A stretch of DNA of 50,450 nt. Source: Phycisphaerales bacterium (GTDB taxonomy: Bacteria; Planctomycetota; Phycisphaerae; UBA1845). A program made the position numbers and the translations under genes. The DNA lies in NCBI GenBank assembly GCA_013140575.1, contig JABFSN010000017.1, positions 1 to 50,450 on the forward strand, given 5' to 3'. Shown here piece after piece: positions 1 to 50,450 of this stretch. Position 1 is the stretch's first letter; each line of letters opens with the position of its first letter. The notes under the pieces were generated by a model. The model worked only from the letters and a program-made list of their open reading frames with translations, was not told where the DNA came from and searched no databases.

Positions 1-2
1 CA

Positions 3-161
3 CCGACACCACCGCCGGCGACGGAACCCGTCGCACCGCCGCCCGCGGCCACTACCGCTCCACCCCCGGCCAACGACACTACAGCGCCTCCCGCGAACGA
101 CAACGCCGCCGCGCCCAACGACAACGCACCGCCGCCTGCCGATCCGCCAGGTCAACCTTGA
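3..161 (+). CDS. C-terminal end of an unknown protein with a Pro/Ala/Asn-rich tail (partial)
   Basis: Only the last 52 codons are in the window; the gene enters from the left edge and ends at a TGA at 159-161. The visible part is a low-complexity tail of Pro, Ala, Thr, Asn and Asp with repeated PPPA and NDN units. Such tails are common on secreted or cell-envelope proteins but do not identify a family. The stop overlaps the TTG start of the next gene (TTGA, 158-161), which suggests translational coupling with the methylase gene downstream. The frame is chosen because it has no internal stop and ends at that overlap. Function unknown. Confidence 0.5.
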   Translation, partial: PTPPPATEPVAPPPAATTAPPPANDTTAPPANDNAAAPNDNAPPPADPPGQP

Positions 162-1804
162 CCGACCATCCGACCGCCGCGAGCCGACCAGCGGTGGATC
201 AGCGCCGACGAACCGAATCTCAGGAAGCACGCCGCCAGGCTGTACAAGCTGAAATCGACTCAAGGCGATCACTGCCGGAGCGCAATCGCCTCGGCCAGTT
301 CGCGACGCCCCATGCACTTGCGGTTGAGATTGTCACCCACGCCGCTTCGCTCTTGAAATGAAAGCGCAGGCCGATTCGATTCGCCGATCCGGCCATTGGC
401 TCCGGAAGTTTCTACTCCGCGGCGCTCTCCGTGTTCCGTGCCGAACGCATCGCGACTGCCGTCGGCGTTGAACTCGATCCGGCGTTCTGCGACGCAGCGG
501 ACGACCTCTGGGCCGATTCGGGTCTTCAAATCGTTCGCGGCGACTTCGCGCGCGTCGTGGCCGGGGCGGATCGCCCCGCCCCGCCCAATTTCGTCGTCGC
601 CAATCCGCCCTACGTCCGGCATCACCATTTGACACGGGAGGACAAGGAACGGCTGCAACGGTTGGCGTTCAAGATGACCGGTGTCGAGGTCAATGGGCTC
701 GCTGGTCTGTACGTTTATTTCGTCCTGCTGGCCACCGCCTGGATGAAAGACGACGGCATCGCGGCCTGGCTGATCCCCTCCGAGTTCATGGACGTAAACT
801 ACGGAACGGCCCTGAAGCGTTTTCTCACCGATCGCGTGACGCTCGTTCGCGTCCACCGCTTCGACCCGAACGAAGTGCAATTCGACGACGCACTGGTGTC
901 ATCGGTCGTTCTTGTGTTCCGCAAGACACCGCCGCCCCGAGGCCACGCGGTTGAATTCTCATTTGGCGGAACCATCGCCGACCCGGGCGCCCTCGATCGC
1001 GTGTCGATCGACTGCCTGAATGAATCTCGAAAGTGGACGGTACACCCCCGTCACGCCGGAAACGACCGGCAGACATCGGGAAACGGCGACGGGCCAGCGA
1101 TCGGCGATTTTTTTCGCATCCAGCGCGGCATCGCCACGGGATGCAACAAGTTTTTCATCCTCGACCGGGACGACGCTCAGCGCCGCGGACTGCCCGGTCG
1201 ATATCTGCGCCCGATTCTGCCCAGCCCGCGATATCTCAAGACTACGGTGATCGAGCGCGCGGACGACGGTTACCCGCAGTTGGACGGCCAACTTTGCGTC
1301 ATCGACTGCGACCTGCCGGAACCCCTCGTGAAAACCCGATTCCCGGCGTTGTGGGACTATCTACGAACCGCCGACGCCGTCGGAATCCGCGACGGATACC
1401 TCGTCGGCAAACGCATCCCGTGGTACAAACAGGAACAACGCGAACCCGCGCCGTTCCTGTGTACGTACATGGGTCGCGGCTCCGACGACAAGCGACCGTT
1501 CCGGTTCATCTGGAACCGATCATCGGCAATCTGCTCCAACCTCTACCTGATGCTCTATCCGCGCCGTGCACTGGCCGGGTTGCTTCGCGAGGACGCAGAA
1601 CGAGGTGCTGAAATCCATGAACTCCTGGGGCGCATCACCGGCCACGAACTGCGCGGCGAAGGACGGGTGTACGGTGGTGGACTCAACAAAATCGAGCCAC
1701 GCGAACTGGGGCGAATCTCGGCTTCGAGCTTGGTCGAGCGATTCCCGGAACTGGCCGAGTCGCTGGACCGGCACGATGCTCCGACGCTTTTTCCCGTTCA
1801 GTAG
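158..1804 (+). pseudogene. Eco57I-type adenine-specific DNA methyltransferase, interrupted by an in-frame TGA
   Basis: Read through one stop, this frame encodes about 548 residues of an N6-adenine DNA methyltransferase of the Eco57I/TaqI type. The N-terminus has the family's LGQFATP segment (residues 45-51), followed by SAM-binding motif I (FADPAIGSGSF) and catalytic motif IV NPPY near 604-615, then a long target-recognition-like C-terminus ending at 1804. A TGA at 359-361 cuts the frame after codon 67, between the LGQFATP segment and motif I. The next in-frame alternative start is a GTG at 431, which would lack motif I, so neither fragment should be an active enzyme. TGA is a normal stop elsewhere here, so recoding is unlikely; a nonsense mutation or a sequencing error are the main options. 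No partner endonuclease is seen. Confidence 0.75.
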
Positions 1805-4727
1805 AAATGCGCAACCGGGGACTGCGTGGGCTCTGACGCTCGCCACCCTGTTTCTTGTCATGCCTTCCTGCCGCGACGCCTGGGTGGCGCCGACTCTGTT
1901 TTCCGGCCGAAACGTGGACGCCAATCCAAACCGGCTTCCCGACCCCTCCACGCTGACCGTCTCGGCCTTTGTCGACTACGAACCCGCCCCCGCCGGCCGC
2001 ATCGTCATCGTGGCCGCGCGGAATGAAACCGCGGCGTTCGAATTGCGCCTTCGACCACAACGGGCGATCGTCGGCCTCAACATCCGATGCGCACCGCTGG
2101 TTCACGATTGGAACGGATCGGGCGATTCAAACGAATCCGACGCAACGACGCTGAACGCCGATTGCTCTCGTCTGCACCCGGTCCGACTCGACCGCTGGCC
2201 CGGCTGGCACATTCGCTACATCGAACCCGCGGACCGCGTGCCCAACGTCTACGACGTGGCCGTGCCCATCGACGCCCCCGTCGGCGGCCTTCCCGACAAC
2301 GCCCTCGCCGGGCAGGAATTCCGCGTCCTCGGCGAATTCGCCATTCCCCACGATGCCGCCCCCGGAACGTACGCCGGCCGAATTGAATTCCTCGCCGCCG
2401 CCGACCGCCTCGGCTCGATGCCCATCGAATTGCACGTGCTTTCTGTCACCATTCCGGCCGACCGCCCGGTGAATGCCCGCGTCGATCTGGATATCCGATC
2501 CATCATCCGTCACCTGACCCCCGCAAACGCGATCCAAGACGCGCAGACCGGCGCCGAATCGGAAGCGGGCCGCGCCCTCGCCAACGCCGTCCGGCTTCTC
2601 GAATCGCATCGTGTCACGCCCGTCCTGTCCGGTTTCATGCCCGCCATCAAACTCGATCGCGACGGCCAGCTCTCCGCCGACTGGTCCGATTTCGACGCCC
2701 TGGTCGGTCCATTTATCGATCCGCACGGCCCCGCCGCTCTCCGCTCCGAATTCGCCCTGCATTGGGACGACATGGTCGATCGCACCACGTCGCCGTTGCC
2801 CACCGGCGGCGATCCCGTCGAATCCGCCGCCATCGGCCTGGTCAATGCCTTCGCCGAACACTTTGCCGCCCGCGGCTGGATCGAAACCCTGACGCTCGAA
2901 TTGCCCACCGTCCGATCGCCCGATGAATTCGAACACCTCGTCGCGCTCGCCCGTCCGCTCCGCGACCTCGATCCCCGCGTCCGCGTCGGAAGTGACACAT
3001 CGTGGCACGAAACCCCCGCCAACTTCGCCGCCGCGCTGGACCAGCGCGGCGTCTCCGAAATCATCGACGTCTGGTCTCCGCCCGCCCGATTCTGCGACCC
3101 CCACCTGCGCCGCGCCGGTCTTGTCATCGCCATGCGACTCGACCAGCCGCCTTACACCGGCACCCTTGACGTGCGCGCCCCACCGGCCTTCACCCGCGTC
3201 ATCCCCTGGCAGGCCCTTCGATACGATGTCACGACGCTCTACGCCGGATCGGCCGTTCATTGGCCGCCCGCCGGTAAGCGCGCATCACCCCAGGATTGCG
3301 CCGAATTCGATCCCGCCAACCTGCTCTACCCCGGCCGCCCCTTCGGACTGGACCGACCGCTTGCGTCCCGCCGGCTCAAGACGTTGCGCCGCGGCGTGGA
3401 GGACGTCGCCCTCGCCGAACCCTTGCTCCGCTCCGATCGCGTATCCGCGGTCAACTCGTTACTAAACGCGCTCAGTTCCTACGCCTTCACCGACGCCTGC
3501 CGCCACCACCTCGACGATCCGCGTCCCTGTGCCTGGCCGTTCGACAATACGCTGTGGACGTTAGCGCGCCGTCTACTCCTCGATAATTCGTCAATCGCTG
3601 CCCATGCGGGTACTCCCGCAGATGATTCCCCGTCGCTCCAACGCAACCTCCGCTGGCTCGGCCTGCAGACCATGACCGACTTCATCGAGTTGACCGCCGA
3701 ATCCGTGCAACTGCGGCCCACTCGCGACCCCGGCATCCACCGCGTCGAATGCACGGTGCGTATCGAAAACCGATCGGCCATACCCGTCTCCGGAACCGTT
3801 GCCTTCACCGACCTTCCCCTCGGTTGGTCCGCCGTCGAACCGTCCAGCGACGTTTCCCCCATCAGTACGAAGCAGAACCCCGGACGCAAGTCCGGGGCCG
3901 AATCGCCCAACGCGTCGTCCATCGTCGGACCCGTCGACCCCGGGCAATTCCGGCGCGTCACCCTTCTCGCCGACGCCCCTTCCCTCGCCCGAAACGCCAA
4001 CGGCGTCATTCGCCTCGCCGTCGTGTTCGACCGCACAGGCGGCAGCTCCATCCGCGAACACATCCGACTGGCCATCGTCGCCGCCCGCCCCATTCAATCG
4101 CCCATCGTGCTCGACGCCGACCTCGCCGACTGGACCACCGGCGGAAACACGGCCGGCGATTTCCTCTCCATCGCTCATCGTTCGCGCCGCGCGACCGACC
4201 CGCTCCCGCCACCCGTCGCGTCTGACGACACGCAATGTTACGTCGCCTGCGACGACTCCCGCATCTACTTTGGTTTCCGTTGCTCGACGAACGCCCCGCC
4301 GCCGAATGCCGCGGTGCGTCGCAACGACGTTCGATACGCCGACGGCATTCCCGCCGACGGCGACCTCGTCGAAATCCTCATCGACCCCGAACGCATCGGA
4401 ACGCACACGCCGAACGACGTTTACTACGCGGTCGTCCGCCGCGACGGAACGGCCGTCTTCACCCGCGGCGTCGCACGCGACGGTTCCGACTACCGCACCT
4501 GGAACGCCGACATCCGCTACGCCGTCGGCGAACGCGACGGCGCCTGGATCGCCGAAATCGGCATCCCCCGCGACGCATTCCTCCAACCCGACCCCCGCGC
4601 CGTCATTTGGGGGCTAAACCTCACCCGTTTCGACGCCCAATCTCAAACCTATACCTCATGGTCCGGCGCTGCGTTTAACGCCCACGACCCGGCGTCATTC
4701 GGTCATTTGATGCTGCCCTTGCGTTGA
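1776..4727 (+). CDS. Secreted glycosidase-like protein with DUF4091-type and CBM9-like regions
   Basis: A 983-residue exported protein. The chosen ATG at 1776 overlaps the methylase frame by 29 bases and gives a signal sequence with a possible lipobox ending in MPSC (Cys 32). The middle part looks like a TIM-barrel glycoside-hydrolase-like region, closing with the segment GLDRPLASRRLKTLRRGVED, which resembles the end of DUF4091 domains. A beta-rich linker follows and then a family 9 carbohydrate-binding/DOMON-like domain over roughly the last 190 residues, with the typical pattern of a DADLADW start and an EIGIPRDAF strand. The likely role is polysaccharide binding or degradation at the cell surface; substrate unknown. 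Residues 701-709 are encoded by a mobile palindromic repeat (see 3875-3902). Confidence 0.7.
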   Translation: MLRRFFPFSRNAQPGTAWALTLATLFLVMPSCRDAWVAPTLFSGRNVDANPNRLPDPSTLTVSAFVDYEPAPAGRIVIVAARNETAAFELRLRPQRAIVGLNIRCAPLVHDWNGSGDSNESDATTLNADCSRLHPVRLDRWPGWHIRYIEPADRVPNVYDVAVPIDAPVGGLPDNALAGQEFRVLGEFAIPHDAAPGTYAGRIEFLAAADRLGSMPIELHVLSVTIPADRPVNARVDLDIRSIIRHLTPANAIQDAQTGAESEAGRALANAVRLLESHRVTPVLSGFMPAIKLDRDGQLSADWSDFDALVGPFIDPHGPAALRSEFALHWDDMVDRTTSPLPTGGDPVESAAIGLVNAFAEHFAARGWIETLTLELPTVRSPDEFEHLVALARPLRDLDPRVRVGSDTSWHETPANFAAALDQRGVSEIIDVWSPPARFCDPHLRRAGLVIAMRLDQPPYTGTLDVRAPPAFTRVIPWQALRYDVTTLYAGSAVHWPPAGKRASPQDCAEFDPANLLYPGRPFGLDRPLASRRLKTLRRGVEDVALAEPLLRSDRVSAVNSLLNALSSYAFTDACRHHLDDPRPCAWPFDNTLWTLARRLLLDNSSIAAHAGTPADDSPSLQRNLRWLGLQTMTDFIELTAESVQLRPTRDPGIHRVECTVRIENRSAIPVSGTVAFTDLPLGWSAVEPSSDVSPISTKQNPGRKSGAESPNASSIVGPVDPGQFRRVTLLADAPSLARNANGVIRLAVVFDRTGGSSIREHIRLAIVAARPIQSPIVLDADLADWTTGGNTAGDFLSIAHRSRRATDPLPPPVASDDTQCYVACDDSRIYFGFRCSTNAPPPNAAVRRNDVRYADGIPADGDLVEILIDPERIGTHTPNDVYYAVVRRDGTAVFTRGVARDGSDYRTWNADIRYAVGERDGAWIAEIGIPRDAFLQPDPRAVIWGLNLTRFDAQSQTYTSWSGAAFNAHDPASFGHLMLPLR
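3875..3902 (+). repeat. 28-bp palindromic repeat inside a coding sequence
   Basis: The hairpin CCCCGGAC-GCAA-GTCCGGGG at 3878-3897, with its flanks, is identical in reverse complement to 34650-34677, which lies between genes. Here it is in frame and encodes NPGRKSGAE in the linker between the catalytic-like and carbohydrate-binding parts. The GCAA loop fits the GNRA tetraloop class when transcribed on this strand. Confidence 0.85.
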
Positions 4728-4752
4728 TCCAACGGAATCCATAACCTATTAT
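4724..4752 (+). promoter_or_regulatory. Predicted sigma70-type promoter of the pseudopilin gene
   Basis: TTGATC (4724-4729), a 17-base spacer and TATTAT (4747-4752). It overlaps the stop codon of the upstream gene. An imperfect hairpin with arms TAACCT (4742-4747) and AGGTTA (4761-4766) overlaps the -10 box and could be an operator; that part is inference. Confidence 0.5.
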
Positions 4753-4908
4753 TCAATAGCAGGTTACGACATGTTCAATACCACCAAGCATCTCCCCACG
4801 CGGGTTTCTCGTTGCGGTTTCCGGCATCACTTTTTGTCCCCCCGCGTCGAAACCTCTACGATGTTCTACATTGATTTCACCCGACCCGAATCCGACCGAC
4901 CGCCAACC

Positions 4909-5706
4909 ATGAACCCACACCCATGTCCCAAACAAACCGCCGCCTTCACGCTCATCGAATTACTCGTCGTCGTCGCGATTATCTCCCTGCTGATCTCCAT
5001 CCTGATGCCCTCGCTCGGCCGGGCTCGTGACCAATCCAAGGGCGTCCATTGCCTCGCGCGCATGAAAGACCTGGCCCTCGCGCTCAGCGCCTACGAAAAC
5101 GAAAACCACGACCAGTTGCCCCCCTGCGCCTGGCGCCCCGATCCGAAACACCAGCCCGAACTGGTCTACGGCTGGATCGAACTGTCCTATCACTACATCT
5201 GGAAACAGCGCGTCTACGACCCGAAGCAAACCATTCAGGCCTCATTCCCCGTGCAGCGCAACCTCGAACCCGAGCGGTGGCAGGACTATTTCCTCTGCAA
5301 AGCCGCCGGCTTTCGCGGCGCGAGCAGCGGCCACTACCGCGTTTACCTGCCGAGTTGGCTGATGGGCACCTACCCCCGCGACCCCGACGGCAAGTACGAC
5401 GTTCCGAACACGGTTCCCAACCCCTTACTTTCCGGCTCGCGCTCGTTGATCGCGCCGCACATGCCGCTCCTCGGCGACGCCAATCCGCAATCCGAGCGCA
5501 TCGACTCCAGCTACATCGACGCCGGCGACGCCAACGCCCCCGGCACCACCGGCATCAACGGCAACCGCTTCGACGACCGCCACTACGGCGGCACCAACTT
5601 CCTCTTCCAGGATTTCAGCGCCCACTGGGAACGCAACAACTACCGCGAACGCCTCTCCATCGACGTCGACCTCAACGGCGTCAACGACGTCGACGTCGTC
5701 CGGTAG
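4909..5706 (+). CDS. Prepilin-type (type II secretion / type IV pilus) pseudopilin-like protein
   Basis: A 265-residue protein with the prepilin N-terminus AAFTLIELLVVVAIISLL just after a short basic leader; cleavage by prepilin peptidase would fall between Ala and Phe, with the conserved Glu at mature position 5. The ATG at 4909 is chosen because it gives a 12-residue leader; in-frame ATGs at 4771 and 4861 would give unusually long leaders. The C-terminal half is a globular domain with conserved Trp and Tyr and a 'RHYGGTNFLFQDFSAHW' motif, as in the many pseudopilins of planctomycetes. It likely sits in the inner membrane or a pseudopilus. No other secretion genes are nearby, so its system cannot be named. 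It has its own predicted promoter at 4724-4752. Confidence 0.8.
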   Translation: MNPHPCPKQTAAFTLIELLVVVAIISLLISILMPSLGRARDQSKGVHCLARMKDLALALSAYENENHDQLPPCAWRPDPKHQPELVYGWIELSYHYIWKQRVYDPKQTIQASFPVQRNLEPERWQDYFLCKAAGFRGASSGHYRVYLPSWLMGTYPRDPDGKYDVPNTVPNPLLSGSRSLIAPHMPLLGDANPQSERIDSSYIDAGDANAPGTTGINGNRFDDRHYGGTNFLFQDFSAHWERNNYRERLSIDVDLNGVNDVDVVR

Positions 5707-5737
5707 GTCAGCTCATCAGCCTGCCGCCGTCGCGCAT

Positions 5738-5772
5738 AAAAAAGGCCGGCGCGCGTCTCCGCGACACCGGCC
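5738..5772 (-). terminator. Rho-independent terminator of the thioredoxin/TPR gene
   Basis: On the minus strand GGCCGG (5772-5767) pairs with CCGGCC (5749-5744), with extra GC pairing inside, followed by six T. It lies between two converging genes; only the minus strand has the U-run, so it serves the gene ending at 5854. Confidence 0.65.
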
Positions 5773-5786
5773 GATTCAATTCGACT

Positions 5787-5839
5787 GCTGGTGCGAGAAT
5801 CCTCTCTCGCACCCACTGCCGCCGGAATCCCTTCCGGCG
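5787..5839 (+). repeat. Paired-hairpin repeat, copy 1 (TCCC-loop family)
   Basis: Starts with GCTGGTGCGAGAATCC. The first hairpin is GGTGCGAGA/TCTCGCACC (5790-5813); six bases later comes CGCCGGAA-TCCC-TTCCGGCG (5820-5839), an 8-bp perfect stem with a TCCC loop. Related copies lie at 7455-7576 and 17539-17613. Confidence 0.85.
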
Positions 5840-5853
5840 ATTCGATCGATCTC

Positions 5854-7326
5854 CTACTCTTTTCCCTTCTTCGCCTCTTCGAACCGCTCCAGTGCCGCCT
5901 GCAACTCAGGCTTCGCCGGTCCTTCCGGGCATTTCTCGATCGCCTGCTTCTCGATGACGATGGCCTCATCGATCTTCCCGTTCTCGAATTTCGCCAGCGC
6001 CAGCGTGTCCAGATTCATCCATGAATCCCCGCCCGGCGATTTCCTCATCGTCTCCGACGCGGCCAACGCCAGTTCGTTGTACTGCCCCTTGAAATCGTCT
6101 TGGGTCAGCAGGCCCCACGCGAAATTGTTCAACGCCTCCGCATCCCCCGCCGCGAGCTGCACAAAATACTGCCCCGTCACGTTTGCCGCCTTCAGGTCCT
6201 TCTTGCACTCGTGCAGAATGTGAAACTTGGTCAGATGGTGCATGGGCTCCTGCGGCGCCACCTCGATGGCCAGCTCCACCGCCCGCAACGCCAACTCCCC
6301 GCACTTCACCCGCATTACGGGCGACGACAACACTTCCGCGAAGCGGCTCAACTTCTCCGCGTTCCCCTTCATCAATTCGATGGTCTCGCCCGCCAGCTTC
6401 ATCGCTTTCGACGTATCGCCCGTAACCGCCAACGCCCGGAAATACGCCATGCGCACGTCCACGTCCTTCGGCGCCGCCGCGAGCGTTTTTTCCAACGCCG
6501 CGAACGCCAGCGCGTTGCTGCCGGCCTTGTCTTCCTCCATCACGATCTCGTCCGCCACCTGAATCACCTTGCCCGGATCATTCCCCGCGACCTTCAAGAC
6601 CTGTTCGGCGACCTTCTTCGCCTCCTCCGGTTTTTCCAGATAGCCCGCGTACGCGCGAAACTTCCACAAATGATGCCCAATGCTGTCCGGCTTGACCGCA
6701 ATTGCCTCGTCCGCGGCCTTGATCAAATCCTCGAATTCGCCGTCGTACGTCGCCCGATCGATCTTGCGATCGATCCGATACAACTTCATCGCCAGTTCCA
6801 GGTCGTACTTGCCCGCCGCCAATTCCTCGATCGCCGTCTCCATCCCGTCCATCGGATGACCGATCCACGCGATCTTCCCCGACTGCTCCACCACGAACGC
6901 CGTCGGAATCCCCGACTGCTCGGCCGCGTCCATGTACGCCCGGTACGTCTCCCCGCTTTTGTCAAAAGCGACCGCGTAATCCATCTTCCGGTCCATGCGT
7001 TCGATGAACCGCTTTACATCGTCCAGCGTGTTCCCCGGGTCGTATTGCGAAACCCCGACGATGCGCACGTTCTTGGCCGCGTACTTCCGCTGGAATTCCG
7101 TCAGGTGCGGCACCGTTTCCACACAGGGCCCGCACCACGTCGCCCAGAACTCGACGACCGTGATCTGCTTGCCGTCGGCCTTCACCGGGTCGATCGGGCC
7201 GCCCTTAACCCATTCCACTTCCCCCAGCTTCGGCGCCACCGATCCCACTTCCAAAACTTCCGCGCGCGCCATCGCCGCCCCGCCGACCAACGCCAGAACG
7301 ACCGCCCATTCCCGCTTAATCGCCAT
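5854..7326 (-). CDS. Exported TlpA-type thioredoxin with C-terminal TPR region
   Basis: A 490-residue protein. The start at 7326 (MAIKREW) is chosen over an upstream in-frame ATG because GGGGAG lies 10 bases before it and it opens directly into a signal peptide (cleavage near ARA-E, residue 22). Residues 25-180 form a TlpA/ResA-like thioredoxin fold with the redox motif WCGPC (Cys 65 and Cys 68) and the cis-Pro segment SGIPTAF (Pro 141). The rest is helical with TPR-like spacing and no enzyme motif. The probable role is thiol-disulfide exchange in the periplasm, with the TPR part binding partners. Many planctomycetes encode such fusions; substrates are unknown. Predicted promoter 7401-7430, terminator 5738-5772: a single-gene unit. 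Confidence 0.85.
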   Translation of the reverse strand: MAIKREWAVVLALVGGAAMARAEVLEVGSVAPKLGEVEWVKGGPIDPVKADGKQITVVEFWATWCGPCVETVPHLTEFQRKYAAKNVRIVGVSQYDPGNTLDDVKRFIERMDRKMDYAVAFDKSGETYRAYMDAAEQSGIPTAFVVEQSGKIAWIGHPMDGMETAIEELAAGKYDLELAMKLYRIDRKIDRATYDGEFEDLIKAADEAIAVKPDSIGHHLWKFRAYAGYLEKPEEAKKVAEQVLKVAGNDPGKVIQVADEIVMEEDKAGSNALAFAALEKTLAAAPKDVDVRMAYFRALAVTGDTSKAMKLAGETIELMKGNAEKLSRFAEVLSSPVMRVKCGELALRAVELAIEVAPQEPMHHLTKFHILHECKKDLKAANVTGQYFVQLAAGDAEALNNFAWGLLTQDDFKGQYNELALAASETMRKSPGGDSWMNLDTLALAKFENGKIDEAIVIEKQAIEKCPEGPAKPELQAALERFEEAKKGKE

Positions 7327-7400
7327 TGCCGATTGTCTCCCCGTTAATTGATGGCCCTGGATGCGAACCACGCCCGAATTCACCGCCGTCACTACCGCCT

Positions 7401-7430
7401 ATGATAATCCCGTATGGCTCCCATTCGCAA
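7401..7430 (-). promoter_or_regulatory. Predicted promoter of the thioredoxin/TPR gene
   Basis: On the minus strand TTGCGA (7430-7425), 18 bases, TATCAT (7406-7401). This leaves a leader of roughly 68 bases before the start at 7326. Confidence 0.45.
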
Positions 7431-7454
7431 CGCCCCGCTCGCTTGTGGGAAAAC

Positions 7455-7576
7455 GCTGGTGCGGGAATCCTGCTGGTGCGAGAACCCAATCCCGCTGGTG
7501 CGAGAATCCCTTCCCGCGTCCCGCTGGTGCGAGAATCCCTTCTCGCACCCGCTCTCCGCGGGAATCCCTTCCCGCG
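7455..7576 (+). repeat. Paired-hairpin repeat cluster, copy 2 with extra half-units
   Basis: Four successive units begin with GCTGGTGCG. The complete hairpin is GGTGCGAGAA-TCCC-TTCTCGCACC (7526-7549, 10-bp stem), followed after seven bases by CGCGGGAA-TCCC-TTCCCGCG (7557-7576, 8-bp stem). The unit at 7494 has one mismatch (GCGAGAA against TTCCCGC), as if caught between the two stem types. The cluster fills most of the 360-bp gap between divergent genes. Confidence 0.85.
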
Positions 7577-7686
7577 TTCTCCCAGCGCTGCCACCCGGGA
7601 CGCCCATTCATCGGACGATTCCCGACACACCCGTGAACGCTTCCACCGCTTCCCTCCTCGCCGCCGCCGCAATAAACTGTCCCGCC

Positions 7687-8361
7687 ATGTCCACCGAACC
7701 CCATGCTCGAACGATCGTGGACCGTTGGCGCGGCACCGCCGCCTTCTTCCGCGCCTTCCTCGCGGCGCCCGACGTCGTGGGCGCCGCCCTGCCCAGTTCG
7801 CGTTCGCTGGCCCTCGCGCTGCTCGCGCCCATGCGCGCCCGGACCGCGCCCGTCGCGATACTTGAGATCGGCGCCGGCACCGGCGCCGTCACGCGCCATC
7901 TGGTGCAGGAACTGGGCCCGCACGACCGGTTGTCCATCTGCGAAATCCGACCCGACCTGATGGCCCACATCGAACGAAACATTCTCGGCTCCCCCTCCGC
8001 AATTCGCGCCCGCGCTGACCGAAGAATCACCCTGTTCAATTGCCCCGCACAGGAGTTGCCCACCGACCAACCGTACGATTACATCGTGTCCGGCCTGCCG
8101 TTCACGGCCTTCTCGCCCGTCGTGGTTCGCGAAATCCTTGATCATGTGGCCGGACTGTTGCGTCCCGGCGGCGTCTTCAGCTACTTCGAATACATCGCGC
8201 TCCGCCGCCTGCGCGCCTGGACGTCCATCGGTCAATCCCGCAAACGCGTGAACGAATTGTCGGCCATTCTCGACGCCGCCATCGACCGTCATCAGTTCCA
8301 CCGCGCCACCGTGCTCGCCAACTTCCCGCCCGCGTTCGCGCGACACTTACGTTTCCGGTGA
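7687..8361 (+). CDS. SAM-dependent methyltransferase, phospholipid N-methyltransferase (PmtA)-like
   Basis: A 224-residue class I methyltransferase. The N-terminal segment FLAAPDVVGAALPSSRSLA precedes the SAM-binding motif I LEIGAGTGAVT (about residues 60-70), an acidic strand end in CEIRPDL and motif IV-like VSGLPFTAF. This order, a PSS/PSR segment before motif I and a GLPF motif, is seen in PmtA-like phosphatidylethanolamine N-methyltransferases and their relatives of the rRNA adenine dimethylase fold. The likely job is N-methylation of a lipid head group at the membrane, but a different substrate is possible. The start at 7687 has no clear ribosome-binding site. It stands alone between a repeat cluster and tRNA-Leu. 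Confidence 0.7.
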   Translation: MSTEPHARTIVDRWRGTAAFFRAFLAAPDVVGAALPSSRSLALALLAPMRARTAPVAILEIGAGTGAVTRHLVQELGPHDRLSICEIRPDLMAHIERNILGSPSAIRARADRRITLFNCPAQELPTDQPYDYIVSGLPFTAFSPVVVREILDHVAGLLRPGGVFSYFEYIALRRLRAWTSIGQSRKRVNELSAILDAAIDRHQFHRATVLANFPPAFARHLRFR

Positions 8362-8465
8362 GCGCCCCAAATACCTTGACGCCTGCGGAGCGATCTCCCC
8401 GAGCCGCGACCGTCAACGAGCCGATCGTCGGCGCCGCGACACGGGCTTGCGTCGGTATTCCCGCG

Positions 8466-8494
8466 TTGACACGTTGGCGGGGCATCTCTAGCAT
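8466..8494 (+). promoter_or_regulatory. Promoter of tRNA-Leu
   Basis: A consensus TTGACA (8466-8471), 17-base spacer and TAGCAT (8489-8494), ending 12 bases before the first tRNA base. Confidence 0.7.
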
Positions 8495-8505
8495 CGCTTC
8501 GCCGC

Positions 8506-8589
8506 GCCCGGGTGGCGGAACTGGCAGACGCGCATGGTTGAGGGCCATGTCTACGTAAGTAGGTGGAGGTTCGAGTCCTCTCCCGGGCA
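8506..8589 (+). tRNA. tRNA-Leu (anticodon GAG)
   Basis: An 84-base class II tRNA ending at the discriminator A. The acceptor stem is GCCCGGG/CCCGGGC (8506-8512 with 8582-8588). The anticodon arm CATGG-TTGAGGG-CCATG gives anticodon GAG, reading CUC and CUU codons. A long variable arm (CTACGTAAGTAG) and the T-arm GGAGG-TTCGAGT-CCTCT fit leucine. The 3' CCA is not encoded. The gene has its own strong promoter at 8466-8494. Confidence 0.95.
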
Positions 8590-8647
8590 TCCCCCGCGAA
8601 CGACATGTTCTGATTATTGAATCCCGGTGGGGCGCGGCGTGCGCCCG

Positions 8648-9715
8648 TCAGGCGTTCGCGTGCGCCGCCGCGGACATGGAACGGACGGCCTCCGTGATCG
8701 CCGTGGGAATGTCCCCCAACGCCGCCACGCGGTCGATGCATCCCGTCGCCGCCGCCGCTTTGGGCATGCCGTACACCACGCTGCTGGCCTCGTCCTGGGC
8801 GATGGTATAGCCCCCGGCCTTCTTCAGAATCTGAACGCCCACCGACCCGTCGTGTCCCATACCCGTCATCACCACGCCTACCACGCGGTCCCTCGCGGCC
8901 GTCGCCACCGATTCGAACAAAACGTCCACCGACGGCCGAAATCCAGACACCTTGGGACCGGCGTCGATCTGCGCCACCAGCCGCGACGAAAGCCGCGCGA
9001 CGCGCAGATGGCGATCACCCGGGGCGATCAACGCCATCCCCGGGCGCAGCTCGACATTCGATGTCGCCTCCATCACCTCAATCTGCGTGACCGCGCCCAG
9101 GCGCTTCGCGAAGGGCCCCGTGAAATCGGCGGGCATGTGCTGCGTGATCACGATCGGCGGGAACTTCTTCGGAAACGCCGGCATCATCTCGTGCAGCGTC
9201 GCCGGACCCCCCGCGCTGATCCCGATGGCCACCACCACGTCCATGGACAGCTCGCCGGCCGCGACGGGTCGCTTGATCGGTACGGGCGGCTTGCCCAGCC
9301 GTTTGCGGTTGGACGCCGCCGCCGTGCGCACCGCATGGACCACTTTTCCCCGGAACGATTCCAGCGTCGCGGACTTCTCTCCCAACGGCTTGGCCACGTA
9401 GTCGACCGCACCCAGTTGCAGTGCTTGCAGGGTCGCCTCGGCGCCCTCCTGGGTCTTGGTCGAGACCATCACGATCGGCAACGGGGACGCCTTCATCACC
9501 CGTTCGAGAACTTCGAGACCCGTCAGTCCCGGCATCTCAACGTCCAGCGTGATGACGTCGGGTTTGAGCGATGCGATCTTCGCCAGCCCGTCGAGCCCGT
9601 TCTGAGCCGTGCCGATCACCTCAACGCCGGGTTCCTTTTCCAGAGCCGCCTTCAACATGCTGCGCATGAACACCGAATCATCGATGATGAGCACACGAAT
9701 GGATGAGGCGCCCAT
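8648..9715 (-). CDS. cheB: Protein-glutamate methylesterase / response regulator CheB
   Basis: A 355-residue protein of normal CheB length. An N-terminal receiver domain has the acidic pair Asp 12/13, phospho-acceptor Asp 58 (ITLDVEMPG) and Lys 109. After a linker, the methylesterase domain carries the Ser 167 / His 193 / Asp 289 triad in GISAGG, TQHMP and GMGHDG. It removes methyl groups from chemoreceptor glutamates and deamidates glutamines, giving adaptation in chemotaxis or in a related receptor pathway. No CheA, CheR, CheW or receptor gene is in the window, so it is an orphan locus here and its partners must be encoded elsewhere. Confidence 0.95.
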   Translation of the reverse strand: MGASSIRVLIIDDSVFMRSMLKAALEKEPGVEVIGTAQNGLDGLAKIASLKPDVITLDVEMPGLTGLEVLERVMKASPLPIVMVSTKTQEGAEATLQALQLGAVDYVAKPLGEKSATLESFRGKVVHAVRTAAASNRKRLGKPPVPIKRPVAAGELSMDVVVAIGISAGGPATLHEMMPAFPKKFPPIVITQHMPADFTGPFAKRLGAVTQIEVMEATSNVELRPGMALIAPGDRHLRVARLSSRLVAQIDAGPKVSGFRPSVDVLFESVATAARDRVVGVVMTGMGHDGSVGVQILKKAGGYTIAQDEASSVVYGMPKAAAATGCIDRVAALGDIPTAITEAVRSMSAAAHANA

Positions 9716-9854
9716 GAACTGGCTCCACGCGCTTCGAGGCCGGGATCGTCGGCGCGTACGATGCTTGAGGTGTCTCCCCGATCACCCCGCTTCTTGATTA
9801 TCGGCAGCGCCGGTGTCCGTTCTGAATCCGCACGATTCCGACGTGTCCTCCGCG

Positions 9855-10622
9855 TCATCCCCGGTGGCGGCCGGTCAGCAGCAATCGTTGGCACCCCACG
9901 GTGTAGGGCTCGCGGCTTGGGGACGAATAGCCCTGAATACCCTCAAATCCGGCGGCCGAGAGCACCCTGCATGCCTCCCGGTAGGTATACACCTGCTGCG
10001 AACCGTGCCGTTTGTCCGTCTTGCCGTCGCGATGGAAGATGTAGTCCGTCTCCAGGCGCCCCGTCGCGGGGTCGTATCGATTCTGAATCAGAAAGTGGAT
10101 GCCGCCGATCTCGTACCACTCGCGCTCCCGCAAATGCGGCAATACGCTCTCCGCGGCCAATCCCGTATCAATGACGAACCGCGCGCCCGGCTTCAACGTC
10201 CGCCCCACGGCCTCCACAAACGCCGCATTCCCCGCCCGATCGAGGTATCCGAAGCTGTTGCCAAAACAATAAGCGCCGTCGAACTCGTTCGCCCACGGCA
10301 GGTCGCGCATGTCGCGCTGTTCCCAACGCACCGCCGCCGCCCGCCCCGCCGTGCGATTTCGAGCCGCGTTCAGAAAATCGGTGGACAGGTCCACGCCCGT
10401 CACCCGATGACCGCGCGATGCCAGGAGGCACGCATGACGCCCGTGTCCGCAGGGCACGTCCAGCACCTCGCCGCCCGGCGGCAGCTGCAGCACGGCCTCG
10501 ATGAAGTCAGCCTCGATCCCATCGTTGGCTTCGTTGCAACACGCCATCCACAGATCAACGGCCACCCCGTGAAAAAAATGTTCCCACCACGGCGGAACAA
10601 TCGCGTCGGTCACATCGGCCAT
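9855..10622 (-). CDS. Class I SAM-dependent methyltransferase
   Basis: A 255-residue enzyme starting MADVTDAIVPPWW; this start is preceded by GGGAGC at 10633-10628, which decides it over an upstream in-frame ATG. SAM-binding motif I is VLDVPCGHGRHA (about residues 53-64), with acidic motif II VTGVDLS and a motif IV-like DGAYCFGNSFGYLD. This is the general Methyltransf_25 type, where the substrate cannot be read from sequence. The C-terminal region has a beta-rich part with RYDPATGRLETDY, as in small-molecule methyltransferases. It stands alone, pointing away from cheB's upstream end. Confidence 0.8.
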   Translation of the reverse strand: MADVTDAIVPPWWEHFFHGVAVDLWMACCNEANDGIEADFIEAVLQLPPGGEVLDVPCGHGRHACLLASRGHRVTGVDLSTDFLNAARNRTAGRAAAVRWEQRDMRDLPWANEFDGAYCFGNSFGYLDRAGNAAFVEAVGRTLKPGARFVIDTGLAAESVLPHLREREWYEIGGIHFLIQNRYDPATGRLETDYIFHRDGKTDKRHGSQQVYTYREACRVLSAAGFEGIQGYSSPSREPYTVGCQRLLLTGRHRG

Positions 10623-10977
10623 GTATCGCTCCCTTGATGTTCGCGCCCCCATTCTCCGGAGTCGGAGCGTCCGCCGCCGCGATCAGAACCCGCCACCCCG
10701 GCGACGGGGCGATTGAAGCACGCGACCATCGAAGATCGTCTGGCGACGCGGTCCTGTTTCAAGCCTCGTGGCTCGTCACGCTTCCGTTTTCGAGTAGCCC
10801 CGAAGGGGCGACAGTCAGTAGCCGGGGGCGCTAGCCCCCGGATCCGTCGCCCCTGATGAAAAAGCCCCGTAGGGGCGGCAGTCCGGCGCCGCGTTCCAAT
10901 GAACCGAAAACGAACGCCCGGCAAATCGCCAGCCGGATTGATTCATGGATGCCCGCCCGGATTCCCGATTCCTCCGA
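10623..10977. other. Intergenic region holding a compound palindromic element
   Basis: A 355-bp gap without a convincing gene. The structured repeat at 10797-10876 takes up its middle; I see no clear promoter for either neighbour. Confidence 0.6.
10797..10876 (+). repeat. Nested GC-rich palindromic element
   Basis: Outer arms AGGGGCGAC (10804-10812) and GTCGCCCCT (10846-10854) enclose an inner hairpin CCGGGGGC-GCTA-GCCCCCGG (10822-10841). Small hairpins GCCCC-GAA-GGGGC and GCCCC-GTA-GGGGC flank it on both sides. The design, symmetrical with related outer hairpins, looks like a non-autonomous mobile repeat. Confidence 0.75.
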
Positions 10978-11469
10978 TCAATCGTTCGACTTGGCTGGGA
11001 TCATCGCACAGAGCAGCGTCGTCGGACAGGCCACGTGGGCCCAATCCTTTGAAGCCATCACGATCGAATCGGTCAGTGACCCGGCGTTGAACGCGATGCG
11101 CTCGTTGGCCAATACGGAAGGGTCTACGAAGAGATCAAATGGCAAAACCGGCCGGCCGAACGGCGGAACCGAACCCGGCGTCAGCCCGGTAAGTTTGCGC
11201 AGTTCGTCGGGCGTCGCGAATCGCGTTTTCCGGACGCCGAAATCAGCCCGGACCGTCGACGAATCAAACTGCAATGCGGCGCTGAGCACGAACAGACGGA
11301 AATCGTCGCCGACCTTGACCAGCAAGGCCTTGCCCCCGACGTGCAGCGGTTCGCCGCGGGCCCGGGCCGATTCTTCGGACGTGCGCGTCGGTGCGTGGTG
11401 CACCTCGCGGAACGGAACGCCGGCGTCGGTCAGCAGTCGGCGGATGGAATCGAAGACGGTCGTGGGCAT
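10978..11469 (-). CDS. YbaK/ProX-type aminoacyl-tRNA deacylase
   Basis: A 163-residue protein of the YbaK/EbsC/ProX fold. It starts MPTTVFDSIRRLLTDAGVPF and has the family pattern: a helix, then HHAPTRTSEESARARG, the strand GGKALLVKVGDDFRLFVL with the conserved Lys, and a C-terminal G(L)TPGSVPPFG motif that shapes the active site. Such proteins hydrolyse mischarged tRNAs (for example Ala- or Cys-tRNAPro) in trans to keep translation accurate. Length and motif order are normal. Which mischarged tRNA it prefers cannot be read from the sequence. Cytosolic, single gene. Confidence 0.85.
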   Translation of the reverse strand: MPTTVFDSIRRLLTDAGVPFREVHHAPTRTSEESARARGEPLHVGGKALLVKVGDDFRLFVLSAALQFDSSTVRADFGVRKTRFATPDELRKLTGLTPGSVPPFGRPVLPFDLFVDPSVLANERIAFNAGSLTDSIVMASKDWAHVACPTTLLCAMIPAKSND

Positions 11470-11589
11470 GGGCGACCCGGAGAACTCCGCACTTCGTCGC
11501 GTACGCGGATGCGACGGCGTGCTCCGTCAAGCAGTCGCGTGTAGAGCCTAACCCAAATGGAGGCTGCGGGAACTACCCACCACCGACGA

Positions 11590-11612
11590 CACGGGCAGGA
11601 TGCCCGTGCCAC
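11590..11612 (+). repeat. CACGGGCA-type hairpin repeat
   Basis: CACGGGCA-GGA-TGCCCGTG (8-bp stem) followed by CCAC. The 20 bases GGGCAGGATGCCCGTGCCAC (11593-11612) recur exactly, in reverse complement, at 42458-42477. Confidence 0.85.
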
Positions 11613-11694
11613 AGCGCCCTTCGGGATCGGCGTTAGGGGGCACGCGCGCCAATAGAGCAAACGAATTCGACGATCCCCGCGATCCAGGACGGGC

Positions 11695-11764
11695 ACATGG
11701 CCAAGCCCTCACGGGAGCGTTTGTTGGAGTCCGGCGCCCGTCGGGCGCGAGGGCTTGGCCATGT
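11695..11764 (+). repeat. 70-bp perfect-armed inverted repeat
   Basis: Arms ACATGGCCAAGCCCTC (11695-11710) and GAGGGCTTGGCCATGT (11749-11764) are a perfect 16-bp inverted repeat. The 38-base interior contains a second palindrome, GCGCCCG-T-CGGGCGC. It is too long and too far from gene ends to be a simple terminator and resembles a folded mobile repeat. Confidence 0.85.
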
Positions 11765-11805
11765 CACCCCGGCCTTGCTTGTTCACGTTGTTTTCGCGCG
11801 GCACC

Positions 11806-12780
11806 TTACGGTTTCTCAGTGCCGCCGGGCGCGGGGGCCGCGCCGCCTTCATTCGAGGCCGTGGGCGCGGGCGGTTCCTGACTAAGGTCCTGAATCTCCA
11901 CACCTTCGGGCGCATGGAAGACGAATCGTTCGGCGGGGATTTCGACGTCAAACTGGAAATTGGAGTACATCCGGCGATCGAATTCGACGCCGTCCGCGCC
12001 GTACACGACATAACCGAGCAACATGCCGCGATCCTTGAGGTAGTAATTGACGGAACGCATGGGCGGGGATTCGATTTCCGACTTCAAGACGGCCTCGATG
12101 ACGTAGACGTCGTGTCCATTGATCGTTTCATCGGGCAGGAGGCGGAGGTCGTGGGTTTCTCGCAGGAGGTCGAATCCGAGGACTTCGGTTTCGGCGCGAT
12201 TTTTGGACGCCCGGGAGGGGCGTTGGCTGTGCTCCCTCGAGGTGTACAAGTAATCGCCGTCGCAGACGACGACTGCCGTCTGACGCGCGTGCGTGGCGGT
12301 TTCGCCCTCCATCCCGGTCGTCAATACGATGGTTACGTCTTCTTCGATGCGGTACAGGACCTTGTCACCGCGGCGTTCATAATCATAACGACCGGTTCCC
12401 AAGGTCACCCGTCGCTGCCCCCCGATGACCACTTCCGATTTGCGTTCCACGTCGGCGCGGCATGTCTTGACCGCCTTCGTTTTGGAGATGATCTCCCGCT
12501 CGACCTCATCCAGGGTCTTGCCGTCGGCGCGAACGAGAGCGGGCGCCGCCGCGGTCTCGGTCGTGGATGGGGTGGCCGACGGCTCGGACTTGCGCTCCGG
12601 AGACTGCGACGGTTTCGCTGAAATCGCCGCCAAACGGGTCTCGCCGGTCCCAGACCCGCCCGTCGCCGATGCCCGTACCGATTCCGTCGAATCGTCTTTT
12701 CGGCACCCACCCGCGGCGGCCGCGAACAGACACGCCGCCAGAGCCGGCCGCCATCGACTTCGTTCCATTCGGATCGTCAC
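11806..12780 (-). CDS. LolA-like lipoprotein of unknown role
   Basis: A 324-residue lipoprotein. A GTG start at 12780 is preferred because AGGTGA lies five bases upstream and the GTG overlaps the stop of the small upstream frame (GTGA); the alternative ATG at 12768 would also keep the signal. The lipobox AAGGC ends the signal peptide. A Ser/Thr/Pro-rich linker leads to a beta-rich domain (about residues 90-290) with strands of the type GRYDYERRGDKVLYRIEED, similar to LolA/LolB or DUF2092-type lipoprotein-sorting folds. The Pro/Ala tail ends GGTEKP. It probably sits in the outer membrane or periplasmic leaflet; what it binds is unknown. It is in one operon with the diheme protein gene. Confidence 0.6.
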   Translation of the reverse strand: MTIRMERSRWRPALAACLFAAAAGGCRKDDSTESVRASATGGSGTGETRLAAISAKPSQSPERKSEPSATPSTTETAAAPALVRADGKTLDEVEREIISKTKAVKTCRADVERKSEVVIGGQRRVTLGTGRYDYERRGDKVLYRIEEDVTIVLTTGMEGETATHARQTAVVVCDGDYLYTSREHSQRPSRASKNRAETEVLGFDLLRETHDLRLLPDETINGHDVYVIEAVLKSEIESPPMRSVNYYLKDRGMLLGYVVYGADGVEFDRRMYSNFQFDVEIPAERFVFHAPEGVEIQDLSQEPPAPTASNEGGAAPAPGGTEKP

Positions 12781-12917
12781 GATTTCACCTGTTTCTTGCT
12801 GCCTGGGGCGTTCCCGTGGCCGCACTTGCGTTGTTTCGGTTGTTGAATCGAGCTACGTTTGCCTGGCGCGGAATAACTTCCCCACCGGTTCTTCTTATCT
12901 GGTTTCGAGCGTTCCAT
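12777..12917 (-). CDS. Possible small basic protein between two operon genes
   Basis: A 46-residue frame starting MERSKPDKKNRWGSYS, rich in Lys, Arg, Ser, Gln and Gly, with a CGHGNAPGSKK segment near its end. It begins 20 bases after the stop of the diheme gene and its TGA overlaps the GTG of the lipoprotein gene (GTGA, 12780-12777), the layout of a translationally coupled operon gene. There is no clear ribosome-binding site and no family I recognise. It could be a chance open frame in GC-rich DNA; the fitted spacing is the main argument for it. Confidence 0.35.
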   Translation of the reverse strand: MERSKPDKKNRWGSYSAPGKRSSIQQPKQRKCGHGNAPGSKKQVKS

Positions 12918-12936
12918 GACCGGGGACCGCGCCGCA

Positions 12937-13725
12937 TTATCGGCGCTTCTTCTCTTTTTTCGGCCCGTGGACCTTGCCATAGCCTTCGTCGCCCTTGCGG
13001 CGATCGCGATCGGCCCGCTTGGCATCCTTGACCGCCTCCGCGTCCGGCACGTCGTCAGCGTCGGCCGGATGGTAAAACAACAAAACCTCGTCCCAGTCCT
13101 TGACCTTGTCCTTGTCCGTGTCGCTGCGTTCCCGGCTCTTCAAACGGGGCAGGATCGGATGGTTGGCACGGTCATTTCCGCCGCCGCCCGATTTCGGCCC
13201 CAATCCGCTGAGCGCCTTTCCGAAGGCGTTGTGCGGCGCGCGTTCCCCGTCTCCGCCGCCGGACGATGCCGATTCGTGGCACAACTGGCAACTGACCACC
13301 CGGTCGATGCGCTCGTGGCTCGGATTGCGTGAATCGGTCTGCGACGGATTGGTCCCGGCCAATATTTCCACCCAGTTCAGAATCCCGTCGCCGTCCACGT
13401 CGACGCGGCCGGCCGCTTTCTGCCGAACATCGTCCGGCGCCGCCGTCGGGACGGACGTTTCCGCTTCCTGAACCCGATCCGCCATCGGCGTCCCGGCGCC
13501 CAAGTCGCCGATCAACTTCCCGTACGCGGTCAACGTCTGATCGTCACGGCTGACGTGACAGTCGGAGCAGCGGATACGTGACGCTATCAGTTGAGATTTG
13601 ACCTGCTCGAAATGGATGGGTTTGCCCGTCGCGACATCGGCCAGCAACAAGGACGCAACCGCCGTTGCGAACAGCGGAGCCTGCCGACTCAGTGCCGATT
13701 CCAGCATCAAAACGGGAACGATCAT
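12937..13725 (-). CDS. Exported protein with two CxxCH heme sites and EF-hand-like calcium loops
   Basis: A 262-residue protein with an N-terminal signal (cleavage probably after the ASLLLADVATG stretch). It has two heme c motifs, CSDCH near residue 53 and CQLCH near residue 146, each followed by a segment containing YGK or FGK. Calcium-loop patterns DVDGDGILNWVE and DTDKDKVKDWDE lie between and after them, as in thrombospondin type 3 or EF-hand repeats. The tail is strongly basic (KKEKKRR). It is probably a periplasmic electron-transfer or redox-sensing cytochrome; such small multi-CxxCH proteins with calcium loops occur in planctomycetes. The start is supported by a promoter so close that the mRNA may be nearly leaderless. 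Confidence 0.75.
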   Translation of the reverse strand: MIVPVLMLESALSRQAPLFATAVASLLLADVATGKPIHFEQVKSQLIASRIRCSDCHVSRDDQTLTAYGKLIGDLGAGTPMADRVQEAETSVPTAAPDDVRQKAAGRVDVDGDGILNWVEILAGTNPSQTDSRNPSHERIDRVVSCQLCHESASSGGGDGERAPHNAFGKALSGLGPKSGGGGNDRANHPILPRLKSRERSDTDKDKVKDWDEVLLFYHPADADDVPDAEAVKDAKRADRDRRKGDEGYGKVHGPKKEKKRR

Positions 13726-14047
13726 GTTGCCGGGATTCTAGTGGTTTGCCTTGCCAGTTCAAAACCGGGAGTGGACACCGCCGCGCCGTGTTACACGCCG
13801 GTTACGCCGACGATCCGACATTTCGGATGGCAATGCGGATTTAAGTCCAACCCCGGCATCGGACGATAGGAGTTGTGGATTATCGGACACTGCGGCATTC
13901 GCAAACCGCGCGGTTATTTCACCCAGGGGTAGGGGTTGCCGATGAATGCGGCACCGGCCGGACGCTGCGAAGCGGGACCCGGCCGCCGAATCATTGGCGC
14001 GTTTGCCGATTCCAGGCGATGGGCCCGCCGGCGACGGGAAAAACCAC
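13726..14047. other. Divergent intergenic region
   Basis: A 322-bp gap between divergent genes. It contains the promoter at 13735-13762; otherwise no gene, repeat or RNA is apparent. Confidence 0.55.
13735..13762 (-). promoter_or_regulatory. Predicted promoter of the diheme protein operon, nearly leaderless
   Basis: On the minus strand TTGAAC (13762-13757), 16 bases, TAGAAT (13740-13735). Only nine bases separate the -10 box from the ATG at 13725. Confidence 0.5.
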
Positions 14048-15187
14048 ATGAAACAACTGCGAACGACCGGTTGGACGGTGTTGGGCCTGACGGCTGCCCT
14101 TCTGGCGGGCTGCGAACCCAAAACGGAATCGACGGTGTTGGTAGTCCAACAACCCGCGCGGCCCACGCTCGCGTCCGACCGCGATTCGCAAATCACGCTG
14201 TTCGGCGGTCTGCCCAATCGAGACGAACCCGCGTACGCCGGGCGCTCCCGTGGTGCCATGCTGCAGCACTCATTCACCCAGGGCGGCGCTGATTTCGATT
14301 GTCACTTGAACAGCGATGGGTCTCGGTTCGCGTTCGCATCCACCCGTCACAGTCAGCACCCGGACCTGTACGTCAAGTCGGTCGACGGCACGGCCGTCAT
14401 GCAGGTTACGTCGGACCCCAGTTCCGACATCCAACCGGCGTTCAGCCCCGACGATCAGCGGATCGCATTCGCCAGCAACCGCACCGGAAACTGGGACATT
14501 TGGATCATCGACATCGACGGCCAGCAGCCCATTCAGGTGACCAACACGCCGATGGACGAGGTCCACCCGAGCTGGTCGCCCGATGGATCGCAACTGGTGT
14601 ATTGCGCCCTGCCGGCCACGTCGGGGCAGTGGGAATTGTGGATCGCCCCGGCGGCCGAACATGCCCCGGCCACGTTCGTCGGTCACGGCGTGTTTCCGGA
14701 ATGGTCGCCGGTGGACGATCGCATCGTGTATCAGCGCTCGCGGCAGCGCGGCGGCCGGTGGTACAGCATCTGGACCATGACCATGACCGGCGGCGAGCCG
14801 AAGTATCCGACGGAAGTCGCCTACAGCGCCGACTTCGCGCTCATCCTGCCCGCGTGGAGCCGTGATGGTTCGCAGATCGCGTACACCACGGTGGCGTCGA
14901 TCCCGGATATTGATCCGGAATTCGGGCAGGCCTACCAGACGTCGGACATCTGGATGATCAACGTCGACGGCGGCACACCTGTTCGGCTGACCGATGCCCA
15001 CACCGTTAATTTCGGTCCCGCGTGGTCGCCCAACGGTCGTGTCTACTTCGCCAGCGGCCGGTCCGGAAACGAGACGATCTGGAGCATCATGCCCACGATT
15101 TCGGGCGATGCAACTACGCCGATGGAGGGGACCGATCACGCGCCACACGTAACCACGACGGCCGACCGGGCCCACGACGGGTCATAA
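14048..15187 (+). CDS. TolB-like beta-propeller lipoprotein
   Basis: A 379-residue lipoprotein. The ATG at 14048 leads into a signal sequence ending in the lipobox LLAGC. From about residue 75 there are repeated propeller blades with the PD40/WD40-like signature: FDCHLNSDGSRFAFAS, IQPAFSPDDQRIAFAS, VHPSWSPDGSQLVYC, VFPEWSPVDDRIVYQ, ILPAWSRDGSQIAYT and FGPAWSPNGRVYFAS. That gives a six-bladed propeller like TolB, but without the TolB N-terminal domain. It likely works on the periplasmic side of a membrane in protein-protein binding. It lies 127 bases before a CsgG-like lipoprotein gene on the same strand, so the two may share a transcript. Confidence 0.8.
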   Translation: MKQLRTTGWTVLGLTAALLAGCEPKTESTVLVVQQPARPTLASDRDSQITLFGGLPNRDEPAYAGRSRGAMLQHSFTQGGADFDCHLNSDGSRFAFASTRHSQHPDLYVKSVDGTAVMQVTSDPSSDIQPAFSPDDQRIAFASNRTGNWDIWIIDIDGQQPIQVTNTPMDEVHPSWSPDGSQLVYCALPATSGQWELWIAPAAEHAPATFVGHGVFPEWSPVDDRIVYQRSRQRGGRWYSIWTMTMTGGEPKYPTEVAYSADFALILPAWSRDGSQIAYTTVASIPDIDPEFGQAYQTSDIWMINVDGGTPVRLTDAHTVNFGPAWSPNGRVYFASGRSGNETIWSIMPTISGDATTPMEGTDHAPHVTTTADRAHDGS

Positions 15188-15314
15188 ATTTGCCAGGCGG
15201 GTCCGCGATGATTAAGCCCGCCGGATGATTGGACGATGAATGCGTTGGCGTCCGAAGATCGAGGTCCGGCACGGATGCCGAGTCGGACGCCAGTACTGAA
15301 AAGAGGGATCACGG

Positions 15315-16100
15315 ATGATCCGCAACGGATCGGGCGGAGGTAGTGTCCGGGGTTTGTGCCTGCTCGGCGCCGCCCTGGCGATGTGGGTCTGCGGTGCGTG
15401 TCGGGAGCATCCCGTCGAGCCCCTGCGGATCGCCAACCCGACGCTGGGGCCGCTGACCGTGGCCGTCGCGCCGGCGATGAACGTGAGCGGCTCGGCCGAC
15501 CTGGACGTGGATCGCGTCGGCGACTTGATGGCCGGCGAGTTGAGTTTCGCGGCCGGCATCGACGTGATACCGGTCAGCCGCGTGCTGGCCGTGCTGACCG
15601 ATCAGGGGCGGCGGCACATCGAGTCGCCCACGCACGCGTTGGAGGTGGCGAGTATCCTGGGCGCCGACGCGCTTCTGGTGTTCGCGGTCACGGAATACGA
15701 CCCGTACGATCCGCCGGTGGTGGGAATCACCGCGCAGCTGTACGGCAACACGCGGCATCCGCGTCTGGCCGCGTTCGACCCGGTTCGCGAATCACGCTTC
15801 GGCGTGCCATCGCAACTGGTCGCGGAGGGCGGAAGCGGGGCGTCGCAGCCCATCGCCCAGGCGTCGCGCGTGTACGATGCGTCCGAAGCCTGGGTGGCCG
15901 AGGAGATCAAGCGGTTCGCCGCGACGCGATCGGCCGACCGTAGCCCGCTGGAGTGGCGGAAATTCGTCGCCAGCCAGCAGCACTACTTGCGTTTCTGTTG
16001 CCACGCCACGATCCGGTCGATGATCGGTTCGGACGACGTGGAAACCGGGGCGCCGAACGGGGGGGCGGGCGATGAGAAGTCGTCCGGGAGGGTGCGATGA
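15315..16100 (+). CDS. CsgG/LpoB-like putative lipoprotein
   Basis: A 261-residue protein with a signal ending in the lipobox-like VCGAC (Cys 29). Residues 45-140 have the alternating pattern of the CsgG/LpoB/TolB-N fold: a strand TVAVAPAMNVSG, a helix VGDLMAGELSFAAG, a strand IDVIPVSRVLAVL, then LGADALLVFAVTEYDPYDPP. Such periplasmic lipoproteins act in secretion or as activators of envelope enzymes; the exact role here is not visible. An AGAGGGA sequence precedes the ATG. Its stop overlaps the next start (ATGA, 16097-16100), so the two are translated together. Confidence 0.6.
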   Translation: MIRNGSGGGSVRGLCLLGAALAMWVCGACREHPVEPLRIANPTLGPLTVAVAPAMNVSGSADLDVDRVGDLMAGELSFAAGIDVIPVSRVLAVLTDQGRRHIESPTHALEVASILGADALLVFAVTEYDPYDPPVVGITAQLYGNTRHPRLAAFDPVRESRFGVPSQLVAEGGSGASQPIAQASRVYDASEAWVAEEIKRFAATRSADRSPLEWRKFVASQQHYLRFCCHATIRSMIGSDDVETGAPNGGAGDEKSSGRVR

Positions 16101-16303
16101 GCGCGGTTCGGACCATCGCGTTGGTCAAGGGGTCCGAACGTTTCGTGTTCCGGTACGCGACCGGGAATGAAACGCAGGTCATCGACGCCCTCGCGGCGTT
16201 GGCGACTGATCGCGACAGCCGATTTGACTGGTTCGACGCCGCCGTGTTGAGTTATCAGATGGGGCGGCGACTAGAGATGGAACTCGATGAGGCAGCCAGG
16301 TAG
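16097..16303 (+). CDS. Small conserved-type cytosolic protein of unknown function
   Basis: A 68-residue protein starting MSAVRTIALVKGSERFVFRY, without signal peptide or membrane segment. It contains FDWFDAAVLSYQMGRRL near its C-terminus. The ATGA overlap with the upstream lipoprotein gene makes it very likely to be translated. I recognise it only as a type of small protein seen next to envelope genes in planctomycetes; no function can be given. Confidence 0.65.
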   Translation: MSAVRTIALVKGSERFVFRYATGNETQVIDALAALATDRDSRFDWFDAAVLSYQMGRRLEMELDEAAR

Positions 16304-16428
16304 GGCGATGGCCGAAGGCGGCTTGGTGCAACGTGCCGTGCGATCCGTCCGACCCAGGCGGGCCGCGGGGTGTTGCGTCCGGAGTCGGGGTGGACCGTTG
16401 GGAAATCGCCTGGACAATGTGAAGCACG

Positions 16429-17421
16429 ATGATTGATAACCCGCTGATCACCGAGTTCCTGAACTACCTGAACTTCGAGCGGCACTTCTCGCCCCACACG
16501 GCCAAGTGCTACGGCGCCGACCTGACCCAGTTCTGCGCCTACATCGCGTCGGAGAGCCGCGCTTCCGCCTCCGCCTCCGCGGGCCTGGGCGGATCGTCGT
16601 TCGGCGCGCCGGGCGCCGGCGGCGGCACGGCCGTCATGGTCGACACCGACCTGAAGCGCAAGCTGCTGTCGCTGACCGCCGACGACATCAAGGCATTCCT
16701 GGTGTTTCTGGGCGGGCAGAATTATTCCAAGTCGACCACCGCGCGCAAACTGGCCACGCTGCGCAGTTTCTACAAGTTCTGCGTGCGGCGCAATTACATG
16801 CAGACGAATCCGCTGTCGTCCATCCGGATGCCCAAGCAGGACAAGCGTCTGCCCAAGTTTCTGACCGTGGACGAGGTCAACCGTCTGCTGCGCACTCCCG
16901 AAGACAACACGCTGCTCGGTGCGCGGGACCGGGCCATGCTGGAAGTGCTGTATTCCACCGGCATTCGCGTCAGCGAGCTGGTCGACCTCAACGCGGGCGA
17001 CGTGGACACGCAGGCCCAGGTCATTCGCATCCGCGGCAAGGGCAAGAAGCAGCGGGCCACCCCCATCGGGCCGACCGCGCTCAGCGCCATCGCCCGCTAC
17101 CTCGACCTGCGCCGGGCCGACGTCCGATCAGCCTCGTTCGATCAGCAGGCGTTGTTCGTGAACAAGCACGGTCAGCGGTTGAGCACGCGGAGCGTGCGCC
17201 GCAAGCTGGACAAGTACCTGGCCACCGCCGGTCTGGACCCGACGATCTCCCCGCACACGCTGCGGCACAGCTTCGCCACGCACATGCTCGACAAGGGCGC
17301 CGACCTGCGCAGCGTTCAGGAATTGCTGGGGCACCAGTCGATCTCGACCACCCAGATATACACCCACCTGACGGCCAAGCGCCTGAAGCAAAGCTACGAC
17401 GACGCTCATCCACGTAGTTAA
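16429..17421 (+). CDS. xerC: Tyrosine recombinase of the XerC/XerD type
   Basis: A 330-residue site-specific recombinase. The N-terminal core-binding domain (residues 1-125) is followed by a catalytic domain with the full set of active-site residues: Arg 180 (STGIRVSEL), Lys 204 (RGKGKKQR), His 276 and Arg 279 (SPHTLRHSF), His 302 (LLGHQS) and nucleophile Tyr 311 (TTQIYTHL). Chromosomal Xer proteins resolve chromosome dimers at dif. An Ala/Ser/Gly-rich insert at about residues 44-70 lengthens the first domain relative to the usual 300 residues. With no partner xer or cassette array next to it, a housekeeping XerC/D role is more likely than an integrase role; XerC versus XerD cannot be decided. 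A hairpin follows at 17455-17483. Confidence 0.85.
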   Translation: MIDNPLITEFLNYLNFERHFSPHTAKCYGADLTQFCAYIASESRASASASAGLGGSSFGAPGAGGGTAVMVDTDLKRKLLSLTADDIKAFLVFLGGQNYSKSTTARKLATLRSFYKFCVRRNYMQTNPLSSIRMPKQDKRLPKFLTVDEVNRLLRTPEDNTLLGARDRAMLEVLYSTGIRVSELVDLNAGDVDTQAQVIRIRGKGKKQRATPIGPTALSAIARYLDLRRADVRSASFDQQALFVNKHGQRLSTRSVRRKLDKYLATAGLDPTISPHTLRHSFATHMLDKGADLRSVQELLGHQSISTTQIYTHLTAKRLKQSYDDAHPRS

Positions 17422-17454
17422 TCCGAATTCCGACAGCTTCCACACTCGGAATAG

Positions 17455-17483
17455 ACGGCCGCACGATCGCCACGTGCGGCCGT
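17455..17483 (+). terminator. Strong hairpin after the Xer gene, possible terminator
   Basis: ACGGCCGCACG (17455-17465) pairs perfectly with CGTGCGGCCGT (17473-17483) around a 7-base loop. There is no U-run after it, so termination would need help; it may equally be a repeat. Confidence 0.45.
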
Positions 17484-17538
17484 CGGCATTGGTTCGGTTC
17501 GTCGGGTATCCGGTCCGATGGTCAGGGTCGCCCGGGGC

Positions 17539-17613
17539 GCTGGTGCGAGAATCCTGCTCGCTCGTGCGAGAATCCCTTCTCGCACCCACACTTCGCGGGA
17601 ATCTCTTACCGCG
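17539..17613 (+). repeat. Paired-hairpin repeat, copy 3
   Basis: A GCTGGTGCGAGAATCC half-unit at 17539, then GTGCGAGAA-TCCC-TTCTCGCAC (17564-17585, 9-bp stem), then after eight bases a decayed CGCGG...CCGCG hairpin with a GAATCTCTTA loop (17594-17613). Same order and spacing as copies 1 and 2. Confidence 0.8.
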
Positions 17614-17651
17614 ATTTTGAGAGTTCAACAGAACGGTGAGGGAGGGCACCG

Positions 17652-17854
17652 TAACACTACAGCGCCGGATAGGCCACGTGCGAATCATAACATATTGTCA
17701 ACGCTAATATTACGTAACAGCATGTCGCGCTGGTGCTCGCATCGACAGCCGTCCAGAGAACGTCGTCAAGAACCGGTCGTATTTCCCGCAGGACGGCCGA
17801 TTGGCGAGAATCGGCGTGCCGAGGCCGACCTGATCAAATGGCGCTGTAGTGGTA
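17652..17854. mobile_element. Possible MITE-like element with 15-bp inverted ends
   Basis: TAACACTACAGCGCC (17652-17666) matches the reverse complement of 17840-17854 (TACCACTACAGCGCC) at 14 of 15 positions. The 203-bp unit has no coding frame of note and is AT-rich. No target-site duplication is evident. Confidence 0.35.
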
Positions 17855-18024
17855 ATCGCGGCTACCAATGTAGGGCAATCTTTTATTCGTTCGCCTGAGA
17901 ATGATCGGTGCCATTTCTGGCCGCTGTCCGATAAAAGAGCATAAGGCTCAAGTGTGTTGAACTCGCAAACTGTCCGTCAGTTTGGTAGCGCGGCAATACC
18001 CAACGCTTATTGGAGTGGGCACCG

Positions 18025-18675
18025 ATGCCGAGTAGACCAGTTCTAATCTCAATGCTGCTATGGGCAGCAACGACATTGCACAGTGCGCGGGTATTTGCCG
18101 ATTCGATGATGCTTGCCTCGTTCGACACGTTTGAGGGCGGCAGCGCCGCTCCTGAGTCACGTTTTCAGGTACAGGTGGTGCTTCGGCACGATTTTTTTGT
18201 TCCTCCCAGAGACGCGCTGAAACTGGGCGAAGGTGTTTGGTGGCAGGATGGGGACGCCGGATCTGTTGACTTCGCGTCTAGCAACGCCCCGAACTTTGAT
18301 TCGTTCGCCGCTCGTCTGATCGATGGGGTTGATGGATTTCTGTATCCAACGATTCTGGCATCGCACGGTGGCGCAGGCGGCGGGGCGCCCGAATCGTATT
18401 TCTTGAACGCATTCCCAGACCTCATCGGGTCAGGAATCGACTTCATTCGCCTGATCGTTAATGACGTTTCCATTGAGCCGTGGGAGAGCTTCCCTGGAAA
18501 CGGCATCGACGGCATTCAGTGGTTCGTCGACTCAACCTACGAAATCTGGGGCCGCCCTGTTCCCGAGCCAGGCACGCTTGCCCTCGTCGTCTTCGGACTC
18601 ACGGGCTATTCTTTTCGTCGAAAGTGGCAACACAATTGTCCACGCCGCGGCGTCCCGAGCGCCTCGTCATGTTGA
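18025..18675 (+). CDS. PEP-CTERM sorting-domain protein, first of a tandem pair
   Basis: A 216-residue secreted protein. ATG 18025 follows GGAG by eight bases and starts a signal peptide ending near VFA-D. The body has no known domain but contains LASFDTFEGGS and VQVVLRHDFF. The C-terminus carries a PEP-CTERM signal: VPEPGTLALVVFGLTGYSFRRK, i.e. PEP motif, hydrophobic helix and basic end, recognised by an exosortase elsewhere in the genome. The frame then runs on for about 14 extra residues beyond the usual end, possibly reading into former spacer, and stops at 18675 inside the start of the second copy. Its DNA is less GC-rich than that copy. Confidence 0.75.
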   Translation: MPSRPVLISMLLWAATTLHSARVFADSMMLASFDTFEGGSAAPESRFQVQVVLRHDFFVPPRDALKLGEGVWWQDGDAGSVDFASSNAPNFDSFAARLIDGVDGFLYPTILASHGGAGGGAPESYFLNAFPDLIGSGIDFIRLIVNDVSIEPWESFPGNGIDGIQWFVDSTYEIWGRPVPEPGTLALVVFGLTGYSFRRKWQHNCPRRGVPSASSC

Positions 18676-19279
18676 GATCGCCCTTGATCTCGTTTGTCGC
18701 CGTCATCCTCGCGGCGTCGGCCTGTACACGGGCATTTGCCGATTCAATCCTGCTCGCATCCTTCGATACCTTTGAAGGCGGCTCGGGGGCTCCTGAGACA
18801 CGTTTCGAAGTGCAGGTCGTATTGCGGCACGATTTCTTCGATCCCCCTCATGACCCCGTGGCGTTGGGCCACGGGATATGGTGGGCGGACGGCGACACCG
18901 GCGTGGTCGACTTCACTTCCGCCGGCCACACCGACTTCGACCGCTTCGCGGCCCGCCTGACGGGATTGACGACTACCTTATTAGCCTCGTCCTGGCGTCG
19001 GGTGGCGGCGCAGGACACGGAGAGCTGGAATCGTTCCGCCTGAATTCGACACCGGACCTCGTGGGGTCGCAAATCGACTTCATTCGCCTGATCGTGCACG
19101 ATGTTGCCATCGAGCCGTACACGAGCCCCGACGGAAGCCACTTGGAGGGAATCCGTTGGAACGTGGAATCGACCTACGAAATCTGGGGCCGGCCCATTCC
19201 CGAGCCCGGCTCGCTTCCCCTCGTCGTACTGGGATGTGCGAGTTATTCCCTTCGTCGCAAAATGCAACACCGTTGCTGA
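18669..19279 (+). pseudogene. Second PEP-CTERM paralogue, broken by a 4-base deletion
   Basis: The ATG at 18669 overlaps the previous stop and opens a frame parallel to the first copy (signal peptide, DSILLASFDTFEGGSGAPETRF, VQVVLRHDFFDPP, FAARLTG). At 18960/18961 alignment with the first copy shows four missing bases: CTGATCGATGGG there against CTGACGGG here. The original frame then ends at 19043, while the rest of the homologous protein, IDDYLISLVLASGGG through the PEP-CTERM end IPEPGSLPLVVLGCASYSLRRK, continues in another frame to 19279. As assembled, the product would lose its sorting signal and remain secreted or be degraded. Confidence 0.8.
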
Positions 19280-19341
19280 CGCCGCGTCGTCCCCGGCGGC
19301 CCGCGTGATTATCGGGACAGCCAAATCGACCGCCATCGCCG

Positions 19342-19370
19342 TTGGATTTCGCCGGTCCACCTGATACGAT
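19342..19370 (+). promoter_or_regulatory. Predicted promoter of the IPTL-CTERM protein gene
   Basis: TTGGAT (19342-19347), 17 bases, TACGAT (19365-19370), leaving a leader of about 58 bases. Confidence 0.45.
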
Positions 19371-19434
19371 TGGTGCATCGGGGGTGCCCGGTGGGGTGCG
19401 ATTGCGCGCCGCGCGGGCGGGAGGAGGAAGGAAG

Positions 19435-21360
19435 ATGCAGCGGGCGGTTCGTCTGTTCGCCATTGGGGCGGCTATTTTTTCCGGTCGATCGTATCAAGCG
19501 ACAACTCTGCAACTGAATCCCGATCTGGACATTCAGGGTCAGGGCGTCACCTACGATCTCGACGGCGTCGGGCTGTACAATCTGGGCGCCGGCACGGAAT
19601 CGCTGACCGTGACCGTCAACGGTCCGCTGCTCGAGGCCGTCCTGTATTGGGCGGGCCGCGAGCATCCCTGCGTGGAAATCGGCGCCGATTGCGTGATCAA
19701 TTCGCCGCACCAGGATCAGGAAATCGTTTTCGACGGCAACCCGCTGACCGGGGTTTTGACCGGGCACGAGATCAACGATCGCCCATCCGGTCGAAACAAC
19801 AACATCGGTTACAAGGCCGACGTTACCGACATTGTTCAGGCCTACGGCGTCGGCACGCACACGTTCAACATTCAGGACGGCGACCTGGCCAACAACTTCA
19901 CCAATCAGTTCAGCGGGGCGGCGCTGTTCGTCGTCTACGAGGATCCGTCCGATCCCACCTACTACCGGCTGATGGGATTCGAAGGGTTGGATTTCGCGTT
20001 CGTCAATGGAATGCCCGCGGCCGCCGTCGTCACGTCGCCGGTACTGTTCAATCACGGGGCGGCGTCGAGCGCCCGATCGGCCACCGTGAATGTGTTGGTT
20101 GGCGACTGTGAACCGGATCGGCCGGACGTGGTGCGGATCAGCAATCACCCCGATGAGCTGGGCACGCTGGATCGGTCGGACGGTCCGGAATGGGACACTG
20201 ACGGCTACGGCATCACCATTCCCGGCGGCGTCGCGACCACGTCCGTGCAGATCATCTCCCCGCCCACCGTCGGCGTGGAAGGCGATTCGCTGTTGTGGCA
20301 ATTCGCGGTGATGCGCGTCACCGTGCCGGTGTGCGACCACGACTGCACGGCAAACAATACGGCGTGCGAATCGTACTCCTGCGATCCCGACGGAGCCCCC
20401 GGCAATTGCGATGTCGTGACGCAGACGGTCAATTGTTCGTTGAACAACACGGCCTGCGTCACGTTTGCATGCGATCCCGCGGGGCTGACCGGCAATTGCG
20501 ACGTCGTCACGCCCACGGTCGATTGTTCGGTGAACAACACCGCCTGTCAGACCTTCGCCTGCGATCCGTCCGGCACGACCGGGAATTGCAGCGTCGTCAC
20601 GCCGACGGTGGATTGTTCGACGATTAACACGGCCTGCACGACGTTCGCGTGCGACCCGCTGGGCGCTCCCGCGAACTGTGCCGTCGAGACGCCGACCGTG
20701 AACTGCGCGGTCAACAACACCGCGTGCGAATCGTTCAGTTGCGATCCCGATGGCGCCACCGGCAACTGCGACGTGGTGATGCCGACCGTCAACTGTTCGA
20801 CCCTGAATACGGCGTGCGATACGTTTGCTTGTAACCCGTCCGGCGCGGCCGGCAATTGCAGCGTCGTGACGCCGACGGTGACTTGCTCGACCAACAATAC
20901 GGCGTGCGAGACATTCGCCTGCAACCCGACCGGCGCGCCCGCGAATTGCAGCATCGTCACGCCGACGGTGAACTGCACGGCAAACAACACCGCGTGTCAG
21001 ACGTTCACGTGCAACCCGACCGGCGCCCCGGGCAATTGCAGCGTCGTGACCAACACCGTCAATTGCTCGGCGTTGAACACCGTCTGCAAAACTTTTTCGT
21101 GCAACCCAATCGGGTTGCCCGGAAACTGCGGCACGATCACGCCCAACACCGGCGTCGACTGCAACGACGGCGACGCCTGTTCCGACGACGATGTCTGCCG
21201 ACCGAATGGTCAGTGCCTGGGATCGCTGATCTCCGGTTGCGGCGAAATCCCCGCGGTGCCGACCGTCACCCATTGGGGACTGGTTCTGATGGGGTTGCTG
21301 GGAATTATCGGCGGGACCGTTTTGTTTGGACGGCGCACGTCAACCGTCCGCTCCACGTGA
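19435..21360 (+). CDS. Cys-rich repeat surface protein with IPTL-CTERM sorting tail
   Basis: A 641-residue secreted protein; the ATG at 19435 is fixed by GGAGGAAGGA just upstream. After a signal peptide, residues 25-300 form a beta-rich domain with SLTVTVNGPLLEAVLYWAGRE and NNNIGYKADVTDIVQAYG, reminiscent of DUF3344-type surface domains. Residues 304-573 are nine consecutive 30-residue repeats of the pattern CsxNNTACxTFxCxPxGxxGNCxVVTPTV, four Cys each, encoded by 90-bp units. A short Cys-rich segment (DCNDGDACSDDDVC) links to the C-terminal VPTVTHWGLVLMGLLGIIGG...FGRR, an IPTL-CTERM type exosortase/sorting signal. The likely role is a rigid, disulfide-bonded stalk presenting the N-terminal domain outside the cell. 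Binding partner unknown. Confidence 0.8.
   Translation: MQRAVRLFAIGAAIFSGRSYQATTLQLNPDLDIQGQGVTYDLDGVGLYNLGAGTESLTVTVNGPLLEAVLYWAGREHPCVEIGADCVINSPHQDQEIVFDGNPLTGVLTGHEINDRPSGRNNNIGYKADVTDIVQAYGVGTHTFNIQDGDLANNFTNQFSGAALFVVYEDPSDPTYYRLMGFEGLDFAFVNGMPAAAVVTSPVLFNHGAASSARSATVNVLVGDCEPDRPDVVRISNHPDELGTLDRSDGPEWDTDGYGITIPGGVATTSVQIISPPTVGVEGDSLLWQFAVMRVTVPVCDHDCTANNTACESYSCDPDGAPGNCDVVTQTVNCSLNNTACVTFACDPAGLTGNCDVVTPTVDCSVNNTACQTFACDPSGTTGNCSVVTPTVDCSTINTACTTFACDPLGAPANCAVETPTVNCAVNNTACESFSCDPDGATGNCDVVMPTVNCSTLNTACDTFACNPSGAAGNCSVVTPTVTCSTNNTACETFACNPTGAPANCSIVTPTVNCTANNTACQTFTCNPTGAPGNCSVVTNTVNCSALNTVCKTFSCNPIGLPGNCGTITPNTGVDCNDGDACSDDDVCRPNGQCLGSLISGCGEIPAVPTVTHWGLVLMGLLGIIGGTVLFGRRTSTVRST
20344..21153 (+). 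repeat. Nine tandem 90-bp coding repeats
   Basis: Each unit encodes one 30-residue, four-cysteine repeat of the IPTL-CTERM protein. Units vary at many positions but keep the length exactly at 90 bases, so copy number could change by recombination without frame loss. Confidence 0.85.
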
Positions 21361-22064
21361 ACCGCCCACAACGTCCGATATGGCTGGCGGGCCGAGCGGT
21401 TTGTTCCGCCAATGACGGCGCCGCGGCGATCGATCGTCATGGAATCTCGATCCGGCGAAAACACCTGTCAGGTGTCGGATCGCACCGTCCGCCAAAACGC
21501 CCACGGAGCGCCCGTTGAATCCGGATGGCGGGTTCCCCGGTCAGAATCCGTCACAGTGACGGCGTTCCACGGCGGCGCAGCTTCTCCGTAGTAATGGGTT
21601 CCCGTGTCGGCTGTTCATGCGTCCCATCACGTAGATACCCCTATTGGGTCGCCTCGATTCGCCTGACATATCGGGCGTTTGCGGGGTTGGAACCAGCGTT
21701 CGTGGCTGCTACAATCAGAAGAATGGCCGGAGACCCGCCGGGAGGGAAGACGGGTGGTCGGTCTGTTGGGTGCGAGCTCGTGCCGAGGATGGGAAACGAA
21801 GCCGGCGCTCCGACCGCGCCACACGGTGGCTATCAGGAGTCGATGACCCCGCGCCCGTTTCGGGGTCTCGGATAATCGATCGTGTTTGAAACACCGATTC
21901 ACCGCGGCGCCTCGTCCGGCGTGCGACTCCTCGATCCTGGTTGCCCCATGGCCGTCGTCCCCGCCTGACGAACGTCGGCGGGGCGGTGTCGGTCAATCGT
22001 GGCGCAGGCGTCGGGTCGTCGGTCGGTCGTGTTCCGTTTCGCTGCTGAACGTGGGGGAGGCTGC
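21361..22064. other. Long intergenic region and probable 5' leader of the cohesin/dockerin lipoprotein gene
   Basis: A 704-bp gap with no convincing gene. It contains a strong predicted promoter (21687-21715) and then about 340 bases before the next gene. Inside is a 7-bp hairpin GACCCCG...CGGGGTC (21845-21867). A 50-codon frame, 21723-21875, begins right at the predicted transcription start. I match it to no known riboswitch. Confidence 0.45.
21687..21715 (+). promoter_or_regulatory. Predicted promoter upstream of the 1157-residue lipoprotein gene
   Basis: TTGGAA (21687-21692), 17 bases, TACAAT (21710-21715). Predicted start near 21722, giving an unusually long leader. Confidence 0.5.
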
Positions 22065-25000
22065 ATGACAACCGGTCGAACGCTGGGCACCGTGACCCGC
22101 TGGCGCGCACTGCTTTCCATTTCGTGCGCGGCGCTCGTGGCCGGTTGCCCGCTTTTTGCTCCTCCCACCCCACCGGGCGACGATGGCGATCGCCCAGCAC
22201 CGGCGTCACCTGAAGACCCGGGCGCCGATTCGGGCGGGGACGACACCGGGGCCGACCCGGGATCATCGGTCGATCCGGCTTCGTCGTTCGACGATATGAT
22301 CTCCTTCGTTCAATTCGCCGACGGCGGTGCGGTTGATCTCGATCTGCTTTCCGTGGGCGACAGCGTTGTTTTTACGATTCCCACGGCGGCCAATACCCCT
22401 CCCGATGACGAACCCTGTGACTGCGCCTGGGTCGTGTCACCGTCGTCGGCCGGTTTGTTTGAATCGCCGGACGCATGCACGACGGGCTACGTAGTGGCCG
22501 CTCCGGGACCGGCGATGATCCGCGTGTTCCGTTCCTGCGGCGATGCCGAAGAAGTACTCTCGCAGGAAATCGCCGCCGCAATGGCCGAACCGTCGCCCAC
22601 CCTCGCCGCCGACGCCGGCGCCGACCGCGAAGTGCTGGAGCAATCCGTCGTCCGGCTTGACGCCGGGGCCAGTGCCGGCGGATCGTCGCTCGAATTCCGT
22701 TGGTCACAAGTCACTGGACCGCCGGTAGTGTTGAACGACACGGGCAAACCGGTCGCGTCGTTTACCGCCCCACCGGTGCCATGTCCGCAATCCAGCGTCG
22801 TCACGCTGGCATTTTTGGTGACGGTGTCGGACGGCGATCAAGACAGCGCCGCCGAGGTGACGGTGACGGTGCGGAACGCGGACCCGTGCGACGCGCCGCC
22901 GATCATTCCGCCGTCCTCGCCGCCCCCGCCCGCCGGACCGGGCCCCGGTCCGGCCTGCACCGTGCCGACGCAGTCCGGCGATTGTAACGATCAGGACCCG
23001 TGTACCGACGATGTTTGCAACGCGGGAGTCTGTCAAAACCCGAACAACACAGCCCCTTGCGACGACAAGAACCAATGCACCACGGGCGACCTGTGTACCG
23101 CTGGCGCGTGCATCGGCGAGCCGGTGGATTGCTCGCCGATGGACAACGACTGCCATACCGGCGAGTGCGACGGCAAGACCGGGCTGTGCGTGCGCGAAAC
23201 CTCGAACGAGGGCGAACCCTGCGACGACGGGCTGACCTGCACCTACGATTCCGTTTGCTCCAAGGGCGTATGCGTGGGCACGCCGATCGACTGCTCGCAT
23301 CTGGATGACCAATGCCACGCGGGTGTTTGCAATCCGACCACGGAATTATGCGAGTCGCACGCCGCCCACGAAGGCGACGGCTGCACGCCCGATGACCGCT
23401 GCACGGCCGGTGCGGCGTGCGCGAACGGGGCGTGCGTCGGCGAGCCGCTCGACTGCTCGGCATTGAATTCAGACTGCGCGGTGGGCATGTGCGATCCTGC
23501 GAACGGGCTGTGCGTGGTTGTGCCCATCCGTTCGGGCGAGCCCTGCAACGACGCCAACGCCTGCACCATCGGCGAATCGTGCGGCGTCAGCGGCCAATGC
23601 ACCGGCGGCGTGTCCCTGATTCCGCAACTGCACTGCGACGATGCCAACCCCTGCACCCAGGAATCGTGCAACCCGGCCGTCGGCTGCGTGAACACACCGG
23701 TCGTCGGCCGCCCCTGCCAGGATGGGAATTTCTGCACCTCGGGCGATTCGTGCAACGCGGGCGGTCAATGCGTGCCCGGCGCGCCGCTCGATCCCAACGT
23801 CGCCTGCAACGATTCCAACGCCTGCACCCGCGATGAATGCCAATCGCACATCGGATGTGTCAACGTGTACGACGTGGTGGGCGCCTGCGACGATCAGAAC
23901 CCGTGCACCATCGAGGAATGTTCGGCGCAGTCGGGCTGCACCCACACGGACATCACCACGATTTCGTGCGGGGGCATCGCCGATTGCCCGGTCGATGCCA
24001 CCGGCTGCTCCAACAGTCGCTGCCGTTGCGACGTGAAGCCCGATTTATGCCTCGTGCCGCGGCAGACCGCGGCTCCGGTCGGCGACCAGGGCTGCTTGAA
24101 TGGAACCCAGCCGGTGCTTCTCGACGTGGTGATGAGTTATTCCACCGATCCCATCTGCACGGCGCAGTTCTTCCTGACCTACGATCCGCAAACGCTTTCG
24201 TTCGTCCAGATCGTCCCCGGCGGCGACGTCTTCGCGCTGGAGGTGTTCGAAGGCGTGAACCAGGCATTCGGCACCATCGACTACGCCGTCGGCGCGTCGC
24301 CGACCCGGATCTGTCACGGCACGCGCGGTCCCGCGGTGATCGCCACCATCATGTTCGAGCCGGTCGACCCCTGCGGCACGGGAAACGGGGTGTGTTTCCG
24401 TCCGCACAATCCCCCCACCCGAATGGGCAGCGCGGGGGGACAGGCGGTCTGCCCGAACGGACACGCGGATCCCACCAGCGGAACCTGCGGCACGCTGGTC
24501 GAACCGTGCTGCACCGGTCCGTTGACGTTCGACGGCGGTGCCCCGGTAATCACCTGTCCGTTGGGAGATTCCGGCCATTCCGATTGCGGTCTGGACACGC
24601 GCCGTCTCACGTTTGCACCCGTGACCGCGTTCGATGATTGCGGCGGCGAACGGGCGGCCGACTGCACCATCAGCAACAGCCGCGCAACGCCGGTCGGCGG
24701 GTTGTTGGCCGGCGGCGGCAACTTCCCGCCGGGAACGACGACCATCACCTGCGAGGCATCCAACGCCTGCGGCCAGACCGCGTCGTGCGCATTCGAAGTG
24801 GGCAACACCGGTCTGAACGGCGTCCGCGTGGACGTCGAGTTGTCACCGGCGGTGAGCGCCAACCCGTTTCAGCGCGGCGTTGATTTCCTGCTGTCCGAAT
24901 GCGGCGGTCCGAACGGTGACGGTAGCGCCGCCGGTTGCGACGAAGTGGTGTTCAGTTCGACGCCCGCGCTGCGCGGCCGCGGCCACGCGGAATTCGCCGT

Positions 25001-25538
25001 GCCGCCCGGTCACTACGATTGCATCGAGGCGGGTGATCGGTTGCACACGTTGCGGTCGAGTTGCGATCTGGTCTGCCGGAGCGTGCCCGGAGAGGGGCAG
25101 TTCTGGATGGGCGTGGTTGATGGGGCCGAGGGCCTCGATCCGCAGTGCCACCGCCTGATCAACGGCAATCTGAACAGCGACAACGTCATCGACATCATGG
25201 ATTACGTCGAATACATGAACCAGGTGATGGTCAATCCCATCCCCGGCCCGAACACCGACTGCGACGACACGGCGTTGCACGGCGACGTTAATGGCGACGG
25301 TCTGGTGACGCTGCTCGATTTCTCGTTCGTGTTCCTCAATTTCTTCCAGTCCGACGCCGCCGGCTGCGACGTCGCCTGCACCGCGGCGGTGGCCGCGGGC
25401 CGTGCCCCGCGCCGCTCGGTCACCGTCGCCGAACTGCAACAGCTTGGCCTCGGCGCCGCCGGTGCGGCCGCCGATCGCAATCACGACGGCGTCGTGGAAT
25501 ACCCCACGGACATGTCCCTGTACCTCGACAACCGGTAA
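22065..25538 (+). CDS. Large surface lipoprotein with Cys-rich repeats, cohesin-like, HYR-like and dockerin-like regions
   Basis: A 1157-residue lipoprotein; GGGGGAGG precedes the ATG at 22065. The signal ends with the lipobox LVAGC (Cys 28), followed by an Asp/Pro-rich linker. Residues about 185-290 look like a PKD-type beta-sandwich (LEFRWSQVTGPP). A Pro-rich spacer precedes a long Cys-rich stretch, about 310-660, of repeats such as CNDQDPCTDDVCNAGVCQ. Residues about 670-805 resemble a cohesin domain (LLDVVMSYS, AQFFLTYDPQTLSFV). About 825-915 resembles an HYR domain (VITCPLGDSG, PPGTTTITCEASNACGQ). Near 1035-1105 two calcium-loop repeats, including GDVNGDGLVTLLDFSFVFLN, form a dockerin-like module. 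The protein could anchor or link dockerin-bearing secreted proteins at the surface; that role is inferred. Confidence 0.75.
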   Translation: MTTGRTLGTVTRWRALLSISCAALVAGCPLFAPPTPPGDDGDRPAPASPEDPGADSGGDDTGADPGSSVDPASSFDDMISFVQFADGGAVDLDLLSVGDSVVFTIPTAANTPPDDEPCDCAWVVSPSSAGLFESPDACTTGYVVAAPGPAMIRVFRSCGDAEEVLSQEIAAAMAEPSPTLAADAGADREVLEQSVVRLDAGASAGGSSLEFRWSQVTGPPVVLNDTGKPVASFTAPPVPCPQSSVVTLAFLVTVSDGDQDSAAEVTVTVRNADPCDAPPIIPPSSPPPPAGPGPGPACTVPTQSGDCNDQDPCTDDVCNAGVCQNPNNTAPCDDKNQCTTGDLCTAGACIGEPVDCSPMDNDCHTGECDGKTGLCVRETSNEGEPCDDGLTCTYDSVCSKGVCVGTPIDCSHLDDQCHAGVCNPTTELCESHAAHEGDGCTPDDRCTAGAACANGACVGEPLDCSALNSDCAVGMCDPANGLCVVVPIRSGEPCNDANACTIGESCGVSGQCTGGVSLIPQLHCDDANPCTQESCNPAVGCVNTPVVGRPCQDGNFCTSGDSCNAGGQCVPGAPLDPNVACNDSNACTRDECQSHIGCVNVYDVVGACDDQNPCTIEECSAQSGCTHTDITTISCGGIADCPVDATGCSNSRCRCDVKPDLCLVPRQTAAPVGDQGCLNGTQPVLLDVVMSYSTDPICTAQFFLTYDPQTLSFVQIVPGGDVFALEVFEGVNQAFGTIDYAVGASPTRICHGTRGPAVIATIMFEPVDPCGTGNGVCFRPHNPPTRMGSAGGQAVCPNGHADPTSGTCGTLVEPCCTGPLTFDGGAPVITCPLGDSGHSDCGLDTRRLTFAPVTAFDDCGGERAADCTISNSRATPVGGLLAGGGNFPPGTTTITCEASNACGQTASCAFEVGNTGLNGVRVDVELSPAVSANPFQRGVDFLLSECGGPNGDGSAAGCDEVVFSSTPALRGRGHAEFAVPPGHYDCIEAGDRLHTLRSSCDLVCRSVPGEGQFWMGVVDGAEGLDPQCHRLINGNLNSDNVIDIMDYVEYMNQVMVNPIPGPNTDCDDTALHGDVNGDGLVTLLDFSFVFLNFFQSDAAGCDVACTAAVAAGRAPRRSVTVAELQQLGLGAAGAAADRNHDGVVEYPTDMSLYLDNR

Positions 25539-25741
25539 ACCGTGCGGCCTGCCGGAATCTGTGGTGGACACCAAATCGGCAAACCACCGCAACCCGAAGC
25601 GGCCCGCCGGGCAATTCACTCGCAGCCCGCGCTGCCCGCCAGCTACGATGTGTTCGGGCCGGCACAACTACCCGTTTATCGGTACTTCGCTCGTGCCCGA
25701 AAATGACCGAACATGGTGGTAGGTTGGTGGGAGGATCCTGC

Positions 25742-26233
25742 GTGAACTGTCCAAACTGCGGCGGTCCGATGGAACTCGTGGAGGCGCGGGCTTATTTCCA
25801 TTGCCCGTTTTGCGAGTGCATCGCGTTTCCCGACGATTCGGACGCGTCGGCCGACGGAGTGGTTGCGTTGGGGTCGACCGGGCGGTTTGATTGCCCGGTC
25901 TGCCGTCAGCGGCTTGCGGAGGGCGCCATCGATGGAAGCCGCGTGCTGACGTGCTCGCGTTGCCGGGGACTGCTGCTGAACAACGACGAGTTTCTGTTGA
26001 TTATCGGGCAGCGCCGGACGCTCAGCGAAAAACCGCCGCGCAAGGCCAAGCCGATCGATCCCGAAGAACTCAAACGGAACCTCGACTGCCCGGTTTGCGC
26101 CGGGTCGATGGAGGTGCACCCGTACTATGGCCCGGGCAACGTGGTGATCGATTCCTGTGGCCGGTGCAAGGTGCTATGGCTGGATCACGGCGAATTCGCC
26201 GCGATCGAGACCGCCCCCAGCCCCAACTGGTAG
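25742..26233 (+). CDS. Zinc-ribbon protein with TFIIB-type zinc fingers
   Basis: A 163-residue cytosolic protein. A GTG start at 25742 is preferred: GGGAGGA lies six bases before it and the first zinc site (NCPNCGG) begins at once; an ATG at 25703 has no such signal. There are three CxxC-based zinc sites: CPNC/CPFC, CPVC/CSRC and CPVC/CGRC. The last two have the zf-TFIIB pattern (CSRCRGLLLNNDE, CGRCKVLWLDHGE). Such proteins are widespread and unassigned, perhaps nucleic-acid or protein binding. It lies on the same side as the SPFH and zinc-ribbon membrane genes but is separated from them by an opposite-strand gene. Confidence 0.75.
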   Translation: MNCPNCGGPMELVEARAYFHCPFCECIAFPDDSDASADGVVALGSTGRFDCPVCRQRLAEGAIDGSRVLTCSRCRGLLLNNDEFLLIIGQRRTLSEKPPRKAKPIDPEELKRNLDCPVCAGSMEVHPYYGPGNVVIDSCGRCKVLWLDHGEFAAIETAPSPNW

Positions 26234-26255
26234 GGGAACGTCGGCACCGGTCCGG

Positions 26256-26762
26256 TCACGCGGCCCGGCGACGCCGACGCAGGCAGGCCGCCAGTCCCAC
26301 ACCGAGCAACGCCAACGTCGTCGGTTCGGGCAATTGCCCGCGAACGGCGCCCGGTCCGAACGCCGCGTTGTGGATGTTCACGTAATACCCGTCGGGGTTG
26401 GTCAGGATGGACGTAATCTGGGGTAGGTTGCCGTGAACCAGTGAATTCGTCAGCGTTCCCGGGCCACCGGTCGTGACCACGCCCAATCCAATGAACACCG
26501 GGCCCTGAACGCCGAAGACGCCGTTGTGAATGTGCATCAACGTCGGTGTCGCGATATTGAAATAATCGAAATCCCACGAAATCGCCCCGGTGACATCGTT
26601 CAGCGTGATGTCGCCCACGGCCGTGCCGTCGGGATCGCCCGGTCCGGGCGTTTCCTGAGCGCCGTCCATGTGAAGCGTGAATGTGGCCTGCGCGGCCAAC
26701 GCCGATCCCGCCGCCAGCAATACCGAGAACCCAGCCAACCCTGCCAAACGCACGCGATTCAT
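26256..26762 (-). CDS. CHRD-domain protein with PEP-CTERM sorting signal
   Basis: A 168-residue secreted protein, with AGGAAGGGG before its ATG. A signal peptide (cleavage near ALA-AQA) precedes a CHRD domain (about residues 25-140) with the typical TLHMDGAQETPGPGDPDGTA start and MHIHNGVFGVQGPV near the middle. The end LPEPTTLALLGVGLAACLRRRRR is a PEP-CTERM signal for exosortase-dependent surface sorting. CHRD domains are named from chordin and are common in planctomycete exported proteins; their bacterial function is not known. Single gene with its own promoter, ending 22 bases from the converging zinc-ribbon gene. Confidence 0.9.
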   Translation of the reverse strand: MNRVRLAGLAGFSVLLAAGSALAAQATFTLHMDGAQETPGPGDPDGTAVGDITLNDVTGAISWDFDYFNIATPTLMHIHNGVFGVQGPVFIGLGVVTTGGPGTLTNSLVHGNLPQITSILTNPDGYYVNIHNAAFGPGAVRGQLPEPTTLALLGVGLAACLRRRRRAA

Positions 26763-26802
26763 CCGATACCCCTTCCTGTGACTGCTCGCCTAACGAGTCC
26801 CA

Positions 26803-26831
26803 AGCATAAACGATCGCCGTTCGCGAGGCAA
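26803..26831 (-). promoter_or_regulatory. Predicted promoter of the CHRD protein gene
   Basis: On the minus strand TTGCCT (26831-26826), 17 bases, TATGCT (26808-26803); leader about 34 bases. Confidence 0.45.
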
Positions 26832-27035
26832 CGGCACGCCCGCCGAACCCGTGCGTTTCCCAACTTCCGGCTTGGGCGGCACTTGCGTTACAAATCGCCC
26901 GGTTGATTCTACTTGCCGGTGGGTCATTGCCGACGTAGGTTGACATCGGGCTGGGCATGGTCCGCCATGCGACGGGCGATTGGCCCGGGCGGCGTGTTCC
27001 GGTCCGGCGGGCGGCGCATTGAAGGAGCGATAACG

Positions 27036-28136
27036 GTGGGATTGCTGGACAAACTACGCGGCGAACTCGTCGACATCATTGAGTGGATGGACCACACGCG
27101 GGATACGTTGGTGTGGCGGTTCCCCCGATACCACAATCAGATCAAGAACGGAGCCCAATTGATCGTCCGGCCGGGGCAGGTGGCCGTGTTTATCCACCGC
27201 GGCAAACTGGCCGACGTGTTCGAGCCGGGGCAGTACGTGTTGACCACCGGCAATCTGCCCATCATGAGCACCTTGCAGGGCTGGGCCCACGGGTTTGACA
27301 GTCCGTTCAAGTCGGAAGTGTATTTCGTCAGCACGAGGCAGGTGACCGACCTGAAATGGGGCACGCCCAACCCCATCATGCTCCGCGATGCGGATTTCGG
27401 TCCCATCCGGCTGCGGGCGTTCGGCACGTATGCGCTGAAGGCGGACAACCCCGGTGCGCTGTTGAAGGAACTGGTCGGCACCGACGACGTGTTCGAGGCC
27501 GACGAAGTCAATGAATTGATGCGCTCGATCATCGCCACGGCGTTCGCGGACATGGTGGCCCAATCGAAGATCGCGGCGCTGGACCTGGCCGCCAATTACC
27601 AATCGCTGTCCGAACGGCTGCGGCAACTGGTCCGCGACCGGGTGGATGACGAATACGGTCTGGACGTGCCGCAGTTGTTCATCGTGAACATTTCGCTGCC
27701 GGAGGCCGTGGAAAAGGCGCTCGACACGCGCACGAGCATGGCGGTCATCGGGGACATGGGGCGTTTCCAGCAATACCAGATGGGCCAGGCCATGACCGCG
27801 GCCGCGGAGAATCCGTCGGGCGGCGGGGCGGCGACGGGGATGGGCATGGGCATGGGGATGGCCATGGCCGACCAGATGGTTCGGAACATGGGTCGATCCG
27901 CGGGTGGCGCGATGCCGCCGCCGGCACCGGGTGCCGCGTCGTGGCACCTCGCGGTCAATGGTCAAACGCAGGGCCCATTTTCGACCGCCGACATCGCGGC
28001 CGGCATCGCCAGCGGACGCATCACGGCCGCGACGATGGTCTGGACAGCGGGCATGACCGAATGGCAACCGGCGGGGCAGGTCGCGCCATTGGCGGGCCAA
28101 TTCGCCGGGGCAACGCCACCGCCTGCGCCAAGATAG
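27036..28136 (+). CDS. SPFH-domain protein (YdjI / virion-core-protein type) with GYF-like C-terminus
   Basis: A 366-residue protein. The GTG at 27036 follows AAGGAG and gives the start V(M)GLLDKLRGELVDIIEW, standard for this family. Residues about 30-240 form the SPFH (band 7) domain, with LVWRFPRYHNQIKNGAQLIVRPGQVAVFIHRGK and a late helix EAVEKALDTRTSM. A Met/Gly-rich stretch follows, then a GYF_2-type domain (about 305-355: WHLAVNGQTQGPFSTADI...TEWQPA). In Bacillus subtilis the relative YdjI is held at the membrane by YdjG and YdjH in a stress-response system. A YdjG-like gene lies 1.9 kb downstream here, beyond an inserted ATPase gene. Probably a membrane-associated scaffold. Confidence 0.85.
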   Translation: MGLLDKLRGELVDIIEWMDHTRDTLVWRFPRYHNQIKNGAQLIVRPGQVAVFIHRGKLADVFEPGQYVLTTGNLPIMSTLQGWAHGFDSPFKSEVYFVSTRQVTDLKWGTPNPIMLRDADFGPIRLRAFGTYALKADNPGALLKELVGTDDVFEADEVNELMRSIIATAFADMVAQSKIAALDLAANYQSLSERLRQLVRDRVDDEYGLDVPQLFIVNISLPEAVEKALDTRTSMAVIGDMGRFQQYQMGQAMTAAAENPSGGGAATGMGMGMGMAMADQMVRNMGRSAGGAMPPPAPGAASWHLAVNGQTQGPFSTADIAAGIASGRITAATMVWTAGMTEWQPAGQVAPLAGQFAGATPPPAPR

Positions 28137-28197
28137 TCCGGGCTGGCGAGTCCGTTCCGAACTCGCGGGGAAATCACGCACGAGAATCACCTGAAAC

Positions 28198-29943
28198 ATG
28201 CTTACCAAACTGACCGTCCGAAACTTCAAACGATTCGGCGAAGCCGAGATCGAGCTCGGAAATCCGGTTGTCTTCGTCGGGCCAAATAATTCCGGCAAGA
28301 CGACTGCCCTCCAGGCATTGGCATTGTGGCACATCGGATTGAAACGATGGAACGAGAAAAGAAGGGGTAAGAAGACTCCAGGACAACGTCCCGGAGTCAC
28401 CATCAACAGGCGCGACTTGATCGCGTTGCCCGTTCCCGACTCTAATCTGTTGTGGCGGGACTTACACGTCCGTGACATCAGGAGGTCGAACGGAAGTCAG
28501 GAGACAAGCAACATTCGGGTCGATCTGATCGTGGACGGCGTCACTGCGAAGTCGCCGTGGACTTGTGGTCTCGAATTCGATTATGCCAACGAAGAATCCT
28601 TCTATTGTCGGCCGTTGCGTCGCCCGGACGCGGAGGGTGCCCGATTTCCCGTTCCGGACGAAGCGTCGAACATCAACGTCGCGTACTTGCCGCCGATGTC
28701 CGGACTTGCCGCCAATGAAACGCGACTTGATCCGGGCGCTGTCAACGTACGGGTGGGAGAGGGCCGGACCGCCGAAGTCTTGCGCAATCTTTGCTACCGG
28801 CTGGTCGAGCAACAGGCGGACCGCACGGCGTGGGACATTATTCACGACCGAGTCCAACACCTTTTCGGCGTCGATCTTGACGAGCCACGATACATCGCCG
28901 AACGCGGCGAAATTGTAATGACGTATCGCGAACGGTCGGGCGTGCGCTTGGATCTATCGAGCGCCGGGCGGGGGTTGCAACAGGTTCTCCTGCTCCTGTC
29001 CTACATCCACGCCAATCCGAACACAGCCCTGCTTCTCGACGAGCCGGACGCTCATCTGGAGATTCTGCGACAACGCCAGATATACAACCTGCTGTCGGAT
29101 GTGGCCGCTCAACAGCAGTGTCAGGTCATTATAGCCAGTCATTCGGAAATCTTTTTGAACGAAGCGGCCGACCGGGACGTCGTCGTGGCTTTCGTGGGAA
29201 CTCCCCACCGGATTGACGACCGGGGAAGCCAGCTTCTGAAGTCATTGAAGGAAATCGGCTGCGAACAGTATTACCAGGCTGAGCAGATGGGCTGGGTGTT
29301 GTACGTCGAGGGCGCGACCGACCTCGCCATCCTGTCCGCCTTCGCCCGCAATCTGGGGCACGACGCGGCCGGCGTTCTTGAACGTCCGTTTGCTTGTTTT
29401 GTTCAGAACAATTCAACGGCCGCGCAATCCCATTTTCACGGATTGCGGGAAGCAAAGAACGATCTTGTGGGATTCGCGATCTTTGATCGCCTGGATCGTG
29501 AACTTCCCGCGGACCCGCACCTGCGGATGTATCAATGGAAGCGCAGGGAAATTGGAAACTATCTATGCCGTCCCGACGTGCTCTACGAGTACGCCGCGAA
29601 GAGCGTCGTTGAAAGCGTTCCCGGACCGTTGTTTGAGGAGGGAGAGCTGAACAAGCGGCGTGAGGCAATGGTCAAGTGCGTGGCGGACTTCGTACCGCGG
29701 GTCGCATTGCGGGATTCGAACGACCAGTGGTGGCACGACACCAAGGCGAGCGACGAATTCCTCGACCGTGTGTTCGCGGACTTTTACAAGGCGCTCGGTC
29801 TGCCCAATATGCTGCGTAAGACTGATTATCATGTACTTGCGAGGCTCATGCGACCGGATTGGATTGACAGTGAAGTGAAGCATGTTCTCGATCTCATCGT
29901 CGAGACGGCAGGTTCCGCAAAACCGCGCGATGAAGGGTTGTAG
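28198..29943 (+). CDS. OLD-type ATPase with TOPRIM-like nuclease region
   Basis: A 581-residue protein. The N-terminus (LTVRNFKRFGEAEIEL) and Walker A GPNNSGKT (28-35) are typical of OLD/RecF-like ABC ATPases. Then come the signature-like LSSAGRGLQQ (253-262), Walker B ALLLDEPDAHLE (277-288) and the switch His 315 in IIASHSE. A TOPRIM-like part follows, with Glu 371 in LYVEGATD and acidic residues Asp 430 and Asp 433 in FAIFDRLDRE, then KRREIGNYL, as in DUF4435/OLD nucleases. Related proteins (OLD, GajA, PARIS-type ATPases) act in phage defence, usually cutting DNA. No partner such as a GajB helicase is adjacent. Its codon use is less GC-rich than its neighbours, and it sits between SPFH and YdjG-like genes, suggesting acquisition. 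No clear ribosome-binding site. Confidence 0.8.
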   Translation: MLTKLTVRNFKRFGEAEIELGNPVVFVGPNNSGKTTALQALALWHIGLKRWNEKRRGKKTPGQRPGVTINRRDLIALPVPDSNLLWRDLHVRDIRRSNGSQETSNIRVDLIVDGVTAKSPWTCGLEFDYANEESFYCRPLRRPDAEGARFPVPDEASNINVAYLPPMSGLAANETRLDPGAVNVRVGEGRTAEVLRNLCYRLVEQQADRTAWDIIHDRVQHLFGVDLDEPRYIAERGEIVMTYRERSGVRLDLSSAGRGLQQVLLLLSYIHANPNTALLLDEPDAHLEILRQRQIYNLLSDVAAQQQCQVIIASHSEIFLNEAADRDVVVAFVGTPHRIDDRGSQLLKSLKEIGCEQYYQAEQMGWVLYVEGATDLAILSAFARNLGHDAAGVLERPFACFVQNNSTAAQSHFHGLREAKNDLVGFAIFDRLDRELPADPHLRMYQWKRREIGNYLCRPDVLYEYAAKSVVESVPGPLFEEGELNKRREAMVKCVADFVPRVALRDSNDQWWHDTKASDEFLDRVFADFYKALGLPNMLRKTDYHVLARLMRPDWIDSEVKHVLDLIVETAGSAKPRDEGL

Positions 29944-29995
29944 GTCAGGCGTCGGCGCGTATCGACCGGTCGCCGGTCGTACGTCGGAGCATGGC

Positions 29996-31171
29996 GTGGA
30001 CGCGCAAACAGCCGATAGCAAGACTTCCGCGTCTGGTGAACAACGGGCGCACATCGAAAGCACGGGATCGATTCAGGAAGAGAAGGCTGGTCGCACATTC
30101 CCATGCGAAGGTTGCGGGGCGGACCTGGTGTTTAACATCGGCGTGCAGCGGCTCAAGTGCGAGCACTGTGGATTTACCAAGACGATTGAATTGTCGCCCG
30201 ACGCCGCGGTGGTTGAGCAGGATTTCGAAGCCGTGCTGGCCCGTTTGCGGGAGCGCCGCGGCCGAGAGTCTCAACAAGACCCCGAACGGTCGGTCGGCAA
30301 GCAATTGCACTGCCGCGACTGCGGCGCGGTCGTTCGGTTCGAGGGCACGGTAACGGCCACGGAATGCGCCTACTGCGGCGCGCCGGCTCAACTGGAGGAC
30401 ATTCAGTCGTCTGACGATCAGGAGCCGGTCGACGGCGTGCTGGCGTTTCGCGTCGAACGCACCACGGCCCAGGAGCATCTGGTCAACTGGGTCCGGTCGC
30501 GATGGTTCGCGCCCGGCGAATTCACCAAGCGGGGCGTGCAGGGCCGGTTCAACGGCGTCTATCTGCCCTACTGGACGTTCGATTCGCTAACGGCCACGTA
30601 CTACACCGGCCGGCGCGGCGAGCACTATTTCGTCACCGTGGGCAGCGGCAAGAACCGACGGACGGTCATGCGGACGCGATGGTATCCCGCGTCGGGCGCG
30701 TTTCAGCGGTTGTTCGACGATCTGCTGGTCGTGGCCTCGACCGGCATCCCGACCAAGCGCGTCGAGGCATTGGAACCGTGGCCGGTTCATCAATGCACGC
30801 CCTTCAGCCCGGCGCTGCTGGCGGGGTTTCTGGCCCGTACCTACGACGTCCAGCCGGACGCGGGATTCGCCCAGGCGCGACAGCGCATGGCAGACACGCT
30901 TCGCGAAGATGTGCGAGCCCGCATCGGCGGCGACGTGCAGCAGATTGATACCATGCATGTTCGCTACGACGCGGTGACGTACAAACATCTGCTGCTGCCC
31001 GTCTGGATGATGGCCTACCGGTTCGGCAAAAAATCCTATCAGGTGGTCGTCAACGCCTGCACGGGCGAGGTGCAGGGCGACCGACCGTGGAGCTGGATCA
31101 AGATCGCGGGCTTCGTTCTGGCGCTTAGCGGCGCCGCGGCGGCAATCGGTCTGTTCGCCGCGAACCAGTAG
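29996..31171 (+). CDS. Membrane protein with two zinc ribbons (YdjG-like)
   Basis: About 391 residues. The start is uncertain: a GTG at 29996 has GGAG eight bases upstream; an ATG at 29930 overlapping the ATPase gene is the alternative. Two zinc ribbons lie in the first third (CEGCG...CEHCG and CRDCG...CAYCG). A beta-rich core follows (NGVYLPYWTFDSLTATYYTGRRGEHYF, LLLPVWMMAYRFGKKSYQVVVN), and a single C-terminal membrane helix (IAGFVLALSGAAAAIGLFA) ends the protein. Such proteins are often misnamed 'primosomal protein N'. The B. subtilis relative YdjG anchors the SPFH protein YdjI, so a membrane-stress module with the gene at 27036 is likely. It ends base-to-base with the converging gene at 31172. 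Confidence 0.75.
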   Translation: MDAQTADSKTSASGEQRAHIESTGSIQEEKAGRTFPCEGCGADLVFNIGVQRLKCEHCGFTKTIELSPDAAVVEQDFEAVLARLRERRGRESQQDPERSVGKQLHCRDCGAVVRFEGTVTATECAYCGAPAQLEDIQSSDDQEPVDGVLAFRVERTTAQEHLVNWVRSRWFAPGEFTKRGVQGRFNGVYLPYWTFDSLTATYYTGRRGEHYFVTVGSGKNRRTVMRTRWYPASGAFQRLFDDLLVVASTGIPTKRVEALEPWPVHQCTPFSPALLAGFLARTYDVQPDAGFAQARQRMADTLREDVRARIGGDVQQIDTMHVRYDAVTYKHLLLPVWMMAYRFGKKSYQVVVNACTGEVQGDRPWSWIKIAGFVLALSGAAAAIGLFAANQ

Positions 31172-31993
31172 CTACTTCAACGCGATCGAACCGTTGTGCG
31201 TTTCGACGCGTAGCGTGCCCGTTGGTTGACCGCGTTTGCCGCGCAAATGACGCCGCGATTTCGACACGTCTTCCAGTGACAGCGATGCGTCCACGGCCCC
31301 GTTCTCCGTCCGACAGTCCAGATCGACGGCGGCGGCATCACCGAGACCCAGTTGGATCGACCCGTTGTGTGATTCGATGCGGCCCGTTACCGGGCCCGCC
31401 GGATCCAGCGCCAGCCGCATCTCGCCGTTGTGCGTTTCGACGTCGATGACATGGACCGGTCCCTCCACGCGCACCGCGCCGTTGTGAGTCACGGCCCGCA
31501 CGTTGTCGCTTTTCGCAGTGACAACCACGTCGCCGTTGTGCGACTCGACGCGGCAGTCCCCGGCGATCCCCTCGACGGTGACCGGGCCGTTGTGCGTGGA
31601 CACGTCGGCGGCCATGGAGCGTGGAACCTGCAACTCGAAACCAACGACGGCCGACCAATGTCGTTCCCGGGCGCCGTTCCACTTCCATCCGAGATTCCGA
31701 TGGTCACCGTTGAGTTCGTTCACAAGGTCGATTGCGGCCAGACACTCGCCGGCGTCCGCATCGGTCATCCCGCCCGCCTTCTTGGAAACCTTGACGACGA
31801 TTTCGTCGTCCCTGTCGTACCCGGCGACACGCACCGCCCCATTGTGCGTCTCCACCGCGACCCACCGGGTACCGGCGGCCGGCAGCGAAAACGATTCGGA
31901 CGACTCCACCCAAACGCGAGGATAGCTACATCCGACCGACGCGGCCGCAAGCCCCGCGCCAAGCCCCACCATGACCACTCGAATTGCAACCAC
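31172..31993 (-). CDS. DUF4097-type lipoprotein with eight His-Asn-Gly repeat motifs
   Basis: A 273-residue lipoprotein. A GTG start at 31993 is chosen because GGAAGGAGG lies just before it; the signal ends in the lipobox ASVGC. From about residue 45 a beta-solenoid-like region repeats the motif V(E/S)(T/S)HNG(A/P/D/E/S)(V/I/M) about every 20 residues: eight copies, one reading TENG. This is the pattern of DUF4097 'putative adhesin' proteins, often found by stress-response genes. The exact function is unknown. Probably a periplasmic or outer-membrane beta-helix. Promoter predicted at 32028-32056. Confidence 0.8.
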   Translation of the reverse strand: MVAIRVVMVGLGAGLAAASVGCSYPRVWVESSESFSLPAAGTRWVAVETHNGAVRVAGYDRDDEIVVKVSKKAGGMTDADAGECLAAIDLVNELNGDHRNLGWKWNGARERHWSAVVGFELQVPRSMAADVSTHNGPVTVEGIAGDCRVESHNGDVVVTAKSDNVRAVTHNGAVRVEGPVHVIDVETHNGEMRLALDPAGPVTGRIESHNGSIQLGLGDAAAVDLDCRTENGAVDASLSLEDVSKSRRHLRGKRGQPTGTLRVETHNGSIALK

Positions 31994-32027
31994 AGCGTCC
32001 TCCTTCCGTCGCGTTGACGACCCCTCG

Positions 32028-32056
32028 ATTATGCGGGCGCGCCGGAGCGCGCACAA
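32028..32056 (-). promoter_or_regulatory. Predicted promoter of the DUF4097 lipoprotein gene
   Basis: On the minus strand TTGTGC (32056-32051), 17 bases, CATAAT (32033-32028); leader about 28 bases. Confidence 0.45.
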
Positions 32057-32239
32057 GTTAGCCCTCCGCACCGAGAATGGGTTCGACGCCCCCGTGCGAG
32101 TATTTTCCGGGTGACTCGTATATTTTTGTGCGGCGGTGGGTTACAAGTTCGCACACGGTGAACCGCGCGCCCCGCCGCGGCAAGGTATATGATGATGACG
32201 TGGTCGCGCCTTCCCATTCGGCTCCCCGGGTGATTCCGA

Positions 32240-33157
32240 ATGTTCGCGGTTGAACTGCAAAACGTCACCAAACGGTTCGGCACGCTGGCCGCGGTCGACG
32301 ATCTGTCGCTGACCGTGCCGGCCGGATCGGTTTACGGATTCATCGGGCCCAATGGTTCCGGAAAGACCACGACGCTGCGGATGATTATGCGCATCATCTA
32401 TCCCAACCACGGATCGATCCGCGTGCTGGGCGAGGACGTCATCGGCAAGGGGGCGGCCACCGACCGGGTGGCCTATCTGCCGGAGGAGCGCGGCCTGTAC
32501 CGCACCATGAAGGTCCGCGAGATCATCCGTTTCTACGCGGAACTGAAGGGCTATCGCAATCCACGGGCGGATATCGCGCGGTGGCTGGAACGCATGGGCT
32601 TGTCCGATTGGAGTGACAAGAAGGTGACCGCGCTTTCGAAGGGCATGGCCCAGAAGGTCCAGTTCATCTGCACGGTCATCGCCCGTCCGGAGCTGGTCAT
32701 CCTCGACGAGCCGTTCACCGGACTGGATCCGGTCAACGCAGCGCTGTTCATCGACACCATTTTGGATTTGAAGCGCGGCGGGGCAACGGTCATTCTTTCG
32801 ACGCACGACATGAGCGTAGCCGAGAAGATGTGCGATTCGATTTTCATGATTTTCAAAGGCAAGAAGGTTTTGGACGGTCCGTTGGATGGCATTCAGGACG
32901 CGTACGGGACGGACACCATCCGCGTGCGCGTGGAGACGAACGGTCATCGGCTGGATGGCATCCCCGGTGTGACCGGCGTGGTGGATTTCGGCCGCTATCA
33001 GGAATTACGCGTCCGCGACGGAACCGACCCGCAGGCGATCCTCGAGCATCTGATGAAACTGGGCACGGTTCGGCATTTCGAGCAGGCCCGCCCGTCGTTG
33101 CACGACATATTCATTCGCATCGCCGGACCGGAGGCGCAGGAGGTCCAGCATGCGTAA
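32240..33157 (+). CDS. ABC exporter ATP-binding subunit (NatA-like)
   Basis: A 305-residue ATPase. Walker A GPNGSGKTT (about 35-43), the Q-loop region, signature-like ALSKGMAQKVQ, Walker B LVILDEPFTGLDP and the switch His in STHDMS are all present. The last 75 residues form the DUF4162 extension usual in ABC-2 exporter ATPases. It energises the permease encoded next to it, whose start overlaps this gene by eight bases. NatAB-type pairs export Na+ or other small substrates; the substrate here is not evident. Acts at the inner membrane. Confidence 0.92.
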   Translation: MFAVELQNVTKRFGTLAAVDDLSLTVPAGSVYGFIGPNGSGKTTTLRMIMRIIYPNHGSIRVLGEDVIGKGAATDRVAYLPEERGLYRTMKVREIIRFYAELKGYRNPRADIARWLERMGLSDWSDKKVTALSKGMAQKVQFICTVIARPELVILDEPFTGLDPVNAALFIDTILDLKRGGATVILSTHDMSVAEKMCDSIFMIFKGKKVLDGPLDGIQDAYGTDTIRVRVETNGHRLDGIPGVTGVVDFGRYQELRVRDGTDPQAILEHLMKLGTVRHFEQARPSLHDIFIRIAGPEAQEVQHA

Positions 33158-34535
33158 GATCATGGTCATCGCCATCCGCGAGTACCTGGCCGCGGTCAAA
33201 TCCAAGGCGTTCATTGTCACGCTGGTGCTGATGCCGGTGATGATGGCGGGCAGTTTGGTGGCGGAAAAGGCGTTGAAGGGGAACGTGGACCTGACCCCCA
33301 AACGGTTGGCCGTCGTGGATCGCACGGGGCAGTTGTTCGACGCACTAAAGGCGGCCGTCGAGAAGCGAAACACCACCGAGGTGTTCGAGGAGGACGACGA
33401 GGACGTTGCCGCCGTCGATCGGATGCGGACGCGCGAGAAGGATGGCCCGCCGGCGGCCGACGGCGAACGCCGCCAGGTGTTTCCCTATTTCGTTCTGGAG
33501 AAAGTGGACCCGGTGGAAGCCGGCGGTGACGAATTGCTGTTGACATTGTCGGATCGGGTTCGCAAGGGTGAGTTGTTCGCGTTCGCCGAAATCGAACCCG
33601 GCGTGTTGGACCCGCCGGAGTCGTCCAAGCCGCCGGCAATTCGCTATTTCTCGAACACGCCGACGTACCGATGGATGCACCGCTGGTTGAACATGGCCGT
33701 CACCGTCGCGGCGCAGGAACATCGGTTTGAGCGCTCCGGTCTGGACCCGAGAAAAGTGGCCTGGGCGCTGACCCCGACGGAGGTTGACCACCTGGGGCTG
33801 TTCGAACGCGACGCGTCCGGCCGGACGATTGTCCCGGCGAAGAAGGTGGACGAGGTGGCCAGTTTCATCGTGCCGGCGATGATGGTGTTTCTGCTGTTCA
33901 TGGTCATCATGGTGGGCGCGTCGCCGCTGATACAGAGCGTGCTGGAGGAGAAGACGCAGCGCATCGCCGAGGTCATCCTCGCGTCGGTCACGCCGTTCCA
34001 GTGGATGATGGGCAAGTTGATCGGCATGGTGGGCGTTTCGTTCACCATCGTGACCGTCTATCTGATCGGCGGGCTGATCGTGGCCGACCGCTTCGGCGTG
34101 ATGGACATGATTCCGCTGCACCTGCTGGCGTGGTTCCTGGTTTATCAGGCGGTGTCGGTGCTGATGTTTGGGGCCATGTTCGTGGCCGTCGGGGCGGCGT
34201 GTTCCGACCACCGCGAGGCCCAGAGCGCCATCATGCCGGTTATGCTGGTCATTGTGATGCCGATGATGGTGTGGATGAACGTATTGCGGGAGCCGAACAC
34301 GCTGTTCGCCACGTTGATTTCATTGTTTCCGCCGGCGACGCCGATGTTGATGCTGATCCGTCAGGCCGTCCCGCCGGGCATCCCGTTGTGGCAGCCGGTG
34401 CTGGGCATGGTGCTGGTGTTGCTGACCACGGTATTGGTGATTTTCGCGGCCAGCCGGATATTCCGTGTGGGGATATTGATGCAGGGCAAGGGCGCCGGGT
34501 TCCGGGATATGTTCCGCTGGGTGATCCGCGGGTAG
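33150..34535 (+). CDS. ABC-2 type permease (NatB-like)
   Basis: A 461-residue membrane protein. One N-terminal membrane helix (AFIVTLVLMPVMMAGSLVA) is followed by a large extracytoplasmic domain (about residues 45-240, charged, with the EEDDED stretch). About five membrane helices follow in the C-terminal half, from FIVPAMMVFLLFMVIMVGASPL to MVLVLLTTVLVIFAASRIF. A conserved cytoplasmic segment, SVLEEKTQRIAEVILASVTPFQWMMGKLIG, is the hallmark of this permease family. It forms an exporter with the ATPase of the overlapping upstream gene. Na+ efflux is one known job of NatB relatives; here it is unproven. Confidence 0.9.
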   Translation: MRKIMVIAIREYLAAVKSKAFIVTLVLMPVMMAGSLVAEKALKGNVDLTPKRLAVVDRTGQLFDALKAAVEKRNTTEVFEEDDEDVAAVDRMRTREKDGPPAADGERRQVFPYFVLEKVDPVEAGGDELLLTLSDRVRKGELFAFAEIEPGVLDPPESSKPPAIRYFSNTPTYRWMHRWLNMAVTVAAQEHRFERSGLDPRKVAWALTPTEVDHLGLFERDASGRTIVPAKKVDEVASFIVPAMMVFLLFMVIMVGASPLIQSVLEEKTQRIAEVILASVTPFQWMMGKLIGMVGVSFTIVTVYLIGGLIVADRFGVMDMIPLHLLAWFLVYQAVSVLMFGAMFVAVGAACSDHREAQSAIMPVMLVIVMPMMVWMNVLREPNTLFATLISLFPPATPMLMLIRQAVPPGIPLWQPVLGMVLVLLTTVLVIFAASRIFRVGILMQGKGAGFRDMFRWVIRG

Positions 34536-34649
34536 TGGTCCCACGCACTCGATGAGTCGGGTCGGATGCCAAGCTCGGAGCCCGCCAGGCGAGTGGCGGT
34601 CCGCACGGAACCGACATCCGAAAAAAGAGCGTACGCGAGCCGGCTTTCC

Positions 34650-34677
34650 TTCGGCCCCGGACTTGCGTCCGGGGTTC
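34650..34677 (-). repeat. 28-bp palindromic repeat, intergenic copy
   Basis: Exact reverse complement of 3875-3902: GTCCGGGG and CCCCGGAC arms around TTGC as read on the plus strand. It lies 114 bases after the permease gene. Confidence 0.85.
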
Positions 34678-34762
34678 GGAAGCTGGTGCCGTGAATCGAA
34701 AACTCATCCAGGTTCGGGCACGAAATTGTGCGCAGGGAGGGTGAACTGTGCGAGGAGGTTTC

Positions 34763-35602
34763 ATGGTGGTGACGGACACGGGTCGTTGGATCATCGCGGT
34801 TTCGATCACGCTATTGGCGACGGCGGCCGTCGGGCCGGTGTGCCTCGGTCAGGAGCTTCCGACGGGCGAACAGGTGATGGACCGCTATGTGGAGGCCATG
34901 GGCGGCGCGGAAGCCCTGGGCAAGATCACCAATCTGGTGCAGGAGGGTAATTTCGAGAATCAACCGCAGATCAAGATCGAAATGTACTCGGCCCCGCCGC
35001 ACGACACCTACTGGCGGATCGCGTCGGACAAAGGCGCCTTCGAGAAGGGCACGTACGCGGACGTCGCCTGGATCATGCGGGCGGACAAGATTGAAATTCT
35101 TAATGGAACCAGCAGCGAACAGGAGTTGTTCGACTGCTATTTCCACATGCCCCTGAAATGGCGAACCATGCTGAAATCGGTGAAGACCGTCGAACTCGTC
35201 GATTTTCAGGGCGAGCCCTGCCACAAGCTGGCGGTGACGCCGCAGGTGGGAAGTGACGAAGTGTGGCACGTTTCGAAGGCGACGGGTCTGCGCCTGGCCA
35301 CCACACGGACCGGGCCGGCCGGCGATCTGACCCTTGTCTCCACCGATTATCGCGACGTCGACGGCATCAAACGCCCGTTCAAGCTGATTCCCATGGCCAA
35401 CGGCGTTCCCAATGCCGCCATGGTGTTCAGCTCCATCCGGCAGAATGTCGAGCTTCCGAAAGACCGATTCGTCCCGCCGCCGCGGGTCAAGGCCATGATC
35501 GACCACGCCGCGGCACAGAACAGCAAGCCGCCCGACGAAGGCGAATACGAGCCGGAACCGGAGGACGAGACGCAAACGCCCGAACCGCAACCCCCCAAAT
35601 AA
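34763..35602 (+). CDS. Exported LolA-like protein (outer-membrane lipoprotein-sorting fold)
   Basis: A 279-residue secreted protein. Two starts are possible: GTG 34748 after GGGAGGG, or ATG 34763 after GAGGAGG with five-base spacing; the latter is preferred because it gives a compact signal peptide (cleavage near CLG-QE). The mature part starts LPTGEQVMDRYVEAMGGAEALGKI, the usual opening of LolA/DUF4292-like domains in planctomycetes and Acidobacteria, then strands typical of a lipid-binding half-barrel (YWRIASDKGAF, WHVSKATGLRLATTR, VSTDYRDVDGIKRPFKL). The acidic Pro/Glu tail is low-complexity. A periplasmic carrier of lipids or lipoproteins is the likeliest role. The gene stands alone. Confidence 0.65.
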   Translation: MVVTDTGRWIIAVSITLLATAAVGPVCLGQELPTGEQVMDRYVEAMGGAEALGKITNLVQEGNFENQPQIKIEMYSAPPHDTYWRIASDKGAFEKGTYADVAWIMRADKIEILNGTSSEQELFDCYFHMPLKWRTMLKSVKTVELVDFQGEPCHKLAVTPQVGSDEVWHVSKATGLRLATTRTGPAGDLTLVSTDYRDVDGIKRPFKLIPMANGVPNAAMVFSSIRQNVELPKDRFVPPPRVKAMIDHAAAQNSKPPDEGEYEPEPEDETQTPEPQPPK

Positions 35603-35737
35603 ACCGCACCGAGGGGATCGCCGAACGCTTCGCCGCACGCGCGACAGATCGTGGCGCCGGGGACGGGTTGGGGCACGGGCTTCCTGCCAGTGGAGTCATG
35701 GGTGGGGCGCCCACGCCACGATTCCCGCCGAAACTTG

Positions 35738-36592
35738 TTACGGCGTTGCGTTTCGGATGGCGTGGGCCATACGTACCGCCTCGACCGTCGCGGCCACGTC
35801 GTGCGCCCGGATGACGTGGATGCCCGCCAGCGTGGCCGCGACGGCGCACGCCAGCGAGCCCATCAGGCGTCGGCTGGGATCGTCCTGCTTCAGCACGGCG
35901 CCGATGAACGACTTGCGCGACGCGCCCACCACGACCGGCAGGCCGAGTTCGACGAACGCGTCCAGCCGCCGCATCAACGTCAGGTTTTGTTCGACGGTCT
36001 TGCCGAACCCGATCCCGGGGTCGATGGCGATGCGATCCCGCGCCACGCCGCGAGATTCGGCGAACGCCGCGCGTTCCTCCAGAAACGCCATGATCTCGCC
36101 GACGACATCGTCGTACATGAGGTTTCGCGGGTCGCGTTGCATGGTCGTCGGCGCGCCGCGCATGTGCATCAGAATGACGGCCGCGCCGGTTTCATGCACC
36201 ACGTGCACCATCCCCGGATCGTCGCGCAGCGCCGACACGTCGTTGATGATGTCCGCCCCCAACCGGGTCGCCTCGCGGGCCACGTCGGCCGACCGCGTGT
36301 CGATGGAAATGGAAACATCGGAATGCGCCGCCCGGATGTCCGGGAGTACGTCGCGGATGCGGCGGATCTGCTCGTCGGCCGGTACCGCCTGTGCCCCGGG
36401 CCGAGTGGATTCCGGGCCCACGTCGATGATCGCCGCCCCCTCCGCGACCATTTCCCCGGCCCGCCGAACGGCGACCGCGGCATCGACGAATGAACCGCCG
36501 TCCGAAAACGAATCGGGCGTCACGTTCAGGACGCCCATGACCACGGGGCGGTTAGCCCGACCCACCAAATCCCACCATGATCGGCGTCGCAT
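35738..36592 (-). CDS. folP: Dihydropteroate synthase
   Basis: A 284-residue enzyme of folate synthesis: it condenses p-aminobenzoate with 6-hydroxymethyl-dihydropterin pyrophosphate. It has the motifs in order: MGVLNVTPDSFSDGG (residues 19-33), DVGPESTRPG, SIDTRSADVA, INDVSAL, LMHMRG and VVGASRKSFIG. The start at 36592 has GGGAG just upstream. In the second motif Pro replaces the usual Gly of GGESTRPG; the Glu-Ser-Thr-Arg-Pro core is intact, so activity is expected. It is divergent from a protease-like gene and lies on the same strand as ftsH, a neighbour of folP in many bacteria. Confidence 0.95.
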   Translation of the reverse strand: MRRRSWWDLVGRANRPVVMGVLNVTPDSFSDGGSFVDAAVAVRRAGEMVAEGAAIIDVGPESTRPGAQAVPADEQIRRIRDVLPDIRAAHSDVSISIDTRSADVAREATRLGADIINDVSALRDDPGMVHVVHETGAAVILMHMRGAPTTMQRDPRNLMYDDVVGEIMAFLEERAAFAESRGVARDRIAIDPGIGFGKTVEQNLTLMRRLDAFVELGLPVVVGASRKSFIGAVLKQDDPSRRLMGSLACAVAATLAGIHVIRAHDVAATVEAVRMAHAIRNATP

Positions 36593-36693
36593 GGTCTCCC
36601 ATTGTCACGTGGTCGCAGCAACGAGACCAGCGCGTTGGGACATTTGATCGCCGATTTCCGTCGGCCCGTGGGGGCGAATTGAAGGCGGCAAGT

Positions 36694-36722
36694 TTGGAGT
36701 AATGCACCGATTCGCATAGAAT
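36694..36722 (+). promoter_or_regulatory. Predicted promoter of the retropepsin-like gene
   Basis: TTGGAG (36694-36699), 17 bases, TAGAAT (36717-36722); leader about 18 bases. Confidence 0.45.
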
Positions 36723-36746
36723 GCGGTGCCACACAGGGGAACCCGA

Positions 36747-37181
36747 ATGTCATTCGTGGAGCGCACCGTGGGTGAAATCCGTGTGAAAGTGCGTCTGACC
36801 AACGCCGTCGACGAAGCCATGGCCCGCCGCGGCCGACTGGAAACCGATCAAATACGCACCTACGAGGCCGATGCCATGGTCGATACCGGGGCCGTTCGAT
36901 CGGTTATTCCGGTGCACGTGCTGCAGAAGCTCGGAATCGAGGAACGCGGTCAACGGGTGGCCGAATACGCCGACGGCCGGAAGGACTCCGTCGGCGTCAC
37001 CGAACCGATCATTTTTGAATTACTGGGCCGTGACACGATGGAAGAAGCACTTGTATTGGGTGATGAAGTCCTGATCGGCCAGACCGTTCTGGAGAAGCTC
37101 GACTTGCTGGCCGACTGTCAAGGCCGGCGACTGATCCCCAACCCCGCGCATCCCGATCAGCCCGTGACCAAGGTGAAGTAG
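36747..37181 (+). CDS. Retropepsin-like (clan AA) aspartic protease family protein
   Basis: A 144-residue protein; AGGGGA precedes the ATG at 36747. It contains the clan AA catalytic motif as VDTGAVRSVIP (Asp about residue 46) on a strand after a hydrophobic segment, and the later LLGRDTMEEALVLGDEVLIGQTVLEKLDLL, in which IGQTVLEKLDL matches the family's second structural motif. Such single-domain proteins would act as dimers, like retroviral proteases. Their bacterial substrates are mostly unknown. No signal peptide, so cytosolic. It is inserted, on the opposite strand, between ftsH and folP, possibly an accessory of unknown function. Confidence 0.75.
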   Translation: MSFVERTVGEIRVKVRLTNAVDEAMARRGRLETDQIRTYEADAMVDTGAVRSVIPVHVLQKLGIEERGQRVAEYADGRKDSVGVTEPIIFELLGRDTMEEALVLGDEVLIGQTVLEKLDLLADCQGRRLIPNPAHPDQPVTKVK

Positions 37182-37211
37182 TCGTGACCGCCACGCGGTA
37201 GGTCGGAACCG

Positions 37212-39227
37212 TTATCCCGGCTGCGGGACGGCGCCGCCGCCGCCGAGGTTGAGGTCGGGCGTTGCGTCGGCCTTAACCGGGCGGGCCTTGCCCACGTCCG
37301 TGGGCATCGAATCGTCCAGCAGATCGGTGACCGTCGGCCGGTCCAGCGATTCGCCGCGGATGAGCGCGTTCACCTCGTCGCCGCTCAACGTCTCGTACTG
37401 AATCAGCGCCTGGGCGATGACCTCGCCCTTGTCCTTGTACTTGAGCATGATTGCCTTGGTCTCGGCGTACGCCTCGTCGAGCAGACGGCGCACTTCCGAA
37501 TCGATTCGCGCGGCCGTCTCCTCCGAAAAATGACGGCTGCCCATCTCGAACGGTCCCGCCTCGTCGTCGCAGAACATGAACCCGATTTTTTCGCTCATGC
37601 CCCAGCGCATCACCATGCTGCGGACGATCTCCGTCGCCTGTTGGATGTCGGTCGCGGCCCCGCTGCTGGCCTCACCGCAGTAAATCTCCTCTGCCAATCG
37701 CCCGCCCAGCGTGACTTTCAGCGTCGCCTTCAGATACGCCGAGCTGTACACCAGCCGGTCGCGCTCCGGCAGCGAAAACGTCGCCCCGCCCATCGGACCG
37801 CGCGGGATGATGCTCACTTTGTGGATCGGGTCGGCGTGCTTTTCCAACGCCTGGATCAACGCGTGACCGGCCTCGTGATACGCCACGATCAACTGGTCGC
37901 GCTCGTCGATCGACCGGCTCTTGTGCGCCCGGCCCCACCGCACCTTGTCCCGCGCTTCTTCCAGATCGTCCTGCTCGACGAATTCCTTGTTCGCCATCGT
38001 CGCGATCAACGCGGCCTCGTTGATGATTGCGGCCAGGTCCGCCCCGCTAAACATCGGCGTGCCGCGGGCCACGCGGCGCATGTCCACCGTCGGACCCATC
38101 TTGATCTTCCGCGCGTGCACCTTCAGGATTTCGTATCGCCCCTGCAGATCGGGGTTCGGAACGTTCACCTGCCGGTCAAAACGCCCCGGACGGATCAACG
38201 CGGGATCGAGCACGTCCACCCGGTTGGTGGCCGCGATGACAATCACCTGGTCCGATGTGTCGAACCCGTCCATCTCCACCAGAATGGCATTCAACGTCTG
38301 CTCGCGTTCGTCGTGCCCGCCGCCGCCGAAATTCGCCCCGCGGCGCCGCCCCACCGCGTCGATCTCATCGAGGAAGATGATGCACGGCGAGTTCTCCTTG
38401 GCCTGCTTGAACAGGTCCCGCACCCGCGACGCCCCCACGCCGACGAACATCTCCACGAAATCCGACCCGCTGATCGAAAAGAACGGCACGTCGGCCTCGC
38501 CCGCGATGGCCTTGGCCAGCAGCGTCTTCCCGCAGCCCGGCGAACCCACCAGCAGCACGCCCCGTGGAATCCGCCCGCCCAGCCGCTGAAACTTCTTGGG
38601 GTTCTTCAGAAACTCGACGATCTCCGACACTTCCTCCTTGGCTTCGGCGATGCCGGCCACGTCGGTGAAGCGGACGGCCGTATGCTCCTTGCTGGTGATG
38701 CGATGCCGCGACCGGCCGAAACTGCCGAACATCCCCGGTCCGCCGCCCGCGTTGCGGAACTGACGGATCACCACGAACCAGATGAACGCGAAAATCAGAA
38801 GCCATGGCAACAGCGCGACGAGCGCCGCGACCCACAGGCTTTCCTGTTTCGACTCAATCTCCGCGTCGGGCAGCTTCTTGTGCAACGTATCGATGAAATC
38901 GTAGGTCACCATTTCCTTGGGAATCATGACCTCGAACGCCCCGTCCGCGCCCGGCTTTTCGCCCTGCCCCGGTTTCAACGTGCCCTGGATCAACCGTTCG
39001 CGAATGGCGACTTTTTCGACGTCGCCGTTTTCGACGTGCAGCAGAAACTCGCTGATGGTGATCTTGCGCCGCTGCTCCCCCTGGTTCAGCAGCACCACCA
39101 GCATGATCGCCAGTCCGACGATGATCAGCCAACTGGTGACGCCGCGGGACATCTTCGGTCCCGCCTGCTCACCACCCGGCCGCGGCGGCGTGGGCTTCTC
39201 CGGCTTTTGAACTTCGTTACCGGCCAT
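37212..39227 (-). CDS. ftsH: ATP-dependent zinc metalloprotease FtsH
   Basis: A 671-residue membrane-bound AAA+ protease. Two membrane helices (about 33-47 and 132-154) flank a periplasmic domain of about 85 residues. The ATPase domain has Walker A GSPGCGKT (228-235), Walker B IIFLDEID (283-290), the pore motif [11 protein letters not shown] and the second region of homology [20 protein letters not shown] (335-354). The zinc site HEAGH (451-455) starts the peptidase domain. It degrades unfolded membrane proteins and regulatory proteins. The C-terminal tail, rich in Gly and Pro, is not conserved. The N-terminus carries a Pro-rich extension before the first helix. Promoter predicted at 39299-39327. 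Confidence 0.97.
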
Positions 39228-39298
39228 GCCTCATCGCTCCAGCGCCCGCACCCATGAACCCATGAACCCCGGTTTGCCGCCCTAACCGTTAACCACCC

Positions 39299-39327
39299 AT
39301 CATACACCAATCGGGCGGATCGGTGAA
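39299..39327 (-). promoter_or_regulatory. Predicted promoter of ftsH
   Basis: On the minus strand TTCACC (39327-39322), 17 bases, TATGAT (39304-39299); leader about 65 bases. Confidence 0.5.
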
Positions 39328-39417
39328 TGGATCGAACCCTAAACCGCCGGATCAACCGCCGAATTAACGGCCTGGACAGGGGGGCCGCGCCTCCTGCCCC
39401 GATAAATCGTAGGATAT

Positions 39418-39912
39418 CTACCAGCCGCTTTCCATCGACGCGACGATTTGTTCCGCCAGACCGTCCAGCCCGCGAACGGTGGCCGTGTCGAACGATTCTC
39501 CCACGGGGGGTATATAGGACGTGGTGTAGACTTGTCGGGGCATGTCCTGAATCTCGCCGGTTTTGAGGTTCTTCCAGCGCCAATTGACCACCACCGTTGA
39601 TGCCAGCTCCCGCGGGCGATCGGTCTCGAAATCGGTCCCCAGCGTGCGTTGATCGACCCGCACGATTTCACCGGACAATACGCTGTCGGCCCGCTCCCGG
39701 GTCGCGATGCGATAGGGCGTGTCCATCTCGATGCGTTTGGCCAGCGACTCGGTCAGCTTGAATTCCAGTTCCCTGCGGAATTCCTTCGAATCGAACATCT
39801 CCACGTGAACCGACTGAATGTCCCGGCGAAACGGCCGCTCCGTCGAATATCCGCAACCGGTGTTCACAACGGCGGCCGGAAGGGCAACGGCGATTAGGCT
39901 CCACCGCACCAT
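39418..39912 (-). CDS. lptE: LPS-assembly lipoprotein LptE
   Basis: A 164-residue lipoprotein with a signal ending in the lipobox-like VNTGCGY, where the CGY after the lipid site is typical of LptE in non-proteobacteria. The mature part has the LptE pattern: SVHVEMFDSKEFRRELEFKLTESLAKRIEMDTPYRI, then strands such as ADSVLSGEIVRVDQRTLG, and a late helix GLDGLAEQIVASMESGW. LptE plugs the LptD translocon in the outer membrane for LPS export. The start (ATG 39912) is chosen by the signal; there is no strong ribosome-binding site. It lies downstream of a BamD-like gene on the same strand, 232 bases away. Confidence 0.8.
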   Translation of the reverse strand: MVRWSLIAVALPAAVVNTGCGYSTERPFRRDIQSVHVEMFDSKEFRRELEFKLTESLAKRIEMDTPYRIATRERADSVLSGEIVRVDQRTLGTDFETDRPRELASTVVVNWRWKNLKTGEIQDMPRQVYTTSYIPPVGESFDTATVRGLDGLAEQIVASMESGW

Positions 39913-39944
39913 CACGGCGCGAGCCCCAGACACCGCGCCTCGTA

Positions 39945-39992
39945 GGGTGGGCACTACCCACCTCTTCCATCGTAGGGCGGGTTTCACCCGCC
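39945..39992 (+). repeat. Two hairpin repeats of the GTAGGGNGGG type
   Basis: GGTGGG-CACTA-CCCACC (39946-39962) and GGCGGGT-TTC-ACCCGCC (39976-39992), each preceded by CGTAGGG. Related hairpins are at 46874-46890 and 49867-49883. Confidence 0.8.
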
Positions 39993-40144
39993 GCCGACCG
40001 GCACTTCGTGCAGGCGCTGCCGATGATTTTCCGAGCCGCGACCGTAAGGGAGCGGTCTTCGCTTCATGGGCGAGCCGTGCCGCGGGCGCAATCACGGGGT
40101 CCAGCCAACCCCATGTGTCACGCGATGACACCCTGATAGGCACC

Positions 40145-41236
40145 CTACTTCCCATCAACGCCTTCTTCTTTTCCCGGAAACTGCCGCGCCGGTTCCTGCA
40201 ATTCCGGTCGACCTTCCGGCAACGTCGGCGGCTGATCGGGCGCAAGGGTCGGCGGTAACGCCGCGATCGCCCCCTCCGAGCGCCGTGCCGCCACCGTCTC
40301 CGGCCAATGCGTCAACACCGATTGATAATAGAACGCCGCCGCCTTCAGATGCCCCGTGCGCTGGTAATAATCGCCGACCTCAAATTCCTTGCTCGCCCGC
40401 TTCTCGCGAATGTCCTGCAACTGCAGCGACACGCCCTCCTGCTCGGCCACCCCGGGATACTCCGAAACGTACTGCCGAAAACGCTCCTCGGCCTCCACCA
40501 GCGGCGCGTCGTCGAACAATATGCCGTTGAAACTTGCCACGGCCGAATCCGCCGCCCGCCGCATCGAATACTGCCGGTAGCGGCTCGCCGGGAAATCCTG
40601 CAACACCCGCGCGTATTCCAGTTCCGCCAGCGAAAAATCGCCGCGACCGTAGTAGTAGTCGCCCTTGGTCTTGACCGCCAACTCGGCCAGCGGATCCTTC
40701 GTGTATTCCGTCGAAATGCGATCCAGCACGTCCAGCGCCCAGTCATCGGCCCGCAGCAACGGAATCCCCCACACCTTCCGCCGCACGCCGCTCAAAAACA
40801 CTTCGGCGACATTGAATATCTCGACCAGCGCCTCCCGCGCCGTCGCGATACCCGGATAATCCTCGATAATCTGATCCAACAGCTGCCCGGCCACGTAATA
40901 ATCACGCAGCGCCTTGTCGATCTGCGCGCTCAGCAACAACGCATCGGGGTACAGGTCGCTCGATTCGCCGTATTGCTTGTGCCAGCGGCGCATCGCCCCA
41001 CGGGCGTTCCGATGTTTGCCATCGGTGAACATCGACCGGGCAACGGCCAGATCGCCCTCGGCCGTCCCGGGCGCCGCCGCCGGAATTTCCACCCACGCGC
41101 CGTGGTCGGCATCGAACCGCAGCCGTTCCGCCCGCGCGGTGCTCGGCGGATTCGCGACCGCGACGGCGCAAACCGTCATGCCCGCCAACCCCGCGATCCA
41201 TCGCGACGCCGCCCTCCACACGCCGGCTTTCATCAT
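40145..41236 (-). CDS. BamD-like TPR protein (outer-membrane protein assembly)
   Basis: A 363-residue exported protein. Starting at the paired ATGs of 41236/41233 it has a signal peptide ending near AVAVANP; no lipobox, unlike classical BamD. The body is a series of TPR-like helical pairs of the YfiO/BamD type: AVARSMFTDGKHRNARGAM, YVAGQLLDQIIEDYPGIA, ELAVKTKGDYYYGRGDFSLAELEYARVLQDFPASRYR, AEERFRQYVSEYPGV, VGDYYQRTGHLKAAAFYYQSVLTHWP. The acidic Pro-rich tail varies. Its likely role is assembly of beta-barrel proteins as part of a BAM complex; a general TPR scaffold is the alternative. lptE follows, grouping outer-membrane assembly genes. Promoter predicted at 41331-41360. Confidence 0.7.
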   Translation of the reverse strand: MMKAGVWRAASRWIAGLAGMTVCAVAVANPPSTARAERLRFDADHGAWVEIPAAAPGTAEGDLAVARSMFTDGKHRNARGAMRRWHKQYGESSDLYPDALLLSAQIDKALRDYYVAGQLLDQIIEDYPGIATAREALVEIFNVAEVFLSGVRRKVWGIPLLRADDWALDVLDRISTEYTKDPLAELAVKTKGDYYYGRGDFSLAELEYARVLQDFPASRYRQYSMRRAADSAVASFNGILFDDAPLVEAEERFRQYVSEYPGVAEQEGVSLQLQDIREKRASKEFEVGDYYQRTGHLKAAAFYYQSVLTHWPETVAARRSEGAIAALPPTLAPDQPPTLPEGRPELQEPARQFPGKEEGVDGK

Positions 41237-41330
41237 CGTCGGAACCGCATCCCGTTGATCGCCGCCGACCTCCCCCGCGCCGGGGTTGAATCGGCGATCC
41301 GTGTTTGCGACGCGCCACAACCGGCCGCGG

Positions 41331-41360
41331 ATTGTACATGCCCGTCGCGCCGATTGGCAA
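41331..41360 (-). promoter_or_regulatory. Predicted promoter of the BamD-like gene
   Basis: On the minus strand TTGCCA (41360-41355), 18 bases, TACAAT (41336-41331): five of six matches in each box. Confidence 0.55.
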
Positions 41361-41475
41361 GTTCCGCGTCCATTGTCCCTCGGCGGACACGCCGATTGCG
41401 TAACACCGTGGATGGATTATCGTGTGTGCGGAGCCGCAGCCCGAGCTGTGTGGCGTTCTCATCGTTAGGCCGGGG

Positions 41476-42039
41476 ATGGGCGAAATGACCGATCCATTAG
41501 GCCAATCACTGTTACGCCTTGCCCGCAACGCCGTCATCGACGAACTGAATCGCCTTCCGCATCACGCCTCCTTCGACATTTCCGGCGGTTCGCCCCCGAC
41601 GCCGGCCGAATGTGCCGGGGCGTTCGTGACCCTTCACCATCGCGATCGGCTCCGCGGCTGCATGGGCACGTTTCAGCCGGAACACACGCTGGCCGACACC
41701 GTCTACCGCGTCGCCCGGCTCGCATGCCGCGACCCGCGTTTCGTCCGCGATCCCGTCCGCGCCGATGAACTCGCCGACCTGACCATCGAGGTGTCCGTGC
41801 TGTCACCGCTTCAGCCGGCCGAACATCCCGAACGGCTCGAAATCGGCAAGCACGGCATCGTCGTCCGACGCGGCGACGCGTCCGGCTGTTTCCTTCCGAA
41901 AGTGGCCGTCGAACGCGGTTGGTCCGCCGAGGAGTTCCTGAATCAATGCTGCACCATGAAAGCCGGTCTGAACCCCGCCGCGTGGAAACAGCCGGGCACG
42001 ACCGTGTCCTGGTTCACCGCGGAGACGTATTCGGAATAA
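41476..42039 (+). CDS. AMMECR1-domain protein (AmmeMemoRadiSam system A type)
   Basis: A 187-residue protein covering the AMMECR1 fold: LARNAVIDELN near the start, then AFVTLHHRDRLRGCMGTFQPEHTL, which contains the family's signature LRGC(M/I)G, later LTIEVSVLSPLQPAE, GKHGIVVRRG and FLPKVAVERGW. In prokaryotes it is often found with a Memo-like protein and a radical SAM enzyme and is assumed to act in an uncharacterised modification; neither partner is here. The start is ATG 41476, with ATG 41485 as alternative. Its TAA overlaps the start of the VOC gene by one base (TAATG), so the two are co-translated. Confidence 0.85.
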   Translation: MGEMTDPLGQSLLRLARNAVIDELNRLPHHASFDISGGSPPTPAECAGAFVTLHHRDRLRGCMGTFQPEHTLADTVYRVARLACRDPRFVRDPVRADELADLTIEVSVLSPLQPAEHPERLEIGKHGIVVRRGDASGCFLPKVAVERGWSAEEFLNQCCTMKAGLNPAAWKQPGTTVSWFTAETYSE

Positions 42040-42455
42040 TGGTCATACCCCAGCACGAGCACGAAGACCTGCACCGCGGCCGCCTGATCGCCGTCGACCA
42101 CGTTCATATTCAGGCCCCGCCGAACGTCGAATCGCAAGTGGAATGGTTTTACGGCGAATTGATCGGCCTGCGTCCCGCGCCGCCCACGGTTGACGAAGGT
42201 CGCCGCACGCTGCGCTTCCGGTCCGACCAGGTGGACTTGTGCATCGCCATCCTCGCCCCGCCGGAAATCGAAAGCGTTGCCTGCCGCGTTCATTGCGAAG
42301 TTGCTTCGCTCGACGACGTCGCGGCCGAACTGACCGAACGCGGCCACGAATTCGAGTCCCTTCGTGGTTTGAGCTGGACGGATCGTCACCTGTCGTTGCT
42401 CGATCCGGCCGGCAACCGCGTCCACGTCCGCCAAAAATGGCGCCCGACGATGTAG
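42039..42455 (+). CDS. VOC-family (glyoxalase/bleomycin-resistance fold) protein
   Basis: A 138-residue protein, one VOC module pair. It contains LIAVDHVHIQAPPNVESQVEWFYGELIGLRP (first beta-alpha-beta with a metal-position His and the FYGELIGL helix) and RHLSLLDPAGNRVHVRQKW at the end, in which a Glu is usual where His-Val lies. It may be a metal-dependent lyase, dioxygenase or binding protein; the substrate cannot be read. It starts at the TAATG overlap with the AMMECR1 gene, so the two probably work in the same setting. Confidence 0.8.
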   Translation: MVIPQHEHEDLHRGRLIAVDHVHIQAPPNVESQVEWFYGELIGLRPAPPTVDEGRRTLRFRSDQVDLCIAILAPPEIESVACRVHCEVASLDDVAAELTERGHEFESLRGLSWTDRHLSLLDPAGNRVHVRQKWRPTM

Positions 42456-42457
42456 TC

Positions 42458-42658
42458 GTGGCACGGGCATCCTGCCCGGGAAAACGCGCGGTGCCAGTGG
42501 TGCCTCGTCCATTGCGCAGACCGGTTTGGCGTACATCGGTCGCGTCCGGCATTTCCGCCCCGGCGGGGCGGGGGACTGTAGCCACGGGTGCAGCGATGCG
42601 CGGCATCGCGTAACCCGTGGATCCCGTCCCGCTTGAAACCCCGCCCCGGAAGGGGCGG
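42458..42658 (+). repeat. Cluster of palindromic repeats upstream of purE
   Basis: It holds GTGGCACGGGCATCCTGCCC (exact copy of 11593-11612, inverted), CCGCCCC-GGC-GGGGCGG (42555-42571), a long nested hairpin with arms CCACGGGT (42582-42589) and ACCCGTGG (42613-42620) around CGATGC-GCG-GCATCG, and CCGCCCC-GGAA-GGGGCGG (42641-42658). The last shares its stem with the second but has another loop. Confidence 0.8.
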
Positions 42659-42675
42659 AGGAGCCGCTCCCGGCA

Positions 42676-42705
42676 TTGGAACCGGAATACAATCCCCGAT
42701 AGAAT
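42676..42705 (+). promoter_or_regulatory. Predicted promoter of the purE-mtnA pair
   Basis: TTGGAA (42676-42681), 18 bases, TAGAAT (42700-42705), with predicted start near 42712. Confidence 0.55.
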
Positions 42706-42750
42706 GTGCCTGCAAATGGAAAGCCCGAAATGAACAAGGCTGGAACAAAC

Positions 42751-43252
42751 ATGCCCCGCGTCGCCATCGTGATGGGCAGCGACAGCGACTGGACCACCAT
42801 GCAGCGCTGCGCCGCCCAACTGCAATCGCTGGGCATCGAGCCGCACGTCGAGGTCATGTCCGCCCACCGCGGGCCCGCGCGCGTGGCCGAATTCGCTGAA
42901 TCGGCGAAATCGTCCGGTGTCGAGGTCATCATCGCAGCCGCGGGCATGTCGGCCGCGCTGGCGGGCACGATCGCCGCCCACACCACGCTCCCGGTTATCG
43001 GCGTCCCCATTGCTTCCGGATCGCTGAACGGAATGGACGCATTGTTGAGCACCGTGCAGATGCCGCCCGGCGTTCCCGTGGCCGCAATGGCCATAGGCGA
43101 CCCCGGCGCCACCAACGCCGCGATCCTCGCCGCACAGATCATCGCCTTGCACGACGAACGCGTCGCCGCCGCGTTGCAGTCGTTCAAAACCGATCAGGCC
43201 GCCGGCGTCACCGCGCGAAACGCAGCCCTGCAAACCAAACGGCGGTCCGATC

Positions 43253-43260
<8 letters not shown>
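42751..43260 (+). CDS. purE: N5-carboxyaminoimidazole ribonucleotide mutase PurE
   Basis: A 169-residue enzyme of purine synthesis, converting N5-CAIR to CAIR. The start MPRVAIVMGSDSDW at 42751 matches the usual N-terminus; an ATG at 42730 is possible. Motifs: GSDSDW (substrate phosphate and ribose binding), MSAHRGP, AAAGMSAALAGTIAAHTTLPVIGVP and MPPGVPVAAMAIG. In most PurE proteins the second motif is SAHRTP; Gly in place of Thr is unusual, while the catalytic His is kept. No purK is adjacent. The stop overlaps the GTG of mtnA by eight bases. Confidence 0.93.
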
Positions 43261-44398
<1,138 letters not shown>

Positions 44399-44543
44399 CT
44401 GCCACGCCACACCTCTCCGCGCTTCCCCTGCTCACCCATGCGCCTCTTCGTCGCCGCACCGTGGCCGCCGCCCACCAACTCCCGCGTCCGGGCCCGCCGG
44501 CTTACCGGCGGATCGCTCGTTCGCGCCGACGCGGCCAACTCGG

Positions 44544-44969
44544 TCACGCCGACGCCCGGCCGGCCAGCAGCGTCTTGACCAGGTTAACCAACGCCTTGCG
44601 GTCGATGGGCTTGCTCAAATAGTCGTCGGCGCCGCATTCGGTGGCCCGTTCGATGTCCCCGGTCTCGTTGAGCGCCGTCACCATCACGATCAAAATGTCC
44701 CGCGTCCGCGGATTGCTCTTGATCTGCTTGCACACCTCGAACCCGCTCATCCGCGGCATCATGATGTCCAGCAGAATCAGATCGGGCGGGTCGGCGGCCA
44801 CCATCTTCATGGCCTCCATGCCGTCGCACGCCGTCCGCACGGTCACGCCCGACAACTCCTCCAGATAGACCTCGAGCAATTCCAGGTTCTGCTGGTTGTC
44901 ATCGACCACCAATATCCCCGCGGCGGTCGAGCGACCTGTTGCGGCGGATGGCGTACGTGCTGCGGCCAT
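44544..44969 (-). CDS. Stand-alone response-regulator receiver protein
   Basis: A 141-residue single receiver domain with a short Ala/Thr-rich N-terminus. It has the acidic pair Asp 23/24 in VVDDNQQN, phospho-acceptor Asp in LILLDIMMP (about 68), the Thr in MVTALNE and Lys in YLSKPIDR. GGGGGAG precedes the ATG. Lacking an output domain, it would act by phosphorylation-dependent binding, like CheY, or as a phosphate relay. The QQNLELLEVYLE helix resembles receivers paired with hybrid kinases. No kinase is in the window. Confidence 0.92.
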   Translation of the reverse strand: MAAARTPSAATGRSTAAGILVVDDNQQNLELLEVYLEELSGVTVRTACDGMEAMKMVAADPPDLILLDIMMPRMSGFEVCKQIKSNPRTRDILIVMVTALNETGDIERATECGADDYLSKPIDRKALVNLVKTLLAGRASA

Positions 44970-45007
44970 TATTCTCCCCCATTCATCGCGTTACGGGCGA
45001 CGTGGGA

Positions 45008-45036
45008 AGATTACGCTCGACGCCTACGCGTGGCAA
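45008..45036 (-). promoter_or_regulatory. Possible promoter of the receiver gene
   Basis: On the minus strand TTGCCA (45036-45031), 17 bases, TAATCT (45013-45008); the -10 match is weak. Confidence 0.3.
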
Positions 45037-45142
45037 CATCCCGGATCATCGCCGCCGGAATCCGCCGATGAGGGGCGGCGGCGCGGCATAGCCGACGTAA
45101 CGGTGGTGTTTACTGGCGCGTGTTTCGGGTATGATGCCCTGC

Positions 45143-45451
45143 ATGAACGGAATGATCGAGGCCCGACGCGATGCGCTGGAAGAACTGTGTCGTCGGTTCA
45201 GGGTCCGGCGATTAGAGCTCTTCGGCTCCGCCGCCGGCGATCGGTTTGACGCCGAACAAAGCGATTTCGATTTTCTGGTCGACTTCCTCCCGGAGGCCGA
45301 GCCGCGCCTGGCCGAATGCTACCTCGATCTGATCGCCGCGCTGCGTGAACTGCTCGGCCGCGAAGTGGACGTGGTCATGCTCCGCGCCGTACGAAACCCC
45401 TACTTCCGTACGGTCATCGACCGGACGCGCACGTCGCTTTATGCAGCCTGA
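45143..45451 (+). CDS. MntA-type minimal nucleotidyltransferase (antitoxin)
   Basis: About 102 residues with the nucleotidyltransferase signature ELFGSAAGDRFDAEQSDFDFLVDF: Gly-Ser followed by the DxD pair, and a third acid in REVDVVML. Such MNT proteins neutralise HEPN toxins by AMPylating them. The start is uncertain: a TATGAT at 45130-45135 that looks like a -10 box overlaps the first ATGs, so ATG 45143 or 45152 is preferred to 45131. The normal HEPN partner begins at 45441, overlapping by 11 bases, but is truncated after its first 15 or so residues. Confidence 0.8.
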   Translation: MNGMIEARRDALEELCRRFRVRRLELFGSAAGDRFDAEQSDFDFLVDFLPEAEPRLAECYLDLIAALRELLGREVDVVMLRAVRNPYFRTVIDRTRTSLYAA

Positions 45452-45629
45452 AGCCGTCAAACTTTTGTTCGACGTTCAACAAGCTGGACGCCCGTCCGCG
45501 CTGGTCGACACGCGCTGCGTCGAACTGGCCCGCATGCTCAAGGCGGCTGGGAACCCCTACTGCCACTATGACTGGCGTTGTTCCTGTCGGACGATGTTCG
45601 CCAATGCTCCTTCGGGCACCACATCATGA
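45441..45629 (+). pseudogene. 5' remnant of a HEPN (DUF86-type) toxin gene
   Basis: The frame begins MQPEAVKLLFDVQQA, the conserved first helix of HEPN toxins paired with MntA. It then loses similarity: the family's F-T-x-G-K-T-F-DDY segment and its R-x(4-6)-H catalytic motif are absent. The remaining 47 codons (GRPSALVDTRCVELARMLKAAG...) match nothing I know. The 62-residue frame ends in an ATGA overlap (45626-45629) with the next gene, so it may still be translated. Best read as a toxin gene cut by a deletion that joined it to foreign sequence. Confidence 0.6.
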
Positions 45630-46771
45630 ACAAACTCCTTCAGGTGATTGAGACGCTCCGCTCAAAGATCGATGGCCTCCGCAAACACGGTCTCAAGGAG
45701 ACTCCAACGCGAACAATCGTGATCGATCCTCTGCTGGAGGCCCTAGGATGGGACGTTCGCGATCCCGACGAGGTTCAGTTGGAGTATCCGACGGTTGATG
45801 GAAAGTCCGTCGACTATGGCCTCAAGCTCAATAGAAAGTGCGTGCTGCTCGTTGAAGCCAAGGCTTTTGACGATCCGCTGACCGATGTGAAGGCCATTAC
45901 ACAGATCGTCAACTACGCCAACAGCGATGGCATCGTCTGGTGCATCCTCACGAACGGGCTGACGTGGAAGGTGTACCGGAGCATTGAGAATTGTCCCGCT
46001 CCAGACAAACTCATGTACGAGATATCGATTGATCCTCGGGAGTCAGAGGGCATGTCTGTCCAGCAGATCGCCCAGCAGGTGTGGCGCTTCTCGCGCGAGG
46101 AGATCGCCAAAGGAACGCTGGATGCACTGGGAGAGCAGACCTTTACGGATGGCAAGGTACGCAAGGCGCTGGACACAATCATGGTGGCTGCCCCTCGTTC
46201 CTTCTTGAATGTGGTTCGAGAGGCGACGGGTGATCAAACGATTACGCCGCAGCAAGTCAAGGAAAGCCTTTCCCGGATATGGCAAGGCCCCGGAGTCAGC
46301 GCAGGCATTCCCAGCGACGGAAGCTCCGGGCGGGACAGGTCTGAGGGCGATCCCACTGATGCCACGAAGAAAGAGCCGCGCATTCGACGGGCTGCGAAGT
46401 CCGAGTCGTCACACGATGAGGCGCACCACATCTCCGGGAAGCCGAAAGAGGCCGTTGAATTGTTTCGAGCCGTCGACCGACTTTGTTTGTCGATGCGTCC
46501 GAGCGCCGTTTCCAGACGGTACCTCGCAAAGCACATTGCCTACGTGTATGACAAACGGTCATTCTGTAGCGTTCACCTCAACCAAGGTGGTCTGCGCGTG
46601 TGGCTCAGACTCAAGTACGGCCGCTTGATCAACCCCCCAAACTTCGCCAGGGACGTGTCCAGCGTGGGCCATTGGGGAAACGGGGATTTGGAACTCGGGA
46701 TCAGCAGCCTCGCTCAGCTCAAAGACGCTGAACCGCTGATCCGCCAGTCCTTTGAAGGCTCGAGCGGGTGA
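45626..46771 (+). CDS. HsdR-N-type nuclease with DUF5655 C-terminal domain
   Basis: A 381-residue protein. Residues 1-150 form a type I restriction HsdR N-terminal-like nuclease fold with a PD-(D/E)xK-type core: TRTIVIDPLLEALGWDV, VDYGLKLNRKCVLLVEAKAF (Asp, then Glu-x-Lys) and QIVNYANSDGIVWCILTNGLTWKVYRS. A charged linker follows (about 225-270), then a DUF5655 domain (FRAVDRLCLSMRPSAVSRRYLAKHIAYVYDKRSFCSVHL...LRLKYGRL). There is no helicase or specificity subunit, so it is not a full type I enzyme; DUF5655 proteins occur alone near restriction and defence genes. Nuclease activity is inferred from the motif. DNA here is less GC-rich than in neighbours, suggesting transfer. Confidence 0.75.
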   Translation: MNKLLQVIETLRSKIDGLRKHGLKETPTRTIVIDPLLEALGWDVRDPDEVQLEYPTVDGKSVDYGLKLNRKCVLLVEAKAFDDPLTDVKAITQIVNYANSDGIVWCILTNGLTWKVYRSIENCPAPDKLMYEISIDPRESEGMSVQQIAQQVWRFSREEIAKGTLDALGEQTFTDGKVRKALDTIMVAAPRSFLNVVREATGDQTITPQQVKESLSRIWQGPGVSAGIPSDGSSGRDRSEGDPTDATKKEPRIRRAAKSESSHDEAHHISGKPKEAVELFRAVDRLCLSMRPSAVSRRYLAKHIAYVYDKRSFCSVHLNQGGLRVWLRLKYGRLINPPNFARDVSSVGHWGNGDLELGISSLAQLKDAEPLIRQSFEGSSG

Positions 46772-46873
46772 CGCACTCCTCTTGCAACTAGGCAAAAGGT
46801 GCCCCGTCTCTTCCGTCGGGAAGGCGTGGGGGAACTCCCCGCTGACGGAAGTCGCACGGGCAATTAGTGAAGA

Positions 46874-46890
46874 GGTGGGCGGTGCCCACC
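46874..46890 (+). repeat. Hairpin repeat GGTGGGC/GCCCACC
   Basis: GGTGGGC-GGT-GCCCACC followed by CTAC; read in reverse this is the same GTAGGGTGGGC type as at 39945. Confidence 0.75.
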
Positions 46891-46950
46891 CTACAAATTG
46901 CCGCCACGGCCGCGAGTGACGTAAGGCGGCGCGACGGCGGCGTTCGTTCG

Positions 46951-48948
46951 TCACGGGCGCGAGTGGTTGACGGATTTGGTCAGCCAGGCGGTGGTGGCGT
47001 TTCCGGTGCCGGCCAAGCCCTGGCGGAAGCCGATGAGGTCCACGGGCTGGACAAGACTGTTGCGGTCCGTGTCGATGTAGTCCGACGGAACGCCGCGCGC
47101 CGGAGCGGTGGTGCCCGCGAAATACTGGCGGAAGCGGATCATGTCGAGCGGCTGGACCGCGCCGTTGCCGTCGGTGTCGCAGGGCAGAGCGGCGACGTCG
47201 ATGCGATCGGCTTCGTCCATGCCCGGGCCGAGGTCGCCGAGGTTTTCGATCGGTTCGCCGGTGTCGCTTTCCACGTCGGCCTCGATGGTGGTCCATTCGC
47301 GAAGAGTGATGGGCCGCGACAGCGTGACCCGCGCGGTCTGCGGATCGAGCACGATCACGTCGGTTATGCCGGGGGGCGGGCCCATGCCGGTTTCGCGGAC
47401 GATGAACGACCCGGCGTGGACCGGACCGCCGTCGACGGCGCGAACGGGCCGGTCGAACTTGATGACCATTTCGGCAATGCCGAGGTTCGGGGTTTCACCA
47501 TCGGTCGATTCGCGGCGGGGGTCCACGTATCCGCTGAACGCGTGGTTCCCGAACGAAACACCCGATTGCCCGTGGACGATTTCCGGCGGACCGACCGGCG
47601 AGGGGCCCAGCGTGGCCACTTCGACGGATTCGCCGGTTTTGAAAAGCCCCATGACCGCGTTGACCGGCCGCGGCGGCGAATCGGCGTCGAAACGCACGTT
47701 GTAGAGTGTGCCGAAGCGGACGGCGTTGGCCAGCGGGTCGGCGGCGAAGTCGTCGGTGCTGAACAGGATGGAGTCGCTCAACTCCGCGATGGACCACGGT
47801 TCGTTGGACATGGTGTCGGCGTGCAATTCGGGGCCGTGCTGATCGGGGGCATGAAACCCGGCGTTGGTGACGGTGACCCCCGGTGCGAGCGGCACTTCGA
47901 AATAGCCGATGGCCAGATCAAGGTTCTGGTTGTACAGGGCGTATTCGTAGTGCCACGTGCCGTCACCCAGATCGGTGACTTGGTGCGCCAGAATCGCCCG
48001 GCCGTCGTTGCCCGAATCGGGTTCGACGATGGTCTGCGTGGCCGAAGTCCAGGCGTTCAGGGCGGGTTGCTCCCGAATGGTCGTGGCGGGCAGCGTAAGC
48101 GTGGTAAACGTGAACTTGCCGTCCACGTCCGGTCCGGTCACGGTGGCTTCAGTGTAGGAGACGTTGTTGAATAGGGCCTCGAAACCGTTCAAGGCCGCGT
48201 CGTCGTATTCCTGGGCCATGACGTAGTGCCCCTCCGCGAAGTAGCGGGCGCCGGCGTTGGCCGTCGCGTCCAGATCCTGGTCGCGGACCTGCATGCGGTG
48301 GGAGACGCCGTCGTGCACGTGGTTGACGTGATTGCTGGACGGAAAATTCTGCCCGCAGACGTTGAAACCGGTGTCGGGTCCGGTTGGAAAGGTACCCTTG
48401 AAGGGGTGGAAAATGTTCCGCGGACCGACGCCGCACTGAATGGCGTTGGTGCTAAGCGTATAGGGATCGGAACAGCCAACGCCGAGTTCCTGATTGGTCG
48501 GCGCAAGCGTGCAGCCAAATCCGCAGACGTCCAACTGAATAGTCGAGAAGCCGTGCTTGATCCACGAAATGCCGACCTGTTCGAAGCGCGTGCTGCCGTC
48601 CACGTCGCGCATGCGGTACAGGTGCTGGGCGATCAGCGGATGCGTGGTCGCGGGCAGTCGGTTCCATTTCAGAATGACCGACCCCTTGTTGCACGAGGTG
48701 GTGGCGACGGAAACGCCGACCTTGCCGCTGCCGATGTCGCCCGCCCGGCCGAACTGCCGCACGCCGGAGATGCTTCCGACGATGACGTCGGCGCCCGTGG
48801 TAGGAACATTTCCGCCGGCTGGTTGGACCTCGGCGTCCGGCCTGTCATCAACAGGATTTGCGGCAATTACGGGCGTGAGCCCTCCCATCGTCCCCAAAAG
48901 GGCCGATGCCACGGCCATGAAAACGCCGCCGGTGAATGTGTGACGCAT
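46951..48948 (-). CDS. Large secreted protein with C-terminal dockerin-like repeats
   Basis: A 665-residue protein with signal peptide (cleavage near VIA-ANP); GGGGGGAAGC precedes its ATG. Most of it has no domain I can name: a beta-rich body with a Cys cluster (CGFGC, residues about 140), ELGVGCSDPYTLSTNAIQCGVGPR and KYEYALYNQNLDLAIGYFEVPL-like segments seen in other planctomycete exported proteins. The last 76 residues hold two calcium-loop repeats, CDTDGNGAVQPLDMIRFRQYF and DTDRNSLVQPVDLIGFRQGL, which make a dockerin-like module. It could bind a cohesin-bearing protein such as that encoded at 22065. No exosortase tail. Promoter predicted at 49074-49102. Confidence 0.8.
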   Translation of the reverse strand: MRHTFTGGVFMAVASALLGTMGGLTPVIAANPVDDRPDAEVQPAGGNVPTTGADVIVGSISGVRQFGRAGDIGSGKVGVSVATTSCNKGSVILKWNRLPATTHPLIAQHLYRMRDVDGSTRFEQVGISWIKHGFSTIQLDVCGFGCTLAPTNQELGVGCSDPYTLSTNAIQCGVGPRNIFHPFKGTFPTGPDTGFNVCGQNFPSSNHVNHVHDGVSHRMQVRDQDLDATANAGARYFAEGHYVMAQEYDDAALNGFEALFNNVSYTEATVTGPDVDGKFTFTTLTLPATTIREQPALNAWTSATQTIVEPDSGNDGRAILAHQVTDLGDGTWHYEYALYNQNLDLAIGYFEVPLAPGVTVTNAGFHAPDQHGPELHADTMSNEPWSIAELSDSILFSTDDFAADPLANAVRFGTLYNVRFDADSPPRPVNAVMGLFKTGESVEVATLGPSPVGPPEIVHGQSGVSFGNHAFSGYVDPRRESTDGETPNLGIAEMVIKFDRPVRAVDGGPVHAGSFIVRETGMGPPPGITDVIVLDPQTARVTLSRPITLREWTTIEADVESDTGEPIENLGDLGPGMDEADRIDVAALPCDTDGNGAVQPLDMIRFRQYFAGTTAPARGVPSDYIDTDRNSLVQPVDLIGFRQGLAGTGNATTAWLTKSVNHSRP

Positions 48949-49073
48949 GAAATAGCTTCCCCCCTGACGGGCGGCTCCGGCCGGCCTGAACCCGCTTGAT
49001 CGCGATGCACCCGGAAATGACGAGTTGCCCCGTCCGCGCGAGGTGATGATGCCCCAATCCCTCGCGACCCAGG

Positions 49074-49102
49074 ATTATAGCAGATTCGCGATCCAGTTTC
49101 AC
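49074..49102 (-). promoter_or_regulatory. Predicted promoter of the dockerin-tailed protein gene (extended -10)
   Basis: On the minus strand GTGAAA (49102-49097), 17 bases ending in TGC, TATAAT (49079-49074). The TGCTATAAT is a perfect extended -10. The leader is about 118 bases. Confidence 0.6.
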
Positions 49103-49137
49103 GTCCGGTAACGGGAATGACGTCCGGGAGGCGGCGG

Positions 49138-49848
49138 TCAGGTCCGCAGCGTCCGCGGGCGGCCGCGGAGCCAGGTGGCGAGGCGGGACGCGTTTACCGG
49201 TCCCAATACGCGGACCATTCCGCCTGCGACGCGGCCTTTCCAGCCTTCGCGGCGGCGGGCGCCGAAACACGGGGTCAGCAGCGGCAACGGATGGGGCGGC
49301 CGGACGATGGCGACGACGGCGGCCTTGCCTTCCACGCGTTTGTAGGCGACGCGTGGAAACGGTTTGAAATCATGTCGATTCCAGGCACTGTGGTGGGCCT
49401 CGTAGGGATTGTCGAGGACGTTCCCGCGCGGTTCGCACGGTTCGGGGTAGGTCAACAGGACGCAACGTTCAGCGTGATCGTACAGCTTCCGAACGAACGA
49501 GGCCCCGGTTGGCTTGTCGAAATGTTCCAGCACGTCGGCCATCAGGATCAGGTCGTAGCGGTCGAGGGTGTCGATGATCCGGGTCGCTTCGCCGAGGTGG
49601 ATTTTGTCGTAGATGAAATCGTGCAGCGGCGTGATGTATTCGCGCGTGGCCTCGATGCCCTCGATTCGCGTTCGCCAATGCCGACGATCGTAATCGGCGA
49701 GGGTGTTCATTTCCCAGATGTCCATGTATTCGCGGAGCAGGACGCCGTACTTGCCGAATCCGACGCCGATTTCGAGCACGGACCGCGGGCGCACCTGCCG
49801 GGCCACGCTGGCGATGATGGGTATGGCGTAGGGGGCGCTGGTGGGCAT
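49138..49848 (-). CDS. SAM-dependent methyltransferase
   Basis: A 236-residue protein. ATG 49848 is chosen by the GAGGA eight bases upstream. SAM motif I is VLEIGVGFGKYGVLL (about residues 23-37); IEGIEATREYITPLHDFIYDKIHLGEA carries the acidic loop, and LILMADVLEHFDKPTGASF is motif IV. The C-terminal half contains PEPCEPRGNVLDNPYEAHHSAWNRHDF, as in methyltransferases associated with cell-surface polysaccharides; substrate unknown. The C-terminus is basic. It may share a locus with the methyltransferase that enters at the right edge; a repeat-filled gap of 212 bases separates them. Confidence 0.75.
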   Translation of the reverse strand: MPTSAPYAIPIIASVARQVRPRSVLEIGVGFGKYGVLLREYMDIWEMNTLADYDRRHWRTRIEGIEATREYITPLHDFIYDKIHLGEATRIIDTLDRYDLILMADVLEHFDKPTGASFVRKLYDHAERCVLLTYPEPCEPRGNVLDNPYEAHHSAWNRHDFKPFPRVAYKRVEGKAAVVAIVRPPHPLPLLTPCFGARRREGWKGRVAGGMVRVLGPVNASRLATWLRGRPRTLRT

Positions 49849-49866
49849 GACGGGGTTCCTCGCGGC

Positions 49867-50031
49867 GGCGGGTGAAACCCGCCCCAACTCGCCGGTGGTT
49901 CGTGCTACAAGTGTCTTGGGGTGGCACGGGCAAGCGTACTCGCTTGCCCGTATCTGCGTCCCGGCGGGCGATCGCGAAACTTCCCGCGTCGCCAGTGCGT
50001 CTCCACGGACAACGGGGTACCGTTGTCCGTG
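49867..50031 (+). repeat. Three hairpin repeats between methyltransferase genes
   Basis: GGCGGGT-GAA-ACCCGCC (49867-49883), ACGGGCAAGCG-TACT-CGCTTGCCCGT (49926-49951, 11-bp stem) and CACGGACAACGG-GGTA-CCGTTGTCCGTG (50004-50031, 12-bp stem). The last two resemble the CACGGGCA type of 11590 but with longer, altered, fully paired stems. Confidence 0.8.
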
Positions 50032-50060
50032 CCACCCACCGTCCCACCCAACCCCAAAAA

Positions 50061-50450
50061 TCAGCCGTCGCGTTCGCGCACCAGGCGGTAGGTGTAGAAC
50101 GACACGAAACACTCGCCGACGACGGGAACGCGGGTCAGCGGTCTCGTCGCCCGGGCCGGCGTCGATCCCGCGAACCCGTGCGCGCGACGTTCGGCGATGG
50201 CAAAACCCGCTCGACTGACGGCCGATTCGAAATCCCGGCGGGTCAATTTGTTCAGAAACGGCTCGAACGATTCCGTCGCCCGCCATTTGTTGGGGCGTCT
50301 GCCGCCGGTCACCGGATCCCGATCCCAGATTCGCGGAACGAATGTCGGATCGTCGTAGATTTCCGCGCACGCCGCGAATAGCGTTTTCGGCGCGAACCAC
50401 AAATGCACCCACGGCAGCGGCAACAGCGATTCCAGATGATGTCCGTACGG
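50061..50450 (-). CDS. C-terminal part of a methyltransferase-like protein (partial)
   Basis: The frame runs off the right edge, so only the last 129 residues are seen, ending at 50061. They begin PYGHHLESLLPLPWVHLWFAP, followed by a helix and IWDRDPVTGGRRPNKWRATESFEPFLNKLTRRDFESAVSRAGFAIAERR and a closing strand pattern VPVVGECFVSFYTYRLVRE. This matches the end of Methyltransf_11-type enzymes, where a C-terminal helix and two strands complete the fold, but SAM motif I lies outside the window. The identification is tentative. Confidence 0.55.
   Translation of the reverse strand, partial: PYGHHLESLLPLPWVHLWFAPKTLFAACAEIYDDPTFVPRIWDRDPVTGGRRPNKWRATESFEPFLNKLTRRDFESAVSRAGFAIAERRAHGFAGSTPARATRPLTRVPVVGECFVSFYTYRLVRERDG

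Follow-up and report, generated by a model that had tools for sequence, protein, structure and literature searches.

A two-hairpin palindromic repeat family in a Phycisphaerales bacterium and its putative REP-associated tyrosine transposase

Analysis of the window, a stretch of 50,450 nucleotides on contig C118 of a 5.05-Mb, 268-contig Phycisphaerales assembly, revealed three intergenic sites that carry one repeat unit of about 57 bp. The unit opens with 5'-GCT, followed by a 9- to 10-bp hairpin (GGTGCGAGAA-TCCC-TTCTCGCACC), a spacer of 7 to 8 nt, and a second hairpin (CGCGGGAA-TCCC-TTCCCGCG). Its conservation sets in sharply at GCT and stops 1 to 2 bases past the second stem. The original prediction had described three intergenic sites of one design, and a full unit was found at all of them, each on the plus strand. 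The unit at positions 5787 to 5840 is surrounded by convergent genes and has the second stem CGCCGG/CCGGCG (R1 match of 74.4 bits, E 1.1e-12; DNA fold z -7.5). The unit at 7523 to 7577 is surrounded by divergent genes (R1 match of 79.1 bits, E 1.0e-13; DNA fold z -8.3). It begins with a GCTG foot (7523 to 7526, plus strand) in which CT stands directly 5' of a ten-pair stem; this CT is proposed as the cleavage dinucleotide on the basis of its conservation and of analogy with TnpAREP enzymes (PMC8266576). The third unit, at 17560 to 17614, is positioned 3' of a gene annotated by eye as encoding an XerC/D-like recombinase (R1 match of 70.3 bits, E 8.4e-12; DNA fold z -7.3). These gene arrangements match the predicted convergent, divergent, and downstream ones; the gene positions used throughout are codon-based calls of this analysis and are approximate.

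A fixed TCCC loop had been described for all sites. This description fits the design of the unit, but the 5787 copy has the loop ATCCTC. In the copy at 17560, mismatches are present in the second hairpin. The region from 7455 to 7576 had been read as a single two-hairpin site, which applies to the full unit from 7523 onward but not to the DNA preceding it. A junction scan resolved positions 7455 to 7522 (plus strand) into three truncated head-to-tail unit starts (7455-7471, 7472-7493, and 7494-7522), each opening with GCTGGTGCG, and this segment showed no folding above that of shuffled sequences (z 0.06). The same scan revealed a truncated unit start at 17539 to 17559 (plus strand), joined at GCT to the next unit. 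An Rfam search at the window sites matched no known RNA family.

Searching the 5.05-Mb genome for exact matches revealed 144 copies of GAATCCCTTC and 56 copies of GCGAGAATCCCTTCTCGC, compared to 0 for the reversed control in each case. From 22 copies of the two-hairpin unit, a covariance model was built, and a genome search with this model, in which matches were accepted at E values up to 0.01, revealed 125 copies that had diverged from 84 down to about 29 bits; the family is thus not limited to the three sites in the window. Paired change of stem bases, as originally proposed, is thinly represented at these three sites, where a single clean compensatory change (CGCGGG/CCCGCG to CGCCGG/CCGGCG) was found. 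The first 22 copies by themselves gave weak covariation, and the signal was clear once 96 distinct copies were aligned. In the alignment of these 96 copies, which was fitted to the model and so leans towards structure, 9 of 18 pairs were changed on both sides, giving 34 such cells compared to 8.6 +/- 2.6 after shuffling (0/500). Four-position pairing of the GAATCCCTTC flanks was observed in 102 of 124 cases compared to 42 with shuffled arms. The stem types next to GAATCCCTTC were dominated by GCGA (53) and GCGG (41), accompanied by the rarer compensated forms GCCG, GCAG, TCGA, and GTGG. The paired stem changes hold, and they consist mostly of two stem types with a tail of compensated variants.

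Analysis of the genomic setting revealed 91 of 100 units outside predicted genes, compared to 24% expected (p 8e-46). The units occur between tandem (43), convergent (22), and divergent (10) genes, and their orientation is mixed (25 same, 18 opposite). In 51 of 75 cases, the gene edge nearest to a unit was a 3' end, a mild excess over the expected 54% (p 0.02). No T-run terminator was found near the first two window sites. A role of the units as simple terminators, which the original prediction had already considered ill fitting, was rejected on the basis of the mixed settings and orientations and the missing T-runs at these two sites.

A Pfam Y1_Tnp search of the genome returned eight transposases, and the cognate transposase of the repeat, whose Pfam score is barely above the cut-off, was not among them. 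It was reached via two relatives (G002 and G026), in which a 177-aa Y1 transposase is encoded between inverted copies of exactly the window unit. A subsequent protein search of the genome that contains the window revealed a 177-aa transposase, 81% identical to the relatives' orthologue, on the minus strand of another contig (G000:C113:40828-41358). The covariance-model search placed inverted units on both sides of this gene, at distances of 6 and 27 bp (40768-40821, plus strand, and 41386-41439, minus strand), as would be anticipated from the suggested involvement of a REP-type enzyme. Four proteins of this type scored 105 to 116 bits with the NCBIfam model of REP-associated tyrosine transposases (NF047646, REP_Tyr_transpos; cut-off 80), compared to 13.7 to 21.5 bits with the IS200 transposase model (cut-off 55) in the same test. 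Alignments of the transposase contain the HUH motif (NHLH) and the class 2 Y---N motif (YLHENPV). Searching the PDB revealed E. coli TnpAREP (4er8) as the best sequence hit (E 4.6e-11) and also as the best fold hit (E 1.1e-5), the latter obtained with an AlphaFold model that is weak (mean pLDDT 58) and was used for the fold only.

In ten genomes of the order, including that of the window, 11 of 12 homologous genes have facing hairpin units on both sides; the exception, in G110, has a downstream unit in direct instead of inverted orientation. Among 114 genomes of the order, the exact hairpin was present in 8 of the 10 with the transposase compared to 22 of the 104 without it (Fisher p 3e-4). 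The two genomes with the transposase and without the exact hairpin encode more diverged enzymes, and altered yet palindromic hairpins, e.g., GGACCGAGAA-TCCT-TTCTCGGTCC, are located beside the gene. Of the 30 genomes in which the exact hairpin occurs, 22 yielded no transposase at E 1e-40, with assemblies that are also incomplete. This result indicates that copies of the unit persist or arrive without the transposase. Most genomes contain one full copy of the transposase, and solo units number up to 125.

Comparison with related genomes revealed a unit within a gene assigned from its sequence as comEC (L219:3001-3054), where it adds about 16 to 19 residues in frame. No comparable insert is present at that point in 23 aligned comEC orthologues from relatives, and the insertion-site comparison proposed with the original prediction thus points to mobility. 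In genome G054, a 676-bp cassette occurs at three sites; the copies are 92 to 95% identical and have common edges (TGCTCGTGCG and CACCAGC) within unrelated flanks. Head-to-tail joins restarted at GCT or a one-base variant in 13 of 13 cases, after remnants of differing length, in a junction scan that sought GCTGG-like starts and was therefore biased towards that edge. Tandem arrays were also found on contig C223 (5 x 156 bp) and in genome G056 (49-bp period).

The CT dinucleotide is present within the four-base foot of 86 of 96 own copies; counts for the second hairpin were set aside, since their loose pattern matched hairpin 1 as well. Beside transposase genes, CT was found 5' of the stem in 29 of 29 and 19 of 19 hairpins of two sister clades with completely different stems, i.e., in 48 of 48 cases. 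The second of these clades (about 35 to 45% identity; phylum-wide search), which includes an Ignavibacteria sequence, has hairpins of the form CGTTCCCAAGC-TC[CT]N-GCTTGGGAACG beside the gene. This hairpin has 43 to 80 matches in three of the tested genomes, and a literature search for its sequence returned nothing specific. In genome G201 (L283-L288), the sister-clade hairpin pairs are inverted, mostly 198 bp apart, and lie in longer, MITE-like repeated elements; in G308, such pairs were observed at 86 and about 164 bp. The TCYN loop is common to both clades despite their wholly different stems, with three-base loops in a few hairpins. This constancy is based on separate inspection of hairpins, since the patterns used for the CT and GT[AG]G counts beside transposases themselves required a TCC or TCY loop. 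GT[AG]G was absent directly 5' of the hairpin on the top strand (none of 96 own copies, of 29 hairpins beside the transposase, and of 19 sister-clade hairpins). The bottom strand of hairpin 1 carries it in 40 of the 96 own copies, and the bottom strand of hairpins beside the transposase in 4 of the 29 and in none of the 19 from the sister clade. A bottom-strand GTGG foot, considered in view of the 40 own copies, was rejected as it is not kept beside transposases, though a degenerate form of it is possible.

Deeper-branching enzymes, including one encoded on contig C164 of the window's genome, are associated with GTGG-type hairpins, and enzymes of the CT type and of the GTGG type form strong clusters on the tree (2 changes compared to about 9 after shuffling), a pattern compatible with one origin or with several. 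In E. coli TnpAREP, residues W94, Q95, E100, H101, and R104 contact GTAG, and subclasses that use GTAG are reported to carry D and R substitutions (PMC6006769). Comparison of these contact residues revealed that W94 is kept and Q95 mostly kept in the CT-type enzymes, whereas the equivalents of E100, H101, and R104 are replaced by P, Q/H, and a variable residue, respectively, so that the canonical set is incomplete. Most GTGG-type enzymes of the phylum have D, R, N, or similar residues at these three positions. Cleavage of single-stranded REPs at CT, 5' or 3' of the REP, has been demonstrated in vitro for the E. coli, Stenotrophomonas, and Marinomonas enzymes, and the loop plays a decisive role for two TnpAREP enzymes (PMC8266576). 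By analogy, the C113 enzyme may read stem and loop and cut at the adjacent CT.

Because of the copy number, the compensated stems, the transposase between inverted units, the comEC insertion, and the G054 cassettes, the repeats very probably constitute a non-autonomous mobile REP-class family with its own Y1 HUH transposase (TnpAREP/RAYT), in line with the originally noted resemblance to REP/BIME elements and their TnpA(REP)-type enzyme. Points against this reading are the hairpin-bearing genomes in which no transposase was found, the GT[AG]G on the bottom strand of hairpin 1 in 40 own copies, and the direct orientation of the downstream unit in G110. A different origin, in which the hairpins are transcription terminators or stabilizers of mRNA 3' ends that spread through their usefulness to the host, would explain the slight preference for 3' gene ends and the strength of the hairpins. 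It appears very unlikely in view of the convergent, divergent, and tandem settings, the two orientations, the lack of T-runs at the first two sites, the in-frame unit in comEC, and the tight link to a transposase gene.

Two further explanations accept a mobile origin, and both are considered unlikely. The cassette might be a TIRtron or a common insertion sequence of the IS200/IS605 type that has subterminal hairpins, in which case the solo units would be its MITE-like ends instead of REPs. The identical outer edges of the three G054 cassettes in unrelated flanks, the inverted sister-clade pairs of G201 within longer repeated elements, and a top strand without a GT[AG]G foot are all in accordance with such an element. 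The protein argues against it, since it fits the RAYT model and falls far under the IS200 cut-off, and its YLHENPV signature is that of class 2 TnpAREP (PMC6006769); the ratio of one full copy in most genomes to as many as 125 solo units argues in the same direction. The units might also be immobile at present, their copies being relics of one burst that were multiplied by recombination and replication slippage. The divergence of the copies, the 156-bp and 49-bp tandem arrays, which slippage can explain, and the retention of copies in genomes without the transposase are compatible with this history, but scattered single copies and the insertion in comEC require a mobile step at some time, and the transposase remains intact, including both the HUH and the Tyr motif.

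For a REP/RAYT system, the following course can be proposed by analogy with characterized enzymes. The hairpin would form while the DNA is single-stranded, during replication or repair, and the enzyme would recognize the folded stem together with the TCYN loop. It would cut at the CT that directly precedes the hairpin on its 5' side, and the end would be rejoined elsewhere. Such cutting and rejoining would spread units mainly into intergenic DNA and produce head-to-tail arrays in which the 5' edge is constant. The whole cassette, consisting of unit, transposase gene, and inverted unit, would move occasionally. We infer that an enzyme of the C113 type moves the units, and selfish spread is assumed as the default.

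REP DNA is characterized by high-copy intergenic palindromes of 20 to 65 nt, and the 125 matches with 91 of 100 units outside genes correspond to this definition. The family resembles the E. coli-type REP/BIME system with TnpAREP (REPtron) in its roughly 100 short intergenic palindromes with paired stem changes and in the single cognate Y1 transposase gene flanked by inverted copies, with 4er8 as best fold match. It differs in having a CT foot instead of GTAG, a TCYN loop that persists where stems differ, perfect stems that lack the bulge seen in E. coli, two hairpins per unit that point the same way, and replaced GTAG-reading residues. REPINs (PMC3116915) and BIMEs share the two-hairpin composite and the tandem arrays, but their REPs are paired in inverted orientation, whereas the hairpins described here are direct and have different stems. 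The GTAG- and CGTC-tagged palindromic repeats and TIRtrons (PMC3733652) are similar in their one-end tag beside a palindrome and in their presence in Planctomycetes, but neither tag is found on the strand that bears the conserved foot. Class 3 TnpAY1 enzymes of Planctomycetes and Acidobacteria, with a CnGA foot and a Y----Q motif (PMC6006769), are alike in phylum, in high-copy atypical hairpins, and in possibly more than one gene per genome; with Y---N and CT, the present family lies outside class 3. TnpAREP subclass 2.6, which is mostly found in Bacteroidetes and has atypical REPs without GT[AG]G, shares the class 2 Y---N motif, the lack of a GT[AG]G foot, and an unconserved guide-reading region (PMC6006769). 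The CT foot, the TCYN loop, the direct two-hairpin unit, and the multi-site cassette may overlap with this subclass, with which they were compared by description only. An Ignavibacteria relative (L127; 36 to 37% identity) likewise has the CT foot and the TCYN loop. The view that this loop had not been described agrees with the freely accessible article texts that were searched.

Tentatively, and with slightly less than even confidence, these repeats could represent a separate REP/RAYT class across Planctomycetota and Ignavibacteria, in which CT plus TCYN replaces the GT[AG]G tag, the enzyme reads the loop, the cut-site dinucleotide serves as the foot, and the cassette still jumps as a whole. 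Such a class, if real, would bridge IS200/IS605 elements and domesticated REP transposases as a living intermediate. Recognition and cutting of REPs have so far been worked out for a few GTAG-tagged proteobacterial systems (PMC8266576). A fixed loop and cut dinucleotide combined with wholly changed stems, together with replacement of the GTAG-reading residues along with the tag, provide a natural experiment on recognition. The occurrence of the cassette at three sites of one genome bears on the step from a mobile insertion sequence to a domesticated REP enzyme.

Further palindromes and Y1 transposases were observed in the same genome. The loci L031, L035, L036, L118, and L119 encode additional Y1 transposases beside other palindromes (CCAGGGACT, CCCAGGGC, CACGGGCAAGCG, and GTGCCCCACCCCA), which suggests that several REP/RAYT families coexist in this genome. 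At L036 (contig C128, about 1 to 1060), the transposase gene is surrounded by numerous copies of CCCAGGGCGTTGCCCTGGG and GCCCTGAAAGGGC, probably another REP family, and one copy of the window unit is located nearby, amid these different hairpins. Within the window, positions 49919 to 50037 contain CACGGGCAAGCG-type hairpins, a GTGG-tagged family that flanks another RAYT of the genome on C164. Inverted copies of GTAGGGTGGGCACTACCCACC at 39942-39967 and 46869-46894 resemble a canonical GTAG-footed REP. A second palindromic repeat, CCCGGACGCAAGTCCGGG, is present at 3879-3896 (plus strand) and 34656-34673 (minus strand); with one mismatch at most allowed, 54 copies were counted genome-wide compared to 0 for the reversed control. 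An Rfam match to the Acido-Lenti-1 RNA (RF01687) was found at 10796-10841 on the minus strand (48.6 bits; gathering score, 37). Positions 20342 to 21181 contain seven 90-bp direct repeats within a long reading frame that encodes a Cys-rich repeat protein.
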